Shown piece by piece: positions 1-64,000 of a stretch of DNA of 64,000 nt. Origin of the DNA: Variovorax paradoxus (GTDB lineage: Bacteria; Pseudomonadota; Gammaproteobacteria; Burkholderiales; Burkholderiaceae_C); NCBI GenBank assembly GCA_016806145.1, contig CP063166.1:6138001-6202000 (forward strand), read 5' to 3'. A model generated the notes under the pieces. That model was not told where the DNA came from. It saw only the letters and a list, made by a program, of their open reading frames with translations, and searched no databases. Positions within the stretch are counted from its first letter, which is position 1; each line of letters opens with the position of its first letter. The translations under genes were made by a program, and so were the position numbers.

Positions 1-3063
<3,063 letters not shown>

Positions 3064-3080
3064 GGCGCCCCTCGCCGCGC

Positions 3081-3195
3081 GAAAAAAGTTGGAGCAATTG
3101 GACTAACTTTCCGCCGGTTCTGGTTTTTCACGCCTAGACCCTCCCGCCGAAGATCGGCCTCTCGCGAGATCCACGGGATCCGCGATCCGATCAAC
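3081..3195 (+). promoter_or_regulatory. Promoter/leader element, copy 1 of a shared sequence
   Basis: This stretch upstream of the response regulator (start 3214) recurs on the opposite strand upstream of the phasin gene (6711-6814). The first 60 bases align at about 49 of 58 positions by eye. They contain TTGGACTA and two T-rich half-repeats (CTAACTTT and CTGGTTTT) 17 nt apart. Similarity continues in blocks (GAAGATC, TCGCGA, CGCGATCCGATCAAC) almost to the ribosome-binding site. The position, ending a short distance before a start codon in both places, suggests a common promoter plus 5' leader. No regulator is identified. Confidence 0.6.
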
Positions 3196-3213
3196 AACCG
3201 GGAGGCATGGCGA

Positions 3214-3978
3214 ATGCTCAGGGCAGACGAACCGCTGCGCGCGGCGGTGGTGGACGGCGATGCCGTCCGGGGTGCGGCGCTCGCGCAGCGCATGGCGCGG
3301 CGCGGCTACGGCGCGATGCCGTTCCACGGCGCCACCGGCCTGCTCAAGGCATTGCAGGGCGGCTGGCGCTTCGACCTGCTGCTGCTCCATCCCGAGCACG
3401 AAACCGCCTGGGCCGACCTCTCGGCCGCCTGCCGGCTGCAACGCATGCCGATGCTGCTGATCGCGGAAGACTCGGCCTGGCGCACGCCGCCCGCGGTCGA
3501 GGCGCTGTGCCATGGCCACGGCCTGGTCGACTTCGCGCCGCTGCCGCTGGCCGACCACGAACTCGAATGGCGCCTGCGCGCCCTGCTGTCGCGCTCGCGC
3601 ACGCCGGCGCGGCCGAGCGCCGAAGCGCAGGAGCTGGTCTGCGGCGACTACCGCCTGCTCGCGCACGAACGGCTGGTGCTGCGGCGCGGGCGCGAGGTGC
3701 GCCTCGATCCGCGCGAGTTCGACCTCGCGCTGATGCTGTTCCGCCACCTGGGCCAGTTGCTGACGCGCGAATTCCTCTGGATCGCGCTGTGGAAGCGGCC
3801 GCCGCACGAGGGCGCCCGCGCGCTCAACATCGCCGCGGCCAGCGTGCGCAAGAAGCTCGCGCTGCAGGAGGACGGCGGACTGGTGCTGCGCGCCGCCTAC
3901 GGGCGCGGCTACATGCTGCAGGAAGTGCGCTCGCAGGCCGAGTTCGCCTGCGAGCCGGCCGGCTACGCCGAGGCCTGA
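3214..3978 (+). CDS. OmpR-family DNA-binding protein with degenerate receiver domain
   Basis: A 254-residue protein with the two-domain layout of OmpR/PhoB regulators. Residues 8-130 resemble a receiver and residues about 145-240 form a winged-helix domain (LDPREFDLALMLFRHLGQLL, then RALNIAAASVRKKL and GRGYML). The receiver keeps an acidic pair (VVDGD, 14 and 16). The phospho-acceptor Asp is replaced by His59 (DLLLLHPE), and the conserved Thr and Lys are also missing (LLIAED, FAPLPL). Phosphorylation is therefore unlikely and the protein may respond to something else. No histidine kinase gene is adjacent. The start is the ATG 8 nt after GGGAGG; an overlapping ATG at 3207 is in another frame. 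Its target is unknown; because its leader is shared with a phasin gene, granule genes are one candidate. Confidence 0.85.
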   Translation: MLRADEPLRAAVVDGDAVRGAALAQRMARRGYGAMPFHGATGLLKALQGGWRFDLLLLHPEHETAWADLSAACRLQRMPMLLIAEDSAWRTPPAVEALCHGHGLVDFAPLPLADHELEWRLRALLSRSRTPARPSAEAQELVCGDYRLLAHERLVLRRGREVRLDPREFDLALMLFRHLGQLLTREFLWIALWKRPPHEGARALNIAAASVRKKLALQEDGGLVLRAAYGRGYMLQEVRSQAEFACEPAGYAEA

Positions 3979-3996
3979 AGGCTCCGGCGGCGGACC

Positions 3997-4770
3997 TCAG
4001 TTCGCGCGGTCGGGATCGGGATAGACCAGCGGCCCCAGCAGGCCGCGGTTGAAGGGCTTCCAGCCGCCCTCGGGCTGCGACAGCCGGTCGGCCAGCGCAT
4101 AGAGCACCGCGGGGTGCGCGCCCAGGCCCAGGTGGCTCGCGATGACCTCGATGTTCTCGGACTTCGGCCCGGTCTTCTCGATGCTGCAGCGCCAGGCCAC
4201 GACGCCGTCGGTGCGGCTGAAAATCGAGGTGGTGGGCACCGAGGGCGTGGGCTGCACGAACTTCATGCGGCGCGGGTCATGCGAGCTCTGGCCGCTCACG
4301 CCTTCGTAGACGCGCCAGGCATTGGTGGCACGCGGGCTGCCCGAGAACGGGCTGCCCAGCGTGATCACGCCGCGCACGAGATCGGGATGCGCCGATGCCA
4401 GCAGCCGCGCATACACGCCGCCCAGGCTCCAGCCGACGAGGCTGACCTTCTGGCCGCTGTCGTCGTGCAGCTTGCGCAGCAGCGTGACCATGCCGTCCTC
4501 CACGCCTTCGCGCGGACCGAAGTTGCGGCCCAGGCCCCAGCCGTGCGCGTCGTAGCCGCGGCTCGCGAGGTAGCGGCGCAGCACCAGCGTGGAGGCATCG
4601 CCGGCCACCAGGCCCGGCAGCACCAGCACCGGATGGCCGTCGCCGCGCGGCGTGAGCTGCAGCAACGGCCACATGGCGAGGCCCGCGCCGGTTTCCCAGA
4701 GCGCGCGGCCTTCGGCCAGCAGCAGCAGGCGCGAGGGCGGCGAGATGTGTTCACGGGTGGCGGTGGTCAT
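3997..4770 (-). CDS. Alpha/beta hydrolase (lipase/esterase-like)
   Basis: A 257-residue serine hydrolase. The nucleophile elbow is GWSLGG, preceded by the oxyanion segment VLVLPGLVAGD. A later SRTDGVV segment may hold the acid and IASHLGLGAHP the histidine. No signal peptide is seen, so it is probably cytoplasmic. The ATG at 4768-4770 follows AAAGGA at good spacing. It lies 98 nt downstream of the TetR gene and is the last gene of the run wax synthase, phasin, phasin-like protein, TetR, hydrolase. I infer a role in turnover of stored neutral lipid or other acyl esters. The substrate is not shown by the sequence. Confidence 0.85.
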   Translation of the reverse strand: MTTATREHISPPSRLLLLAEGRALWETGAGLAMWPLLQLTPRGDGHPVLVLPGLVAGDASTLVLRRYLASRGYDAHGWGLGRNFGPREGVEDGMVTLLRKLHDDSGQKVSLVGWSLGGVYARLLASAHPDLVRGVITLGSPFSGSPRATNAWRVYEGVSGQSSHDPRRMKFVQPTPSVPTTSIFSRTDGVVAWRCSIEKTGPKSENIEVIASHLGLGAHPAVLYALADRLSQPEGGWKPFNRGLLGPLVYPDPDRAN

Positions 4771-4868
4771 GTGCGGGTCCTTTCTTGCGTGTCTCTGCGC
4801 TTCTGTTGGTTCTTCGTTGCCAGTCTGGGGTTCCGCCGCGCGGCCCACCCGTCGGACGGTGTCGTCTG

Positions 4869-5504
4869 TTATCCGAGGTATTTGGCCCTCAGGTAATCGA
4901 GGTAAGCCCTCGATTCGCCCGAAACATACGGCGAAACCAGGGTCAGCGTGTAGAAGGCCGCCAATCCCGGATCGGCCTGCGCCACCGCGTCGCGGCCCGG
5001 CACCAGGCGCTCGAACGACAGCCAGCAGGTGGTGGTGAACACCATCTGCAGCGCCAGGATGCGCGCCTGCTCGGCACTCGTCTCGATCACGCCCGAGGCC
5101 ACCAGCCCTTCGCACAGCGCCTGGGCCGCCAGCAGGTTCTGCGCGGTCAGGGCCTGCGCGCGCTGACCGAGCACCGGGTACTCGCTCGCCAGGAAGGCCA
5201 TGTCGCGGTAGATGAAGCGGTACTCGTTGATCGCCTCGAAGCGCAGGTGCAGCGCGAGCCACAGGTCGTCGATGGCCGCGATGCCGGCCGAGGAGCCGTT
5301 GAGCGATTCGAGCCGCTGCTCGAAGCGCCGGAACAGCCACTCCACGATCAGCTGCTTGGCCTTGAAGTGGTAGTGCAGGTTGCCCGGGCTCATGCCGAGC
5401 TCGGCCGCGATCTTGTGGGTGGACACCGCCGCGAGCCCCTGCGCGTTGAACAGCGCGAGGCTGGTCAGCAGGATGCGGTCGCGCGTGGTGTTGGAGCCGG
5501 CCAC
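4869..5504 (-). CDS. TetR family transcriptional regulator
   Basis: A 211-residue regulator with the TetR N-terminal helix-turn-helix (about residues 8-55: RDRILLTSLALFNAQG, then THKIAAELGMSPGNLHYHF). A helical ligand-binding domain follows. The N-terminal domain resembles those of TetR proteins near fatty-acid and phasin genes. It sits between the phasin-like gene at 5545-6063 and the hydrolase, all on the minus strand, so it may control this lipid-storage cluster. The best start is a GTG at 5502-5504 without a strong ribosome-binding site. Three tandem 9-mers lie just upstream. Confidence 0.88.
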   Translation of the reverse strand: MAGSNTTRDRILLTSLALFNAQGLAAVSTHKIAAELGMSPGNLHYHFKAKQLIVEWLFRRFEQRLESLNGSSAGIAAIDDLWLALHLRFEAINEYRFIYRDMAFLASEYPVLGQRAQALTAQNLLAAQALCEGLVASGVIETSAEQARILALQMVFTTTCWLSFERLVPGRDAVAQADPGLAAFYTLTLVSPYVSGESRAYLDYLRAKYLG

Positions 5505-5506
5505 TG

Positions 5507-5533
5507 GCGGATCTTGCGGGTCGTGCGGGTCGT
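5507..5533. repeat. Three tandem 9-nt repeats upstream of the TetR gene
   Basis: Read on the plus strand, GCGGATCTT is followed by GCGGGTCGT twice, a tandem of 9-nt units (two exact, one degenerate). It occupies most of the 40-nt gap between the phasin-like gene and the TetR start. It could be a protein-binding site or simple slippage. Confidence 0.45.
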
Positions 5534-5544
5534 GCCGGGATCGA

Positions 5545-6063
5545 TCAGCGCTTGCCGCCGCGCGCGGCCTGCTCGAGGCGGTCGAGCCGCTCGGCGAGCG
5601 CGGCGATCTGCGACTGCAGCGCCTGCACCTCCTCGGCCGTGGGCATGCCCAGGCGCTGCAGCGCGGTGGCCACGCGCTGGTCGAACACGTCCTCGAACTT
5701 GCGGATGCCGAAGCTGTCGAGGCCCGGGAAGCCGCGCGTCAGCACGGCCTTGGCGCCGCTCGCTTCCTCGCCGCCCTTGCCGCCGATGCCCAGCAGGCCC
5801 TCGATCACGTTGGTGACGCTGGCCTGTCGCTTGGCGACGTCGTTGCGCACGTTGTCGAGCGCCTTGAGGCCGGCACGCAGCAGGCCTTCGCCGGAGGACG
5901 CGGGCTTGGTGCCCGTGCCCGCCTTGCTGCTCTTTGCCTTGGCGGCGCTGCGCTTGCGCGGCGCCGCGGTCTTCTTCGCGGGGGTGGTCCTGGCGCCGGC
6001 GGTCTTCTTCGCGGGCGTCGCCTTCTTCTTCAGTTCTGCGGGTTCATCGCGGCGGGTCGCCAT
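5545..6063 (-). CDS. Polyhydroxyalkanoate granule-associated (phasin/PhaI-PhaM type) protein
   Basis: A 172-residue protein. Residues 1-55 are rich in Lys, Ala, Pro and Arg (KKATPAKK, TTPAKKTAAPRKR), like histone H1 tails. Residues 65-165 resemble the poly granule-associated family: a KALDNVRNDVAKRQ helix, RKFEDVFDQRVATALQRLG, then a coiled-coil end (EEVQALQSQIAALAERLDRL). Family members coat PHA granules. PhaM of Ralstonia, which has a comparable basic tail, also binds DNA and the PHA synthase. Here the basic part is N-terminal. The ATG at 6061-6063 follows GGAG with 6 nt spacing; an upstream in-frame start would run into the preceding terminator. It lies directly downstream of another phasin-like gene. 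Confidence 0.82.
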   Translation of the reverse strand: MATRRDEPAELKKKATPAKKTAGARTTPAKKTAAPRKRSAAKAKSSKAGTGTKPASSGEGLLRAGLKALDNVRNDVAKRQASVTNVIEGLLGIGGKGGEEASGAKAVLTRGFPGLDSFGIRKFEDVFDQRVATALQRLGMPTAEEVQALQSQIAALAERLDRLEQAARGGKR

Positions 6064-6082
6064 GCATCGCTCCAGGGGAACT

Positions 6083-6102
6083 CGGTACCTTCGACGGTAC
6101 CG
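6083..6102. promoter_or_regulatory. CGGTACC/GGTACCG inverted repeat
   Basis: CGGTACC, a 6-nt loop, then GGTACCG form a 7-bp inverted repeat between the upstream phasin terminator and the ribosome-binding site of the PhaI-like gene. It could be an operator or part of a double hairpin. No T-run follows it on the minus strand. Confidence 0.4.
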
Positions 6103-6103
6103 C

Positions 6104-6130
6104 AAAAGAAAAAGGCGCCCGAAGGCGCCT
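6104..6130 (-). terminator. Rho-independent terminator of the phasin gene
   Basis: On the minus strand AGGCGCC, loop TTCG, GGCGCCT is followed by TTTTTCTTTT. The stem is perfect and GC-rich, and lies 8 nt after the stop codon of the phasin gene at 6138. The downstream PhaI-like gene therefore probably has its own promoter. Confidence 0.85.
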
Positions 6131-6137
6131 GCGGAAC

Positions 6138-6695
6138 TCAGGCCGCCTTGCGGGCGGCAGCGCGGCGAACCGGCTTCTTGACCGCGGCGGCCTTGGCCTT
6201 CACGGTGCGCACGGGCTTGGCTTCCTCGGTGCCCGCGACGCGGACTTCGATCTGCCTGGCACCGGCGGCGATGCGGTCGGCGATCTGCACCGACACGGTC
6301 GCGAAGGGCTGGTTCACGGCCGACAGCGCGTTGATCACCGAGGTGGCGACCGGCGACTCGACCTGGGCCACGCGATGGGCAACCGATTCGATGCCGCTGG
6401 TGGTGCCGGTGGCGACACGGTCCATCACCGAGACGATGCGGCCGGTGTCGATCTCGAGGCGGTTGGCCAGGAAGCCGTTGACCTTGGCTTGCGCGCCGAT
6501 CAGGTTGGCCTTGATCTTGTCGTTCACCAGCGGCAGCTCGCGCTGGCCGATGAAGTCGCTGTAGCGCGAAGCGGCGCCGTCGAGCAGGCGCTGCACGCCG
6601 GTGCGGTAGGCACCGACCAGGGTCTTGCCGGCGTCGTTGTACTGGCCGATGACGTGGACGGCGGCGGAAGCGATGGAGGTTTGCGAGGTGGACAT
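6138..6695 (-). CDS. Phasin-like granule protein with basic C-terminal tail
   Basis: A 185-residue, mostly helical protein without a signal peptide. Its first 140 residues resemble phasin-type amphipathic helices (GAYRTGVQRLLDGAASRYSD; ANLIGAQAKVNGFLANRLEI; VSVMDRVATGTTSGIESVA). The last 30 residues are basic and Ala-rich (KAKAAAVKKPVRRAAARKAA). The helical pattern and the neighbours (PhaI-like protein, wax ester synthase) support a granule-surface role, but the exact Pfam family is not certain. It is preceded by a promoter/leader also found before the response regulator at 3214, and followed by a strong terminator, so it is probably a monocistronic, highly expressed gene. Confidence 0.7.
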   Translation of the reverse strand: MSTSQTSIASAAVHVIGQYNDAGKTLVGAYRTGVQRLLDGAASRYSDFIGQRELPLVNDKIKANLIGAQAKVNGFLANRLEIDTGRIVSVMDRVATGTTSGIESVAHRVAQVESPVATSVINALSAVNQPFATVSVQIADRIAAGARQIEVRVAGTEEAKPVRTVKAKAAAVKKPVRRAAARKAA

Positions 6696-6710
6696 GGGTT
6701 GTTCCTGGAA

Positions 6711-6814
6711 GTTGATCGGTCGCGGGATTCGCGATGGGGTGATCTTCTTCCCAAGGGCCTAGGCCTGAAAAACTAGAAGCGTCGGAAAACTAGTCCAACT
6801 GCCCCAATTTTTCG
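6711..6814 (-). promoter_or_regulatory. Promoter/leader element, copy 2 (phasin gene)
   Basis: Minus-strand counterpart of the element at 3081-3195. It contains TTGGACTA, two direct repeats CTAGTTTT exactly 17 nt apart, then GGCCTAGGCC. Blocks GAAGATC, TCGCGA and CGACCGATCAAC continue toward the phasin start at 6695. The two copies differ mainly by scattered substitutions and one 7-nt gap, which argues for a conserved functional upstream region. Confidence 0.6.
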
Positions 6815-6828
6815 GGCCCGGGCGGTTC

Positions 6829-8523
6829 TCAAGCGGCGGCGGCCGCGGCGCGTGGCGCGCTCTTGCGCGCGGGGGCCTTTCGGGCGGGGGTCTTTGCGGT
6901 GGGCTTCGCAGCGGGCTTCGGGGCGGCCTTGGCGGCGGTCTTGGCCGCCGCCTTCTTCGCGGGCGCCTTCTTGGCTGCCGGCGTCTTCTTCGCCGCGGCC
7001 TTGCGCGCCGGAGCCTTCTTCGCGGCCGCCTTGACCACGGGTTCCGCATCGGCGGGCGCCTCGACGACGGCCGCGGGCTTCGGCGCCGGTGCACCGGCCA
7101 CCGACGGATGCTTCTGCGTCAGCTCCATCAGCAGCTTGTGCTCGGCCAGCAGGTAGTCGCCGATCTCGGTGATGTCGGGCACGGCGCGGCGGCAGGCGAT
7201 CAGGCCGTAGTCCATGCGGCCGTTGTAGCTCTGCACCGTGACGTTGAGCGCGGTGCCGTGGCTCGCGATCGACACCGGGTAGTAGCAGGTGACCAGCGCG
7301 CCCGCGAAGTACATCGGGAACGGCGCGCCCGCCACGTTGGAGATCGCCACGTTGGCGGCCGGCGGCAGCATGTTGACCAGGCCCGAGCGGCCCACCATCG
7401 AGGCGATGCCCGACACCAGCCAGGGCGCGGCGAAGGTCGGGAAGTCGTCGAGGATCACGGCCTTGAAGCGGTTCATGGTCGACTTCGAGGAGGTCGACGA
7501 GGCATTGATGGCCTTGAGCCGCTGCAGCGGATCGGTGATGTCGGTGGCCAGGCTCACGAGGATCATGCTGGCCTGGTTGTTGGCCGTGTCGTCGCCGGCC
7601 TCGCGCAGGCTCACGGGCACGCCCGCCACCAGCGGCTTGGCCGGCAGCTCGTTGTTGTCGGCCAGGTAGTGGCGCAGCGCGCCGGCCACGGTGGCCATCA
7701 CCACGTCGTTGAGCGACACGCCGAAGTGCTTGGCGATGTACTTGGTCTCGGCCAGCGAGATGGTGCGGCCCGCGAAGGTGCGCTGGTTGGTGATCGAGAC
7801 GTTGAGCGAGGTGCGCGGCGCGAACAGATTGAACTTCTTCGGCGCCGTGGTCGTGAGCTTCTCGGCCGCCTTCTCGTCGGGCTTGGCCAGCCCGCTGATG
7901 GCACGCACGATGGCCGGCGCCATCTTGAACAGCTTGACGTACTGCTGCGCCGTGTTGCGCAGCGCGGCGCTCGCGAGTTCGGCCATGCCGAGCTGGTAGC
8001 CGCTGTTGCGCGGGCGCGAGCGCGGCGGCTTCACCACGCGGCCCGTGGCCTCGAGGTCGAAGATGGCCTTGCCCACTTCCACGCCGGCCTGGCCGTCGAT
8101 GCCCGCGTGGTGCACCTTGGTGTAGAGCGCGACCTGGCCGCTCTTCAGGCCGTCGATGATGTAGAACTCCCACATCGGCCGGCTGCGGTCGATCAGCGAG
8201 GAGTGCAGCCGCGCGACGTACTGCTGCAACTGGCGATTGGTGCCGGGCCGCGGCAGCGAGATGTGGCGCACGTGGTAGTCGAGGTCGATGTCGTCGTCCT
8301 CCACCCACACCGGGTTGGTCATGTCGAAGGGCATCAGCGCGAGCTTGCGCGTGAACACGTCGGCCAGGTGGATGCGGCTGGCCATGAACTGCTTCGCGTC
8401 CTCGTAGAAGTCGCCCTTGTAGCCCTTGGGCAGGTCGAGCACGTTGAGCGAGCCCACGTGCATCGGCATCTCCGGCGTTTCCAGATGCAGGAAGGTGGCA
8501 TCGAGACCGCTCAGGTGTTTCAT
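6829..8523 (-). CDS. Wax ester synthase/diacylglycerol O-acyltransferase (WS/DGAT) with histone-like tail
   Basis: Makes wax esters or triacylglycerol from acyl-CoA and a fatty alcohol or diacylglycerol at the inner membrane/lipid inclusion surface. The catalytic motif HHAGIDG is at 138-144 and the N-terminus MKHLSGLDATFLHLETPEMP is family-typical. The C-terminal family region (AISNVAGAPFPMYFAGA) is also present. At 564 residues it is about 90 longer than usual. The extra part (about 474-564) is a Lys/Ala/Pro tail with AAKKAPARKAAAKKTPAAKK-like repeats, resembling PhaM and histone H1 tails. The start follows AGGAG by 8 nt. It lies upstream of the phasin-like genes on the same strand. Confidence 0.93.
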   Translation of the reverse strand: MKHLSGLDATFLHLETPEMPMHVGSLNVLDLPKGYKGDFYEDAKQFMASRIHLADVFTRKLALMPFDMTNPVWVEDDDIDLDYHVRHISLPRPGTNRQLQQYVARLHSSLIDRSRPMWEFYIIDGLKSGQVALYTKVHHAGIDGQAGVEVGKAIFDLEATGRVVKPPRSRPRNSGYQLGMAELASAALRNTAQQYVKLFKMAPAIVRAISGLAKPDEKAAEKLTTTAPKKFNLFAPRTSLNVSITNQRTFAGRTISLAETKYIAKHFGVSLNDVVMATVAGALRHYLADNNELPAKPLVAGVPVSLREAGDDTANNQASMILVSLATDITDPLQRLKAINASSTSSKSTMNRFKAVILDDFPTFAAPWLVSGIASMVGRSGLVNMLPPAANVAISNVAGAPFPMYFAGALVTCYYPVSIASHGTALNVTVQSYNGRMDYGLIACRRAVPDITEIGDYLLAEHKLLMELTQKHPSVAGAPAPKPAAVVEAPADAEPVVKAAAKKAPARKAAAKKTPAAKKAPAKKAAAKTAAKAAPKPAAKPTAKTPARKAPARKSAPRAAAAAA

Positions 8524-8729
8524 GTGTTGTGTCTCCTAGGTCGTGGAATGCCGTCGCATTCGGCTTCGGCAGGATACCGTGCGGCCGCTGCGCCGGGGGG
8601 CCGCGCCCTTCAGTGTTTCCACCGGGGAGCGCACCCGGGTTTGCACCGAGCGATGTTCTGGGACCGTCCACCGGTAATGCGAAAGTCCATGGATCGATGT
8701 CCGTCACGGTGCGTTCGTACACTGTGTCC

Positions 8730-10790
8730 ATGACCTCTTCCCCCCGCCCGCAAGCGCAAGACCAAGACCCCTTCCTCTGGCTCGAGGACATCGACGGCAC
8801 GCAGTCCCTCGACTGGGCCAAGGCCCGCAACGCCGAGACGGTGCAGCGCCACGCGCAGTCGGCGCGCTTCAGGCAGATCGAGCAAGGCCTGCTCGAGGTG
8901 CTCGACTCCGACGACCGCATCCCGATGGTCTACAAGGTCGACACCCTCTACTACAACTTCTGGCGCGACAAGGCCCATCCCAAGGGCCTGTGGCGCCGCA
9001 CCACGCTCGAGGAATACCGCAAGCCGCAACCGGCCTGGGAGACGGTGCTCGACCTCGACGCGCTGGCCGCGGCCGAGGGCGAGAACTGGGTCTGGCACGG
9101 CGCCGATTGGCTCTACCCCGGCTATGGCCGCTGCCTGCTGTCGCTCTCGCGCGGCGGCGCCGATGCCGACGTGGTGCGCGAGTTCGACCCGGTGCGCAAG
9201 GCCTTCGTCGAGGGCGGCTTCGCACTGCCGGAAGCCAAGAACACGGTGGCCTGGAAGGACATCGACCACCTCTACGTGGCCACCGACTTCGGCCCGGGCT
9301 CGATGACCACCTCGAGCTATCCGCGCATCGTGAAGGAATGGAAGCGCGGCACGCCGCTGGCCGAGGCCGTCACGGTCTACGAGGCCGACACCGAGGACCT
9401 CTCGGCCTCGGGCTGGCGCGACGCCACGCCGGGCTTCGAGCGCGACTTCGTCTCGCGCGCCATCGACTTCTACGACAGCGAGACCTGGGTGCGCGCGGCC
9501 GACGGCACGCTCGCCAAGATCGAGGTGCCCGACGACGCGGTGGTCGACGTCACGCGCGAATGGCTGCTGATCGAGCCGCGCAGCGACTGGGAGGTGGGCG
9601 GCGCCAGCTACAAGGCCGGCTCGCTGCTGGCCGCGAACTTCGACGCCTACATGGCCGGCGCGCGCGAACTCACCCTGCTGTTCGAACCCACCGACACCAG
9701 CGCGCTCGACAGCCATTCGTGGACGCGCCATCACCTGATCGTGAACGCGATGCACGACGTGGTGAACCGCATCGAGGTGCTCACGCCGCCGGCCGACGGC
9801 CAGGGCCCGTGGCAGCGCGAGAGCCTGGGCGGCGCGCCCGCGCTGTCGACCATCGCGGCCGGCGCCATCGACGAGGACGAGAACGACGACTACTTCCTCA
9901 CCGTGAGCGGCTTCCTGCAGCCGACCACGCTCTACATCGGCACCCTGGGCCAGGGCGAGGCCGAGCCGCTCAAGCACAGCCCGGGCTTCTTCGACGCCTC
10001 GCGCTACACGGTCAGCCAGCACTTCGCGCGCTCGCAGGACGGCACGCGCGTGCCCTACTTCGAGATCGCGCCCAGGGACCTGGTGGCCAACGGCCGCAAC
10101 CCGACCCTGCAGTACGCCTACGGCGGCTTCGAGATCTCGCTCACGCCCAGCTACAGCGGCGGCATCGGCCGCGCCTGGCTCGAGCAGGGCGGCGTGTACG
10201 TGGTGGCCAACATCCGCGGCGGCGGCGAATACGGCCCGCGCTGGCACCAGGCCGCGCTGCAGCAGAACCGCCTGCGCAGCAGCGAGGACTTCGCAGCCGT
10301 GTCCGAGGACCTGATCGCGCGCGGCATCACCTCGCCCGCGCACCTGGGTGCCATGGGCGGCAGCAACGGCGGCCTGCTGATGGGCAACATGCTCACGCGC
10401 CATCCGGAGCTCTATGGCGCCATCGTGAGCGAGGTCGCGCTGCTCGACATGCGTCGCTACACGCAGCTGTCGGCCGGCGCCTCGTGGATCGCCGAGTACG
10501 GCGACCCCGAAGTGCCCGAGGAGTGGGAATGGATCCGCCACTTCTCGCCCTACGAGAACGCGAAGCCCGGCGCCAAGTACCCGCCCTCGCTGTTCACCAC
10601 CTCGACGCGCGACGACCGCGTGGGTCCGGTGCATGCGCGCAAGATGCATGCGAAGCTGGCCGCGCAGGGCCACGACACGGCCTTCTACGAGAACCTCGAG
10701 GGCGGCCACAGCGCGGCCTCGGACAACAAGCAGTCCGCGTTCATGGACGCGCTGGGCTACGCCTACCTGTGGGACCACCTGGAGACCTGA
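8730..10790 (+). CDS. S9 family prolyl oligopeptidase
   Basis: A 686-residue serine peptidase with an N-terminal beta-propeller and a C-terminal alpha/beta hydrolase domain; it would cleave oligopeptides, typically after proline. The catalytic Ser545 is in GGSNGG, the Asp near 628-629 in STRDDRVGP, and His660 in EGGHSAA. There is no signal peptide. I chose the ATG at 8730 because the conserved DPFLWLEDIDG begins 14 residues later; an in-frame ATG at 8697 is possible. No ribosome-binding site precedes 8730, and a -10-like TACACT ends 6 nt before it, so a leaderless message is plausible. The arginase gene follows after 1 nt. Confidence 0.93.
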   Translation: MTSSPRPQAQDQDPFLWLEDIDGTQSLDWAKARNAETVQRHAQSARFRQIEQGLLEVLDSDDRIPMVYKVDTLYYNFWRDKAHPKGLWRRTTLEEYRKPQPAWETVLDLDALAAAEGENWVWHGADWLYPGYGRCLLSLSRGGADADVVREFDPVRKAFVEGGFALPEAKNTVAWKDIDHLYVATDFGPGSMTTSSYPRIVKEWKRGTPLAEAVTVYEADTEDLSASGWRDATPGFERDFVSRAIDFYDSETWVRAADGTLAKIEVPDDAVVDVTREWLLIEPRSDWEVGGASYKAGSLLAANFDAYMAGARELTLLFEPTDTSALDSHSWTRHHLIVNAMHDVVNRIEVLTPPADGQGPWQRESLGGAPALSTIAAGAIDEDENDDYFLTVSGFLQPTTLYIGTLGQGEAEPLKHSPGFFDASRYTVSQHFARSQDGTRVPYFEIAPRDLVANGRNPTLQYAYGGFEISLTPSYSGGIGRAWLEQGGVYVVANIRGGGEYGPRWHQAALQQNRLRSSEDFAAVSEDLIARGITSPAHLGAMGGSNGGLLMGNMLTRHPELYGAIVSEVALLDMRRYTQLSAGASWIAEYGDPEVPEEWEWIRHFSPYENAKPGAKYPPSLFTTSTRDDRVGPVHARKMHAKLAAQGHDTAFYENLEGGHSAASDNKQSAFMDALGYAYLWDHLET

Positions 10791-10791
10791 G

Positions 10792-11712
10792 ATGAACAAC
10801 GCCGGCACCACCCTCGAACTGATCGGCGCGCCCACCGACGTCGGCGCCAGCGTGCGCGGCGCGGGCATGGGCCCCGATGCGCTGCGCGTGGCGGGGCTGG
10901 CGGAGGCACTGGTGCGCCAGGGCTTCGCGCTGGTCGACCGCGGCAATCTCGCGGGCCCGGCCACGCCCTGGGCGCCGCCGGCCAACGGGCTGCGCCATCT
11001 CGACGAGGTGATCGCCTGGAACCGCGCGGTGTACGCGGCGGTCGACGAGGTGCTGGGCGCGGGTCACGTGCCGCTGATGCTGGGCGGCGACCACTGCCTG
11101 GCGATCGGCTCGATCAGCGCGGTGGCCTGGCATGCGCGCAAGCGCGGCCGCAAGCTGCGCGTGCTGTGGCTCGACGCGCATTCCGACGTCAACACCGAGA
11201 CCACCAGCCCCAGCGGCAACCTGCACGGCATGCCGGTGTCGTGCCTGCTGGGCCACGGGCCCGCGGTGCTGACCGGCTGGAGCGGCGAGCGCGCGGCGCT
11301 GCCGCCCGAGGCGATCCGCTTCATCGGCATCCGCAGCGTCGATGCCGACGAGAAGGAGGCGATCCGCACGCTGGGCCTCCACGTGTTCGACATGCGTCAC
11401 ATCGACGAGCACGGCATGCGCACCACCATGACCGAGGCGCTGCAGGACGTGGACGAGGACACGCACCTGCACGTGAGCTTCGACCTCGACTGCCTCGACC
11501 CGAACATCGCACCCGGCGTGGGCACCGGCGTGCGCGGCGGACCGACCTACCGCGAGATGCAGCTGTGCATGGAGATGATCGCCGACACCGGCCGGCTCGG
11601 CTCGGTCGACGTGGTCGAACTCAATCCCGCGCTCGACGTGCGCAACCAGACAGCCGAGATCGCGGTGGAACTGATCGAGAGCCTGTTCGGCAAATCGACG
11701 CTGGTGCGTTAG
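10792..11712 (+). CDS. rocF: Arginase
   Basis: Hydrolyses L-arginine to ornithine and urea with a dinuclear manganese centre. The metal-binding motifs of the ureohydrolase family are present in order: GGDHCLAIGS, WLDAHSDVNT and SFDLDCLDP. The GNLHGMP substrate loop and GVRGGPTYRE are also seen. At 306 residues it has normal arginase length. GGAG lies 7 nt before the ATG and the upstream peptidase stops 1 nt before it, so the two are translationally coupled. Released peptides could feed arginine to this enzyme, with ornithine or glutamate leading to the PutA and glutamate dehydrogenase reactions encoded nearby. The stop overlaps that of the convergent FUSC gene by 4 nt. Confidence 0.93.
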   Translation: MNNAGTTLELIGAPTDVGASVRGAGMGPDALRVAGLAEALVRQGFALVDRGNLAGPATPWAPPANGLRHLDEVIAWNRAVYAAVDEVLGAGHVPLMLGGDHCLAIGSISAVAWHARKRGRKLRVLWLDAHSDVNTETTSPSGNLHGMPVSCLLGHGPAVLTGWSGERAALPPEAIRFIGIRSVDADEKEAIRTLGLHVFDMRHIDEHGMRTTMTEALQDVDEDTHLHVSFDLDCLDPNIAPGVGTGVRGGPTYREMQLCMEMIADTGRLGSVDVVELNPALDVRNQTAEIAVELIESLFGKSTLVR

Positions 11713-12716
11713 GCCGCGACGCGCGTCGCCTGCAGCGCGCGCAGATCTTCGAGCAGCAGCGCGAGCGGTGCCGCCAGCAGCGGCCGGGCCGCGTCGTCGC
11801 GCGACGCATGGCGCGCCGCGAGCCGCTCGAGCACCGACAGATCGGGCGCCATGCCCTTGCCTTCGAGCGCATCCGCCAGCGCGGCGAGCGCGCCGGCCGA
11901 GGCGCGCGCGGCCTTCGCGGTCTCTTCGTTCGATGCCGGCTGCTGCGGCCCGATGGCACGGCCGAGCAGTGCCACGTCCTGCATCAGCCGCGCCATGGTG
12001 CGCGCGCGCTGCCGATGCGCGTCCTTCGGCGCACCGACCGTGCGGTGACGCCAGGGCCAGCGCGATTCGAGGTCGGCGCCGCCCGCCAGCACCGTGAGCC
12101 GCGCGAGCGCGGCGCGGGCGCGTTCGCCGTCGCTCTCGGTCGCATCGCCCGCGGCCAGCGCCAGCAAGCGCTTCGCCATGCCGCGCAGCAGCGCCGCGCA
12201 GCCCGCGTCGAAGCGCGCGCCAGCCCGGTACTCGGCCGTCACCAGCGCCATCGCGAGCGCCACGCCCACGCCGATGCCCATCTGCGCCATGCGCAGCAGC
12301 GCCACCTGCAGCGCCGAATGGCCCGGCAGGCTGCCGGCCGAGAGGATGATCAGCGCCGCCACCGGCGCGCTGCGCAGGCCCGGCACGGCGGCGCCGACGA
12401 AGGCCAGCAGCAGCACGATCGCGAGCGCGTCGGCCTGCATCGGCACGCCATGGTGCGCGAGCCACACGCCCGCGAGCCCCGCCAGCGCGCCCGCGAAGGT
12501 GCCGCGCACGCGGTCCCAGCCGGCCTCGAGCGTGGAGCCGGCGCTCGGCCGCATCACGATCAGCACGCTCATCACGGCCCAGAAGCTCTCGGGCAGCCCG
12601 ATCCCGCGCGACACGCCCCAGGCGATGGCCACCGCCGCCGCGAGCTGCGCGCCCGCGCGCCAGCGGCCGGGCTCGCGCAGGAAGGCCAGCCGGTCCGCGA
12701 ACGGGAGGGTGGCCAT
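11709..12716 (-). CDS. FUSC-family inner membrane protein
   Basis: A 335-residue protein with about six predicted membrane segments in residues 20-160, including QLAAAVAIAWGVSRGIGL and LAIVLLLAFVGAAVPGL. A soluble, Arg- and Ala-rich helical C-terminal domain follows. The motif SFWAVMSVLIVMRPSAGST is typical of the FUSC/AaeB/YccS group, whose members are linked to efflux of aromatic acids or to envelope homeostasis. It lacks the second membrane half of full-length members. It begins 4 nt after the lipoprotein gene at 12721-13416, so the two are one transcript. Substrate unknown. Confidence 0.8.
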   Translation of the reverse strand: MATLPFADRLAFLREPGRWRAGAQLAAAVAIAWGVSRGIGLPESFWAVMSVLIVMRPSAGSTLEAGWDRVRGTFAGALAGLAGVWLAHHGVPMQADALAIVLLLAFVGAAVPGLRSAPVAALIILSAGSLPGHSALQVALLRMAQMGIGVGVALAMALVTAEYRAGARFDAGCAALLRGMAKRLLALAAGDATESDGERARAALARLTVLAGGADLESRWPWRHRTVGAPKDAHRQRARTMARLMQDVALLGRAIGPQQPASNEETAKAARASAGALAALADALEGKGMAPDLSVLERLAARHASRDDAARPLLAAPLALLLEDLRALQATRVAA

Positions 12717-12720
12717 GCCG

Positions 12721-13416
12721 TCAGCCGCGGTTGGGCGAGGTCGGCACCGGGAAGGTGGTGGCCGGAGCCTGGGACGGGGCCGGGGTAGCGGCGGGTGCCG
12801 GCGGCGCGGGTTCGGGCAGGTCCTCGGGCTCTTCCGCGCCCGGCTCCTGCCCTTCGAGGAAGCGGTCGAGCAGCGCGAAGAAGCGGTCGTAGAAGCGCTC
12901 GTCGGTCAGCGTCTGGCTCGCCACCTTGACCATCGCGTCGTCGCTGCCGGTCAGCGGCAGCGACAGCGAGCCGAAGGCGCCCACGCCCAGGCTCGCCGAG
13001 TTGTTGACCTTCTTGAGGCCGTAGCGGTCCTGCAGCGCGGTCGCGAAGGCCACCGTGCTCTTCGGCCTGGCGCCCTTGCCGCCCCGGCCGCCCTCGGCCG
13101 CGCAGACCACGCGGAACTCGACCTCCACATGCACCTCGGCCGCCGGCTGGAAGCTCTTGCGGGCCGTCACCAGGTCGGCATTGGCGGCCGTGACCATGTA
13201 GCCCTGGCTCAGAAGCGCGCGGCGCGCGGCCTCGCAGGTCTGGGCCTCGGTGGCCTCGTAGCTGCGCGTGTGGGTGGTGGTGGAGTCGAACTCCTCGGTG
13301 TCGTAGGAAACGCGGCGCGCACTGCTGCCGCAGCCCGCGAGCACCAGCGCCGACAAGAGCGCGAGGACGAGGACGGAGGAACGAGGGCGGAGGAAGGTCG
13401 AAGGCAGGGTCGGCAT
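12721..13416 (-). CDS. DUF2242-type lipoprotein
   Basis: A 231-residue exported lipoprotein. The signal peptide VLVLALLSALVLAGC ends in a lipobox with Cys29. The body has an acidic segment (SYDTEEFDSTTTHTRSY), one further pair of cysteines (EAQTCEAAR and FRVVC), and a Pro/Ala-rich, probably disordered C-terminus from about residue 190. The pattern (ARRALLSQGY, ARKSFQPAAEVHVEVEFRVV) fits the uncharacterised DUF2242 family common in Burkholderiales. It is upstream of and co-transcribed with the FUSC gene, so an envelope role is likely. Function unknown. Confidence 0.78.
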   Translation of the reverse strand: MPTLPSTFLRPRSSVLVLALLSALVLAGCGSSARRVSYDTEEFDSTTTHTRSYEATEAQTCEAARRALLSQGYMVTAANADLVTARKSFQPAAEVHVEVEFRVVCAAEGGRGGKGARPKSTVAFATALQDRYGLKKVNNSASLGVGAFGSLSLPLTGSDDAMVKVASQTLTDERFYDRFFALLDRFLEGQEPGAEEPEDLPEPAPPAPAATPAPSQAPATTFPVPTSPNRG

Positions 13417-13507
13417 GGCGTGGCGGATGCTAACCGGCGGGCCGCCGGCCTGCCTTCGAGCGCGATGAGGGCCGCGCGTTCCCCGGCGATTCGAGATCAG
13501 GCGCCGG

Positions 13508-14137
13508 TCAGGAAAGCACGACGACGTGGCTGGCCCGAGCGCGCGTGGCCGCGATCAGCCGCGCGTTCGGCGCATCGGTCTGCGCCACCCACGCGCGCGC
13601 CGCCTCGGCGCTGCGGCCGAACTGCTCGTGCCGGCGCACCAGCCGCGCCTCGCGCAGCGCGTCGTCGATGTCCACGTACCAGACCTCGTCGAGCAGCGCC
13701 GCCGCGCCGGCCCAGGGCCCGGTGTCGTGCAGCAGGTAGTTGCCTTCGGTGATCACGAGCTGCGTCTCGGGCAGCACCGCGATCGCGCCGGCCACCGGCT
13801 CCTCGATCTCGCGCCGGAACTCGGGCGCATAGACGATGTCGCCGCCGGGCCGCTGCGCGCGCAGCCGCTGCAGCAGCGCCACGTAGCCGGCGCTGTCGAA
13901 GGTGTCGGGCGCGCCCTTGCGGTCGGCGCGGCCGAGCCGTTGCAGCTCGACGTTGGCGAGGTGGAAGCCGTCCATCGGCACCACCTGCGCGCGCTCGGCG
14001 CCGAGCGCGTCGCGCAGCAGCGCCGCGAGCGTGGACTTGCCGGCGCCGGGGGCGCCGACCAGGCCGAGCAGCTTGCGCTGGCCGCCGGCAAGGAGTTTCT
14101 GGATGCGCGCGTTCTCGACGGAGCCAAGTGTGTTCAC
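13508..14137 (-). CDS. Nucleoside/nucleotide kinase family P-loop protein
   Basis: About 209 residues. The Walker A motif GAPGAGKST is close to the N-terminus, followed by VVPMDGFHLAN (a uridine kinase/pantothenate kinase-like Asp) and LVITEGNYLLHDTGPW, typical of the uridine kinase-like group that includes FrcK-type proteins. It probably phosphorylates a small sugar, nucleoside or pantothenate-like molecule; the substrate cannot be told. No ATG fits, so I propose the GTG at 14135-14137, 8 nt after GAGG. A longer in-frame version to 14224 adds unlikely residues. It stands alone between the lipoprotein and AlkB genes. Confidence 0.78.
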   Translation of the reverse strand: MNTLGSVENARIQKLLAGGQRKLLGLVGAPGAGKSTLAALLRDALGAERAQVVPMDGFHLANVELQRLGRADRKGAPDTFDSAGYVALLQRLRAQRPGGDIVYAPEFRREIEEPVAGAIAVLPETQLVITEGNYLLHDTGPWAGAAALLDEVWYVDIDDALREARLVRRHEQFGRSAEAARAWVAQTDAPNARLIAATRARASHVVVLS

Positions 14138-14245
14138 GGAAAAAGCCTCGGGGGAGATGCCATTCAGGCAGGATGTCTCGGTGGTTTCGCCACCCCGCCA
14201 ACGATAGCGCACCGCCCATCGCACGCCGACGGACGCCCGTGAAAT

Positions 14246-14782
14246 TCAGGCCGGATTCGTCGGACGATGGATGGATCTGAAAGTGAGACTGATCCGCTCG
14301 CCAACGACTTGTGCCTTGGGGATTGCGTGCAACCAGTCCTGCTGGACCGCATCCGACATGTACAGCAGCGATCCGTGCGGCAGCGGGAAGTCGTGCCGGA
14401 CGCTGCTGTCGGCCTTGCTGCGGTAGACGATCGAGCGCTCGCTGCCCACCGACACGATGGCTACGCCAGTGCCCGGGGACAGAACCTCGGTGTCGTCGGA
14501 ATGGAAGCCCATCGACGAGGCTCCATCGGGATAGTGGTTCAGCAGGCAGTTGTTCGGACGGAACCCCAGCCTCGCCTCGATCCGCTCGCAGAGATCGTCG
14601 AGCACGGACGGCATCGGCACCGCCTCGTAGCGGATCTGCGAATAGTCGTACGGCACACCGAAGCTGGCCGTCTTGCGCGCCTTCATGCGCTCGTCCCACG
14701 TCACCGCGGCCTGGACCCACCCGAGCAGGGCATCGGGCGACGCGACGAACGCGGGGTCGAGGTAGATCGGCGGACGGTTCAT
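14246..14782 (-). CDS. alkB: AlkB-like 2-oxoglutarate/Fe(II) dioxygenase
   Basis: A 178-residue AlkB homologue, expected to remove methyl lesions from nucleic acid by oxidative demethylation. Visible family features are LLNHYPDG, the iron ligands HSD in GFHSDDTE, the later His in DWLHAIPK, and the 2-oxoglutarate-binding Arg pair in GERISLTFR. The compact form resembles the ALKBH2/3-like bacterial branch. I start at the ATG at 14780-14782 (MNRPPIYLDP); a start 17 codons earlier would overlap nothing but adds non-conserved residues. It lies 58 nt downstream of the glutamate dehydrogenase gene and may share its transcript. Confidence 0.88.
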   Translation of the reverse strand: MNRPPIYLDPAFVASPDALLGWVQAAVTWDERMKARKTASFGVPYDYSQIRYEAVPMPSVLDDLCERIEARLGFRPNNCLLNHYPDGASSMGFHSDDTEVLSPGTGVAIVSVGSERSIVYRSKADSSVRHDFPLPHGSLLYMSDAVQQDWLHAIPKAQVVGERISLTFRSIHRPTNPA

Positions 14783-14840
14783 GGGCCCGCAGGATACAGA
14801 CGCCGAGGCCGGCGACGGCCTCGGGAACGACATGCGTCGC

Positions 14841-16115
14841 TCAGGGGTACAGTCCGCGCTCCTGGCGCGCCATCAGGATCCGCTCGCAAGCCACCGCGTA
14901 GGTCGCGGTGCGCAGGGTGATCTTGTGCTTGTCGGCCGTGTCCCAGATCTGGTTGAGGGCGTTCATCATGATGCGGTCGAGGCGCACGTTGATCTCGTCC
15001 TCGTCCCAGAAGAAGGACGAGAAGTCCTGCACCCATTCGAAGTAGCTGACGGTCACGCCGCCGGCATTGCAGATCACGTCGGGCACCACCAGCACGCCGC
15101 GCTCGGCGAGGATGTCGTCGGCCTGCGGCACGGTGGGGCCGTTGGCGCCCTCGAGCACCAGCTTGGCAGTGGTCGTCTTCGCGCGCTCGGCCGTGATCTG
15201 GCCTTCGAGCGCGGCGGGGATCAGGATGTCGCAGGCGACGCTCCAGAAGTCCTCGTTCGGCACGATGTCGCCGCCGGCCTTGAAGCCGACCACGCCGTCG
15301 GTGCGCGAGATCGGCACCAGCTGCGCGAGGTCGAGGCCCTTGTCGTTGACGATGGTGCCGGTGTGGTCCTGCACCGCGACGATCTTGGCGCCCGCCTCGG
15401 CGAACAGCTCGGCCGCGACCGAGCCCACGTTGCCGAAGCCCTGCACCGCGATGCGCGCGCCGCGCAGGTCGAGGCCGAGGCGGCGCGCGGCTTCGCGGCC
15501 GGTGACGAACACGCCGCGGCCGGTGGCCTTGACGCGGCCCAGCGAACCGCCCAGGTGCAGCGGCTTGCCGGTGACCACGCCGGTGGCGGTGCCGCCGACG
15601 TTCATCGAGTACGTGTCCATCATCCACGCCATGATCTGGCCGTTGGTGTTGACGTCGGGCGCGGGGATGTCGGTGTGCGGGCCGATGATGATGCCGATCT
15701 CGCTGGTGTAGCGGCGCGTGATCTTCTCGAGCTCGTTCTGCGACAGCTTCTTCGGGTCGACGCGGATGCCGCCCTTGGCACCGCCGTACGGCAGGTTGAC
15801 GGCGGCCGTCTTGATGGTCATCCAGGCCGACAGGGCCATCACTTCCTCGAGCGTGACGTCGGGGTGGAAGCGCACGCCGCCCTTGCCCGGGCCGCGGCTC
15901 ATGTTGTGCTGCACGCGGTAGCCCTCGAAGTGGGCGATGGTGCCGTCGTCCATCTCGATCGGCACGTCGACGATCAGCGCGCGCTTGGGGCGCTTGAGGG
16001 TTTCGACCCAGCGGGCGAGCGGGCCCAGGTAGGGCACCACGCGATCGACCTGCGACAGGTAGGTGCCCCAGGGGCTGTTGGCCGTCGGCGTGACGAAGGA
16101 GAGTTTTTCGCTCAT
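14841..16115 (-). CDS. gdhA: Glu/Leu/Phe/Val dehydrogenase (NAD-type glutamate dehydrogenase)
   Basis: A 424-residue hexameric-type enzyme interconverting glutamate and 2-oxoglutarate plus ammonia. The substrate-binding block [11 protein letters not shown] and the catalytic lysine K114 in [11 protein letters not shown] are present. The Rossmann motif is GFGNVGS. Length and sequence fit the short GDH group that is often NAD-dependent and catabolic. The neighbourhood (arginase, PutA) suggests glutamate breakdown. An 8-8 bp palindrome lies about 140 nt upstream in the divergent region shared with the secreted-protein gene at 16393. Confidence 0.94.
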
Positions 16116-16254
16116 GAGAGTCCCTTGGTTGGAATGATGGGCGAACGATAGTCCCGTCTCGCGCGCCGCGCCATGGCTTATGCATGCCGCGACAGGCGGT
16201 TATGCAAGAGTCGCTTGACGCCCTCGCGCGGGGCTTTTTCGCGGCGGCGCGGCA

Positions 16255-16288
16255 GATGACGAAATCGTCATCGACCGGTTATCGACCG
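16255..16288. promoter_or_regulatory. Palindrome and 11-nt-spaced direct repeats between gdhA and a secreted-protein gene
   Basis: GATGACGA-AA-TCGTCATC is an inverted repeat with 8-bp arms (16255-16272). It is followed by two ATCGACCG direct repeats starting at 16270 and 16281, 11 nt apart, a spacing seen for OmpR/PhoB-type boxes. The whole lies in the 277-nt divergent region. It looks like one or two operator sites; the regulator is unknown. Confidence 0.5.
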
Positions 16289-16392
16289 CCGGTTTGCGCT
16301 CCCTAGAGTCGATGGCAAGGAAGGACGAAGACCACGCGCTTCGCTCCCACCGGGTTCAACCACCACGTCCCCCCATCGAAAGGAACGACGAC

Positions 16393-16872
16393 ATGAAGAC
16401 TTCGCAACACCGCCCCACCCGCACCGTCCGCGCCACCCGCCTGCTGGGCAGCGCCGCCTTCGCCGCGCTGCTGGCCGCCACCGCCGCGCCGAGCTTCGCG
16501 GGCAACTACGGCGAGGGCGATCCGCGTCCCGCGTCGTTCAGCTCGTCGACCACGCGCGAGGCCGTGACGGCCGAGACGCGCCAATGGCTCAGGACCGCGC
16601 CCACGCAGGGCTACATCGACGGCACGCCGCAGCAGCAGGTGACCACCGTGTCGGCCAACAGCCGCGCCGCGGTGGCCGCCGACACGCGGTTGTGGATGCG
16701 GTCGGGGCTGGCGGCGAAGCAGTCGGGCGAGACCGGCGCCGACCCCACGCGCCCGGGCTATCGCCAGGCGGTTGCGGAATACGCGCGGCTGCGCGCGAGC
16801 CCGGCCTACGGCGCGCTGATCGAGCAGCTCGATCGCCAGGCCGCCGCGCACGGCCAGAGCACGCTGCGCTGA
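16393..16872 (+). CDS. Small secreted protein of unknown function
   Basis: A 159-residue protein with a Sec signal peptide: basic TRTVRATR, hydrophobic LLGSAAFAALLAATAAPSFA, probable cleavage after SFA. The mature part is hydrophilic with repeated (R)EAV/AAV-ADTR patterns (REAVTAETRQWLR, RAAVAADTRLWMR), two related segments about 38 residues apart. It ends with a helical stretch (YRQAVAEYARLRASPAY). It resembles small DUF4148-like periplasmic proteins of Burkholderiales, but I cannot assign a family. The ATG follows AAAGGAA at good spacing. The tandem-palindrome region upstream suggests regulated expression. Confidence 0.75.
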   Translation: MKTSQHRPTRTVRATRLLGSAAFAALLAATAAPSFAGNYGEGDPRPASFSSSTTREAVTAETRQWLRTAPTQGYIDGTPQQQVTTVSANSRAAVAADTRLWMRSGLAAKQSGETGADPTRPGYRQAVAEYARLRASPAYGALIEQLDRQAAAHGQSTLR

Positions 16873-16880
16873 AGGCGCGC

Positions 16881-16897
16881 GGTGGCGCTACGCCACC
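16881..16897. terminator. Hairpin between convergent genes
   Basis: GGTGGCG-CTA-CGCCACC is a perfect 7-bp stem. Its loop contains the putA stop codon (complement of CTA at 16888-16890). It lies 8 nt after the stop of the secreted-protein gene. It may reduce readthrough in both directions, but has no T-run. Confidence 0.35.
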
Positions 16898-19863
16898 GTG
16901 CTCAGCAGCGCCGCGTTGCCGCCCGCGGCCGTCGTGTTGACCGTCACGGTCTGCTCGGCGCAGAAGCGCGGCAGGTAGTTCGGGCCGCCCGCCTTGGGCC
17001 CGGTGCCGCTGAGCCCTTCGCCGCCGAAGGGCTGCACGCCGACCACCGCGCCGATGATGTTGCGGTTGACGTAGACGTTGCCCACGTGGGCGCGCACGGC
17101 CAGCGCCTGGGCGCGCGAATCGATGCGCGTCTGGATGCCGAGCGTGAGGCCGTAGCCGAGCGCGTTGATGCGCTCGATCACCTCGGCCGGGTCGCTCAGC
17201 GCGCCCGAGCCCCAGCGCACGATCTGCAGCACGGGGCCGAAGATCTCGCTGCGCACGTCCTCGATGGCGCCCACTTCATAGGCGGCCGGCGCGATCAGGG
17301 TGGACGAGGCGTCGTCCGTTTCCGTGGGCGCCAGCACGCGCTTCGCTTCGCGGTCCAGCCGCGCCAGATGCCGGCGGATGTTGTCGGCCGCCTCGCGGTC
17401 GATCACCGGGCCCACATCGGTCGCGAGCAGCGCGGGATCGCCGGCAGACAGCTCGGCCGCCGCGCCGCGGATCATCTCGATCACGCCGTCGGCGATGCCC
17501 TCGTGCAGCACCAGCAGCCGCAGCGCCGAGCAGCGCTGGCCGGCCGAGCGGAAGGCGCTCTGCACGACGGCATCGGCCACCTGCTCGGGCAGCGCGCTCG
17601 AGTCGACCAGCATCGCGTTGATGCCGCCGGTCTCGGCGATCAGCGGGACGATCGGGCCGTCCTTGCCCGCCAGCGCGCGATGGATGATCTTCGCCACCTG
17701 CGTCGAGCCGGTGAACACCACGCCGGCCACGCCGGGCGCTGCCACCAGCGCGGCGCCCACGGTCTCGCCGGCGCCGTGCAGCAGCTGCAGCGCGTCGGCC
17801 GGGATGCCGGCCGCATGCAGCAGCGCGACCGCTTCGCGCGCGATGGCCGGCGTCTGCTCGGCGGGCTTGGCGAGCACGGTGTTGCCGGTGGCCAGCGCGG
17901 CCGCGACCTGGCCCGTGAAGATGGCCAGCGGGAAGTTCCACGGGCTGATGCAGACCCAGGGCCCGCGCGCGGTGAGCCGCAGCTCGTTGCGCTCGCCGGT
18001 CGGGCCGGGCAGCAGCACGGGCTGCATCAGGCGCTCGGCCTCGTCGGCGTAGTAGCGCAAGAAGTCGATCGCCTCGCGCACCTCGGACACCGCGTCGCCC
18101 CAGGTCTTGAAGGCCTCCTTGACGAGCAGCGCGCACAGGCGCGGCAGTTGCGCCTGGAAGGCATCGGCCGCGCGGCGCAGCGCGGCGGCGCGCGTTGCCA
18201 CCGGCGTATTGCGCCAGGCGCGGAAGGCGGCGGCGCTCGCGGCCACGGCGCGCGCGACGCTCACGGGATCGGCCTCGGGCACGACCGGCACTGCGGTCGC
18301 GGCCAGCGCGGCGAACAGCGGCGCGCGCATGGCGTCGACCGTGAGGTCGAGCCCGTCGCTGTTGCGCCGCGCGGGCGCCGGCCCGTAGAGCAGCGGCGGC
18401 AGCGGCAGTTGCGGGTTCTCGCGCTCCAGCCACAGCGGCGAGACCAGCAGCGTGGCGATGGGCACGCCGGGGTCGCCGAGCTGGTTGACGAAGGAGGAGT
18501 TGGCGCCGTTCTCGAGCAGGCGGCGCACCAGGTAGGCCAGCAGGTCCTTGTGGCGGCCGACCGGCGCGTACACGCGCACCGAGGCGCCCGTGTGCTTCAT
18601 GACTTCGCGGTAGACGCCCTCGCCCATGCCATGCAGCCGCTGCAGCTCGAAGGGCGCGCCCTGGCGCTGCGCCATCTGCAGGATGGCCGCGATGGTGCCC
18701 GCGTTGTGGGTGGCGAACTGCGGATAGATCGCGTCGGGCGCGGCCAGCAGCGCCTGCGCGCAGGCCAGGTAGCTGACGTCGCTGTGGTGCTTGTGGGTGA
18801 ACACGGGATAGTGCGGCAGGCCGAGCTCCTGCGCGCGCTTGATCTCGGCGTCCCAGTAGGCGCCCTTGACCAGCCGGCACATCAGCCGCAGGCCGTAGCG
18901 GCGCGCGATCGCGGTGACGTGCTCGATCAGCTCGAGCGCGCGCGTCTGGTAGGCCTGCAGCGCGAGGCCGAAGCCGCGCCATTGCGGATGCTCGGCGGCG
19001 ACGCGGGCCGCCAGCGCGTCGAACACGTCGAGCGAGAGCTCGAGCCGGTCGACCTCCTCGGCATCGATGGTGAGGTTGAGGTTGGCCGCGGCCGCGCGCT
19101 CGCACAGCAGCCACACACGCGGCACCAGCTCGCGCAGCACGCGCTCGCGCTGCGCGTCTTCATAGCGCGGATGCAGCGCGCTGAGCTTGATCGAGATGCC
19201 GTCGTTGCGCTCGGGCGCGGCGGTGGGATCGGCGCCCTGGGCGATCGCGGCGATGGCGCGGGTGTAGCTCTCGAGGTAGCGCAGGGCGTCCTCGTCGGTG
19301 CGCGCGCCCTCGCCGAGCATGTCGTAGCTGAAGCACAGGGCGGACTGCTTGCGGTGCGCGGCACGGGCCTCGTCCATCGCCTCGGCGATGGTCTGGCCCA
19401 GCACGAACTGCCGGCCCAGCAGTTGCACCGCGCGCAGCGTGGCGGCGACCACGGTGCGCGCGCCGAGCCGGGCCATCAGGCCGGGCGGATGGTCGGCCTC
19501 GGGCAGGAAGCGCTTCGACATCGCGATCGCGGCCGACGACAGGCGCGACAGCGTGGAATCGGCCGCGCCCTCGAAATCGGCGCGGCCGAGCTGGTCGGCC
19601 GTGAGCGCGATGGCGGTCTCGGCATCGGGCACGCGCAGCAGCGCCTCGGCCAGGCGCATCAGCGCGAGGCCCTCGGCGCTCGAGATCGGGTATTCGCGCA
19701 GCAGGCTCTCCATGGCCCAGAACGGCGGCGGATGGTCGCGCACCGCCTGCACCCAGGGCGTGGCAACGGTCGAGGCCGCGGTCCAGTCGAGCGCACCCTC
19801 GAGCAGGGCGAGTCGATGGGCGACGACCTCGGTCTCGGGTCGGTAGGGGTCGGGCAGGCGCAT
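16888..19863 (-). CDS. putA: Bifunctional proline dehydrogenase/L-glutamate-gamma-semialdehyde dehydrogenase PutA
   Basis: Oxidises proline to glutamate in two steps, passing electrons to ubiquinone (FAD domain) and NAD+. The 991 residues correspond to a short PutA without the N-terminal ribbon-helix-helix DNA-binding domain. The PRODH barrel occupies about 80-420 (SIKLSALHPRYEDAQ; CRLVKGAYWDAEIK; QFATHNAGT). The aldehyde dehydrogenase domain occupies about 480-960, with ISPWNFPLAIFTGQ, the general base in ETGGINAML and the catalytic Cys in SAGQRCSALR. AAGGAG precedes the ATG at 19861-19863; an upstream start is 11 codons longer but has no such site. As it lacks its own repressor domain, the divergent Lrp-type gene is the likely regulator. 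Confidence 0.95.
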   Translation of the reverse strand: MRLPDPYRPETEVVAHRLALLEGALDWTAASTVATPWVQAVRDHPPPFWAMESLLREYPISSAEGLALMRLAEALLRVPDAETAIALTADQLGRADFEGAADSTLSRLSSAAIAMSKRFLPEADHPPGLMARLGARTVVAATLRAVQLLGRQFVLGQTIAEAMDEARAAHRKQSALCFSYDMLGEGARTDEDALRYLESYTRAIAAIAQGADPTAAPERNDGISIKLSALHPRYEDAQRERVLRELVPRVWLLCERAAAANLNLTIDAEEVDRLELSLDVFDALAARVAAEHPQWRGFGLALQAYQTRALELIEHVTAIARRYGLRLMCRLVKGAYWDAEIKRAQELGLPHYPVFTHKHHSDVSYLACAQALLAAPDAIYPQFATHNAGTIAAILQMAQRQGAPFELQRLHGMGEGVYREVMKHTGASVRVYAPVGRHKDLLAYLVRRLLENGANSSFVNQLGDPGVPIATLLVSPLWLERENPQLPLPPLLYGPAPARRNSDGLDLTVDAMRAPLFAALAATAVPVVPEADPVSVARAVAASAAAFRAWRNTPVATRAAALRRAADAFQAQLPRLCALLVKEAFKTWGDAVSEVREAIDFLRYYADEAERLMQPVLLPGPTGERNELRLTARGPWVCISPWNFPLAIFTGQVAAALATGNTVLAKPAEQTPAIAREAVALLHAAGIPADALQLLHGAGETVGAALVAAPGVAGVVFTGSTQVAKIIHRALAGKDGPIVPLIAETGGINAMLVDSSALPEQVADAVVQSAFRSAGQRCSALRLLVLHEGIADGVIEMIRGAAAELSAGDPALLATDVGPVIDREAADNIRRHLARLDREAKRVLAPTETDDASSTLIAPAAYEVGAIEDVRSEIFGPVLQIVRWGSGALSDPAEVIERINALGYGLTLGIQTRIDSRAQALAVRAHVGNVYVNRNIIGAVVGVQPFGGEGLSGTGPKAGGPNYLPRFCAEQTVTVNTTAAGGNAALLSTVA

Positions 19864-19975
19864 GTCTTCTCCTTGGTTGGATTGGCTATGGTCCATGCCT
19901 TGACGGCGAATCTTTCATCAAAATTCGACGATATTTCCGGATAATTCACCAGAACCCCTTGCCACACCGCATTCC
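19864..19975. promoter_or_regulatory. Divergent putA/Lrp regulator promoter region
   Basis: A 112-nt gap with an AT-rich core unlike its surroundings, around 19908-19945. It includes AAATTCGACGATATTT, whose outer ends are complementary, as in degenerate Lrp-type sites. The putA and regulator transcripts must both start here. Binding by the adjacent Lrp-family protein is inferred from arrangement. Confidence 0.5.
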
Positions 19976-20443
19976 ATGACCGACCTGGACCGCGTCGATC
20001 TCCGGCTTTTGAAGATTCTTCAGGAAGACGGCCGCATCACCAACCTCAAGCTGGCCGAGGCGGTGGCGCTGTCGCCGACGGCGGTGCTCGCGCGCGTGCA
20101 GCGGCTCACGCGCGAGGGCTTCATCCAGGGTTACGAGGCGCGGCTCGACGCCGAGCGGCTGGGCCGCGGCTTCACGGTCTTCGTCGAGGTGCTGCTGGAC
20201 CGCACCACGCCCAACGTGTTCGACCAGTTCAAGGCCGCGGTGCAGGTGCGCGAGGAGATCGTCGAATGCCACATGGTGGCCGGCGGCTTCGATTACCTGC
20301 TGAAGACGCGCATGGCCGACATGGCGGCCTACCGCGACTTCGCGGGCACGGTGCTGTGGCAGCTGCCGGGCGTGCGCGAGACGCGCACCTATGCCGTGAT
20401 GGAGGAAGTGAAGAGCAGCGCGCGGATCCCGCTCGGGATCTGA
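19976..20443 (+). CDS. Lrp/AsnC family regulator, probable proline-responsive activator of putA
   Basis: A 155-residue Lrp-type protein. The N-terminal helix-turn-helix is about residues 5-60 (DLRLLKILQEDGRITNLKLA, then LSPTAVLARVQRLTREGFI). The C-terminal RAM ligand-binding domain includes VFVEVLLD, ECHMVAGGFDYLLKTR and LPGVRETRTY. It is divergently transcribed from putA with 112 nt between them, the usual position of a PutR/BkdR-like regulator that activates proline catabolism when proline is present. The link to putA is inferred from this position. Confidence 0.9.
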   Translation: MTDLDRVDLRLLKILQEDGRITNLKLAEAVALSPTAVLARVQRLTREGFIQGYEARLDAERLGRGFTVFVEVLLDRTTPNVFDQFKAAVQVREEIVECHMVAGGFDYLLKTRMADMAAYRDFAGTVLWQLPGVRETRTYAVMEEVKSSARIPLGI

Positions 20444-20453
20444 GCCTTGCCGC

Positions 20454-21155
20454 TCAGGCCGCCTTCTGCGGGCGGCCGCCGAAGATCGCCGTGCCGATGC
20501 GCACCATCGTGCTGCCCGCGCTGACCGCCGCCTCGAGGTCGGCGCTCATGCCCAGCGACAGGGTGTCGAGCGCGATGCCGGCGCCGCGGATTTCATCGAA
20601 CAGCGCCTTCGCGCGCAGGAACAGCGCGCGCTGGGCCTCGAAATCGGGCGCCGGTTCGGGGATCGCCATGAGCCCGCGCAGCACCAGCTGTGGCAACGCC
20701 GCCACAGCGCGCGCCAGCGGCAGAGCCTCCTCGGGCGTGACGCCGGACTTGTTGGCGCCGCCGTCGACGTTGACCTGCAGGCAGACCTGCAGCGGCGGCA
20801 GGTGGGCCGGGCGCTGGGCCGAGAGCCGCTCGGCGATCTTCAGCCGGTCGATGCCGTGCACCCAGTCGAACTGCTCGGCCACGGGCCGCGTCTTGTTGCT
20901 CTGCAGGGGGCCGATGCAGTGCCATTCGAGGCCGGCGCGCAGGTCGGCCAGCGCGGCGATCTTGTCCAGGCCTTCCTGCACGTAGTTCTCGCCGAAGGCC
21001 GCCTGGCCGGCGGCATGCGCCTCGCGCACCGCCTCGGGCCCGAAGGTCTTCGATACCGCCAGCAGCCGCACCGCGCCGGGGTCGCGGCCGGCGTCGGCGC
21101 AGGCCTTCGCGATCCGCTGTCGCACATGCTGGAGGTCGTCGCCAATCATCGTCAT
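20454..21155 (-). CDS. yggS: YggS/PROSC family pyridoxal phosphate-binding protein
   Basis: A 233-residue PLP homeostasis protein with an alanine-racemase-like barrel but no known catalytic activity. The PLP lysine lies in LLAVSKTFG. Other family blocks are FGENYVQEGLDKI, WHCIGPLQSNK, CLQVNVDGGANKSG, and the phosphate-binding LSLGMSADLEAAV with GSTMVRIGTAIFG. It starts at ATG 21153-21155 or the ATG two codons later. It is divergent from pilT, a common arrangement in betaproteobacteria where yggS neighbours type IV pilus genes. Confidence 0.94.
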   Translation of the reverse strand: MTMIGDDLQHVRQRIAKACADAGRDPGAVRLLAVSKTFGPEAVREAHAAGQAAFGENYVQEGLDKIAALADLRAGLEWHCIGPLQSNKTRPVAEQFDWVHGIDRLKIAERLSAQRPAHLPPLQVCLQVNVDGGANKSGVTPEEALPLARAVAALPQLVLRGLMAIPEPAPDFEAQRALFLRAKALFDEIRGAGIALDTLSLGMSADLEAAVSAGSTMVRIGTAIFGGRPQKAA

Positions 21156-21206
21156 AATCGTCCAAATTCGTATCAAAACGTCACCGAAACCCGATCGAGG
21201 AGCCCC

Positions 21207-22250
21207 GTGGACATCACCCAACTGCTCGCGTTCAGCGTCAAGAACAAGGCTTCCGACCTGCATCTGTCGGCCGGCCTGCCGCCGATGATCCGCGTTCACG
21301 GCGATGTGCGCCGCATCAATGTCGATGCGCTGGACCACAAGGCGGTGCACGCCATGGTCTACGACATCATGAGCGACACCCACCGCAAGCACTACGAAGA
21401 GTTCCTGGAGGTCGACTTCTCGTTCGAGATCGACGGCCTGGCGCGCTTCCGGGTCAACGCCTTCAACCAGGCGCGCGGGGCGGCCGCGGTGTTCCGGACC
21501 ATTCCCTCGAAGATCCTCACGCTCGAGCAGCTGAATGCACCCAAGATTTTCGGCGAACTCGCGCTCAAGCCGCGCGGCCTGGTGCTGGTAACCGGTCCCA
21601 CGGGCTCGGGCAAGTCGACCACGCTGGCCGCGATGATCAACTACCTCAACGAGAACGAGTACGGCCACATCCTCACGGTCGAGGACCCGATCGAGTTCGT
21701 GCACGAGTCGAAGAAGTGCCTGATCAACCAGCGCGAGGTCGGGCCGATGACCCTGTCGTTCTCGAACGCGCTGCGCTCGGCGCTGCGCGAGGACCCCGAC
21801 GCCATCCTGGTCGGCGAGTTGCGCGACCTCGAGACCATCCGCCTCGCGATGACCGCGGCCGAAACCGGCCACCTGGTGTTCGGCACCCTGCACACCTCGT
21901 CGGCCGCCAAGACCATCGACCGGATCATCGACGTGTTCCCGGGCGAGGAGAAGGAGATGATCCGCGCCATGCTGTCGGAGTCGCTGCAGGCGGTGATCTC
22001 GCAGACCCTGTGCAAGACCAAGGACGGCATGGGCCGCGTGGCGGCGCACGAGATCATGCTGGGCACCTCGGCCATCCGCAACCTGATCCGCGAGGCCAAG
22101 GTGGCGCAGATGTACTCCACGATCCAGACCGGCCAGGGCCAGGGCATGCAGACGCTGGACCAGAACCTCACGGACCTGGTGCGGCGCAATACGATCTCCG
22201 CCGCGGAAGCCCGCAGCAAAGCGAAGATTCCCGAGAATTTCCCCGGCTGA
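21207..22250 (+). CDS. pilT: Type IV pilus retraction ATPase PilT
   Basis: Cytoplasmic hexameric ATPase that drives pilus retraction and twitching. In 347 residues it shows Walker A GPTGSGKST at 130-138, the Asp box VEDPIEFVH, Walker B DAILVGELRD, and the His box TGHLVFGTLHTSSAAKT. The C-terminal AIRNLIREAK motif, needed for PilT retraction, is also seen. The start is GTG at 21207 after GAGGAG. The pilU gene follows after 23 nt. Confidence 0.96.
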   Translation: MDITQLLAFSVKNKASDLHLSAGLPPMIRVHGDVRRINVDALDHKAVHAMVYDIMSDTHRKHYEEFLEVDFSFEIDGLARFRVNAFNQARGAAAVFRTIPSKILTLEQLNAPKIFGELALKPRGLVLVTGPTGSGKSTTLAAMINYLNENEYGHILTVEDPIEFVHESKKCLINQREVGPMTLSFSNALRSALREDPDAILVGELRDLETIRLAMTAAETGHLVFGTLHTSSAAKTIDRIIDVFPGEEKEMIRAMLSESLQAVISQTLCKTKDGMGRVAAHEIMLGTSAIRNLIREAKVAQMYSTIQTGQGQGMQTLDQNLTDLVRRNTISAAEARSKAKIPENFPG

Positions 22251-22273
22251 ACCCTGCCCTCCGGAGCCCCATC

Positions 22274-23410
22274 ATGGAACGCGATCAAGCCAGCCAGTTC
22301 ATCAACGACCTGCTCAAGCTCATGGTGAGCCGCAACGGCAGCGACCTGTTCATCACGGCCGACTTCCCGCCCGCGATCAAGGTCGACGGCAAGGTCACCA
22401 AGGTCTCGCAGCAGGCGCTGGGCGCGCAGCACACGCTGGCGCTCACGCGCTCGGTGATGAACGACCGCCAGACGGCCGAGTTCGAGCGCACCAAGGAGTG
22501 CAACTTCGCGATCTCGCCGACCGGCATCGGCCGCTTCCGCGTCAACGCCTTCGTGCAGCAGGGCAAGGTCGGCATGGTGCTGCGGACCATCCCGGCCAAG
22601 CTGCCGACCATCGACGACCTGGGCATGCCGCAGGTGCTCAAGGACGTGTCGATGACCAAGCGCGGCCTGTGCATCCTGGTGGGCGCCACCGGCTCGGGCA
22701 AGTCGACCACGCTGGCCGCGATGATCGACTGGCGCAACGAGAACTCCTTCGGCCACATCGTCACGGTGGAGGACCCAGTGGAGTTCGTGCATCCGCACAA
22801 GAACTGCGTGGTGACGCAGCGCGAGGTGGGCATCGACACCGACAGCTGGGAGGCGGCGCTCAAGAACACGCTGCGCCAGGCGCCCGACGTGATCCTGATG
22901 GGCGAGATCCGCGACCGCGAGACCATGGAGCACGCGGTGGCCTTCGCCGAGACCGGCCACCTGTGCATGGCCACGCTGCACGCCAACAGCGCCAACCAGG
23001 CGCTCGACCGGATCATCAACTTCTTCCCCGAGGAGCGCCGCGCGCAGCTCCTGATGGACCTGTCGCTGAACCTGCGCTCGCTGGTCTCGCAGCGCCTGGT
23101 GCCGACCGAGGACGGCCTGGGCCGCGTGGCGGCGGTCGAGATCCTGCTGAACACGCCGCTGATCTCCGACCTGATCTTCAAGGGCGAGGTCGGCGAGATC
23201 AAGGAGATCATGAAGAAGAGCCGCAACCTCGGCATGCAGACCTTCGACCAGGCGCTGTTCGACCTGTTCGAGGCCCATGCGATCAGCTTCGAGGATGCGC
23301 TGCGCAATGCCGACTCGGCCAACGACCTGCGGCTGCAGATCAAGCTCAACAGCCAACGCGCGCGCAGCACCGACCTGGCCGCGGGCACGGAGCACTTCGC
23401 GATCGTCTGA
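22274..23410 (+). CDS. pilU: PilT-dependent retraction ATPase PilU
   Basis: A 378-residue paralogue of PilT that assists retraction in complex with it. It shows Walker A GATGSGKST near residue 136, VEDPVEFVHPHKNC, Walker B DVILMGEIRD and the His box TGHLCMATLHANSANQA. Compared with PilT it has the longer C-terminus usual for PilU. The ATG follows GGAG in the 23-nt gap after pilT, so the two form an operon. A palindromic extragenic repeat follows 8 nt after the stop. Confidence 0.95.
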   Translation: MERDQASQFINDLLKLMVSRNGSDLFITADFPPAIKVDGKVTKVSQQALGAQHTLALTRSVMNDRQTAEFERTKECNFAISPTGIGRFRVNAFVQQGKVGMVLRTIPAKLPTIDDLGMPQVLKDVSMTKRGLCILVGATGSGKSTTLAAMIDWRNENSFGHIVTVEDPVEFVHPHKNCVVTQREVGIDTDSWEAALKNTLRQAPDVILMGEIRDRETMEHAVAFAETGHLCMATLHANSANQALDRIINFFPEERRAQLLMDLSLNLRSLVSQRLVPTEDGLGRVAAVEILLNTPLISDLIFKGEVGEIKEIMKKSRNLGMQTFDQALFDLFEAHAISFEDALRNADSANDLRLQIKLNSQRARSTDLAAGTEHFAIV

Positions 23411-23418
23411 ATTCGGGA

Positions 23419-23545
23419 GCGGACCGCCGAACGTAGAAGGAAGACCAAAGAGCGCAGAAGTCGCAGAAAAGAATCTTCAAAATTCTTCCTGCCTTCTTCC
23501 GCGACTTTCGCGAGACCTTCGCGCCCTCTGCGTTCGGCTGTCCGC
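23419..23545. repeat. Extragenic palindromic repeat family A, copy 1
   Basis: A 127-nt imperfect palindrome between the convergent pilU and MFS genes. Its ends GCGGACCGCCGAACG and CGTTCGGCTGTCCGC are complementary except for one base. The middle contains AATCTTC/GAATT-rich sequence. It shares order and motif content (CGCAGA, CGCGA, ACCTTCGCG, CTCTGCG, GGCTGTCCGC) with copies at 48904 and 61334. It may act as a bidirectional terminator here. Confidence 0.7.
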
Positions 23546-23556
23546 TTCCGCTTCGG

Positions 23557-25086
23557 TCAGTCGATCTGCCGCTGCCAGGCGGCGAACACGCCCGCCGCGA
23601 GCGCGACCACCGCGATCGCCGTGAAGCCGTCGAGCGAGGCCATGAAGGTGGCCTGCTGCTCGAGCGTGCGCCACAGGGTGCCGAGCGCCATGGCATGCGC
23701 CTCGCCGGCCGCATGGCCGAGCGCCGCGAAACTCCGCGTCAGCCCGTCGAGCGCCTGCATGAAGCCCACGTTGCCGGGGTTGGCCGATTCGGCGAGCCGG
23801 TGCTGCTGCAGCGCGATCACGCTCGAGGTGGCGAAGGAGATCGCGAGCTGCCGCACCAGGTTCTTGAGCCGGTAGCCGTGCGCGAAGTCTTCGGCCGCGA
23901 AGGGCCGGAAGGTGAGGTTCGCGACCGGCAGCACCACGAACAGCATCAGCAGGCCGCGCAGCAGCAGCGGGCCGACCAGCGCCTCGCGCCCCGACTGCGG
24001 CGTGACGCGCGCGAGCCAGGCGGACGCCAGCGCGGCGATCGCGAAGCCCGCGACGATCAGCCACTTCTTGCGCGCGAGGCGCGCCGAATAGCGCAGGTAG
24101 ACGAACACCAGCAGCCCGGTGGCGAGCGACATCGCGCCCGTGAAGTAACCGGTGTTGCCCACGCTGAAGCCGAGCCCGCCTTCCATCAGCCGCGGCAGCA
24201 GGTAGCTGAAGCCGGTCGACAGGTAGTAGTAGACGACGTAGAGCGCGAGCCCGACGCGAAAGCCCGGCTGCCGCAGCGCATGCAGCCGCACCAGCGGCGC
24301 GGGATGGTGCCACTGGTGCCAGCCGAACCAGGCGAGCCCCGCGAGGCCGGCCAGCGCCAGCCCGACGAGCGCGGGCGAACCGGTGAAGAGTTCGAAGTGG
24401 GTGCGCGTGAGCACCACCTGCAGCGCCGCCTGCGCGAGCGCGAACACCAGGTAGGGCGCATGATGCGGCGCGGTGCGCTCGTGCGGCTCGACATCGCCGA
24501 GGTCGGGCAGCGCCCACAGCACCAGCAGGCCGATCGACACCGCCACCGGCACGGTGCTGCCGAACAGCCAGCGCCAGTCGAAGTTCGAGACCAGGAAGGC
24601 GCCGGCCACAGGCGCCAGCGCGCCGCCGAAGACGATCAGCACCATGAAGGCCTTGAGCGCCCTGGCGCGGCGCTCGGCCGGCATGCCGATCTGGATCAGG
24701 ATGCGGCAGGCGCCGAGCATCGGCCCGACGAAGTAGCCCTGCATGCCGCGCGCCAGCGCAAGCTGGGTGGCGCTGTCGGACCAGGCGGCGCCGAGGCCGC
24801 CCGCGGCGAAGGCGAACATGCACAGCGCGAGGTAGCGGCGATAGCCGAGCCGCTCGATCCACGCATGCTGCTGCAGGATGCCGAGCACCGCGCCCAGCGC
24901 GTAGGCGCTCGAGGCCCACACCAGTTCGTCGGGCGAGGCGTTGACGCCGCCGGCGATGTAGCTGGCGAAAAACGCGAACAGCGCGTTGTCGAAATAGTCG
25001 ACCGCCGTGACCAGCCCGATCGCCCAGGGCATCCACGCCACGGCCGAGAGGCCGCGCGGATGCCGGGCGAGGGCCGGTGCGTTCAC
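23557..25086 (-). CDS. MFS transporter, DHA2 (EmrB/QacA) type
   Basis: A 509-residue inner membrane protein with about 14 hydrophobic segments, the size and topology of the 14-helix DHA2 drug:proton antiporters. A motif-C-like stretch is seen (LIVFGGALAPVAGAFL), as is the DWRWLF motif (SNFDWRWLFGSTVPV). The start is GTG at 25084-25086, overlapping the MerR stop by 4 nt (GTGA), so regulator and pump are co-translated. Substrate unknown; the MerR partner suggests induction by the exported compound. Confidence 0.85.
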   Translation of the reverse strand: MNAPALARHPRGLSAVAWMPWAIGLVTAVDYFDNALFAFFASYIAGGVNASPDELVWASSAYALGAVLGILQQHAWIERLGYRRYLALCMFAFAAGGLGAAWSDSATQLALARGMQGYFVGPMLGACRILIQIGMPAERRARALKAFMVLIVFGGALAPVAGAFLVSNFDWRWLFGSTVPVAVSIGLLVLWALPDLGDVEPHERTAPHHAPYLVFALAQAALQVVLTRTHFELFTGSPALVGLALAGLAGLAWFGWHQWHHPAPLVRLHALRQPGFRVGLALYVVYYYLSTGFSYLLPRLMEGGLGFSVGNTGYFTGAMSLATGLLVFVYLRYSARLARKKWLIVAGFAIAALASAWLARVTPQSGREALVGPLLLRGLLMLFVVLPVANLTFRPFAAEDFAHGYRLKNLVRQLAISFATSSVIALQQHRLAESANPGNVGFMQALDGLTRSFAALGHAAGEAHAMALGTLWRTLEQQATFMASLDGFTAIAVVALAAGVFAAWQRQID

Positions 25087-25568
25087 GGCGCCGGCCGCTC
25101 CGCGCGCCGCTGCGCGAGGGCCTCTTCCACCGGTTCGCCGGCCAGGCGGCGCTCGACGTAGTCGAGGTCGCGGCGCAGCTGGGCCTGCAGGGCCGCGGCT
25201 TCCTTGAGCTCGCGCCGCACCTGGGCCACGCGGGTGTCGAGCGTGGCGAGCTGCGCGCCCAGGGTCTCGCGCAGCGACTTGAGCGAGGCATTCGACAGCC
25301 GCGGGCGACCGCCCTCGGCCGGCGCCTCCATCGGCTGGCGCAGCATCTCGGTGATGGTGGTGAGCGAGAAGCCCAGCGAACGCATGCGCAGCACGCGCGC
25401 GAGCCGCTCGAGGTCGGCCGGTTCGTAGAGCCGGTAGCGGCCCTCGCTGCGCACCGGCACCACGATGCCCAGTTCCTCGTAGTACTTGAGCGTGCGCGGC
25501 GTCACGCCGAGCTGCGCCGCGGCATCGCGAACGGTGAGGGACTTGGGCGGGGGGGCCGGGGAGCTCAT
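25083..25568 (-). CDS. MerR family transcriptional regulator
   Basis: A 161-residue MerR-type regulator with an N-terminal winged helix (LTVRDAAAQLGVTPRTLKYY, then GRYRLYEPADLERLARVL). A coiled coil follows from about residue 95 (LKSLRETLGAQLATLDTRVA). It has no cysteine cluster for metal or [2Fe-2S] binding, so it is probably not a metal or redox sensor. It is translationally coupled to the DHA2 pump downstream. A near-perfect 24-nt palindrome 17 nt upstream of its start is the likely autoregulatory operator. Confidence 0.9.
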   Translation of the reverse strand: MSSPAPPPKSLTVRDAAAQLGVTPRTLKYYEELGIVVPVRSEGRYRLYEPADLERLARVLRMRSLGFSLTTITEMLRQPMEAPAEGGRPRLSNASLKSLRETLGAQLATLDTRVAQVRRELKEAAALQAQLRRDLDYVERRLAGEPVEEALAQRRAERPAP

Positions 25569-25584
25569 GGGGCGATTCTACTCC

Positions 25585-25608
25585 AACGTGTACGTTCACG
25601 TACATGTT
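25585..25608. promoter_or_regulatory. MerR-type operator, TGTACGT-TC-ACGTACA
   Basis: TGTACGT-TC-ACGTACA is a perfect 7-2-7 palindrome. Extended by AAC...GTT outside one mismatch it spans 24 nt. It lies immediately upstream of the MerR start and resembles the ACGT-NN-ACGT core known for LiuR-like MerR regulators. It could also affect the divergent dehydrogenase gene at 25673. Confidence 0.65.
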
Positions 25609-25672
25609 CGGGCCGGCACGGCCATGTCCCCCAGGGTGCGGGCTGTCGCCGAATGGCTTTAAGCTCGGGCCC

Positions 25673-26581
25673 ATGAGCAGCATCAACTCCCGCACCTACG
25701 AATCCACTCCCGCGCAGACGGTGGCCTTCCTGGGCCTCGGCGTCATGGGCGGGCCGATGGCCGGCCACCTGGCCAAGGCCGGCCACAGCGTCACGGTCTA
25801 CAACCGCACCGAGGCCAAGGCCCGGGCCTGGGTCGACGAGTTCGGCGCCCCCGGCCGCCATGCCGCCACGCCGCGCGAAGCGGTGGCCGGCGCCACCATC
25901 GTGTTCTGCTGCGTCGGCAACGACGACGACCTGCGCTCGGTGGTGCTCGGCGACGACGGCGCCTTCGCCGGCATGGCGAAGGGCGCGGTCTTCGTCGACC
26001 ACACGACCGCCTCGGCCGACGTGGCGCGCGAACTCTCCAAGGCCGCGCTCGAGCGCGGCCTGCAGTTCATCGACGCGCCGGTGTCGGGCGGCCAGGCCGG
26101 CGCCCAGAACGGCGCGCTCACCGTGATGTGCGGCGGCGACGCGGCCGCCTTCGACCGCATCAAGCCGGTGGCCGCGGCCTTCGCGCGCGCGGTCACGCTG
26201 CTCGGCGAGAGCGGCGCGGGCCAGCTCGCGAAGATGGTCAACCAGATCGCGATCGCGGGCCTGGTGCAGGGCCTGTCGGAAGCCATCGCCTTCGGCCAGC
26301 GCGCGGGGCTCGACATGCAGGCGGTGCTCGAGGTCATCGGCAAGGGCGCCGCCCAGAGCTGGCAGATGGACAACCGTGGCAAGACCATGATCCAGGGCAA
26401 GTTCGACTTCGGCTTCGCGGTCGACTGGATGCGCAAGGACCTGGGCCTGGTGCTCGACGAGGCCAAGCGCAACGGCGCGCGCGTGCCCGTGACCGCGCTG
26501 GTCGACCAGTTCTATGCCGACGTGCAGCAGTCGGGCGGCCAGCGCTGGGACACCTCGAGCCTGATCACGCGGCTGAAGTGA
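25673..26581 (+). CDS. 3-hydroxyisobutyrate dehydrogenase-family NAD(P)-dependent oxidoreductase
   Basis: A 302-residue beta-hydroxyacid dehydrogenase. The Rossmann motif is GLGVMGGPMAGHLAKAGH, with NRT after the second strand suggesting NADP preference. The substrate loop is DAPVSGGQAGAQNG and the catalytic lysine lies in GQLAKMVNQI. The C-terminal helix KDLGLVLDEAK is family-typical. Candidates are 3-hydroxyisobutyrate, tartronate semialdehyde or succinic semialdehyde as substrate; the sequence does not decide. The ATG at 25673 gives the usual length. It ends at a strong terminator and is divergent from the MerR gene. Confidence 0.88.
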   Translation: MSSINSRTYESTPAQTVAFLGLGVMGGPMAGHLAKAGHSVTVYNRTEAKARAWVDEFGAPGRHAATPREAVAGATIVFCCVGNDDDLRSVVLGDDGAFAGMAKGAVFVDHTTASADVARELSKAALERGLQFIDAPVSGGQAGAQNGALTVMCGGDAAAFDRIKPVAAAFARAVTLLGESGAGQLAKMVNQIAIAGLVQGLSEAIAFGQRAGLDMQAVLEVIGKGAAQSWQMDNRGKTMIQGKFDFGFAVDWMRKDLGLVLDEAKRNGARVPVTALVDQFYADVQQSGGQRWDTSSLITRLK

Positions 26582-26603
26582 CGACGCACACCCCGTGAAT
26601 GAC

Positions 26604-26631
26604 AAAGGCCCCTGAACGGGGCCTTTCTTAT
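26604..26631 (+). terminator. Rho-independent terminator
   Basis: AAAGGCCCC-TGAAC-GGGGCCTTT followed by CTTATT lies 22 nt after the dehydrogenase stop. The A-rich 5' side lets it also work for the convergent BON-domain gene, which ends at 26654. Confidence 0.85.
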
Positions 26632-26653
26632 TCGGGGCATCAAGAGAGACGCT

Positions 26654-27445
26654 TCAGCGGATCGGGCTGGTCGTCACGCCACCGGCCGGCGCGGGCGCCG
26701 GTGCCGCATTCGGCAGCGGCTCCATCGGCGGCAGCGGCACGCGCGAGGAGGTGCCGGGCTGCGGCTGCGAGGCCGGCGCCACGGGCGCGGGCGTGGAGAC
26801 GCCGGTGCCGCCGCGCTGGGCGCCGCTCAGGTCGGCCTCGCTCACCACCTCGACCACGCGCACCACCTTCTGCACGCCGGTCACGCTGCGCACCACCTCG
26901 GTCGCGCGGTCGGTCTCGCGGCGCGTGGCGATGCCCATCAGGTAGACCGTGCCGCGTTCGGTCACGACCTTGAAGGAGTTGGCGAAGATGTCCTTGGCAT
27001 CGAGCAGCGAGGCCTTGACCTTGCCGGTGATGTAGAGGTCGTTGGAGCGGTCCTGGAAGGTGCTGGGCGCGCCCAGCGTGATTTCGTTGACCACCGAGCG
27101 CACGTTCTCGGCGCCGCGCACCACGTCCTCGACGCGGCGGCGATCGGCCTCGTTGCCCACCGCGCCGGTCAAGAGCACCTGGCGGTTGTAGCTGGTCACG
27201 CTGACGTACATCTGGTCGTTGGCGATGTCGCGCACGCGGGCCGCGGCGCGCAGCTCGATGCCCTGGTCGTCGAGCTGGGCGCCCGAGCTGCGGCGGTCGG
27301 TCGCCACCATGCCCACGCCCACCGCCGCCGCGCCGCCGACCACCAGCGGCACGCAGGCCGAGAGGCCCGCGACCAATGCCGCGCCCGAGGCGAGTGCGAG
27401 AACGAGGCGGTGCATGGCGCGAGGCGTCGAGGCGGTCTTCTGCAT
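26654..27445 (-). CDS. dolP: Dual BON-domain outer membrane lipoprotein, DolP-like
   Basis: A 263-residue lipoprotein. The signal peptide ends in the lipobox GLSAC (Cys31). Two BON domains follow: about 67-130 (VTSYNRQVLLTGAVGNEADRRRVEDVV) and 140-205 (FKVVTERGTVYLMGIATRRETDRATEVV). BON domains bind phospholipid; E. coli DolP acts in outer membrane integrity at the division site. A Pro/Ala/Ser-rich extension from about 212 makes it longer than E. coli DolP. It lies downstream of a DiaA-like gene, as in E. coli. Confidence 0.88.
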   Translation of the reverse strand: MQKTASTPRAMHRLVLALASGAALVAGLSACVPLVVGGAAAVGVGMVATDRRSSGAQLDDQGIELRAAARVRDIANDQMYVSVTSYNRQVLLTGAVGNEADRRRVEDVVRGAENVRSVVNEITLGAPSTFQDRSNDLYITGKVKASLLDAKDIFANSFKVVTERGTVYLMGIATRRETDRATEVVRSVTGVQKVVRVVEVVSEADLSGAQRGGTGVSTPAPVAPASQPQPGTSSRVPLPPMEPLPNAAPAPAPAGGVTTSPIR

Positions 27446-27566
27446 GTGTGATTCCCTGGAATGGAGGTGCGAGACGGGCGCTGCGCGAGGCCCTGGCCCG
27501 GGTTCGCGGCGAGTTTAGCCCAGCGGATTTGCCGCTCCGTTACGGCTTGTTGGTAGAAACGGAGAA

Positions 27567-27625
27567 GGCGCCGGAGTTCCCGCGCGGGCGCACCGGCGCC
27601 TGTGGGAGGCGGCCTACGCCGCCTC
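27567..27625. terminator. Two consecutive hairpins between diaA and dolP
   Basis: GGCGCCGG...CCGGCGCC (27567-27600) and GAGGCGGC-CTAC-GCCGCCTC (27606-27625) lie in the 195-nt gap after the DiaA-like gene on the minus strand. Both stems are perfect 8-mers but lack T-runs. They may attenuate transcription into dolP or stabilise the upstream mRNA. Confidence 0.45.
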
Positions 27626-27640
27626 TGCGCACTCGTGGCC

Positions 27641-28285
27641 TCAGCTCGACGGCGACAGCACGTCGCTGTCGGGATCGCCGAGCAGCTGCGCGTCCACGCC
27701 GTCGCACAGGCAATGCAGCGCGAGCAGGTGGATCTCGTGGATGCGCGCGCCGCGCTCGTGCGGCACGCTGATCTGCACGTCGGTCTCGCGCAGCGCGCGG
27801 CCGATCACGCCGCCCGTGCCCGGCGCGGCCGAGGCGCCCGCGTTGGCATTGCCGAGCAGCGCCACCACGGTCATGTCGCGCTCGTGCGCGGCATGCACCG
27901 CCGCGAGCACCGGGGCCGACTGGCCGCTGACGCTGAGCGCGAGCAGCACGTCGCCGGCCTGGCCGAGCGCGCGCACCTGGCGCGCGAAGCGGTCGCCGTC
28001 GACGGCATTCGCGCCGTCGGCCGCGGGATCGGTGCTGTCGCCGGGCAGCGCGATGGCCGCGAGCTCGGGCCGCTCGCGCTCGAAGCGGCCGACGAACTGC
28101 GAGGCGAACTGCGTGGCCAGCAGGCCCGACACGCCCGACCCGCAGGCCAGCACCTTGCCGCCGCTGGTCACGCACGCCAGGATCGCCTGCATCGCCTGCG
28201 AAATGGGTTTGCTCAGAACCGGGCCGGCCTGGTACTTGAGGTCGGCACTGTCGATGAAGTGCTGCTGAATCCGTTGCTCGAGCAT
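27641..28285 (-). CDS. diaA: SIS-domain protein, DiaA/GmhA family
   Basis: A 214-residue sugar isomerase (SIS) fold protein: KVLACGSGVSGLLATQFASQF near the N-terminus, then VLLALSVSGQSAPVLAAV and a family-typical EIHLLALHCLCDGVD end. DiaA in E. coli forms tetramers that bind DnaA and time replication initiation. GmhA is a sedoheptulose-7-phosphate isomerase of the same fold. The neighbourhood (yraN and rsmI on one side, dolP on the other) matches diaA rather than a heptose locus. The function is therefore inferred from context. Confidence 0.85.
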   Translation of the reverse strand: MLEQRIQQHFIDSADLKYQAGPVLSKPISQAMQAILACVTSGGKVLACGSGVSGLLATQFASQFVGRFERERPELAAIALPGDSTDPAADGANAVDGDRFARQVRALGQAGDVLLALSVSGQSAPVLAAVHAAHERDMTVVALLGNANAGASAAPGTGGVIGRALRETDVQISVPHERGARIHEIHLLALHCLCDGVDAQLLGDPDSDVLSPSS

Positions 28286-28380
28286 GGGGCGGGATGATAA
28301 CTGCGGGGATGCAGCGAAAGACCCCGCGCTGTGATCCGCCCTACACCTTCGCGCATCGCGCGCCGGTGCGCGGGCCGCTC

Positions 28381-28503
28381 ACAAGGTGTGAAGAAACCGT
28401 AGCGAGCGCCCCGAGGTCGCGCCGAGGACCGCAGCCGTACTCACGTACGGTGAGGACCGCAGGTGCGAGATCGGGGCGCGCAGTAGGTTTATTCACACCT
28501 TGT
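28381..28503. repeat. 123-nt long imperfect palindrome
   Basis: ACAAGGTGTGAA and TTCACACCTTGT form perfect 12-bp ends. Inside, AAACC/GGTTT, GCGCCCCGA/TCGGGGCGC and CCGTAC-TCAC-GTACGG are also symmetric around 28442. Two direct copies of GAGGACCGCAG flank the central hairpin. The right end touches the yraN stop codon. The shape and its symmetry suggest an extragenic repeat or miniature element; as RNA it would fold into one long stem between yraN and diaA. Confidence 0.75.
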
Positions 28504-28886
28504 CAGCCCGCGTCGAAAGCCGCGCGCAACCAGGTGATGCGCTCCTCGACCAGCACCACGTCGAAGCGGCATGGCGGCGGCTCGCGCAGGCGGGCGAGAT
28601 AGTGGCGCGCCGCGAACACGATGCGCCGCTGCTTGGCCGCCGTGATGCTGCCGCCCGCGCCGCCGTGGCCCGCGGAACTGCGCTGGCGCACCTCGACGAA
28701 CACCAGCGTGCGGTCGCGCGGATCGCGCATGATCAGGTCGATCTCGCCGCCGCCGCGGCCCGGCGTCCGATAATTGCGCGCGACCAGCCGCAGCCCCGCG
28801 CGTTCCAGGTACGCCAGTGCGGCGTCCTCCGCCGCGTCGCCGCGGCGCTTGGTCGTGACGGCCGATGCCGTCGTCGTGGTCTTCAT
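28503..28886 (-). CDS. yraN: YraN family (UPF0102) nuclease-fold protein
   Basis: A 127-residue protein with the Holliday-junction-resolvase-like/restriction endonuclease fold. Recognisable are KRRGDAAEDAALAYLERAG, ARNYRTPGRGGGEIDLIMRD and VFVEVRQRS, with Glu and Asp of the GEIDL segment and Glu of VEVR as the likely metal-binding set. The biochemical role of YraN is not established. It is divergent from rsmI, its usual neighbour, and upstream of the diaA-like gene with a large palindrome between. Confidence 0.9.
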   Translation of the reverse strand: MKTTTTASAVTTKRRGDAAEDAALAYLERAGLRLVARNYRTPGRGGGEIDLIMRDPRDRTLVFVEVRQRSSAGHGGAGGSITAAKQRRIVFAARHYLARLREPPPCRFDVVLVEERITWLRAAFDAG

Positions 28887-28940
28887 GACCGCTCCCTGTT
28901 CCCGTTTGTTCTTGTGTCGACGTCCCTCGGAGAAAAGCGC

Positions 28941-29894
28941 TTGGCCTCACTCGCACCCGCCTCTTTCGGTGCCGCCCTCGGGGCCGCGCGCGACGCCGCC
29001 GGTGCGCAGCATTATCCGCAGGGCACCCTCTACGTGGTCGCCACGCCGATCGGCAACCTGGCCGACATCACCTTGCGCGCGCTGCACGTGCTGCAGCTGG
29101 TCGACGCCGTCGCCTGCGAGGACACGCGCCACACCCAGAGCCTGCTGCGCGCCTACGGCATCGACCGCCCCGGCGCGCAATTGCTCGCGCTGCACCAGCA
29201 CAACGAGGCCGAGGCCGCGCAGGCCGTGGTCGCGCGGCTCGCGCAGGGCGAGCGCATCGCCTACGTCAGCGACGCCGGCACGCCGGGCGTGAGCGATCCC
29301 GGCGCACGGCTGGTGGCCGCGGTGCATGCGGCCGGCCTGCGCGCGCTGCCGCTGCCGGGCGCGAGCAGCGTCACCACGCTGGTCGGCGCGGCCGGGCTGG
29401 TGTCCGATGGCAGCGGCGACAGCGCGAGCAGCGCCTTCGTGTTCGCGGGCTTCCTGCCGAGCAAGGCCGGCGAGCGCGACGCCGCGGTGCAGGCGCTCGC
29501 GCGCGAGCCGCGCGCCGTGGTGCTGCTCGAGGCCCCGCACCGCATCGAGCCGCTGGCGCGCGCGCTGGCCGTGCTCGGCGAGCGCCGCGTCACCGTGGGC
29601 CGCGAGCTCACCAAGCAGTTCGAGGAGATCGCGACCCTGGCGGCCGGCGCCCTGCCCGCCTGGTTCGCGGCCGAGCGCGACCGCACGCGCGGCGAGTTCG
29701 CGCTGGTGCTGCATCCGGTGGCGGTGGCGGCCGACGACGGCGCCGAGGGCGAACGCGTGCTGCGCCTGCTGCTGGCCGAGCTGCCGGTCAAGAGCGCCGT
29801 GAAGCTCGCGGCCGAGATCACGGGCGCGCCGCGCAACACGCTCTACGACATGGCGCTGCGCATCCGCAACGCGTCGGACGAAGACGCCGACTAA
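28941..29894 (+). CDS. rsmI: 16S rRNA (cytidine(1402)-2'-O)-methyltransferase RsmI
   Basis: SAM-dependent ribose methyltransferase acting on C1402 of 16S rRNA in the decoding centre. The tetrapyrrole-methylase fold motifs are LYVVATPIGNLADITLRAL, CEDTRHTQSLL, YVSDAGTPGVSDPGARLV and LPLPGASSVTTLV. No ATG is available. I propose TTG at 28941 with GGAG 9 nt before it, giving 317 residues with a slightly long N-terminus. The stop overlaps the convergent IclR stop by 4 nt (29891-29894). Confidence 0.93.
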   Translation: MASLAPASFGAALGAARDAAGAQHYPQGTLYVVATPIGNLADITLRALHVLQLVDAVACEDTRHTQSLLRAYGIDRPGAQLLALHQHNEAEAAQAVVARLAQGERIAYVSDAGTPGVSDPGARLVAAVHAAGLRALPLPGASSVTTLVGAAGLVSDGSGDSASSAFVFAGFLPSKAGERDAAVQALAREPRAVVLLEAPHRIEPLARALAVLGERRVTVGRELTKQFEEIATLAAGALPAWFAAERDRTRGEFALVLHPVAVAADDGAEGERVLRLLLAELPVKSAVKLAAEITGAPRNTLYDMALRIRNASDEDAD

Positions 29895-30673
29895 GCGCGC
29901 TTCTTGAACAGCGCCGAGGCCCCGCTCGCCGTCGCCACCTCGGCCGCGGCCTGCATCAGCGTCGGCCCGAGCGTCTCCATGCGCTGCGGCGTCAGCCGCA
30001 CCGCGGGACCGGCGATGGTGATGACGCCGATGGCCGGGCCGGACGGGCCGAAGACCGGCGCCGCCATCGCGGTCATGCCGGGCGCGAAGACCTCGTTGAT
30101 CAGGCTGAAGCCGCGCTGGCGCGCCGCCTTCACGTAGACCATCACGGCCTTGAGCGTGGTCGGCGCCTTGGGGCCGAAGTCCTCGGGCTTGCCCAGGCCC
30201 TTCTTCGCGACCAGCGCCATCGCGTCGTCCTCGGGCAGGGTCGAGAGCCAGGCATGGCCGGCCGCGCTGCACGACAGCGCCACCGACAGGCCCATGTCCG
30301 GGTCGTAGCGCAGGCCGTGGGTGGCGCCCTGCGCCTTGGCCACGAAGGTGAGTTCGTCGCCGTCGACCACCGCCAGGCGCACCAGTTCGCCCGAGGCCTT
30401 GGCGAGCTGGTCGAGCAGCGGCTGCGCGACATCGACCACGCCCGAGTTGCTGAGGAACGAGAGGCCGATCGACACCAGCTTGATGGTCAGCACGTAGTGG
30501 CCGTCGCGCTGCTCCTGCCGCACGTAGCCGTAGCGGATCAGCTCCGTCAGCAGGCGGTGCGAGGCGCTCAGCGGGATCTGCAGATCGCCCGCCAGCAGGG
30601 ACAGGGGCACGCCCTCGGGATGGGACGCCAGATATTCCAGCACCCTGAAGCTGCGTCCCAGCATTTCGCTCAT
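29891..30673 (-). CDS. IclR family transcriptional regulator
   Basis: A 260-residue IclR-type regulator. The N-terminal winged helix-turn-helix is about residues 5-65 (FRVLEYLASHPEGVPLSLLA, then SASHRLLTELIRYGYV). The effector domain includes GELVRLAVVDGDELTFVAKA and the C-terminal MAAPVFGPSGPAIGVITIAG. GGGAG precedes the ATG. It is divergent from the TRAP transporter operon and an element with alternating TTTCC/GGAAA half-sites lies between them. A second copy of that element precedes the ThuA/PQQ genes, so it probably controls both. Confidence 0.93.
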   Translation of the reverse strand: MSEMLGRSFRVLEYLASHPEGVPLSLLAGDLQIPLSASHRLLTELIRYGYVRQEQRDGHYVLTIKLVSIGLSFLSNSGVVDVAQPLLDQLAKASGELVRLAVVDGDELTFVAKAQGATHGLRYDPDMGLSVALSCSAAGHAWLSTLPEDDAMALVAKKGLGKPEDFGPKAPTTLKAVMVYVKAARQRGFSLINEVFAPGMTAMAAPVFGPSGPAIGVITIAGPAVRLTPQRMETLGPTLMQAAAEVATASGASALFKKRA

Positions 30674-30733
30674 GTCAGTACTCCCGGTTCATGTCGCGGA
30701 CCGATGGCGACAGGCGAACTCTAGCAGATGAAG

Positions 30734-30769
30734 GGAAGGGATTTCCATAGTGGAAAGATTTTCCGATTC
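30734..30769 (+). promoter_or_regulatory. Putative IclR operator, copy A
   Basis: A 36-nt element holding TTTCCA-TAG-TGGAAA (30742-30756) and an overlapping GGAAA-GAT-TTTCC, i.e. three alternating half-sites. It is identical at 32 of 36 positions to the minus-strand element at 39484-39519. It sits between iclR and dctP, 61 nt from each start. IclR proteins often bind such multi-half-site operators as tetramers. Confidence 0.7.
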
Positions 30770-30830
30770 CCCACAGAATGCCTTCCATCGCATCGGCCAT
30801 GCCGCCTTCCGTCCCTCCCTGGAGTCCTTC

Positions 30831-31838
30831 GTGAAATTCCTTCGCACCTTCGCCCTCGCCAGCCTCTGCATCGGCCTCGCCGCGCCCGCCCTGGCGCAGC
30901 AGGAACGCACCATCCGCTTCGGCCACCTCAACAACACCGACCATCCGGTGAGCCTGGGCGTGAAGCGCTTCGCCGAGCTGCTCGCGGCCAAGAGCGGCGG
31001 CAAGATGAAGGTGCAGGAGTACCCGGCCAACCAGCTCGGCAACGAGATGCAGCAGCAGTCGGCGCTGCAGGGCGGCGTGCAGCAGATGTCGGCGCCCGCG
31101 ACCACCTCGCTCGCGGGCATCGTCAAGGACTTCGGCCTGGTCGACTTCCCGTTCGCGGTCGCCAGCTTCGAGCAGGCCGACCAGCTGCTCGACGGCCCGC
31201 TGGGCCAGGCGCTGATCGCCAAGCTGCCCGAGAAGGGCCTGGTGGCGCTCGGCTACTGGGACCTGGGCTTTCGCAACGTGACCAACAGCAAGCACCCGAT
31301 CACCAAGGCCGAGGACCTGCAGGGCCTGAAGATCCGCGTGATCCCGAACCCGGTGTTCCTCGACACCTTCAAGGCCTTCAAGGCCAACCCGGTGCCGATG
31401 CCCTTCGCCGAGCTCTACGGCGCGCTCGAGTCGAAGGCGGTCGACGGCCAGGAGAACCCGTTCGCCGTGATCCTGTCGAACAAGTTCTACGAGGTGCAGA
31501 AGTTCGTGAGCGCGACCAACCACGTGTACGCGGCCAACATCGTGCTCGTGAGCAAGAAGTTCTGGGACCAGCTCTCGCCCACCGAGCAGAAGTGGATGCG
31601 CGAGGCCGCCGACGAGGCGCGCGGCTACCAGCGCCAGACCAGCCGCGCCGCGGCGCAGAAGGCCGTCGGCGAGCTGCAGGCCAAGGGCGCGCAGTTCAAC
31701 GAGGTGGCGCCGAAGGAGCAGGTGCGCATGCGCGAGATCGCGCAGCCGGTGATCGACAAGTTCGCGGCCCAGTACGACCCGGCCATCGTCAAGCTCTACA
31801 ACGACGAGCTCGCGCGCATCCGCGGCGGCAAGCAGTGA
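30831..31838 (+). CDS. TRAP transporter substrate-binding protein (DctP family)
   Basis: A 335-residue periplasmic solute receptor that delivers a carboxylate-type ligand to the TRAP membrane proteins. The signal peptide is FLRTFALASLCIGLAAPALA, cleaved before QQERTIRFGH. Family motifs include GLKIRVIPNPVFLDTFKAF, which carries the carboxylate-binding arginine, and PFAELYGALESKAVDGQENP. The start is GTG at 30831 with GGAG 7 nt upstream; an upstream ATG would destroy the signal peptide. First gene of dctP-aroQ-like-dctQ-dctM-ELWxxDGT. Ligand unknown. Confidence 0.93.
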   Translation: MKFLRTFALASLCIGLAAPALAQQERTIRFGHLNNTDHPVSLGVKRFAELLAAKSGGKMKVQEYPANQLGNEMQQQSALQGGVQQMSAPATTSLAGIVKDFGLVDFPFAVASFEQADQLLDGPLGQALIAKLPEKGLVALGYWDLGFRNVTNSKHPITKAEDLQGLKIRVIPNPVFLDTFKAFKANPVPMPFAELYGALESKAVDGQENPFAVILSNKFYEVQKFVSATNHVYAANIVLVSKKFWDQLSPTEQKWMREAADEARGYQRQTSRAAAQKAVGELQAKGAQFNEVAPKEQVRMREIAQPVIDKFAAQYDPAIVKLYNDELARIRGGKQ

Positions 31839-31864
31839 GCGCACCGCAACCGCGAGCATCCATC

Positions 31865-32308
31865 ATGAAGTTCCTCGTCCTGCACGGCCCCAACCTCAAC
31901 CTCTTCGGCCGCCGCGAGCCGCACATCTACGGCCGCACCACCCTGGCCGAGATCGACGCGCGCATCGACAAGCTCGCGCGCGAGCTCGACATCACGGTGG
32001 CGACGATCCAGTCCAACCACGAAGGCGCGCTGGTCGACTTCCTGCACCAGCACATCGACGAGGCGCAGGGCGCGCTGGTCAATCCCGCGGGCCTCACCCA
32101 GCACGGCGTGCCGCTGCACGACGCGATCAAGGCCATGCCGTTCCCGACCATCGAGGTCCACATGTCGAACATCGCGGCGCGCGAGGCCTGGCGCGCGCAC
32201 TCGATCATCTCGCCGGCCGTGCGCGGCACGGTGCAGGGGCTCGGACCGCAGTCCTATCTCGCGGCGCTGCGCGCGCTGGTCGAGATCGTGCGCGACGACA
32301 AGCAGTGA
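31865..32308 (+). CDS. Type II 3-dehydroquinate dehydratase-like protein with altered substrate site
   Basis: A 147-residue member of the AroQ (type II dehydroquinase) family. Catalytic residues of the family are kept: Asn10 in GPNLNLFG, Arg17, Tyr22 in HIYG, Asn73, Glu97 and His99 in EVHMSN, Arg106 and Arg110. The block NPAGLTQHGVPLHDA differs from the usual N(A/P)(G)xxTHTSVALRDA. The His that contacts the substrate is Gln79 and the conserved Arg is His85. It lies inside a TRAP operon, between the receptor and DctQ genes, rather than with accBC as housekeeping aroQ often does. It may therefore act on a related imported cyclic acid. Housekeeping aroQ function cannot be excluded. Confidence 0.85.
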   Translation: MKFLVLHGPNLNLFGRREPHIYGRTTLAEIDARIDKLARELDITVATIQSNHEGALVDFLHQHIDEAQGALVNPAGLTQHGVPLHDAIKAMPFPTIEVHMSNIAAREAWRAHSIISPAVRGTVQGLGPQSYLAALRALVEIVRDDKQ

Positions 32309-32365
32309 GCCCGCGCGTGCGCCGTTGCACGGCGCGCGCCCACCGACTGGATTGAAGAGGACGAC

Positions 32366-32920
32366 ATGAATCGATGGATCGATCGCGCCTGCCGCGTGGT
32401 GGAGGCGCTGATCGCGACCTTCCTGGCCGTGATGGTGGTGCTGGTGTTCGGCAACGTGGTGCTGCGCTACGGCCTCAACTCGGGCATCACCGTGTCCGAG
32501 GAGGTCTCGCGCTGGCTGTTCATCTGGATCACCTTCCTGGGTGCGCTGGTGGCGCTGCGCGAGCATGCCCATCTCGGCGTGGACATGGTGGTCGGCAAGC
32601 TGCCGCCGCTGGGCCGCAAGCTGTGCCTCGGTGCCAGCCACCTGCTGATGCTCTACATCCTGTGGCTGCTGTTCCAGGGCAGCCTGGCGCAGACGCGGAT
32701 CAACTGGGACGTGGAGGCGCCGGTCACCGGCGCCTCGATGGCCGTGGTCTATGCCTCGGGCCTGGTGTTCTCGGTGCTGGCCGCGGCGCTGCTGCTGATC
32801 GAACTGCTGCGCCTGCTCACGGGCCAGCTGGCCGACGACCAGCTGGTGGCGATCCAGGAATCGGAAGAGGCCGCCGCGCTCGCGCAGGTGCTCGACCACG
32901 AACGGGAGCGCCGCGCATGA
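32366..32920 (+). CDS. TRAP transporter small permease (DctQ family)
   Basis: A 184-residue inner membrane protein with four predicted helices: about 12-36 (LIATFLAVMVVLVFGNVVL), 48-70 (WLFIWITFLGALVAL), 88-112 and 128-150. The motif SEEVSRWLFIWITFLGA is typical of DctQ subunits, which associate with the large permease. Its stop overlaps the dctM start by 4 nt (ATGA), so both are co-translated. The soluble C-terminal tail is acidic. Confidence 0.92.
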   Translation: MNRWIDRACRVVEALIATFLAVMVVLVFGNVVLRYGLNSGITVSEEVSRWLFIWITFLGALVALREHAHLGVDMVVGKLPPLGRKLCLGASHLLMLYILWLLFQGSLAQTRINWDVEAPVTGASMAVVYASGLVFSVLAAALLLIELLRLLTGQLADDQLVAIQESEEAAALAQVLDHERERRA

Positions 32921-34197
32921 CGATCGCCGTCTTCCTCGGATCGCTGCTGCTGGCCATGGCGCTCGGCATGCCGATCGCGTTCGCGCTGCTGGCCAGCGGC
33001 GTGGCGCTGATGTGGCAGCTCGACCTGTTCGATGCCCAGATCCTGGCGCAGAACCTGATCGGCGGCGCCGACAGCTTCCCGCTGCTGGCCGTGCCCTTCT
33101 TCATGCTCGCGGGCGAGATCATGAACGCGGGCGGCCTGTCGCGCCGCATCGTCGCGCTGGCGCTCGCGCTGGTGGGCCATGTGCGCGGCGGCCTGGGCTA
33201 CGTGACCATCATGGCCGGCTGCCTGCTGTCGGCGCTGTCGGGCTCGGCCGTGGCCGACGCGGCGGCACTGACCGCGCTGCTGCTGCCGATGATGGTCTCG
33301 GCCGGCCACGACCGCGCCCGCGCGGGCGGCCTGATCGCGGCCACCGGCATCATCGGCCCCGTGATCCCGCCGAGCATCGGGCTGGTGATCTTCGGCGTGG
33401 CGGCCAACGTCTCGATCTCCAAGCTCTTCCTCGCGGCCATCGTGCCCGGCCTGCTGATCGGCGGCGCGCTGTGGATCACCTGGGCCTGGCTGGTGCGGCA
33501 CGAGAAGATCGAGCCGCCGCCGCGCAAGTCCGGCCGCGAGATCGCCAGCGCCGCGCGCGAGGCCGGCTGGGCGCTGATGCTGCCGGTGATCATCCTGGTC
33601 GGCCTGCGCATGGGCGTGTTCACGCCCACCGAGGCGGCCGTGGTGGCCGCCGTCTACGCGCTCTTCGTGGCCACGGTCATCTACCGCGAGCTGCGTTTTC
33701 CCGATCTCTACAAGATCTTCGTGAGCGCCGCCAAGACCAGCGCGGTCGTGATGTTCCTGATCGCCGCGGCGATGGTCAGCGCCTGGCTGATCACGGTGGC
33801 CGACCTGCCCGCCAAGGTGGTGGCGCTGCTCGAGCCCTTCATGGGCAACAAGATCGTGCTGATGATCGCGATCATGCTGCTGGTGATGGCGGTGGGCACG
33901 GCGATGGACATGACGCCGACCATCCTGATCCTCACGCCGGTGCTGATGCCGGTGGTGGCGGCGGCCGGCATCGACCCGGTCTACTTCGGCGTGATGTTCA
34001 TCATCAACAACTCGATCGGGCTGATCACGCCGCCGGTGGGCGTGGTGCTCAACGTGGTGGCGGGCGTGGGCCGCATGCGCATGGACGAGGTCACGCGCGG
34101 CGTGCTGCCGTTCATGGCGGCGGAGTTCGCGATCATGTTCCTCATGGTGCTGTTCCCGCAACTGGTGACGGTGCCCGCCAAATGGTTCGGCGGCTGA
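32917..34197 (+). CDS. TRAP transporter large permease (DctM family)
   Basis: A 426-residue, about 12-helix sodium-coupled permease. Family motifs are the N-terminal LGMPIAFALLASG, GGADSFPLLAVPFFMLAGEIMN, GCLLSALSGSAVADAAAL, ATGIIGPVIPPSIGLVIFG, and the C-terminal INNSIGLITPPVGVVLNVV. It starts within the dctQ stop (ATGA). The next gene, an ELWxxDGT repeat protein, starts 1 nt inside its stop (TGATG), so the whole set is one translationally coupled operon. Confidence 0.95.
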   Translation: MTIAVFLGSLLLAMALGMPIAFALLASGVALMWQLDLFDAQILAQNLIGGADSFPLLAVPFFMLAGEIMNAGGLSRRIVALALALVGHVRGGLGYVTIMAGCLLSALSGSAVADAAALTALLLPMMVSAGHDRARAGGLIAATGIIGPVIPPSIGLVIFGVAANVSISKLFLAAIVPGLLIGGALWITWAWLVRHEKIEPPPRKSGREIASAAREAGWALMLPVIILVGLRMGVFTPTEAAVVAAVYALFVATVIYRELRFPDLYKIFVSAAKTSAVVMFLIAAAMVSAWLITVADLPAKVVALLEPFMGNKIVLMIAIMLLVMAVGTAMDMTPTILILTPVLMPVVAAAGIDPVYFGVMFIINNSIGLITPPVGVVLNVVAGVGRMRMDEVTRGVLPFMAAEFAIMFLMVLFPQLVTVPAKWFGG

Positions 34198-35639
34198 TGC
34201 GCGCGCCCGCCCTGCCGCCTTCGCGCTGCCGGCTGCGCGCGCTGTGCGCGGCGCTCGCGCTCTTCGTTCCGCTGGCCGCGTCGGCGCAGGACCCGGCGCG
34301 CGACGTGCTGCCCGAGCAGCTGCAGCCGCGCGCCTTTGTCGGGCCCACCGGCCTGGTGCGGCTGGGCCCGCGCGTGCTGTTCTCGGCCTTCCACGTGACC
34401 ACCGGGCAGGAACTCTGGAGCAGCGACGGCACCACCGCCGGCACCGTGCCGCTGAAGGACATCCGCCCCGGCTTTCGCGGCGCCTTCCCGAGCTGGCAGA
34501 CGCGCTTCGGCGCGCATGTCTACTTCACCGCCACCGACGGCGCGCACGGCCTCGAGCTGTGGCGCAGCGACGGCACGGCGCGCGGCACGCAGCGCGTGAC
34601 CGACCTGAATCCCGGCGAGGCCGACGCGATGCCGGCCGAGCTGACGGCCTGGCGCGATGCGCTGTACTTCGTCGCCAACGACGGCCGCCACGGCTTCCAG
34701 CTGTGGAAGACCGGCGGCGATGCGCGCAGCACGCAACGCGTGTCCGCGATCGACGCGGGCCCGGGCGCGGTGGTGCGCCAGCTCACGCCGGCCGGCCGGC
34801 GGCTGTTCTTCACCGCCACCAGCCGCGCCCATGGGCACGAGCTCTGGGTCAGCGAGGGCACGCCCGAGACCACGCGGCTGGTGAAGGACATCCGCCCCGG
34901 CGCGGAGGACGGCAACCTCGAGAACCTGGTGGCGATCGGCGACCGGCTCTGGTTCACCGCGAACGACGGCCAACATGGCATCGAGCTCTGGACCAGCGAC
35001 GGCAGCAAGGCCGGCACGCGCATGGTCAAGGACATCCGGCCCGGCGAGGGCGCGTCGCGGCCCGCGCATCTCACGGCCGTGGGCAGCACGCTCTACTTCG
35101 CGGCCGAGGACGGCACGCATGGCATCGAGCTCTGGCGCAGCGACGGCACCGAGGCCGGCACGCGGCTGGTGAAGGACCTGCGGCCCGGCGCCGCGAGCTC
35201 GGTGCCCGGCCCGCTCGCGGCCTTCGGCGGCCGGCTCTACTTCGCCGCCACCGACGGCGAGGCCGGCGCCGAACTCTGGACCAGCGACGGCAGCGCGGCC
35301 GGCACCCGGCTCGTGAAGGACCTGGGGCCGGGACCCGGCAGCGGCTCGCCCGCGCGCTTCGCGCAGGCCGCCGGCCGGCTGTGGTTCTCGGCCAACGACG
35401 GCGTGCACGGCGTGGAGCCCTGGTCCACCGATGGCAGCACGGCCGGCACGCGGCTCGCGGCCGATGTCGCGCCCGGACCGCGCCATGCGATGCCGCTGGG
35501 CTTCGTCGCGCTCGGCGACGCGGTGCTGTTCGTGGCCGACGACGGCCTCGGCAACGAACGCCTGTGGTCGCGCAACACGAAGGGCGGCGCGCGCCGCGCC
35601 ACGCTGATCGGCGATCCGCTGCGCGAGCGCCTGCGCTGA
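34197..35639 (+). CDS. Secreted ELWxxDGT-repeat (beta-propeller) protein
   Basis: A 480-residue exported protein. The signal peptide is CRLRALCAALALFVPLAASA. The mature protein is built of eight repeats of about 47 residues, each with an ELW-x2-DGT-x2-GT-like core: ELWSSDGT, ELWRSDGT, QLWKTGGD, ELWVSEGT, ELWTSDGS, ELWRSDGT, ELWTSDGS, EPWSTDGS. A ninth, degenerate one (RLWSRNTKGG) follows. Each is preceded by LYFxATDG-like strands, consistent with a beta-propeller. Such proteins are secreted and of unknown role. The ATG overlaps the dctM stop by 1 nt, tying it to substrate uptake; perhaps it captures or senses the ligand in the periplasm (inference). Confidence 0.85.
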   Translation: MRAPALPPSRCRLRALCAALALFVPLAASAQDPARDVLPEQLQPRAFVGPTGLVRLGPRVLFSAFHVTTGQELWSSDGTTAGTVPLKDIRPGFRGAFPSWQTRFGAHVYFTATDGAHGLELWRSDGTARGTQRVTDLNPGEADAMPAELTAWRDALYFVANDGRHGFQLWKTGGDARSTQRVSAIDAGPGAVVRQLTPAGRRLFFTATSRAHGHELWVSEGTPETTRLVKDIRPGAEDGNLENLVAIGDRLWFTANDGQHGIELWTSDGSKAGTRMVKDIRPGEGASRPAHLTAVGSTLYFAAEDGTHGIELWRSDGTEAGTRLVKDLRPGAASSVPGPLAAFGGRLYFAATDGEAGAELWTSDGSAAGTRLVKDLGPGPGSGSPARFAQAAGRLWFSANDGVHGVEPWSTDGSTAGTRLAADVAPGPRHAMPLGFVALGDAVLFVADDGLGNERLWSRNTKGGARRATLIGDPLRERLR

Positions 35640-35674
35640 GCCGCGCCGGCTGGCCGGCTCCTTTCCCGCACCAA

Positions 35675-35705
35675 CGAAAAAGGCCCCGGTTCGCACCGGG
35701 GCCTT
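35675..35705 (-). terminator. Terminator between ELWxxDGT and PQQ dehydrogenase genes
   Basis: AAGGCCCCGGT-TCGC-ACCGGGGCCTT is a perfect 11-bp stem. On the minus strand it is followed by TTTCG after extra Ts, ending the PQQ dehydrogenase transcript. On the plus strand it may also stop the TRAP operon. Confidence 0.85.
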
Positions 35706-35723
35706 CGAGCATCGCGCGCGGAC

Positions 35724-37940
35724 TCAGTACACGACGATCTTGCCGGTCGGTCGCGCGCTGTGGCAGTCGTTGTAGAAGTACTCGCCGGGCGTGTCGAAGC
35801 GGTGCTGCGCCGACTGGCCCGGTGCGAGCTTGAAGTCGAAGCGGCCCTCGAAGAACTGCGTGGCGCAGTGCTGGTTGGCATTGCCGGCGGGGTTGGTGAA
35901 GGTCACGGTGGTGTTCGCGGGCACGCGCATCCAGGTCGGCGTCATCGCGTTGACCGCGGTGCTCTCGCTGGTGCCGGGCGCGTTGGCCGCGGTCTGCACG
36001 CGCGCGAGGAACACGGTGTTGGGCGTGGGCAGCGCCGCGCCTTCCACCGGCTGGCCCGACACCGGCCGGCGCACCTCGGGCGGCCTGGGCGTGGCCGCCG
36101 GCGCCACCGTGCCGCCGACCTTGAAGGCCCAGAGGTAGTCGCCGCGCGGCGCCGAGTCGCCGTAGGGGATGCTGGTGCCGCCCGCGTAGACCGCGATGTA
36201 CTGCTCGCCGTCGACCTCGTAGGCCACCGGGCTCGCGGCGATGGCCGCGCCGGTCTGGAAGCGCCACAGCTCGTTGCCGTCGCCCGCGTCGAGCGCGAGC
36301 AGGTTGCCGTCGGGCTGACCGATGAACAGCAGGTCGGCCCCCGTGCTCAGGATGCCGTTGCCGTGCGCCAGCGAGTAGGGCATGGGCTTCTTCCACTTGA
36401 CCAGGTTGGTGCCCGGGTCGACCGCCACCACCGCGCCGGTCATGTAGGTGCCCGGCGGGCGCAGGCCGTTGCTCGACTCGGTCAGCGAGTGCGCGGCCGA
36501 GACGTAGCCCATGCCGGTGTAGACCAGGCCGGTGCGCGGGCTGAAGGACTGGTGGTTCCAGTTGGCGCCGCCGCCGTGGCCCGGGATCGACAGCAGCGGC
36601 ACGTCCCAGTGCGCGTCGTAGAGGCAGCCCTTGAGGTAGTTGGGCACGGCGCGGTTCGGGTCGCCCGGGATCGCGGTGCCCAGCGGCTGGTCGACGATGC
36701 AGGTCTCGGTCCACGCGCCCTGGCGCGGGAAGGGCTGGGTCGGCCAGCTCGCCTGGCGGGCGTCCTGCTTGACCGGCATCTCGTCGATGCCCAGCGGCGC
36801 GCTGCCGTCCTTGCGATCGAGGATGTAGTACATGCCGGTCTTGCTGCCGTAGATCACGACCTTGCGCTCCTGGCCCGCGATCCTCACGTTGGCCAGCACC
36901 GGCGACATCACGTTGTCCATGTCCCAGATGTCGTGGTGCACCGACTGGAAGTGCCACTTGTACTCGCCGGTCTTGAGGTCGAGCGCGACGATCGAGTTGG
37001 CGAACAGGTTCAGGCCCGGCCGCGTGGAGCCGTTCTGCGAGGAGCCGCCGCGCACGTTGCCGAAGGTCCAGTAGACGAGCCCCAGCTCGGGATCGACCGC
37101 CGGGTGGATCCACGGCGTGGCGCCGGTGCGGTCCGATTCGGGCGCGCCGCCCCAGGTGTCGTAGCCGCGCTCGCCCACGCGCGGCACGCCCCAGAAGGTG
37201 GAGAGCACCTTGCCCGTGGCCGCGTCGGCCGAGAAGGCGGCGCCGCGGTTGCCGTCGTTGGTGCCCACGTAGAGGCGCTTGTCGTGATAGACCAGCGCCA
37301 CCTTCTGCACCGCGCCCTGGTAGTCGGGGTCGGTGGTGCTGCTCGGGTACTGCTTGATCCAGACCGGCTTGCCGGTCTTCGTGTCGAGCGCCACCAGCCG
37401 GTTGCCCGTGGCCACGGTGTAGACCAGGCCCAGGTCCTTCGCGACCGCCGCGCCGCGGCGCGTGATCGCGCCATAGGGCGTGGTCCATTTCCACTTGGTG
37501 ACGCCAGTCTTGCCGTCGACCGCGATCAGGTTGCCGAGCGCCGACTCGATGTAGATCACGCCGTCGACCACCACCGTGGTGCTCTGGCTGTTGCCGGTGT
37601 TGGTACCGCCCTCGATGCGGTTGAGCCAGGCGCCGCCGAGCTGGCCGACGCGCGCCTTGTCGATCTTCGCGAGGCTCGAGTAGTTCTGGTTGCCGAGGTT
37701 GCCGCCCACCTTGGGGAAGTCGCGGTCGCCCGCGGTGCAGCAGTCGGCCAGTTCGGCGGCCGAGGGGCCGGCCGCGGGCGGTGCCGGCGGCGGGGCCGGT
37801 GGATTGGGTGCCGGCGGGGGCGCCGCGAACCAGGGAAAGGCGCCGCCGCCCGAATCGCCGCCGCCGCAGCCGGCCAGCAGCAGGGGCGCGCCGATCGCGC
37901 CGCAGGCGAGCAGCGTCGCTGCCAGTGATGTGAGTCGCAT
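35724..37940 (-). CDS. PQQ-dependent alcohol dehydrogenase-type lipoprotein with C-terminal cupredoxin-like domain
   Basis: A 738-residue exported quinoprotein. The signal peptide ends in the lipobox LLAGC, followed by a Gly- and Pro-rich linker. The eight-bladed PQQ propeller (about 75-590) includes NQNYSSL, ALGNLIAVDGKTG, RPGLNLFANSIVALDLKTGE, HHDIWDMDN and NGNLLALDAGDGNELWRF-like blades. The last 120 residues look like a cupredoxin (TPTWMRVPANTTVTFTNPAG, NQHCATQFF, GEYFYNDCHS). It has His and Cys-His candidates, but no Met ligand. It would oxidise an alcohol or polyol in the periplasm and could hand electrons to copper rather than heme c. It is downstream of, and probably co-transcribed with, the ThuA-like gene. 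Confidence 0.85.
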   Translation of the reverse strand: MRLTSLAATLLACGAIGAPLLLAGCGGGDSGGGAFPWFAAPPPAPNPPAPPPAPPAAGPSAAELADCCTAGDRDFPKVGGNLGNQNYSSLAKIDKARVGQLGGAWLNRIEGGTNTGNSQSTTVVVDGVIYIESALGNLIAVDGKTGVTKWKWTTPYGAITRRGAAVAKDLGLVYTVATGNRLVALDTKTGKPVWIKQYPSSTTDPDYQGAVQKVALVYHDKRLYVGTNDGNRGAAFSADAATGKVLSTFWGVPRVGERGYDTWGGAPESDRTGATPWIHPAVDPELGLVYWTFGNVRGGSSQNGSTRPGLNLFANSIVALDLKTGEYKWHFQSVHHDIWDMDNVMSPVLANVRIAGQERKVVIYGSKTGMYYILDRKDGSAPLGIDEMPVKQDARQASWPTQPFPRQGAWTETCIVDQPLGTAIPGDPNRAVPNYLKGCLYDAHWDVPLLSIPGHGGGANWNHQSFSPRTGLVYTGMGYVSAAHSLTESSNGLRPPGTYMTGAVVAVDPGTNLVKWKKPMPYSLAHGNGILSTGADLLFIGQPDGNLLALDAGDGNELWRFQTGAAIAASPVAYEVDGEQYIAVYAGGTSIPYGDSAPRGDYLWAFKVGGTVAPAATPRPPEVRRPVSGQPVEGAALPTPNTVFLARVQTAANAPGTSESTAVNAMTPTWMRVPANTTVTFTNPAGNANQHCATQFFEGRFDFKLAPGQSAQHRFDTPGEYFYNDCHSARPTGKIVVY

Positions 37941-38058
37941 GGTGAAGATCTCCGCTCCGAAGGAAGGGTTGTCCGCGATGGGAAAGAGGAACGCGGCGCG
38001 CAGCACCGCGCGCACGGCGCCGGGGCGCCGTGCGGGCCGCGAGGCCGCTGGGGTCAGC

Positions 38059-39108
38059 TCAGGTGCAGAAGGGCGTCAGGCCCATGGCCGACTTCACGCC
38101 CTGCACCACCAGCTTCTGGAACTGGTCCGCGCCGGGCCCGGTCGAGCTGGCGGTGAACGAGTGGTCGTTGTGGCCCAGCGTGCTGAGCCAGGCGCGGCCG
38201 CCGTCGTAGTACTGGCACCAGGCCACGGGGTGGAAGTCCGCATGGCCCGGATGCGGCGGCGAGGTCAGCGGCTTGAGCGTGGAGGTGTCGACCTTGGCGA
38301 GGAACTTCACGTTGGTCGGGAAGGGCGCGAGGTTGTACCACTCGTCCTGGAAGGTGAAGCGCTTGGGCAGGTCCACGGTGGAGGGGTCGTCGGCAATGAT
38401 CTCGACGTCGCCCGAGCGGTTGGGCCCGTGGTTGTAGAAGTTGGCGTTGCCCAGCAGGCCTTCGTAGTAGGGCCAGTTGTATTCGGCGCCGAAGGCGTTG
38501 TGCAGCCCGACGAAGCCGCCGCCGCGGCGCATGTAGTTGCGCAGCGCCGTGCGCGCGGCGTCGTTGCTGGTCGCGACCGAGCCGTTCCACAGCGTGTCGC
38601 GGTTCGAGCTCGCGAAGATCACGGCCTTGTAGTTGTTGATGCGGCTGCCGAGCACGGCCACGTCCTCGGTCCAGTCGGCCGTGATGCCCGCGTCCTTGAG
38701 CATGCGCACCAGGCCGGCCTGCATCACGTTGTCGGGGTTCATGACCGGGTTGAGGCCCGTGCCCATCGGCGTGCCGAGGTTGGCGTGGCGCGGTCCGGCG
38801 GTGCGCGAGTAGATCAGCACGCGGTCGGGCGTGGTGGCGAAGGCGCCCCAGTCGTTGTAGCACTTGCGGTCGGTGCCGCGGCAGACGTTGTAGTAGGTGT
38901 CGAAGCTGGTGTCGGGCGCCTCGGCCACGGGATCGGTGGGTCGGTCGTCCACCGGTTCTTCGGGCGCCGCGGGCGGCGGTGGCGGTGCCACCGCGACCGG
39001 CACGAAGCCGGCACCGCCGCCGCCGCTGCCGCCGCCACAGGCGGTCAGGACCAGGGCGAGCGCCGCGCTCGACACGAGGCCGAGGGTCAGGGAATGAGCT
39101 GGTTTCAC
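38059..39108 (-). CDS. ThuA-like domain lipoprotein
   Basis: A 349-residue exported lipoprotein. The signal peptide LVSSAALALVLTAC ends in a lipobox, followed by a Gly/Pro-rich linker to about residue 65. The rest is a ThuA domain: RVLIYSRTAGPRHANLG, YKAVIFASSNRDTLWN, RRGGGFVGLHNAFGAEYNWPYY and YYDGGRAWLSTLGHNDHSF. ThuA proteins have a glutamine-amidotransferase-like fold and act on (3-keto-)glycosides in several bacteria. Start is GTG at 39106-39108 after GGAG. The linker resembles that of the PQQ dehydrogenase 118 nt downstream, suggesting both are anchored together. An IclR-type site lies 375 nt upstream. Confidence 0.85.
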   Translation of the reverse strand: MKPAHSLTLGLVSSAALALVLTACGGGSGGGGAGFVPVAVAPPPPPAAPEEPVDDRPTDPVAEAPDTSFDTYYNVCRGTDRKCYNDWGAFATTPDRVLIYSRTAGPRHANLGTPMGTGLNPVMNPDNVMQAGLVRMLKDAGITADWTEDVAVLGSRINNYKAVIFASSNRDTLWNGSVATSNDAARTALRNYMRRGGGFVGLHNAFGAEYNWPYYEGLLGNANFYNHGPNRSGDVEIIADDPSTVDLPKRFTFQDEWYNLAPFPTNVKFLAKVDTSTLKPLTSPPHPGHADFHPVAWCQYYDGGRAWLSTLGHNDHSFTASSTGPGADQFQKLVVQGVKSAMGLTPFCT

Positions 39109-39483
39109 GAAGTCTCCTACTTGTAGTCGTGGCCGGGGCCGCGCGGGCGCGCCCTGCCGGGATGGCTCGGCTGCTTCCGATGGCCGGGGAAGCAGCCGAC
39201 GAAGCACCAAGGAATGCCGGCCTCAGACGGGAAAGCGGAAAAGCGCCGCCCTGCCTCGATCGGGTGCAGCAGGCCACCCTCCCTCGGCGAGCGAAGGAAG
39301 GACCGGGTGCACGGCGGAAGCGGGCGCGCGAAAGACGCGCGGGGGGCGCGGGCGAACGCTCAGGACGGCGCGTTCGGCACGCGCCGCAGATCGGACACGG
39401 ACAACGGGCGAGGCAGTGGCACGGATCGTCTCCAGGGCTGAAAGCGCAGGGCCAGGGGGCCCGGCTGCGGACGATCATAAGCA

Positions 39484-39519
39484 GAATTGGAAAGTATTTC
39501 CACTATAGAAATCCCTTCC
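39484..39519 (-). promoter_or_regulatory. Putative IclR operator, copy B
   Basis: Minus-strand 36-nt element matching the one at 30734-30769 at 32 positions, with TTTCT-ATAGT-GGAAA-TAC-TTTCC in the same arrangement. It lies in the 538-nt gap between ssb and the ThuA-like gene, oriented toward the latter. Apart from this element, the ssb terminator and a GC-rich leader (39109-39480), nothing else is seen in that gap. Confidence 0.65.
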
Positions 39520-39561
39520 TATTTTGCGGCTTCGCGCTTTCGTGCCCCGGAAGGCGCAAAG

Positions 39562-39595
39562 AAAAAGGGCCGATCGCGCATGGCGATCGGCCCTT
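39562..39595 (-). terminator. Rho-independent terminator of ssb
   Basis: On the minus strand AAGGGCCGATCGC, a 5-nt loop, GCGATCGGCCCTT is followed by TTTTC. It is a perfect 13-bp stem, 51 nt past the ssb stop. Confidence 0.88.
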
Positions 39596-39646
39596 GGCCG
39601 GCTGGCGGGGGGCGACGGGAGGCAAGCCTCGCGCCGCGGGATCCGG

Positions 39647-40186
39647 TCAGAACGGAATGTCGTCGTCCATGTCGTCGAAGCCCGACGAGGACTTGGCCGG
39701 TGCCTGGCGCGGCGCGGGCGCCGGTGCGCGCGGCGCGGCGGCCGGAGCGCGTGCCGGTGCGGGTGCATAGCCGCCACCACCGCCACCGCCATTGCCGCCC
39801 TGCGAGTAACCGCCGTCGTCGTAGCCGCCGCCCGCCGGGGCGCCCTGGCCCTGACGGCTGCCGAGCATCTGCATCTGGTCGACGCGGATGTCGGTCGCGT
39901 ACTTCTCGACGCCGTCCTTGTCGGTGTACTTGCGCGTGCGGATCTGGCCTTCGACGTAGATCTGCGAGCCCTTGCGCAGGTACTGCGCGGCGATTTCGGC
40001 CAGGCGGCCGTTGAACACGAGACGGTGCCACTCGGTGGCTTCGCGCATCTCGCCGCTTTGCTTGTCCTTCCACTTGTCGGTGGTCGCGAGGGTCGCGTTG
40101 CACACCTGGTCGCCGCTCGGGAAGGTACGGGTTTCGGGATCGCGGCCGAGGTTGCCGACGAGGATGACTTTGTTGACCGATGCCAT
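39647..40186 (-). CDS. ssb: Single-stranded DNA-binding protein
   Basis: A 179-residue SSB. The OB-fold occupies 1-112 ([58 protein letters not shown]). A Gly-rich then Pro/Ala-rich linker leads to the acidic tip DDMDDDIPF, which recruits replication and repair proteins. It coats single-stranded DNA during replication, recombination and repair. It lies near uvrA and is divergent from the ClC gene; ssb-uvrA proximity is common in proteobacteria. Confidence 0.97.
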
Positions 40187-40324
40187 GTGCGCTGCCCCTG
40201 ATGAATGAGTAAGAGGAGGTTTGAAGGAAAAAGGAGGACACGCATTGTGCCCGATGGGCCGGGCGACGCGGCCTCCGCTGGCACGGCGGCCGGATACCGC
40301 GCGGCAGAATGGCGGGCTGGACCG

Positions 40325-41692
40325 ATGAATCACGAGCCCGACTTCCTGCAGAACCTGCGCGCCGAGTTTTCGGGCTGGCGCCTGTGGGTCGACCGCGCCA
40401 TCGTGCTCGGCTACGCGGTGCTCGCGGGCCTGTTCGTGGTCGGCTTCACGCATGCGGCCGAATGGGCCTTCGCGCTGTTCGAGGGCCTGTTCCGGCGCCA
40501 TCCCTGGGCCGTGCTGCTGTGGACGCCGGCGCTCACGGCCGCCATCGTCTGGGCCACGCGGCGCTGGTTCCCGGGCGCGGCGGGCTCGGGCATCCCGCAG
40601 ATCAAGGCCGCGCTCGATCCCGACCTGCCGTCCGACCAACGTGGCCTGTTCGCCTCGCTGCGGCTGACGCTGGCCAAGATCGGGCTCGGCGCCGCGGGCT
40701 TCGCGGCCGGCCTGTCGGTGGGGCGCGAAGGGCCGTCGGTGCAGGTGGCGGCCGGCGTGATGCAGCACGCGAAACGCTGGCTGTCGCCCGGCAGCACGAT
40801 CGACATGCGCGCGCTGCTGGTGGCCGGCGGCGCGGCCGGCATCGCGGCCGCGTTCAACGCGCCGCTCGCGGGCGTGGTGTTCGCCATCGAGGAGCTGTCG
40901 GGCCGGCTCGAGGCACGCGCCAGCGGCGTGATCATCACCGGCATCGTGCTCGCGGGCCTGGTGGCGGTGTCGGCCTTCGGCAACCTCAGCTATTTCGGCG
41001 TGATCCGCGTGCCGCACCTCGACTGGAGCCTGCTCGGCCCGGGCCTGGCGGTGGCGCTGCTCAGCGGCGTGGCGGGCGGGCTGTTCGCGCGCCTGCTGAT
41101 CGCCTCGCTGACCGGCGCGCCGCAGCGCCTGAACCACTGGCGCCGGCGCTATCCGGTGCGCTTCGCGGCGGCCTGCGGGCTGGCCGTGGCCGTCATCGGG
41201 CTGGCCACGGGCGGCGTCACCTACGGCGCGGGTTCGGAAGCGGTCAAGCGCATGCTGCATGGCGAGGCCCCGCTCTCGCCGCTCTACACGCTGCTGAAGT
41301 TCATCGCCACCTGGCTCACGGCCTGGAGCGGCGCACCGGGCGGCATCTTCGCGCCCTCGCTGTCGATCGGCGCCGGCATCGGCGACGCCATCGCGCGGCT
41401 CGCGAGCCCCGAATTCGGGCCCGCGCTGATCGCGCTCGGCATGGCCGGCTTCCTGGCCGCGGTCACGCAGGCGCCGCTGACGGCCTTCATCATCGTGATG
41501 GAGATGGTCGACGGCCATGCCATGGTGCTGAGCCTGATGGCCTCGGCCATGCTCGCGAGCCTGGTCTCGCGCATGATCAGCCGGCCGCTGTACGAGACGC
41601 TGGCCGAGCACATGGTGGGCGCGGCCACCGGGCGGCTCGCGGCGCAGCCGCAGGAGCCCGTCGCCCGCGAAGAACCGCCCCGCTCGCCATGA
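40325..41692 (+). CDS. ClC family chloride channel/exchanger
   Basis: A 455-residue membrane protein with ClC selectivity-filter motifs in order: GSGIPQ at 87-92, GREGPSVQ at 133-140 with the gating glutamate Glu135, and [18 protein letters not shown] near 335. The inner glutamate pair (VVFAIEEL) corresponds to the proton glutamate region of exchangers, so H+/Cl- antiport is plausible. No C-terminal CBS domains are present. The ATG at 40325 ([10 protein letters not shown]) is preferred over an upstream in-frame ATG at 40205 that adds a polar extension. It may be co-transcribed with uvrA. Confidence 0.9.
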
Positions 41693-41739
41693 CATCCCGG
41701 GCGGTCTATCATGTCCGGTTGCCCTCGGACGATCGCCCC

Positions 41740-44835
<3,096 letters not shown>

Positions 44836-44841
44836 TACGAA

Positions 44842-44856
44842 GGGCTCCGGGAGCCC
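44842..44856 (+). terminator. Short hairpin after uvrA
   Basis: GGGCTC-CGG-GAGCCC lies between the convergent uvrA and PIN genes. It has no clear T-run, so it is a weak terminator candidate. Confidence 0.4.
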
Positions 44857-44873
44857 CTTCGCCACTTCATCGC

Positions 44874-45353
44874 CTATTCGCTCAGCAGGCCACGTTGCCC
44901 GTTGTCGAACCAGGCCGAATCGAAGCCATCGGCCAGCAGGATCGGCTGCACGGCACAGGTGCCCGCCGCGTTCAGCCTGCGCAGGTACTTCACCAGCGTA
45001 TGCGCATCCTCGGTGAGGATGTGCGTCAGCGATTCGCAGATGGCCTGGGCGATCAGCTTGATGTCGTCCTTGACGGCGCTTCGATCGTCGACCGGGTCCC
45101 GCGCCAACCCGCGCATCAGCAGGCCCGCGGTCATCGCGTGGTCGATGTTGAACGGGAGCACCTCGAAGTTGCGCAGCGGGAGATCGGTCACGGCCTGCTT
45201 GACCTGGAACTCCGATGCGGCGATGGCCGAGAGGTACAGCGGCACGCCGCGTTTGAGCGCTTCGCGCAGATAGCCGACCGCCGCCGGGTGATGCGCGCGT
45301 GCCGGGTCGGCGAGCGAGATCAGGTAGCTCGTGTCGAGCAGGATGGCGCTCAC
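44874..45353 (-). CDS. PIN-domain ribonuclease-like protein, possible toxin
   Basis: A 159-residue PIN-domain protein. The acidic metal-binding set is in place: Asp7 in ILLDTSYLI, Glu48 in IAASEFQ, Asp97/Asp98 in VKDDIKLIAQA and Asp116 in ILTEDAHTL. Most VapC toxins are about 130 residues; this one has some 30 extra C-terminal residues. The start is GTG at 45351-45353, overlapping the upstream gene's stop by 4 nt (GTGA), which is how antitoxin-toxin pairs are usually coupled. The upstream gene encodes a 256-residue unknown rather than a small AbrB, Phd or RHH antitoxin. Confidence 0.82.
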   Translation of the reverse strand: MSAILLDTSYLISLADPARAHHPAAVGYLREALKRGVPLYLSAIAASEFQVKQAVTDLPLRNFEVLPFNIDHAMTAGLLMRGLARDPVDDRSAVKDDIKLIAQAICESLTHILTEDAHTLVKYLRRLNAAGTCAVQPILLADGFDSAWFDNGQRGLLSE

Positions 45354-46120
45354 GCCTTGCTTCCCCGCAGCTCGTCGACCCACGCACCGGCATCGGGCAC
45401 ATCGCGCCAGGCCTTCGCCCCGCGCTGGGTCAGGCGATCGAGTTCCTTCTCGTCGAGCCGGCTTTCGTGCTCGACGAATTCGAGCAGCCTCGCGTTCCGG
45501 TACTCGCGCGTCATGACGTTGTATTCGGCGACGATCCGGATCATGGCGGGCTTGTAGAGGCGGTTGACCTTCTCGTCCCGCAGCATCTCGCGGGCCGCAT
45601 CGACCAGCAAGGTCTTGCCGTCCGGCAGGCGAATGTGGGCATTGGGTTTGGTGTGCCCGCCCATGTCCTCGATCTCGCCGCGCACATAGCGCTCGACGCG
45701 CACCCATTGGTCCGCATCGTCGGCCCTGAAGTCCGATTCGCTGTCGATCACGATGGCGGCGGACAGGAAATCCGCCGCGATGCTCACGCGCCAGCGACGA
45801 CCGCCGCGCGCACTCTTCTGCCAGCGCTCGACCACGGCGCGGCGCTTCGCCGCGATGCCTTCCATCTGCTGGCTGCCCGCGAGTCTTCGCAGGTCGTTCA
45901 TCAGCACCGGGTTGGCCGTCGGTGCCGTGCGAATGGCGAGCGAACCTTTCTCGATGGAGACATCCAGCGCGCTGGTGTCGACATCGTTGCCATCGCCGCG
46001 CAGGAACTCGTCGACGTCCCTGGCAAAGCCGCGCAACACGGACAGCGGCACCCGCTCCGGCGAGATTTCGTATCCGGCCGACTCGTCGTGCAAAGCTATC
46101 AGCAAGGCTTGCGCTTCCAT
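45350..46120 (-). CDS. Hypothetical protein coupled to PIN gene, possible atypical antitoxin
   Basis: A 256-residue soluble protein I do not recognise. It begins MEAQALLIALHDESAGYEIS. The central region holds SLAIRTAPTANPVLMNDLRRL and an Arg/Lys-rich helix (AAKRRAVVERWQKSARGGRRW). The C-terminal part is charged and helical (EFVEHESRLDEKELDRLTQRG). No classical DNA-binding motif of VapB antitoxins is obvious, although the basic central segment could bind nucleic acid. It overlaps the PIN gene by 4 nt and is transcribed first. An antitoxin role is inferred only from this arrangement. Confidence 0.7.
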   Translation of the reverse strand: MEAQALLIALHDESAGYEISPERVPLSVLRGFARDVDEFLRGDGNDVDTSALDVSIEKGSLAIRTAPTANPVLMNDLRRLAGSQQMEGIAAKRRAVVERWQKSARGGRRWRVSIAADFLSAAIVIDSESDFRADDADQWVRVERYVRGEIEDMGGHTKPNAHIRLPDGKTLLVDAAREMLRDEKVNRLYKPAMIRIVAEYNVMTREYRNARLLEFVEHESRLDEKELDRLTQRGAKAWRDVPDAGAWVDELRGSKA

Positions 46121-46222
46121 CGGGCCATTCTAGGTGTCGAGGTCATTTCTTTGCAGAGGAGGCCCACTGCATCTTCCTCGGCCCCAGGCACGAAACCACG
46201 GTCCGCGCCACAATCGCGCCCC

Positions 46223-47110
46223 ATGCCTTCCTTCACCCCGCGCCAGTTCGTCATCCTCGTCCTGCTGACCCTTGCCTGGGGCCTCAACTGGCCGGTGATG
46301 AAGCTCGGCGTGGCGGACTATCCGCCGCTGGCCTTTCGCGCGATCTCGATCTGGCTCGGGCTGCCGGTGCTGGGCCTGGCGCTGGCGTGGATGAAGGTGC
46401 CGTTCCGCGTGCCGCGCGCGGCCTGGCCCGAGCTGCTGTGGCTGGGCGCCACCAACATGTTCGTCTGGCACGCCTGCATCATCCTCGCGGTGAAGGCGCT
46501 GTCGGGCGGGCGCGCGGCCATCCTCGGCTACACCATGCCGGTGTTCTCGGCGGTGATCGGCGCGCTGCTGTTCTCGGCCGCGCTCTCGCGCCGCGCCTGG
46601 ACCGGCGTGGGCGCCTGCGCGATCGGCGTGGGCCTGCTGCTGTGGCACGAGCTCACCGACCTCGCGGGGCGGCCCGGCTATGTCGCGCTCGCACTGGTGG
46701 CGGCCGCCACCTGGGCGCTGGGCACGCAGCTGCTGCGCCACACGCGCATCGGGCTGCCGACGCTCACGCTCTCGTTCTGGATGACGGCGCTCACCGCGGT
46801 GGTGATGACGGTGCTGTCGGCGCTGTTCGAGCGCGACCAGTGGCGCTGGCCCGGCAGCGTGACCTGGGGCGCGATCCTCTACAACGCGGTGCTGATCTTC
46901 GGCTTCGCGCACGCGGCGTGGTTCTATCTCGCGCGCGGGCTGCCGCCCGTGGCCTCCACGCTCAGCGTGATGTTCATCCCGGTGCTCGGCGTGTTCAGCG
47001 GCGCGGTGTGGCTCGGCGAGGCGGTGCACTGGCAGGACTGGGTGGCGGTGGCGCTGATGATGGTGGCGATCGCCTCGGTGCTGTGGCCCTCGCGCGCCGC
47101 GCGCACCTGA
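46223..47110 (+). CDS. EamA family (DMT) transporter
   Basis: A 295-residue inner membrane protein with ten predicted helices in two EamA halves. The first half begins LVLLTLAWGLNWPVMKLGV with PPLAFRAISIWLG and ends GGRAAILGYTMPVFSAVIGAL. The second half includes ALVAAATWALGTQLLR and VASTLSVMFIPVLGVFSGA. Members export or import small metabolites; the substrate is unknown. The ATG at 46223 is 102 nt from the divergent PIN-partner gene. Confidence 0.88.
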   Translation: MPSFTPRQFVILVLLTLAWGLNWPVMKLGVADYPPLAFRAISIWLGLPVLGLALAWMKVPFRVPRAAWPELLWLGATNMFVWHACIILAVKALSGGRAAILGYTMPVFSAVIGALLFSAALSRRAWTGVGACAIGVGLLLWHELTDLAGRPGYVALALVAAATWALGTQLLRHTRIGLPTLTLSFWMTALTAVVMTVLSALFERDQWRWPGSVTWGAILYNAVLIFGFAHAAWFYLARGLPPVASTLSVMFIPVLGVFSGAVWLGEAVHWQDWVAVALMMVAIASVLWPSRAART

Positions 47111-47204
47111 GCCGCCGCCGCGCGCGCATGACCCGCGAGGTCATGGACCCGGTGCAGTCGATGCGGGACAGTACGTCCAGGCATCAACCACTGGAGAAAG
47201 CACC

Positions 47205-47444
47205 ATGAACGGCTTCAACATCCTCCCCCTCGCGGTCGCCCTGCTGATCGGCATCGCGGCACTGGGCTCGTGCATCGGCATCGCGCTGGTGGGGCAGAAG
47301 TTCCTCGAAGGCACGACGCGCCAGCCCGAGATGGTCGACACGCTGCAGACCAAGTTCTTCCTGGTCGCGGGCGTGACCGACGGGGCCTTCATCATCGCCA
47401 CCGGCATCGGCCTGTGGTTCGCGACCGCCAGCCCCTTCGGCTGA
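47205..47444 (+). CDS. atpE: Lone F-type ATP synthase c-subunit paralogue
   Basis: A 79-residue hairpin of two membrane helices joined by the polar loop RQP (39-41), with the ion-binding carboxylate Asp59 in VAGVTDGAFII. This matches the c subunit that forms the proton-driven rotor ring. GGAG precedes the ATG. No other atp gene is within reach: the neighbours are an EamA transporter and a Liv operon, and a strong terminator follows 60 nt later. It is therefore a stand-alone gene. It may be an additional paralogue, or in this lineage the only c-subunit gene; the main atp operon is not in view. Confidence 0.82.
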   Translation: MNGFNILPLAVALLIGIAALGSCIGIALVGQKFLEGTTRQPEMVDTLQTKFFLVAGVTDGAFIIATGIGLWFATASPFG

Positions 47445-47503
47445 TCGGCGCGAAAGAAGCGGCGCACCACGCGGGCGCCGCGCCCTCTTCGAGGGCATCG
47501 CAG

Positions 47504-47539
47504 GCGGCATCGGCCCGGGTCGATGCCGCTTCTTTTTTT
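47504..47539 (+). terminator. Rho-independent terminator after the c-subunit gene
   Basis: GCGGCATCG, an 8-nt loop, CGATGCCGC, then TTCTTTTTTT. A strong isolated terminator, showing that the c-subunit transcript ends before the Liv operon. Confidence 0.9.
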
Positions 47540-47594
47540 GGGGACATCGGGGCCGCGCACGTGCCGGCCACTGGCACCATTCGTGCTAGCACCG

Positions 47595-47632
47595 TTGACA
47601 CCGAATTGTTTATGGCTAAAGTATTTAGCTAT
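47595..47632 (+). promoter_or_regulatory. Promoter and operator of the Liv operon
   Basis: TTGACA at 47595-47600 is followed 16 nt later by TAAAGT, a fair sigma-70 pair. Over the -10 lies GCTAAA-GTA-TTTAGC (47615-47629), extendable to 21 nt, a palindrome like those bound by MarR-type repressors. It is the most AT-rich spot of the 233-nt gap and precedes livK by 45 nt. No cognate regulator gene is next to it. Confidence 0.6.
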
Positions 47633-47677
47633 CAACGGTTCGATGCCGTTTCACCCCCATCCCTGCCGGAGAATCCG

Positions 47678-48871
47678 ATGAGCCAACCGTCCCCGAAATC
47701 GTCCGCGCTGCCGCGCACCCTGCTTTCGCTGCTGCTGTGCGGCGCCGCGGCCTCGGCCCTGGCGGCGCCGGTCAAGGTCGGCCTGGCGCTCGACATCTCG
47801 GGCCCGTTCGCGGCGCTGGGCGCCGAGGCGCGCGACGGCTTCGCGCTCGGCATCAAGCAGCTGGGCGGCAAGCTCGGCGGGCAGGAGGTGGAGTTCGTGC
47901 AGGCCGACATGGCCGGCAGCCCCGACCAGGCCAAGCAGCTGGTCGACCGCATGATCCAGCGCGACAAGATCGACATCTTCAGCGGCCCGATCGGCTCCAA
48001 CGTGGCGCTGGCCGTCGGCCCGACGCTGTTCAACGCCAAGGTTCCCTACCTCTCGGCCAACGCCGGCCCGAGCCAGTTCGCGGGCGCGCAGTGCAATGCC
48101 TACTTCTTCGGCACCGCCTACCAGAACGACCAGTTCCACGAGGCCGCCGGCAAGTTCGCGCAGGACCGCGCCTTCAAGAAGATCGTGCTGATCGCGCCCA
48201 ACTATCCCGCGGGCAAGGACGCGCTCGGCGGCTTCAAGCGCCAGTTCAAGGGCCAGGTGGCCGACGAGCTCTACACCAAGCTCGGCCAGATCGACTACGC
48301 GGCCGAACTCGCGCAGCTGCGCGCCTCCAAGCCCGACTCGATCTACTTCTTCCTGCCCGGCGCGATGGGCATCAACTTCATCAAGCAGTTCGTGGGCGCG
48401 GGCCTGTCGAAGGACATCACGCTGGTCACCAGCGGCTTCTCGGCCGACGAGGACGTGATCGGCGCCGTGGGCGAGCCGATGCTGGGCCTGTTCAACACCT
48501 CGCACTGGGCACACGACCTCGACAACGCCGCCAACAAGGCCTTCGTGGCCGCGTTCCGCAAGGAGTACAACGGCCGCTACCCGTCGGTCTACGCCGCGCA
48601 GGCCTACGACGCCATCCTCGCGATGGACGCCGCCGTGAAGCAGGCCGGCGGCAACGCACAGAACCGCGAGGCCGTGATCGCGGCGCTCAAGAAGGCCAAC
48701 TACGCCTCGACGCGCGGCACCTTCAAGTACGCCAACAACCACTACCCCATCGAGAACTTCTACCTGCGCGTGATCGGCAAGGACGCGCAGGGCAAGGTCA
48801 CGAACAAGCTGATCAACACGGTGCTGACGAACTACGGCGACAGCTACGCCGACAAGTGCCCGATGAAGTAA
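47678..48871 (+). CDS. Branched-chain amino acid-type ABC transporter substrate-binding protein
   Basis: A 397-residue periplasmic type I binding protein (LivK family). The signal peptide is LPRTLLSLLLCGAAASALA, mature start APVKVGLALDISGPFA. The family pattern LISGPIGSNVALAV-like, YLSANAGPSQFAGAQCN and the two conserved Cys (one near the C-terminus in DKCPMK) are present. Ligands of this family include amino acids and aromatic or other small acids. The ATG follows GGAG. First gene of livK-H-M-G-F; a palindromic repeat separates it from livH, perhaps giving the receptor higher expression. Confidence 0.92.
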   Translation: MSQPSPKSSALPRTLLSLLLCGAAASALAAPVKVGLALDISGPFAALGAEARDGFALGIKQLGGKLGGQEVEFVQADMAGSPDQAKQLVDRMIQRDKIDIFSGPIGSNVALAVGPTLFNAKVPYLSANAGPSQFAGAQCNAYFFGTAYQNDQFHEAAGKFAQDRAFKKIVLIAPNYPAGKDALGGFKRQFKGQVADELYTKLGQIDYAAELAQLRASKPDSIYFFLPGAMGINFIKQFVGAGLSKDITLVTSGFSADEDVIGAVGEPMLGLFNTSHWAHDLDNAANKAFVAAFRKEYNGRYPSVYAAQAYDAILAMDAAVKQAGGNAQNREAVIAALKKANYASTRGTFKYANNHYPIENFYLRVIGKDAQGKVTNKLINTVLTNYGDSYADKCPMK

Positions 48872-48903
48872 GCGGCGCCCGCGCCATTCGGATTCCCGAA
48901 CTT

Positions 48904-49019
48904 CCGGACGCAGAGGACGCGAAGAATCCGCGAAGGACGCGAAAGAGACAGCGGAAAACTTTCGAGGTTTTCTTTTGCGTCCTTCGCGAAACCTTCGCGC
49001 CCTTCGCGTATGGCTGCCC
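48904..49019. repeat. Extragenic palindromic repeat family A, copy 2
   Basis: Arms ACGCAGAGGACGCGAAG (48908-48924) and CTTCGCGCCCTTCGCGT (48993-49009) are largely complementary. A second, inner pair CGCGAAGGACGC/GCGTCCTTCGCG is perfect. It fills the livK-livH gap. Stable hairpins at this place can protect the upstream receptor mRNA. Confidence 0.75.
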
Positions 49020-49037
49020 GCATTCCACTCTCATCCA

Positions 49038-49958
49038 ATGACCCCCATCCTCGTTCTCGAGCAGCTGCTCAACGGCCTCGGCTACGGCCTGATGCTGTTC
49101 CTGCTGGCCGCGGGCCTCACGCTGGTGTTCGGCATCATGGACGTGCTGAACCTCGCGCACGGTTCGCTGTTCATGGCCGGCGCCTATGTCGCGGCCGAGG
49201 CGCACACGCGCACCGGCTCGTTCGCCGCGGCGATCCTTATCGCGGTGGCGGTCACCGTGGTGGTGGCGCTGCTGCTCGAGGTGCTGCTGATGCGCCGCCT
49301 CTACACGCGCGACCACCTCGCGCAGGTGCTCGCGACCTTCGGCGTGATCCTGGTGGCCGACGACCTGGTCAAGATGATCTGGGGCCCGTCGCCGGTGATG
49401 GCGCCGACGCCCGCCGCGCTCTCGGGCCCGGTCGAGCTGATGGACGGCCTGCCCTATCCCTCGTACCGGCTGGTGATCCTGGTCGGCGGCATGCTGGTCG
49501 CGCTGGCGCTCTACCTGCTGGTGAACCACACGCGCATCGGCATGCGGGTGCGCGCGGGCGCTTCCGACCGGCCGATGGCCGAACTGATGGGCGTGCGCGT
49601 GGGCCGCATCTTCAACGGCGTGTTCCTGCTCGGCGCGGCACTCGCCGCGCTGGCCGGCGCGCTGATGGGCCCGATCGTCGCGGTGCAGGTCGGCATGGGC
49701 GAACAGATCCTGATCCCGGCGCTGGTGGTGCTGGTGATCGGCGGCATCGGCTCGGTGCGCGGCGCCTTCGTGGCCGCGCTGCTGGTGGGCATCGTCGACA
49801 CCATCGGCCGCGCCTTCGTGCCCATGCTGCTGCGCGCCACGCTGCCGCCGGCCACCGCGGCCGACCTCGGTCCGCTGGTGGCCGAAGTCGCGATGTACGC
49901 GCTGATGGTGGCGGTCCTTCTCTTCAGGCCATCGGGCCTCTTCTCGGCACGCGCATGA
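49038..49958 (+). CDS. ABC transporter permease, LivH type
   Basis: A 306-residue inner membrane permease with about eight helices. Family motifs are LEQLLNGLGYGLMLFLLAAG, GLTLVFGIMDVLNLAHGSLF, and the cytoplasmic EAA-like ASDRPMAELMGVRVGR with GALMGPIVAVQVGMG. I start at ATG 49038 (MTPILVLEQ), just after the repeat element. Its stop overlaps the livM start (ATGA). Confidence 0.93.
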   Translation: MTPILVLEQLLNGLGYGLMLFLLAAGLTLVFGIMDVLNLAHGSLFMAGAYVAAEAHTRTGSFAAAILIAVAVTVVVALLLEVLLMRRLYTRDHLAQVLATFGVILVADDLVKMIWGPSPVMAPTPAALSGPVELMDGLPYPSYRLVILVGGMLVALALYLLVNHTRIGMRVRAGASDRPMAELMGVRVGRIFNGVFLLGAALAALAGALMGPIVAVQVGMGEQILIPALVVLVIGGIGSVRGAFVAALLVGIVDTIGRAFVPMLLRATLPPATAADLGPLVAEVAMYALMVAVLLFRPSGLFSARA

Positions 49959-50905
49959 AAACCCGTCACATCGGCCTCGGGCTGCTCCTGCTGCTGCTCG
50001 CGGCCTTTCCCCTGATCGCACCGCTGTTCGGCTTCGAGTTCTACATCGGCTTCGTGCGCCGCGTGCTGATCGTCGCGCTGGCCGCGGCCAGCCTCAACTT
50101 CATCCTCGGCTTCGGCGGCATGGTCGCGCTCGGCCATGCGGGCTTCATCGGCGTGGGTGCCTACACGGTGGTGGCGCTCAGCGACGCCGGCACGACCTCG
50201 GCCTGGGTGCTGTGGCCCGCGGCCGTGGTGGCGGCCGGCCTGGCCGCCGCGCTGATCGGCACGGTGGCGCTGCGCACGCGCGGCGTCTACTTCATCATGA
50301 CCACGCTGGCCTTCGCGCAGATGCTGTATTTCGTCGCGGTCTCGCTGCGCAAGTACGGCGGCGACGACGGCTACACGCTGATGAGCCGCCCCACCCTGCT
50401 GCCGGGCCTCGACCTCGGCAACGAGAGCAACTTCTACTGGGTGGTGCTGGCACTGGTGGCGCTCGCGCTGTGGTGGCTGCAGCGCGCCACGCAGTCGCGC
50501 TTCGGCCATGCGCTGATGGGCATCCGCGACAACGAGACGCGCATGCGCGCGCTCGGCTACCCGGTGTTCCGGCTGCAGCTCGCGGCCTTCGCCATCGCGG
50601 GCGCCATCGCCGGGCTGGCGGGCGCGCTGCTCGCGGGCGGCAACGGCTTCGTGAGCCCGGCCACCATGCACTGGACGCAGTCGGCCACGCTGCTGGTGAT
50701 GGTGGTGATCGGCGGCCTCGGCCGCAGCTGGGGCGGACCGGTCGGCGCCGCCGTGTGGCTGCTGCTCGAGGAAGCGCTCAAGCAGCACACCGAACACTGG
50801 CACATGCCGCTGGGCCTGCTGCTGATCGCCGTCGCCCTGTGGGCGCCCAAGGGACTGGCCGCGCTGTCGCGCCGCCGCGCACCGCTCGCGAAGGCCACGC
50901 CATGA
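49955..50905 (+). CDS. ABC transporter permease, LivM type
   Basis: A 316-residue inner membrane permease, partner of LivH. Typical segments are NFILGFGGMVALGHAGFIGVG, RTRGVYFIMTTLAFAQM, FGHALMGIRDNETRMRALGY and VMVVIGGLGRSWGGPVGA. Both ends overlap neighbours by 4 nt (ATGA with livH and with livG), indicating tight translational coupling of the membrane and ATPase subunits. Confidence 0.93.
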   Translation: MKTRHIGLGLLLLLLAAFPLIAPLFGFEFYIGFVRRVLIVALAAASLNFILGFGGMVALGHAGFIGVGAYTVVALSDAGTTSAWVLWPAAVVAAGLAAALIGTVALRTRGVYFIMTTLAFAQMLYFVAVSLRKYGGDDGYTLMSRPTLLPGLDLGNESNFYWVVLALVALALWWLQRATQSRFGHALMGIRDNETRMRALGYPVFRLQLAAFAIAGAIAGLAGALLAGGNGFVSPATMHWTQSATLLVMVVIGGLGRSWGGPVGAAVWLLLEEALKQHTEHWHMPLGLLLIAVALWAPKGLAALSRRRAPLAKATP

Positions 50906-51657
50906 GCCTGTTCAGGATCGAAGGACTGGTCAAGCGCTTCGGCGGCCTGCTGGCGACCGACCATGTGAGCCTCACGGTGGAGCGCGGCGAAGTGCATGCG
51001 CTGATCGGCCCCAACGGCGCGGGCAAGACCACGCTGGTGAACCTCATCACCGGCCTGCTCAAGGCCGATGCGGGCCGCATCCTGCTCGACGAGAAGGACA
51101 TCACCGGCTTCAAGGACCACCAGCGCGTGGCCGCGGGCATGTCGCGCTGCTTCCAGGTCACGCGGGTGTTCGCGAAGGACACGGTGCACGACAACCTGAT
51201 GCTGGCCGCGCAGGCGCATGCGGGCAGCAGCCTGCGCTTCCTCGCGCCGCGTTCGCGCGAGAAGGACCTGGCCGACCGCGCCGCCGCGCTGGCCGAGCGC
51301 GTGGGCCTGGCGCGCGAACGCGACCGCATCGCCGGCACGCTGCCGCACGGCGCGCAGCGCGCGCTCGACGTGGCGCTGGCGCTCGCGGCCGAACCCAAGC
51401 TGCTGCTGCTCGACGAGCCGATGGCCGGCATGGGCCCCGACGAATCGGCGCGCATGGTGGACCTGATCGAGTCGCTGCGCGCCTCGATGGCGATCCTGCT
51501 GATCGAGCACGACATGGACGCCGTGTTCCGCCTCGCCAGCCGGCTCACGGTGCTGGTGCAGGGCCGCGTGCTGATGAGCGGCACGGCCGACGAGGTGCGC
51601 GGGCATCCCGACGTGCAGGCGGTCTACCTGGGCACCGAAGCGGAAGGTCACGCATGA
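50902..51657 (+). CDS. ABC transporter ATP-binding protein, LivG type
   Basis: A 251-residue ATPase. It shows Walker A GPNGAGKTT, FQVTRVFAKDTVHDNLMLA, Walker B LLLLDEPMAG and the switch His in LIEHDMD. The signature is TLPHGAQRALDVALAL, in place of the usual LSxGQQR. That degenerate signature is also seen in other LivG subunits, so loss of function is not implied. It starts within the livM stop and is separated from livF by 61 nt. Confidence 0.92.
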   Translation: MSLFRIEGLVKRFGGLLATDHVSLTVERGEVHALIGPNGAGKTTLVNLITGLLKADAGRILLDEKDITGFKDHQRVAAGMSRCFQVTRVFAKDTVHDNLMLAAQAHAGSSLRFLAPRSREKDLADRAAALAERVGLARERDRIAGTLPHGAQRALDVALALAAEPKLLLLDEPMAGMGPDESARMVDLIESLRASMAILLIEHDMDAVFRLASRLTVLVQGRVLMSGTADEVRGHPDVQAVYLGTEAEGHA

Positions 51658-51685
51658 GCGCCGCGCCGGGCCGCCCCAAGCAAGC

Positions 51686-51701
51686 TCGCACCGCAGTGCG
51701 A
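51686..51701. promoter_or_regulatory. Hairpin in the livG-livF spacer
   Basis: TCGCAC-CGCA-GTGCGA lies in the 61-nt gap that alone breaks the otherwise overlapping livH-M-G-F series. It ends 17 nt before the livF ATG, close to AAGGTACT. It may influence livF translation or be a short extragenic repeat. Confidence 0.4.
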
Positions 51702-51718
51702 AGCACGAAGGTACTTCA

Positions 51719-52435
51719 ATGAGTTCGACGACATTGCTGGAAGCCAGCGCCATTGAAGCGGGCTACGGCGCCAGCCAGGTGCTGTTCGGCATCGACCTGC
51801 GCATCGGCGCGGGCGAGGTGCTCGCGCTGCTGGGCCGCAACGGCATGGGCAAGAGCACCCTGCTCAAGGTCATCACCGGCATGCTCGCGCCGATGCGCGG
51901 CGAGCTGCGCTTCGGCGGCGCGGCCATCGGTGGTCACAAGCCCGACGCCATCGCGCGCCGCGGCGTGGCTATCGTGCCCGAGGGCCGGCACGTGTTCCCC
52001 AATCTCAGCGTCGACGAGCACCTGCGCGCCTTCGCGCGCCCGCGCCCCGGCAGCGCGCCGCGCTGGACCGTCGAGGCGCTCTACGGCCTGTTTCCGCGCC
52101 TCGCGGAGCGCAAGGCCAACGCGGGCAACCAGCTCTCGGGCGGCGAACAGCAGATGCTGGCGATCGCGCGCGCGCTGTCCACGCATCCGCGCCTGTTGAT
52201 CCTCGACGAGGCCACCGAAGGCCTGGCGCCCGTGATCCGCGAGGAGATCTGGCACTGCATCGCCACGCTCAAGTCCGAGGGCGAGGCGATCCTGGTGGTC
52301 GACAAGTACGTGCAGCGCCTGCTGCCGCTGGCCGACCGGCACGTGATCCTCGAGCGCGGGCGCGTGGTGTGGCAGGGCGACTCGGCCGCGCTCGATGCCG
52401 ACCGCTCGCTGTGGACGCGCTACCTGGGCGTGTAG
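51719..52435 (+). CDS. ABC transporter ATP-binding protein, LivF type
   Basis: A 238-residue ATPase completing the Liv system. It shows Walker A GRNGMGKST, the signature LSGGEQQMLAIARAL, Walker B LLILDEATEGLAP, and VPEGRHVFPNLSVDEHL. The switch region reads VVDKYVQRL, with Lys where LivF normally has His or Gln (VEQN), as seen in some family members. The last gene of the operon; a methyltransferase gene converges 7 nt after its stop. Confidence 0.92.
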   Translation: MSSTTLLEASAIEAGYGASQVLFGIDLRIGAGEVLALLGRNGMGKSTLLKVITGMLAPMRGELRFGGAAIGGHKPDAIARRGVAIVPEGRHVFPNLSVDEHLRAFARPRPGSAPRWTVEALYGLFPRLAERKANAGNQLSGGEQQMLAIARALSTHPRLLILDEATEGLAPVIREEIWHCIATLKSEGEAILVVDKYVQRLLPLADRHVILERGRVVWQGDSAALDADRSLWTRYLGV

Positions 52436-52442
52436 GCGGCGT

Positions 52443-53054
52443 TCATCTGGGCGGACGGCAGGCCAGGAAGCTGGCCCAGCGCACGTCCTCGCGGCCGATC
52501 CACTGCCGCTCCCAAACCAGTCGCAGCCCGGCCGCCGCGAGCTGCGCGGCGAACCGGTCCCGGTCCCAGTACACGGTCTGGTAGTCGCCGTTGGTCTCGC
52601 CCTCGCCGATGCGCATGCCCGCGAGGAAGACGCCACCGGGCGCGAGCGCGTCGAACACCTTGCGCAGCACCGGCGCGATCTGCGCGCGATCGACATGGAT
52701 CAGCACGGCCATCGCGAGGATGGCGTCGAAGGGCCCGCCCAGCGGGTCGGTGACGACATTGAGCAGCGCGCCCTGCTTGCCGCGCTCGGCCTGCAGGTCG
52801 AGAAAGGCCTGCGTCGCATCGGTGCGCCTGACGCTCATGCCCAGCGATTCGACGAAGTCGGCGTCGCGCCCCGTGCCCGAGCCGACCTCGAGCACGCTGC
52901 CGCCCGCGGGCATGCACGCCACCATGCGGCGCAGCGCGTCCTCGATCTCGGGCGGCGGATGGTCCGCCACGATCGCGTCGTAGTCGCGCGCGGACGCCTC
53001 GTAGGACTGGAGGGTTCGCTGCATGCTGTCGAGCACCGGGGCGGGAATGTCCAT
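52443..53054 (-). CDS. Class I SAM-dependent methyltransferase
   Basis: A 203-residue protein with the SAM-binding motif I VLEVGSGTGRDADFVESLG, the acidic motif at TDATQAF, motif PFDAILAMAVLIHVDR and APGGVFLAGMRIG. It resembles small-molecule methyltransferases of the UbiE/tellurite-resistance-like type; the substrate is unknown. I take the ATG at 53052-53054 after AAAGG; a longer form to 53096 is possible. It stands alone between livF and the MFS gene. Confidence 0.82.
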   Translation of the reverse strand: MDIPAPVLDSMQRTLQSYEASARDYDAIVADHPPPEIEDALRRMVACMPAGGSVLEVGSGTGRDADFVESLGMSVRRTDATQAFLDLQAERGKQGALLNVVTDPLGGPFDAILAMAVLIHVDRAQIAPVLRKVFDALAPGGVFLAGMRIGEGETNGDYQTVYWDRDRFAAQLAAAGLRLVWERQWIGREDVRWASFLACRPPR

Positions 53055-53137
53055 CAAAGCCTTTGCAATCCATCGAATCTCCGACGGAACGCACAAAGGC
53101 TAGGCCCAAGGCAGCGCCTTGCTCACGGGGCAATCAC

Positions 53138-54355
53138 TTAGAACCCCTGCATGACACCAGGCACGCGCTGCACCGGCCGCAGGGTGCGCAAGGCCAGCGC
53201 CAGCACCACCGCGGCGCACGCCGCGATGCCCGCCACCATCGGCAGCGGCGTGCCGTCTGCAAACGGCGCGACCAGCGCCACCATCACCGCGCCACCCGCG
53301 AAGTTCATCGTGCCGATCAGCGCCGAGGCCGTGCCCGCGAGCGCGGCATGTCCTTCCATCGCGAGCACGAAGGCCGCGGGCACGATCAGGCCGTTGAGGC
53401 CGAAGCCGATCATCAGCAGCGCCACCAGCACGGAGAGCCGGTCCATGCCCGCGAGCGTGAGCACCAGCAGCAGCCCGACGGTGGCGGCCTGCGCGATCAC
53501 CGCGGTGCGCAGCACGCGCCGGATGCCGAAGCGCGCGACCAGCCGGCCATTGGCCTGCGACAGCGCGAGCAGCGACACCGCATTGAGCGCGAACAGCACC
53601 GCGTACATGCGCGGCGAGACGCCGAAGTGCGTGCTCATCACGAAGGGCGAGTTGGCCACGTAGACGAAGAAGCTCGAGACGGTGAACGAGGCCATGAAGG
53701 CCAGCGCCATGAAATGGCGGTCGCGCAGCAGCACGCCGTAGCCGGCCATGGCGCTGCGGAAGTTGCTCGACAGCCGCGCGGCCGCGGGCCGGGTCTCGGG
53801 CAGCAGGGCCAGCAGCATCGCGAGGCCCGCGAGCCCGACGGCGGCGACGGCGACGAACACGGCGCGCCAGCCCAGGCTCTCGGCGACGAGGCTGCCGGCC
53901 AGCGGCGCGAGGATCGGCGACACGCTGTAGACCATGAGAAGCAGCGACATCATCCGCGCGGCCTCGGGTCCGGTGTACAGGTCGCGCACCACGGCGCGCG
54001 GCGTGACCATGCAGGCGCAGGCGCCGAGCCCCTGCACGAAGCGCAACGCGACCAGCACGCCCACGCTGGGCGCGAAGGCGCAGCCGATGCTGGCGAGCAT
54101 GAACAGCACGAGGCCCGCGACCATCGGCCGGCGGCGGCCGAACATGTCCGACAGCGGGCCCGCGACGAGCTGGCCGGCGCCGACCGCGATGAAGAAGGCC
54201 ATCAGGCTGGCCTGCATCGCATGCGGATCGGCGCCCAGCGCGCGTCCGATGGCGGGCAGCGCGGGCAGGTACATGTCGATGGCGAAGGGGCCGATGGTGG
54301 TGAGCAGGCCCAGCACGACGGCGTGACGGAAAACTGGAGCGTTCGAGGAGGACAT
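53138..54355 (-). CDS. Bcr/CflA family multidrug efflux MFS transporter
   Basis: A 405-residue, 12-helix drug:proton antiporter. It begins VLGLLTTIGPFAIDMYLPALP, typical of the Bcr/CflA group. Motif A is GPLSDMFGRRRPM and the motif-C-like YSVSPILAPLAGSLVAES is in the fifth helix. It is divergent from an AraC regulator with a 75-nt gap containing a short palindrome, so it is probably regulated by it. The ATG is at 54353-54355 after GAGGAG-like bases. Confidence 0.9.
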   Translation of the reverse strand: MSSSNAPVFRHAVVLGLLTTIGPFAIDMYLPALPAIGRALGADPHAMQASLMAFFIAVGAGQLVAGPLSDMFGRRRPMVAGLVLFMLASIGCAFAPSVGVLVALRFVQGLGACACMVTPRAVVRDLYTGPEAARMMSLLLMVYSVSPILAPLAGSLVAESLGWRAVFVAVAAVGLAGLAMLLALLPETRPAAARLSSNFRSAMAGYGVLLRDRHFMALAFMASFTVSSFFVYVANSPFVMSTHFGVSPRMYAVLFALNAVSLLALSQANGRLVARFGIRRVLRTAVIAQAATVGLLLVLTLAGMDRLSVLVALLMIGFGLNGLIVPAAFVLAMEGHAALAGTASALIGTMNFAGGAVMVALVAPFADGTPLPMVAGIAACAAVVLALALRTLRPVQRVPGVMQGF

Positions 54356-54381
54356 GCCCCGATGGTCGCGCGTCGGGCTGA

Positions 54382-54397
54382 ATGATTGAATAATCAT
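54382..54397. promoter_or_regulatory. ATGATT/AATCAT inverted repeat between MFS and AraC genes
   Basis: ATGATT-GAAT-AATCAT lies in a markedly AT-rich 75-nt divergent region. It is a candidate binding site for the AraC-family regulator, or overlaps the MFS promoter. Confidence 0.5.
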
Positions 54398-54430
54398 CAG
54401 CACGCATTTCCTATTCATTCGTACAGAATC

Positions 54431-55381
54431 ATGGATCCCTTGTCCGATGTGCTCGCCATGCTCACGGTGAGCAGCACGCTCTCGTCGCGCTTCGAGGCGC
54501 GCGGCCGCTGGGCCTTCCGCTACGGGCACTACGCCTCGCACATCAAGCTGGGCTGCGTGCTCGAGGGGCGCTTCCGCATCCAGGTCGACGGCGCGGCCGC
54601 GCCGGTGATGCTGGAGGCCGGCGACTTCTTCCTGCTGACCAACGGTCTGCCCTTCTCGGCCGCGAGCGATCCGCCCGGGCCGCTGCAGGACGGCACGCGC
54701 CTGAGCCGCGAGCAGCGCGGCCCCGACGGGGTGCTGCGCCACGACGGCCTGGACGCGAGCGACGCGACGCGCGTGGTGCTCGCGAGCGGACGCTTCGCGC
54801 TCTCGGGCGAGGCCGGCGAACTGCTGCTGCGCCACCTGCCGCCGCTGATCCACCTGCGCGCGAGCGATCCGGGCGCGCGGCCGCTCGAGGGGCTGCTCGA
54901 CCTGATGGGCTGGGAAACGGCCGAGCTGCGCCCGGGCTCGACGCTGGCGCGCACCAACCTCGCGGCGCTGGTGCTGGTGCAGGCGCTGCGCGTGCACCTC
55001 GCGAACGCGCCGCAACCCGAGGGCTGGCTCGGCGCGATGACCGATGCGCGCATCGGCACCGCGCTGTCGCGCATGCATGCCGACATCGCACAGCCCTGGA
55101 CCGTGGAGCGGCTGGCGCACACGGCCAGCATGTCGCGCACGGCCTTCGCGCTGCGCTTCAAGGTGCTGACGGGCTCGACGCCGCTCGACTATCTCGGCGG
55201 CTGGCGCATGACGGTGGCGCGCCATGCGCTGCGGCACGGCGACGAGGGCATCGCGCGCATCGCCGAGCGCGTGGGCTACCAGTCGGAGACGGCCTTCAGC
55301 GCGGCCTTCCGGCGCGAGGTGGGCGAGAGCCCGGGGCGCTTTCGCAGCCAGGTGCGCGCCGAGGCGGCCACCGAGGCCTGA
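54431..55381 (+). CDS. AraC family transcriptional regulator
   Basis: A 316-residue regulator. An N-terminal cupin-like ligand domain (AraC_binding_2 type: HIKLGCVLEGRFRIQVDG, LEAGDFFLLTNGLPF) is followed by the double helix-turn-helix at about 205-310 (WTVERLAHTASMSRTAFALR, then IARIAERVGYQSETAFSAAF). The ATG at 54431 is preferred over one 15 codons earlier. Its divergent partner is the Bcr-type efflux gene, a common regulator-pump arrangement. Confidence 0.9.
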   Translation: MDPLSDVLAMLTVSSTLSSRFEARGRWAFRYGHYASHIKLGCVLEGRFRIQVDGAAAPVMLEAGDFFLLTNGLPFSAASDPPGPLQDGTRLSREQRGPDGVLRHDGLDASDATRVVLASGRFALSGEAGELLLRHLPPLIHLRASDPGARPLEGLLDLMGWETAELRPGSTLARTNLAALVLVQALRVHLANAPQPEGWLGAMTDARIGTALSRMHADIAQPWTVERLAHTASMSRTAFALRFKVLTGSTPLDYLGGWRMTVARHALRHGDEGIARIAERVGYQSETAFSAAFRREVGESPGRFRSQVRAEAATEA

Positions 55382-55387
55382 GCCGCT

Positions 55388-56845
55388 TCACTCGGGCGCC
55401 GCGTCGAGGCGCAGCACGAGGTCTCGGCTGGCCTGGTTCATGCCGCTCACGTCGACCGCGCTGCCGTGCTTGCGCAGCCGCTCGACCACCTTGCGCAGCG
55501 CCGCCACGGCGGTCACGTCCCAGAAGTGGGCCTGCGAGACGTCGATGCGCACCGGCGCGCCGTCGATCTCGCGCACGTCGAAGGCATCGACCAGCATGTC
55601 GGCCGAGGCGAAGAAGACCTGCCCGCTCACGGCGAAGCGCCAGCCGCCCTCTTCGTCCTGCCGCGCCTGCACCCGCAGCAGCCGCGCCACCTTGAAGGTG
55701 AAGAAGACGCCGCTGAGCAGCACGCCGATGCCCACGCCCGCGGCCAGGTTGTCGGTGGCGATGGTGACGGCCACGGTGGCGAGCATCACGACGCTCGACA
55801 GGCGCGGATGGCGCACCAGCGTGCGCAGCGAACCCCAGTCGAAGGTCGAGGCCGAGACCATCACCATGATCGCGACCAGCGCCGCCACCGGCACCTGCGA
55901 CACCCAGGGCTTGAGCAGCACCATGAGGATCAGCAGGAAGGCCCCGGCGAACAGGGTCGAGAGCCGGCCGCGGCCGCCGTAGCGCACGTTGCTCACGGTC
56001 TGGCCGATCATTCCGCAGCCCGCGATGCCGCCGAAGCAGCTGGCGGCCACGTTCGCGAGGCCGAGGCCGCCACACTCGCGGTTCTTCGAGCTCGGGGTGT
56101 CGGTGAGCTCGTCGACCACGCTCGCGGTCATCATCGATTCGAGCAGGCCGACCATCGCGATGGCGAAGGCGGGCAAGGCGATGATGCGCAAGGTCTCGAG
56201 GTTCAGCGGCACGGCGGGCAGCGCGAACGCGGGCAAGGCATCGGGCAGTTGGCCGAGGTCGGCCACGGTCTTGAGCGGCAGGCCCAGCCACTGGCCCGCG
56301 AGCGTGACCACCACGATGCACACCAGCGGCGACGGCACCGCGGTGGTGAGGCGCGGCAGCAGGTAGATGACCGCGAGCCCGAGGCCGACCATCGCCCAGG
56401 TGGCGGCATTGGCGCCGATGAAGTGCGGCATCTGCGCCGCGAAGATCAGGATCGCGAGGGCGTTGACGAAGCCGGTGCGCACCGACGACGACACGAAGCG
56501 CATCAGCACGCCCAGGCGCAGCAGCCCGAAGACGATCTGCATCGCGCCCGCGAGCAGGCCGGCCGCGAGCAGATAGGCCAGGCCGTGCGCATGCACCAGC
56601 GGCGCGGCCACCAGCGCCACCGACCCGGCCGCGGCCGAAACCATGGCGGGGCGTCCGCCAGTGAAGGCGATGACGATGCCGATGACGAAGGAGGCGAACA
56701 GACCCACCGCTGGATCGACGCCGGCGACGAAGGAAAAGGCGATGACCTCGGGAATGAGCGCGAAGGTGGCGACGGCGCCGGCCATCAGTTCGCGCGGAAT
56801 GCTCGGGCACCACTCGGTGCGCAGGCGGCTGTAGCGGGAAGACAT
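55388..56845 (-). CDS. SulP family anion transporter with STAS domain
   Basis: A 485-residue transporter. The membrane part (about 20-390) has SulP motifs: ELMAGAVATFALIPEVIAFS, SFVIGIVIAFTGGRPAMVSA and AGCGMIGQTVSNVRYGGRGR. The C-terminal STAS domain (about 395-485) includes VRIDVSQAHFWDVTAVAALR. The N-terminus and substrate segment fit SulP members that carry bicarbonate, sulfate or dicarboxylates; which one is not clear. The start ATG at 56843-56845 lacks a good ribosome-binding site. It converges with the AraC gene, 6 nt apart. Confidence 0.9.
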   Translation of the reverse strand: MSSRYSRLRTEWCPSIPRELMAGAVATFALIPEVIAFSFVAGVDPAVGLFASFVIGIVIAFTGGRPAMVSAAAGSVALVAAPLVHAHGLAYLLAAGLLAGAMQIVFGLLRLGVLMRFVSSSVRTGFVNALAILIFAAQMPHFIGANAATWAMVGLGLAVIYLLPRLTTAVPSPLVCIVVVTLAGQWLGLPLKTVADLGQLPDALPAFALPAVPLNLETLRIIALPAFAIAMVGLLESMMTASVVDELTDTPSSKNRECGGLGLANVAASCFGGIAGCGMIGQTVSNVRYGGRGRLSTLFAGAFLLILMVLLKPWVSQVPVAALVAIMVMVSASTFDWGSLRTLVRHPRLSSVVMLATVAVTIATDNLAAGVGIGVLLSGVFFTFKVARLLRVQARQDEEGGWRFAVSGQVFFASADMLVDAFDVREIDGAPVRIDVSQAHFWDVTAVAALRKVVERLRKHGSAVDVSGMNQASRDLVLRLDAAPE

Positions 56846-57055
56846 GGAGAAAACGGAAAGCAGCCCGCGTGCCGGCAAGGCATCGCGGGACGTTGGAAGG
56901 CATCGCGCCGGCTGGCGGCGCAAGGGAGAAAGCGGCGGGCGCTGCCGCCGCGCTTCGTTCAATGCGCCGGGCTCAAGGGGGAGTCAGCCGCGAGCAGCCC
57001 GATTGCCGGGACTGGCTGTCGCGCGCGATGCGAGCGAGCACATAGCAGGAGGCGC

Positions 57056-57122
57056 GCCGGCGTAAGTGCCGGCTGAAGAGAAGGACGTCCGCGCGAAGCT
57101 TGTTGGGGTGGCGGGACGTCCT
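57056..57122. promoter_or_regulatory. Two hairpins in the 319-nt gap upstream of the SulP gene
   Basis: GCCGGC-GTAAGT-GCCGGC (57056-57073) and AGGACGTCC...GGACGTCCT (57082-57122). On the minus strand they follow the SDR stop and precede SulP. The second has TTCTCTTC after it and may terminate the SDR transcript. The rest of 56846-57055 is GC-rich with no gene or other signal that I can see. Confidence 0.45.
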
Positions 57123-57164
57123 CGGGCACATGGGCGCCGATTGTAGGCAGCGCCCATGACGGCC

Positions 57165-57875
57165 TCAGACGGAGCGCGTGATGCCCCCGTCGACGCGCAG
57201 GTTCTGGCCGGTGATGTAGCCCGCGCCGTCGGAAGCGAGAAAGCCGATGGTGGCGGCGATCTCGTCGCTGCGTCCGTAGCGGCCCATGGGGATGCGTTCG
57301 CGGAACACTTCCTTCTCGGGCAGGCTGTCGATGAATCCGGGCAGCACGTTGTTCATGCGCACGTTGTGCTCCGCATACTGATCGGCGAAGAGCTTGGTGA
57401 AGGCGGCGAGGCCGGCACGGAACACGCCCGACGTCGGAAACACGGGATCGGGCTCGAAGGCGGCGAAGGTCGAGATGTTGATGATGGCGCCGCCACCCTG
57501 CTTGACCATGTGCGGCGTGACGAGGCGGCTGGGCCGCACGGCGCTCAGCAGGTAGACGTCCATGCCGCGGTGCCAGTCGTCGTCGGTGATTTCCAGAACG
57601 GGCGCGCGCGGGCCGTGGCCGGCGCTGTTGACGAGCACGTCGATGCGGCCCCACTCGGCGATGACGCGGTCGACGAGTTGCTTGAGGTCGTCGTTCGACT
57701 GGTTGGAGCCGGTCACGCCGATGCCGCCCAGTTCCTTCGCCAGGGCCTCGCCCTTGCCCGAGGACGAGAGGATGGCGACACGGAAACCGTCCTGCGCGAG
57801 CTTGCGGGCCGCGGCGGCGCCCATGCCGCTGCCGCCTGCGGTGACGATGGCTACCTTTTTTTGCTCAGAAGACAT
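57165..57875 (-). CDS. SDR family oxidoreductase with non-canonical active site
   Basis: A 236-residue Rossmann-fold protein of the short-chain dehydrogenase family. The cofactor motif is TAGGSGMG and the NNAG-like segment is VNSAG. The usual Tyr-x3-Lys is replaced by Ser149-x3-Arg153 in PTSGVFRAGL, so classic SDR proton relay is not possible as written. Everything else, including the C-terminal YITGQNLRVDGG, is normal. It may use other residues or have a non-reductase role. The ATG is at 57873-57875. A 339-nt spacer with two hairpin elements separates it from the GST gene upstream. Confidence 0.88.
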   Translation of the reverse strand: MSSEQKKVAIVTAGGSGMGAAAARKLAQDGFRVAILSSSGKGEALAKELGGIGVTGSNQSNDDLKQLVDRVIAEWGRIDVLVNSAGHGPRAPVLEITDDDWHRGMDVYLLSAVRPSRLVTPHMVKQGGGAIINISTFAAFEPDPVFPTSGVFRAGLAAFTKLFADQYAEHNVRMNNVLPGFIDSLPEKEVFRERIPMGRYGRSDEIAATIGFLASDGAGYITGQNLRVDGGITRSV

Positions 57876-57960
57876 CCGGGGTCCTTGGTTTCTTGTGGAG
57901 GGTCGCATTTAGCCAAGGAATCGTCGGTCTTGCCAGATTGGGCGTTTTTGTTCGGGGCGC

Positions 57961-58054
57961 GTGCACAGGACAGCGGGTACTTCCCTCCGCGAATGTCCCC
58001 CGCCTTCGGCTCCTCCTTTATTTCGCTGCGGAAAGCACCCACTGCCCTGTGCAC
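57961..58054 (+). repeat. 94-nt hairpin element, copy L (plus orientation)
   Basis: Ends GTGCACAGG and CCTGTGCAC are complementary, as are GGGT/ACCC further in. The core (CTCCGCGAATGTCCCCC, TTCGGC, TCCTCC, ATTTCGCTGCGG) is shared almost exactly with the inverted copy at 58101-58194. The outer arms differ between copies yet stay self-complementary. Its mate is 46 nt away in opposite orientation. Confidence 0.75.
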
Positions 58055-58100
58055 GGAGACGCAACGGTGGTGCCGGTCGCACAACGACCGTCGCGTCCAG

Positions 58101-58194
58101 GCTCACGTCGATGGGGTGCTCCCCGCAGCGAAATTAAGGAGGAGGCCGAAGGCCGGGGGACATTCGCGGAGGGGAGTACCCCGTCGGCGTGAGC
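58101..58194 (-). repeat. 94-nt hairpin element, copy R (minus orientation)
   Basis: Ends GCTCACGTCGATGGGG and CCCCGTCGGCGTGAGC are nearly complementary. The core on the minus strand matches copy L. The same length (94 nt) and inverted arrangement resemble paired REP elements (REPIN-like). It ends 20 nt before the GST stop codon at 58215. Confidence 0.75.
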
Positions 58195-58214
58195 CCGCCC
58201 CCACCCGAAAAAAC

Positions 58215-58823
58215 TCAAGCCGTAGGCAACGTAGCCTGCATCGAAGCCCGCCGATTGAACGCCTCGAACCACTCAGCACTGCGAGGCGCCTGAGCACGCC
58301 AATCCACATCCGGAAACCGGAAGTCCATGTACCCGAGCGCACAGCCGAAAGCGATGGTCCCGATGTCCACACGTTCGCCGAATCCGGCCGCTTCCTTCTC
58401 GAGCCATTCGAGCCCGGTGCGCACCTTGGCGAGCTGGCCGTCGGTCCAGTCGGCCCAGCGGAATTCCTGTGGACGCAGCACGCTCTCGTAGCGCGCGAGC
58501 AGCGCCGCGGCGGTCATGCCGTCGGCCAGCGAGAGTTCGGTGAGACGGGCCCAGCGCTCCTTGCCCGAGGCGGGGAACAGCGTGCCGCCCTGCTGGTCGT
58601 CGAGGTACTCGCAGATCACGCGGCTGTCGAACAGGGCCTGGCCGTCGTCGGTGAGGAAGGTCGGCACCTGGCCCAGCGGGTTGGTCGGCAGGATGGTCGC
58701 GTCGCGCTTCACCGGGCCGGCCGCGCTCGGCAGGCGCTCGATGCGCTCGGCGATGCCGAGCTCGTGCGCGACGACCATGCATTTGCGCACGAAGGGGGAA
58801 GCGGGGGAATAGAAGATCTTCAT
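58215..58823 (-). CDS. Glutathione S-transferase family protein
   Basis: A 202-residue GST. The N-terminal thioredoxin-like domain begins MKIFYSPASPFVRKCMVVAH with PLGQVPTF (cis-Pro) and FDSRVICEYLDD, the glutathione-binding Ser/Arg region. A helical C-terminal domain follows with IGTIAFGCALGYMDFRF. GSTs conjugate or isomerise electrophiles; in catabolic clusters they often cleave or isomerise intermediates. The ATG at 58821-58823 lies 22 nt after the flavoprotein gene, so it belongs to the same transcript. Confidence 0.88.
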   Translation of the reverse strand: MKIFYSPASPFVRKCMVVAHELGIAERIERLPSAAGPVKRDATILPTNPLGQVPTFLTDDGQALFDSRVICEYLDDQQGGTLFPASGKERWARLTELSLADGMTAAALLARYESVLRPQEFRWADWTDGQLAKVRTGLEWLEKEAAGFGERVDIGTIAFGCALGYMDFRFPDVDWRAQAPRSAEWFEAFNRRASMQATLPTA

Positions 58824-58845
58824 GATGGGTGTGAAGTGTGTGGTG

Positions 58846-60561
58846 TCAGGCGTGTTCGTCGTGGCCATGGGCCAGGTGCATGCCGGCAGCCCAGCCGAAG
58901 GTCAGGGCCGGTCCCAGCGTGATGCCGGGCGCAGGATACTCGCCTCCCATCACCGAATGCATGTCGTTGCCGGCCACATACAGGCCCGCGATCGGCGAGC
59001 CGCGCGCATCGAGCACGCGCGCATGGCCATCGGCGCGCACGCCCAGCGCCGTGCCGATGTCGCCGGGGTAGACCTTGACCGCGTAGAACGGCGCCTTCGC
59101 GACCGGTGCCACGCAGGCATTGGGCTGGTGCTCGGGGTCGCCGAGGTAGCGGTTGTAGGCCGTGCTGCCCTTGCCGAAGGCCGGGTCCTCGCCGCGAGTG
59201 GCCGGTGGGTTGAAGGCGGCCACGGTGCGTGCGAGGCCGTCGGGGTCGACATCGGCCTGGCGTGCCAGCGCCTCGAGCGTATCGGCGCGGTACAGGTAGC
59301 CGGCGCGCACCAGGTGCTCGCGCGAGCGCCCGCCCGGCAGCGCGAGGCCCAGGCCCCACTTCTCCATGAAGTCGCTGTCGCACACCAGCAGCGCCGGAAC
59401 GCTCGTGCCGGCCTCGTTGGCCTGGTACATGCCGCGCACGAACTCGTGGTACGAGGTCGACTCGTTGACGAAGCGCTCGCCGCGCGCATCGACCGCGATC
59501 AGCCCGGGCTTGGCGCGGTCCCACACCAGGTGCGGATAGCGCAGCATGCTGCCGTCGGGGCGCTTCATCATCGACACCGGTGCCCACAGCGCCGGGCCCA
59601 AATGGCCGGTGCCGAGCACGCCGCCGGCCTGCCGCGCCATCGCGATGCCCTCGCCGACATTGCCCTGCGGCGACATCGAGTAGGGCCCGGTCGGCGCGGG
59701 ATAGTGCTCGGCGCGCATCTGCGCATTCCACGGAAAGCCGCCGGTCGCGACCACCACGCCGCGCCGTGCCTGCAGCACGATCTCGCGTCCGTCGCGCTTC
59801 ACGCGCACGCCGGTCACCGCACCGCCCGCATCCTGCTCGAGCGCCAGCGCGGGCGTCTCGAGCCAGAACGGAATCTTCTCCTTCAGCAGCCCGTGGAACA
59901 GCCGCCCCGCGAGCGCATTGCCCAGCAGCAGCCGCGTGCCGCGGTGGTGGCCGCTCAAGCGGTCGGCGAAGTAGCGCAGCACCAGCTTCATGCCGTGCTT
60001 CCACGACGCGAACGAGCGCGTGACCGCGAGCAGATGCTTCACGTCGGTCATGTTGACCATCATCCCGCCGAGCACGCAGAACTCGGGCAGCGGATCGCGC
60101 AGGGTGCGGAAGTGCGGGCCGAGCAGCCGGCCGTCGAACTCGATCGGATCGAGCGAGCGGCCGCCCATCGCGGCGCCCTCGCGGTCGGGGTGGTAGTCGG
60201 GCGAGTAGGTGCGCGCGGCGAGCTGCACGTCGGTGCGCTCGCGCAGGTAGCGCAGCGCGCGCGGCCCGGCCTCGAGGAAGGCATGGCGCAGCGCCTCGTC
60301 GCCGGCCGCGCCCACCGTGTTGCGCAGGTAGGTCAGCGCTTTCTCGCGCGTATCGGGATGGCCCGCAGCCTCGGCCTGGTCGTTGAGCGGCACCCACACC
60401 GCGCCGCCCGAGATCGCGGTCGAGCCGCCGATGCGGTCGGTCTTCTCGATCACCAGCACGTCGAGGCCCTCGAGCTTCGCCGTGAGCGCGGCCGCGAGCC
60501 CGCCCGCGCCGCTGCCGATCACGACCACGTCGTAGCCGGTCTTCTCCTGGGGCTGCGCCAT
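58846..60561 (-). CDS. FAD-dependent oxidoreductase, 3-ketosteroid-delta1-dehydrogenase-like
   Basis: A 571-residue flavoprotein of the fumarate reductase/KstD group. The FAD motif is VVVIGSGAGGLAAAL, followed by GGSTAISGGAVWVPLN, which closely resembles KstD. Later come VVVATGGFPWNAQMRAEHY and the C-terminal YPGDIGTALGVRADG with GLYVAGNDMHSVMGGEYPAPG. It would dehydrogenate a cyclic ketone or similar compound; a steroid substrate is not proven. The ATG at 60559-60561 overlaps the upstream SDR stop by 1 nt. Confidence 0.87.
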   Translation of the reverse strand: MAQPQEKTGYDVVVIGSGAGGLAAALTAKLEGLDVLVIEKTDRIGGSTAISGGAVWVPLNDQAEAAGHPDTREKALTYLRNTVGAAGDEALRHAFLEAGPRALRYLRERTDVQLAARTYSPDYHPDREGAAMGGRSLDPIEFDGRLLGPHFRTLRDPLPEFCVLGGMMVNMTDVKHLLAVTRSFASWKHGMKLVLRYFADRLSGHHRGTRLLLGNALAGRLFHGLLKEKIPFWLETPALALEQDAGGAVTGVRVKRDGREIVLQARRGVVVATGGFPWNAQMRAEHYPAPTGPYSMSPQGNVGEGIAMARQAGGVLGTGHLGPALWAPVSMMKRPDGSMLRYPHLVWDRAKPGLIAVDARGERFVNESTSYHEFVRGMYQANEAGTSVPALLVCDSDFMEKWGLGLALPGGRSREHLVRAGYLYRADTLEALARQADVDPDGLARTVAAFNPPATRGEDPAFGKGSTAYNRYLGDPEHQPNACVAPVAKAPFYAVKVYPGDIGTALGVRADGHARVLDARGSPIAGLYVAGNDMHSVMGGEYPAPGITLGPALTFGWAAGMHLAHGHDEHA

Positions 60562-61304
60562 CACGCCCCCGAGCCGCCGAGCGACTTGCCGCCGTCGACG
60601 AACAGCACCTGGCCCGTGACGAAGCCGGTGGCCGGCGAGGCGAAGAAGGCCACGGCCTGCGCGATGTCCTCGGGCCGGCCGGCCGCGCCCGTGGGCTGCA
60701 GCGCGAGCTGCGCGGCGCGGCGCTCGGGCGTGAGCGCGCGCAGCAGCGGCGTGTCGATCAGGCCCGGCGCGATCGCGTTGACCAGGATGCCGCGCGGCGC
60801 GAGCTCCATCGCGCTGGCGCGCGTGTAGCCCACCAGCGCGGCCTTCGAGGCCACGTAGTGCGGATGGTTCTTCGCGCCCAGGTAGGCGCGCGAGGCGATG
60901 TTGACGATGCGCGCGCCGTCGGCCATCTTGCGTGCGGCCTCCTGCGTGAGCGTGGCCACCGCCAGCAGGTTCACCTCGTACATGCGGCGGAAGTCGGCCG
61001 AGCTCACGTCCATGAAGGCGCGCTCGTCGAAGATGCCGGCGTTGTTCACCAGCGCGGCGAGCGGCGGCAGCGACTGCACCATCGCGCGCACCGCGGCCTC
61101 GTCGGTCAGGTCGATGGCGCGATAGTCGACATCGAGGCCGGCGGCGCGCAGCACCTGGGTCTCGCGCTCGGCCAGCGCGCCGTTGTAGTCGGCCATCACC
61201 ACGCGCCAGCCATCGCGCGCCAGGCGCTCGACGATGGCGCGGCCCATGCCGCTGGCGCCGCCGGTCACCAGGACCAGCGGCTTGTCTTCACTGCTGTCGT
61301 TCAT
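60561..61304 (-). CDS. SDR family oxidoreductase
   Basis: A 247-residue NAD(P)-dependent dehydrogenase. It shows the cofactor motif TGGASGMGRAI, the NNAG motif, a catalytic Ser in NIASRAYLG, and Tyr-x3-Lys in YVASKAALVGYTRA, with the C-terminal FVTGQVLFVDGG. AAGGA precedes the ATG. It is translationally coupled to the KstD-like gene (1-nt overlap), so the pair probably acts in sequence on an alicyclic or aromatic-derived substrate. Substrate unknown. Confidence 0.9.
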   Translation of the reverse strand: MNDSSEDKPLVLVTGGASGMGRAIVERLARDGWRVVMADYNGALAERETQVLRAAGLDVDYRAIDLTDEAAVRAMVQSLPPLAALVNNAGIFDERAFMDVSSADFRRMYEVNLLAVATLTQEAARKMADGARIVNIASRAYLGAKNHPHYVASKAALVGYTRASAMELAPRGILVNAIAPGLIDTPLLRALTPERRAAQLALQPTGAAGRPEDIAQAVAFFASPATGFVTGQVLFVDGGKSLGGSGA

Positions 61305-61333
61305 CGTTGTTCCTTGATAAGTTCAGGAAGCCA

Positions 61334-61454
61334 ACAGCCGGACGCAGAGGACGCGAAGGTTCCGCAAAGAACGCGAAAAAGATTCAAGAGACATCTTCTT
61401 GAATTTCCCTTTTGCGACCTTCGCGGAACCTTCGCGTCCTCTGCGTACGGCTGT
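61334..61454. repeat. Extragenic palindromic repeat family A, copy 3
   Basis: The most perfect copy of this family. ACAGCCG + ACGCAGAGGACGCGAAGG + TTCCGC on the left is matched by its complement on the right with one unpaired base per arm. The centre holds ATTCAAGA...TCTTGAAT. It lies between two SDR genes of one operon. Confidence 0.8.
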
Positions 61455-61465
61455 CCGCGTTCGCG

Positions 61466-62215
61466 TCATGCCGCCAGATAGCCCCCATCGACCGGCAGCA
61501 CCACCCCATTGACGTAGCTGGCCATCGCCGAGGCGAGGAAGACCACCGGCCCGGCGATCTCGTCGGCCTCGCCGTGGCGCTTGGTGAGCACGCGGCTCAT
61601 GTACCAGTCGGTGCCGTGCTCGGTCTCGCGCTGGCCGGCCGTCATGTCGGTCACCATGAGCCCGGGCGCCACCGCGTTCACGCGCACGCCCCAGGGCGCG
61701 AGATCGCGCGCCAGCACCTGCGTGAGCGAACGCACGCCGCCCTTGGCCACCACGTAGCCGGCCGAGGAGATGCCCGCGCCGAAGGCCACGATCGACGACA
61801 GGTTGACGATGCTGCCGTGCGTGCGCTTGAGCGCGGGCACGAAGGCCTGCGTGACGTTGAACACGCCCTGCAGGTTGACCGACAGCACGCGGTCCCAGGC
61901 CTCGCGCGCGCCGGGCTCGTCGAACTTCGAGCGCGCCGAGATGCCGGCGTTGTTCACCAGCACGTCGATGTCGCCGTGCGCCGCGGCGATGCGCGCGGCG
62001 AGCGCGTCGACCGCTGCCGCGTCGCTGACGTCGACGCTGTCGGCATCGGCGCGCCCACCCGCGGCGCGGATCGAGGCCGCCACCCGTTGCGCGGGCTCGA
62101 GGTCGCGGTCGACCACCAGCACGTGCGCGCCTTCGGCCGCCATGCGGCGCGCGATGGCCTCGCCGAGGCCGCGCGCGGCGCCCGTGACGAGCGAGAGCTT
62201 GTCCTTCAGAAGCAT
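61466..62215 (-). CDS. SDR family oxidoreductase
   Basis: A 249-residue dehydrogenase. It shows the cofactor motif TGAARGLGEAI, VDRD after the second strand (NAD preference likely), NNAG, Ser in NLSSIVAFG, and Tyr-x3-Lys in YVVAKGGVRSLT, with VNGVVLPVDGG near the end. AAAGGA precedes the ATG. It is 28 nt downstream of the LivF-type gene. Transport and oxidation genes thus form one minus-strand unit. Substrate unknown. Confidence 0.9.
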   Translation of the reverse strand: MLLKDKLSLVTGAARGLGEAIARRMAAEGAHVLVVDRDLEPAQRVAASIRAAGGRADADSVDVSDAAAVDALAARIAAAHGDIDVLVNNAGISARSKFDEPGAREAWDRVLSVNLQGVFNVTQAFVPALKRTHGSIVNLSSIVAFGAGISSAGYVVAKGGVRSLTQVLARDLAPWGVRVNAVAPGLMVTDMTAGQRETEHGTDWYMSRVLTKRHGEADEIAGPVVFLASAMASYVNGVVLPVDGGYLAA

Positions 62216-62243
62216 GGGAATTCCTTTGCGAAAGCGGCGTCGT

Positions 62244-62963
62244 TCAGACGCCGAGGTAGGCGCGGCGCACGGCCTCGTCGTTGGCCAGCTGCGCGGCCGG
62301 GCCGTGCAGCGAGATCTCGCCGTTCTCGAGGATGTAGCCGTAGCTCGACACCGCGAGCGCGAGCTGCACGTTCTGCTCGACCAGCAGGATGGTGATCTTC
62401 TGTTCGCGGTGCAGCCGTTCGATGATCTCGAACATCTGCTCCACCAGCAGCGGCGACAGGCCCATCGAAGGCTCGTCGAACAGCATCACGCGCGGGCGCG
62501 CCATCACGGCGCGGCCGATCGCGAGCATCTGCTGCTCGCCGCCCGACAGCGTGGCCGCCATCTGGCCCTGGCGCTCCTTCAGGCGCGGGAACATCGCATA
62601 CACGGCCTCGAGGTCGTTGCGGATGCCCGCGCGGTCACGCCGCAGGTAGGCGCCGAGGTCGAGGTTCTCGCGCACGCTCATGTCGCGGAACACCTGCCGG
62701 CCCTCGGGCACCTGCACGATGCCGCGCTTGACCAGCGCGTCGGAGCCCAGCCGGTCGATGCGCTCGCCGGCCAGCCGCACCTCGCCCTCGGTGCAGTCGA
62801 CGATGTTCGAGATGCAGTTGAGCGTGGTGGTCTTGCCCGCGCCGTTGCTGCCGAGCAGCGCGACGATCTCGCCCTCGGGCACGTCGACCGAGACATGGCT
62901 CAGCGCCTGGATGCGGCCGTAGGCGGCCGAGATGGCGCGCAACGACAACAGCGATTCAGCCAT
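62244..62963 (-). CDS. ABC transporter ATP-binding protein, LivF type (second system)
   Basis: A 239-residue ATPase. It shows Walker A GSNGAGKTT, VPEGRQVFRDMSVRENL, the signature LSGGEQQMLAIGRAVM, Walker B VMLFDEPSMGLSP, and LVEQNVQLAL with the canonical Gln. I start at ATG 62961-62963, which overlaps the livG-type gene by 8 nt. An ATG at 62973-62975 with AAGGGA upstream is an alternative. It precedes the SDR genes. Confidence 0.92.
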   Translation of the reverse strand: MAESLLSLRAISAAYGRIQALSHVSVDVPEGEIVALLGSNGAGKTTTLNCISNIVDCTEGEVRLAGERIDRLGSDALVKRGIVQVPEGRQVFRDMSVRENLDLGAYLRRDRAGIRNDLEAVYAMFPRLKERQGQMAATLSGGEQQMLAIGRAVMARPRVMLFDEPSMGLSPLLVEQMFEIIERLHREQKITILLVEQNVQLALAVSSYGYILENGEISLHGPAAQLANDEAVRRAYLGV

Positions 62964-63741
62964 GCGCGGCCCCATTTGCACTTCCCTTGCCCAGATAGGC
63001 CTCGATCACGCGCGCGTCGCTGCCGATCTGCGCGGGCGTGCCCTCGGCGATCTTCTCGCCGAAGGCCATGACGGTGATGCGGTCCGAGATCGACATCACG
63101 AGCTGCATCACGTGCTCGACCAGCAGCACCGTGATGCCGTCGCGCGCCACCAGCTCCTTGAGCAGCCGGTCCAGGCTCTCGATCTCGCGGTTGCGCAGGC
63201 CGGCCGCGGGCTCGTCGAGCAGCAGCAGCTTCGGCTTGATGGCCAGCGCGCGCGCCAGCTCGAGCAGCTTCTGGCGGCCGAAGTCGAGGTCGCGCGCCGG
63301 CTGGTGGCGTTCGTCGGCCAGGCCCACGCGCTCGAGCAGGTGCAGCGCGAAGTCCTCGGTCTCGCGGTCGGGGCGGCGCAGCAGCCGGCCCAGCGTGCCG
63401 GTGCCGCGCGCATGGGTGCCGAGCAGCACGTTCTCGAGCACCGAGAGTTCGGCGAACAGCTCGAGGTTCTGGAAGGTGCGCGCGATGCCCAGCGAGGCCA
63501 TGCGGAAGGGCGACACGCGCGTGAGCTCGCGGCCCTCGAAGACGACGCTGCCGCTGCTGGGCGTGTAGAAGCGCGAGATGCAGTTGAAGGTGGTCGACTT
63601 GCCGGCGCCGTTGGGCCCGATCAGCGCATGGATGCGGCCCTGCTCGACCTGGAACGACAGGCCGTTGACCGCCTTGAGGCCGCCGAACACCACGCTGATG
63701 TCGCGCACGTCGAGGAAGGCGGTGGCATTGGTCGTGCTCAT
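62956..63741 (-). CDS. ABC transporter ATP-binding protein, LivG type (second system)
   Basis: A 261-residue ATPase. It shows Walker A GPNGAGKST, FQNLELFAELSVLENVLLG, Walker B LLLLDEPAAGLRN, and the switch LLVEHVMQLVM. The signature is replaced by LDFGRQKLLELARAL, as usual in LivG. Its ATG overlaps the stop of the livM-type gene by 4 nt (ATGA). The matching receptor and LivH would lie beyond the window end. Confidence 0.93.
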   Translation of the reverse strand: MSTTNATAFLDVRDISVVFGGLKAVNGLSFQVEQGRIHALIGPNGAGKSTTFNCISRFYTPSSGSVVFEGRELTRVSPFRMASLGIARTFQNLELFAELSVLENVLLGTHARGTGTLGRLLRRPDRETEDFALHLLERVGLADERHQPARDLDFGRQKLLELARALAIKPKLLLLDEPAAGLRNREIESLDRLLKELVARDGITVLLVEHVMQLVMSISDRITVMAFGEKIAEGTPAQIGSDARVIEAYLGKGSANGAAHG

Positions 63742-64000
63742 CGCGCGCCTCCCGCCGGGGCCGCGCGGCGCGTGGCCTTGCGTGCCGCGAACAGCGAGGC
63801 CATGCCCTTGGGCAGGAACATCATGAACAGCATCAGGATGCCGCCGTAGATGATCTCCTGGTAGGACGGTGCCTGGCGCAGCAGCTCCGAGGCCAGGCCG
63901 AACACGATGGCGCCCGCCACCGCGCCGCGCACCGAGCCCAGCCCGCCGACCACCACCATGGTGAGGATCAGGATCGTGGTCTGGAAGCCCAGGCTCTCGG
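63738..64000 (-). CDS. ABC transporter permease, LivM type (second system), 5' partial
   Basis: Only the C-terminal 86 or so residues are in the window; the frame is open to base 64000. It includes LGFQTTILILTMVVVGGLGS and VRGAVAGAIVFGLASELL, then IIYGGILMLFMMFLPKGM, the usual end of LivM-type permeases, followed by a basic tail. The gene begins outside the window. It is overlapped by the livG-type gene. Confidence 0.9.
   Translation of the reverse strand, partial: ESLGFQTTILILTMVVVGGLGSVRGAVAGAIVFGLASELLRQAPSYQEIIYGGILMLFMMFLPKGMASLFAARKATRRAAPAGGAR

Follow-up and report, generated by a model that had tools for sequence, protein, structure and literature searches.

Two tandem operators of the IclR type were found in the 64,000-nucleotide stretch of Variovorax paradoxus DNA analyzed here (the window), one between an IclR-family regulator gene and a TRAP transporter operon, the other upstream of a gene pair for a ThuA-like lipoprotein and a PQQ dehydrogenase. 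Both sites are conserved among Variovorax genomes and associated with the regulator gene, and the two gene groups are linked. The single IclR-controlled system proposed by an earlier, sequence-only reading is supported at the sequence level by the restricted motif and the co-occurring gene sets, and co-regulation of both operons by IclR is likewise well supported by sequence comparison. We consider it probable that the two operons form one regulon for periplasmic PQQ-linked oxidation of a quinate-type acid, TRAP import of the keto-acid and its dehydration by an AroQ-like enzyme, perhaps a gene set for using quinate-like plant acids.

Tandem operators and putative promoters

The features of the cluster are as follows.

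29891..30673, minus strand: iclR, IclR-family regulator of 260 aa, divergent from dctP (PF09339 and PF01614 above cut-off)
30734..30764, plus strand: operator A, boxes GGAAGGGATTTCC (30734-30746) and GGAAAGATTTTCC (30752-30764)
30751..30779, plus strand: putative dctP promoter, -35 TGGAAA at the second box, 17 bp, -10 CAGAAT
30831..31838, plus strand: dctP, TRAP solute-binding protein (PF03480 and TIGR00787 above cut-off)
31865..32308, plus strand: aroQ-like gene, type II dehydroquinase family, Gln at the His81 position (PF01220 above cut-off)
32366..32920, plus strand: dctQ, TRAP small permease (PF04290; weak YiaM match)
32917..34197, plus strand: dctM, TRAP large permease (PF06808 and TIGR00786; YiaN match below cut-off)
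34197..35639, plus strand: ELWxxDGT repeat protein (TIGR04534, 8 stretches)
35724..37940, minus strand: PQQ-type quinoprotein dehydrogenase (PF01011; model fold matches quinoprotein dehydrogenases)
38059..39108, minus strand: thuA-like lipoprotein, LTAC by eye (PF06283; model fold matches ThuA-like proteins)
39474..39502, minus strand: putative thuA promoter, -35 TGGAAA at the second box, 17 bp, -10 TATGAT
39489..39519, minus strand: operator B, boxes GGAAGGGATTTCT (39519-39507) and GGAAATACTTTCC (39501-39489)

In agreement with what had been read from the letters, alignment of element A (30734-30769, plus strand) with element B (39484-39519, minus strand) gives 32 identical bases out of 36, and both display the order TTTCY-ATAGT-GGAAA-N3-TTTCC. 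Their reported positions also hold, element A lying between iclR and dctP, 67 bp from the latter, and element B lying upstream of thuA, which is paired with the PQQ dehydrogenase gene, at a distance of 380 bp. Each element is made of two IclR boxes, 13-bp palindromes (GGAAr-N3-TTTCC) with centers 18 bp apart, the TTTCC-N5-GGAAA inverted repeat being the junction between them; both elements fit the description of an IclR-family tandem operator, namely two palindromes with 18-22 nt between centers near the target start, but element B is comparatively far from thuA.

A search of the whole genome (9,439,028 bases) with a 23-bp pattern, allowing up to 3 mismatches, returned elements A and B and nothing else, and it gave no match when the pattern was reversed. 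If 1 mismatch is allowed, GGAAANNNTTTCC occurs 3 times within the window against a shuffle mean of 0.28, the count of 3 being reached by 1 of 100 shuffles as well. Genome matches, window shuffles and the reversed-pattern control together rule out a chance likeness of the two elements, and their presence at two genome places only rules out a widespread repeat.

The downstream box of each operator overlaps a likely -35, and bound IclR is for this reason predicted, most likely, to repress both promoters. The dctP promoter call rests on 8 of 12 consensus bases counted by hand, too weak for the promoter scan, and its spacing is the same in relatives. The thuA promoter is the only sigma-70-like site found on scanning 30600-39700 (shuffles expect 0.3), and its -10 is kept in relatives. 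Of 70 sites, 68 carry a -10-like hexamer 16-18 bp from TGGAAA, and none carries one at any spacing between 19 and 39 bp. The long thuA leader, alignable in three genomes, displayed no conserved small ORF by eye that would point to a hidden gene.

Conservation of sites and gene sets in Variovorax

The motif was found at 82 places in 101 Variovorax genomes, 61 of them adjoining iclR, 13 directly upstream of thuA and 8 elsewhere, while the reversed motif gave 3 matches. With two places in its own genome and 74 of the 82 adjoining iclR or thuA, it is not spread over unrelated promoters. A site lies within 300 bp of 59 of the 66 IclR genes at ≥65% identity. All 18 ThuA-bearing genomes in which the stretch upstream of thuA is available carry a site before thuA (13) or before dctP-thuA (5), that stretch being cut by contig ends in the remaining 6 of 24. 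Outside Variovorax, the thuA site appears, with up to 4 mismatches, in only 2 of 7 ThuA-bearing Burkholderiales loci. All these relatives are non-independent samples.

Operator type follows IclR type, GGAAGGGATTTCC being present at 18 of 18 proteins of ≥80% identity (Mantel r 0.75, 0 of 2000 permutations, in a set where most loci were picked for having a site). At 65-70% IclR identity, the thuA and dctP sites are less alike than otherwise, and one genome holds two paralogous IclR proteins together with two operator types. This would be an example of coupled change in an operator and its regulator.

ThuA and the PQQ dehydrogenase are present in an identical set of 24 of the 101 genomes. The expectation that the two gene sets co-occur stands in one direction: IclR (≥65%) is found in 23 of the 24 ThuA-bearing genomes versus 31 of the 77 others (Fisher p 7e-7, relatedness ignored), but the nesting is one-sided. 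In those 31 genomes IclR is adjoined by dctP (31/31) and mostly by aroQ (28/31), and no ThuA, PQQ dehydrogenase or ELWxxDGT gene stands beside it. As 14 of the 31 lack a dctQM match within 6 kb, some of the stretches being short, the import step is therefore not constant. Beyond Variovorax, ELWxxDGT genes are near ThuA/PQQ at L100, L102 and L103.

Encoded proteins and the proposed pathway

The regulator belongs to the IclR family (HTH_IclR 43.8 bits, cut-off 22; IclR_C 85.1 bits, cut-off 24) and falls below the cut-off of the PcaR/PcaU/PobR subfamily model TIGR02431 (110.8 bits against 284.75). DctP, DctQ and DctM are encoded in one operon, as in a TRAP transporter, and the ELWxxDGT protein shows a signal-peptide-like N-terminus by eye. 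ThuA is a member of its family (PF06283, 135.6 bits, cut-off 33.4), and the dehydrogenase is a PQQ-family beta-propeller (PF01011, 256.5 bits) exhibiting, both by eye, a lipoprotein-like LLAGC and a cupredoxin-like C-terminal stretch. The two structure models reach a mean pLDDT of 71.3 and 72.6, a moderate level of confidence, and served fold confirmation only; the solved ThuA-like structures nearest the ThuA model have titles that carry no function, and a PDB profile search with A1 at 1e-60 gave no match. Membership of the dehydrogenase in the membrane glucose/quinate/shikimate family TIGR03074 (172.7 bits, cut-off 832.65) or in the methanol/ethanol family TIGR03075 (258.6 bits, cut-off 480.05) was rejected. 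Its HHDIWDMD resembles HHDLWDYD of the membrane-type quinoprotein of the same genome, and because the latter has WDYD there, lanthanide dependence is not claimed from WDMD.

The AroQ-like protein scores above the cut-offs of PF01220 (168.8, cut-off 23.3) and NF003807 (178.2, cut-off 130) and below that of TIGR01088 (158.4, cut-off 169.85). Its NPAGLTQHG stretch places Gln at the substrate-binding His81 (M. tuberculosis numbering), the residue to which the C5 hydroxyl is bound in DHQ2 according to PMC6011038. This His is missing in 61 of 65 AroQ copies examined, that of the window included; alignments indicate that the other catalytic residues are kept, and no signal peptide is visible by eye. 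Its substrate may be something other than 3-dehydroquinate.

AroQ, QuiC or quinate/shikimate dehydrogenase genes accompany 17 of 31 ThuA-bearing PQQ loci versus 3 of 49 without ThuA, the union being counted by hand. Some actinobacterial relatives carry one of the three near the dehydrogenase/ThuA pair; unlike them, the Variovorax cluster has no QuiC or quinate/shikimate dehydrogenase beside the pair, and a near full-length QuiC family member is encoded elsewhere in the V. paradoxus genome. Regarding the cofactor, pqqB, pqqC and pqqE lie within the cluster of relatives. The V. paradoxus genome has no match to pqqC and pqqE, and the strain would therefore depend on PQQ from its neighbors, if the enzyme uses PQQ; a pqqC match is absent in 10 of the 24 ThuA-bearing genomes.

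IclR binding and its repressing effect, the nature of the substrate, the succession of steps and the roles of ThuA and the ELWxxDGT protein are inferred. A pair of IclR dimers, or perhaps a tetramer, would bind the boxes 18 bp apart before dctP-aroQ-dctQM-ELW and thuA-PQQ dehydrogenase and most likely keep both promoters repressed; an effector, probably an intermediate of the pathway, would release the protein. Upon induction, the exported dehydrogenase would oxidize a hydroxyl of a quinate/shikimate-type alicyclic hydroxy-acid in the periplasm, ThuA would perform some reaction in the same compartment, and the TRAP system would take up the keto-acid. The AroQ-like enzyme would then dehydrate it to 3-dehydroshikimate or an analogue, which the QuiC-family enzyme could convert to protocatechuate. 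Two observations speak against plain quinate as the substrate, namely the absence of His81 from this AroQ and the lack of pqqC and pqqE matches in the genome. The inconstant import step, the 31 genomes with IclR and dctP but no PQQ/ThuA, the less similar sites at 65-70% IclR identity, the QuiC and quinate/shikimate dehydrogenase neighbors confined to Actinobacteria and the scarcity of thuA sites outside Variovorax also weigh against the scheme.

This scheme competes with a regulon for sugar acids, in which the PQQ enzyme oxidizes an aldose or aldonate, a keto-sugar acid enters through TRAP, and the AroQ-like protein is a changed dehydratase for that acid. The permeases match the models of YiaMN, a 2,3-diketogulonate carrier, below their cut-offs, the second-best PDB match of DctP is 7bbr, whose ligands we take to be sugar acids, and the AroQ-like protein lacks the C5-hydroxyl His. 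IclR regulons also often include sugar-acid genes, as described in the available text of PMC8222616. Considering, on the other side, the genes for AroQ, QuiC or quinate/shikimate dehydrogenase that lie close to this pair in Actinobacteria and the retention of the other AroQ catalytic residues, we regard sugar acids as unlikely. The shared operator might otherwise serve two operons for two different compounds with a common inducer. This would suit the dctP and aroQ neighbors of IclR in genomes without PQQ/ThuA, as well as G015 and G017, where thuA-PQQ has a site but lies 157 kb from the TRAP genes and on another contig, respectively. However, in five genomes a single site is followed by dctP, thuA and the PQQ gene in succession, the only genome of the genus that has PQQ/ThuA but no IclR is 73% complete and shows a fragment of IclR at a contig end, and TRAP genes or AroQ are near PQQ/ThuA in other genera, so that two compounds appear quite improbable. 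Finally, the long gap between element B and thuA in the window would agree with an inactive remnant or chance copy, leaving thuA-PQQ outside IclR control; the site directly before thuA is nonetheless kept in 13 genomes while flanks differ, as is the -10 at 16-18 bp, making this explanation highly improbable.

A further scheme is proposed tentatively, as possible rather than probable: an undescribed catabolic pathway with parts common to Burkholderiales and Actinobacteria, in which the PQQ lipoprotein and ThuA jointly make an importable keto-acid other than 3-dehydroquinate from a quinate-like acid, ester or lactone, followed by TRAP uptake and dehydration by a paralogue of AroQ whose C5 pocket has changed. 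If true, it would provide a defined reaction for this kind of ThuA protein, which in any case gains a specific partner enzyme and pathway as testable candidates. The cluster also suggests that bacteria can oxidize plant acids of the quinate type on the outer side of the inner membrane, with keto-acid import by TRAP.

Relation to known systems

Searches of the open-licence PMC literature, as far as its accessible text goes, found no description of the ThuA/PQQ dehydrogenase, TRAP, IclR and AroQ set, and ThuA-like with pyrroloquinoline had no match there. Among the matches listed, in the text accessible, ThuA and PQQ were co-mentioned in a plant-endophyte review (separate rows), through an author name and with a lanthipeptide, and those for ThuA/ThuB/3-keto (PMC6515357) held no description of the gene set. 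Quinate with TRAP transporter and dehydroquinate led, in such text, to unrelated work on rumen bacteria, and PQQ with TRAP transporter, IclR and dehydrogenase to an unrelated match only. The present combination is likewise not found in the available main text, supplements aside, of Suvorova and Gelfand 2021 (PMC8222616). According to that text, IclR-family sites are tandem and 18-22 nt apart, as here, and include three-box sites of alternating direction, counted as a likeness; the E. coli IclR operator has the TGGAAATNATTTCCA motif in common with the elements described here. The target genes differ from those of both in the text available.

Among NCBIfam models, those of the YiaMNO carrier of 2,3-diketo-L-gulonate give the sole match for dctQ and the best for dctM. 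The scores, 96.3 bits against 260 and 521.2 bits against 800, are below the cut-offs, and the neighbors differ. TIGR03074 membrane dehydrogenases have the HHD(I/L)WD(M/Y)D motif in common with the PQQ dehydrogenase, as compared by eye with the member of the same genome, and the best TIGR03074 stretch for the PQQ dehydrogenase of the window covers only positions 394-611 of 783. The pca-qui regulon of Acinetobacter baylyi, under the IclR-family regulator PcaU, comprises QuiA, QuiB, QuiC and pqq genes. Acinetobacter is reported to finish quinate conversion in the periplasm (PMC4213383), QuiA, QuiB and QuiC all being periplasmic in A. baylyi, whereas the cluster described here combines ThuA and a TRAP importer with a dehydrogenase that resembles a lipoprotein and with an AroQ that lacks both His81 and, by eye, a signal peptide.

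Paired palindromes and putative promoters

30734-30769 (+), site A, before dctP
39484-39519 (-), site B, before thuA
39108-39489, leader of thuA
39565-39595 (-), 13-pair hairpin resembling a terminator, upstream of site B and after an ssb-like gene (named by eye)

The proposed likeness of sites A and B was borne out, with 32 identical positions between the two 36-bp stretches. Each element resolves better into a pair of 13-bp palindromes: GGAAGGGATTTCC/GGAAAGATTTTCC make up site A and GGAAGGGATTTCT/GGAAATACTTTCC site B, in both cases with 18 bp from centre to centre, and both sites read in the direction of the operon downstream. The published motif of E. coli IclR is TGGAAATNATTTCCA, and the arrangements predicted for IclR-family regulators include tandem sites with a spacing of 18-22 nt and groups of three boxes in alternating orientation (excerpts of PMC8222616). 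When the whole genome was searched (9,439,028 bases, 3 contigs; window at G000:C1:6138001-6202000), the 23-bp core at up to 3 mismatches was found at sites A and B only, and the same pattern reversed gave 0 matches.

Between 30600 and 39700 a single sigma-70-like site was predicted: its -35, TGGAAA, falls at the second box of site B, and 17 bp further along follows its -10, TATGAT. For 68 of 70 sites from the window and its relatives, the best-fitting hexamer 16-18 bp away agrees with TATAAT in at least 4 of 6 positions, the share by spacing being 0.30 at 16 bp, 0.27 at 17 bp and 0.49 at 18 bp, with 0.01-0.09 at 10-15 bp and 0 at 19-39 bp. Since the -35 would be masked by a regulator sitting on the box, repression is the more economical interpretation of the putative IclR action here, members of the family being known as repressors, activators and dual regulators (PMC8222616, in part). 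The thuA leader measures 380 bp in the window and about 370 bp in loci L036 and L094, with blocks conserved among the three, and 76-177 bp at 11 other sites.

IclR-protein distances correlate with site distances (Mantel r 0.75, 0 of 2000 permutations) over 60 IclR-site pairs (from a scan of 62 IclR genes, 2 of which had no site), most of these loci having been chosen for holding a site and the shared tree adding to the correlation. The left box is GGAAGGGATTTCC at the sites of 18 of 18 IclR proteins with at least 80% identity, and CCAAGTG occurs at those of 28 of 36 with 70-75%. L057, L061, L073 and L081, with two IclR genes each, hold both operator types, every one beside its own regulator. 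Counting against a simple operator-regulator picture, at 65-70% IclR identity (A/G)GAAGGGATTTCC is kept at the thuA site and not at the dctP site.

Distribution in the genus

Across 101 genomes of the genus, our own included, the core motif gave 107 matches, spread over 53 genomes, and the reversed control 3. Merging of overlapping matches left 82 places. Of these, 59 sit no more than 300 bp from an IclR gene of at least 65% identity, 2 adjoin one at 53-60%, 13 come within 500 bp of thuA, and the remaining 8 are found elsewhere. One of these 8 precedes dctP-aroQ-dctQM of genome G017 and another is near dctP (47%) in G071. The six remaining matches (G006:C211:3364, G021:C18:15679, G036:C2:226612, G048:C3:3372837, G062:C1:172667, G082:C2:343602), to be compared with the 3 reversed-pattern ones, are not beside iclR, thuA or dctP of the set; that of G021 has dctQM genes about 4 kb away.

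A motif site accompanies 59 of the 66 IclR genes with at least 65% identity and, among those listed, 2 of 41 at 53-60%. The other 7 of the 66 comprise L194 and L193, with a same-form site at 4 mismatches, L192 and L195, with a shifted form at 5, and L191, L196 and L051, with weaker resemblance only.

Matches to the PQQ dehydrogenase (E <= 1e-150, identity at least 80%) and to ThuA (E <= 1e-60, at least 77%) occur in an identical set of 24 of the 101 genomes; a 25th dehydrogenase match, in G013, has 59% identity and is found without a ThuA match. The proposed co-occurrence of both gene sets held, IclR being present in 23 of 24 ThuA-bearing genomes versus 31 of 77 others (Fisher p 7e-7, kinship ignored). 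The one ThuA-bearing genome outside this count, G075 (73% complete), carries an IclR fragment where a contig ends. In the 31 IclR genomes without ThuA, dctP adjoins IclR in all 31, aroQ in 28, and dctQ plus dctM lie within 6 kb in 17, while ELWxxDGT, PQQ dehydrogenase and ThuA are beside IclR in none (some stretches span only 7-8.5 kb). Because L039, L040, L056, L064, L067 and L089 have dctP and aroQ beside IclR but no match to dctQM inside 6 kb, the DctP-AroQ pairing seems to be more constant than the TRAP set as a whole. Draft contigs frequently end within dctP beside the site (L044, L045, L046, L047, L069, L079), perhaps through high likeness among dctP copies hindering assembly.

Among ThuA-bearing genomes (16 of 24 judged), ELWxxDGT was found in 11 and none was seen in G001, G007, G015, G017 and G071. 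The predicted site lies directly upstream of thuA in 13 of 24. G006, G023, G027, G047 and G063 show the order iclR2, site, dctP2, thuA, PQQ dehydrogenase (iclR2 and dctP2 being the copies in that order), and in the last 6, G003, G008, G009, G025, G041 and G062, only 93-402 bp upstream of thuA are covered before the contig breaks off. The thuA-PQQ pair is about 157 kb from the TRAP genes in G015, the site still being present, and on a different contig in G017, where it likewise retains the site.

AroQ-like enzyme and PQQ supply

Upon alignment, the Arg, Tyr, Asn, Asp and His on which the DHQ2 mechanism relies are all retained in the window AroQ, but Gln stands at the position of His81, which bonds the C5 hydroxyl in DHQ2 (excerpt of PMC6011038). 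Among the 65 AroQ copies surveyed in these loci, 61 have NPAG and no His at that position (some genomes counted twice; not all 61 TRAP-linked, L112 and L198 having no TRAP gene in the stretch examined); the His is kept in L104, L110, L126 and the second copy of L036. Given this replacement, an analogue of 3-dehydroquinate may be the compound involved. L199, L200 and L202 carry IclR relatives (56-59%) next to different dctP/dctM genes and to an AroQ that reads NPAGLSFRS, and the GGAA-TTTCC sites upstream are weaker; these loci point to a broader family of IclR-TRAP-AroQ units in Variovorax.

Between ELWxxDGT and the PQQ dehydrogenase, relatives carry pqqB, pqqC and pqqE, together with a proline-iminopeptidase-type alpha/beta hydrolase (identified by family scan in L057, by similar ORFs in L036 and L053, by tblastn in L095 and L096). 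Our own genome gave no match to pqqC at E <= 1e-30 (matched in 56 of 101 genomes) nor to pqqE at E <= 1e-20, and yet encodes at least two PQQ-type dehydrogenases; it is possibly a PQQ scavenger. A pqqC match is absent from 10 of the 24 ThuA-bearing genomes. G072 (C26:67933-68667) and G092 (C13:341583-342326) hold a pqqC that shares 96-98% identity with the one in the cluster, with no match to the PQQ-dehydrogenase/ThuA pair.

The own genome also encodes one membrane-type quinoprotein (C1:389074-391428), whose HHDLWDYD resembles HHDIWDMD of the window dehydrogenase (aligned by eye). The genome's QuiC-family gene (C1:4221165-4223024) matches 625 of 635 model positions with a score below the model cut-off, as for all 101 genomes, and is surrounded by genes resembling shikimate dehydrogenases and pcaB (by eye). 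The structure model of ThuA resembles ThuA-like proteins and class-I amidotransferases, and that of the PQQ dehydrogenase quinoprotein alcohol dehydrogenases, neither comparison naming a substrate.

Loci outside the genus and known systems

The outside comparison covered the best 80 loci of dehydrogenase relatives from named genomes, L095-L097 among them apparently being Variovorax contigs counted before. A site with up to 4 mismatches precedes ThuA in Xylophilus (L101) and Acidovorax (L104), and none at that threshold does so in Burkholderiales L099, L100, L102, L103 and L127, the last having it at dctP instead. ThuA occurs in 31 of these 80 loci. AroQ, QuiC or quinate/shikimate dehydrogenase (union counted by hand; tblastn, E up to 1e-6) accompany 17 of 31 ThuA loci versus 3 of 49 others, and pqqC 16 of 31 versus 0 of 49, with the reservation that many of the 49 are remote homologues or contigs of limited length and that related species do not count as independent. 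Family scans of L106, L110 and L119 returned QuiC-family (below cut-off), shikimate/quinate dehydrogenase and AroQ proteins.

A regulatory link between IclR, the TRAP operon and thuA-PQQ is very probable, near the limit of what sequence can support. The stepwise pathway, in which the dehydrogenase would oxidise a quinate-type acid, the TRAP transporter import the keto-acid and AroQ dehydrate it, is plausible and somewhat favoured, and a substrate of quinate/shikimate type is our best guess, by a slight preference. Overall confidence, moderate before and after, was lowered slightly because dctQM is not always near dctP-aroQ.

The literature search returned no description of this gene set among the matches listed. 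According to the excerpted text of PMC4213383, Acinetobacter baylyi uses periplasmic steps by QuiA, QuiB and QuiC to turn quinate into protocatechuate, its protocatechuate branch is controlled by PcaU, of the IclR family, and its pqq genes have a putative site of IclR type nearby.
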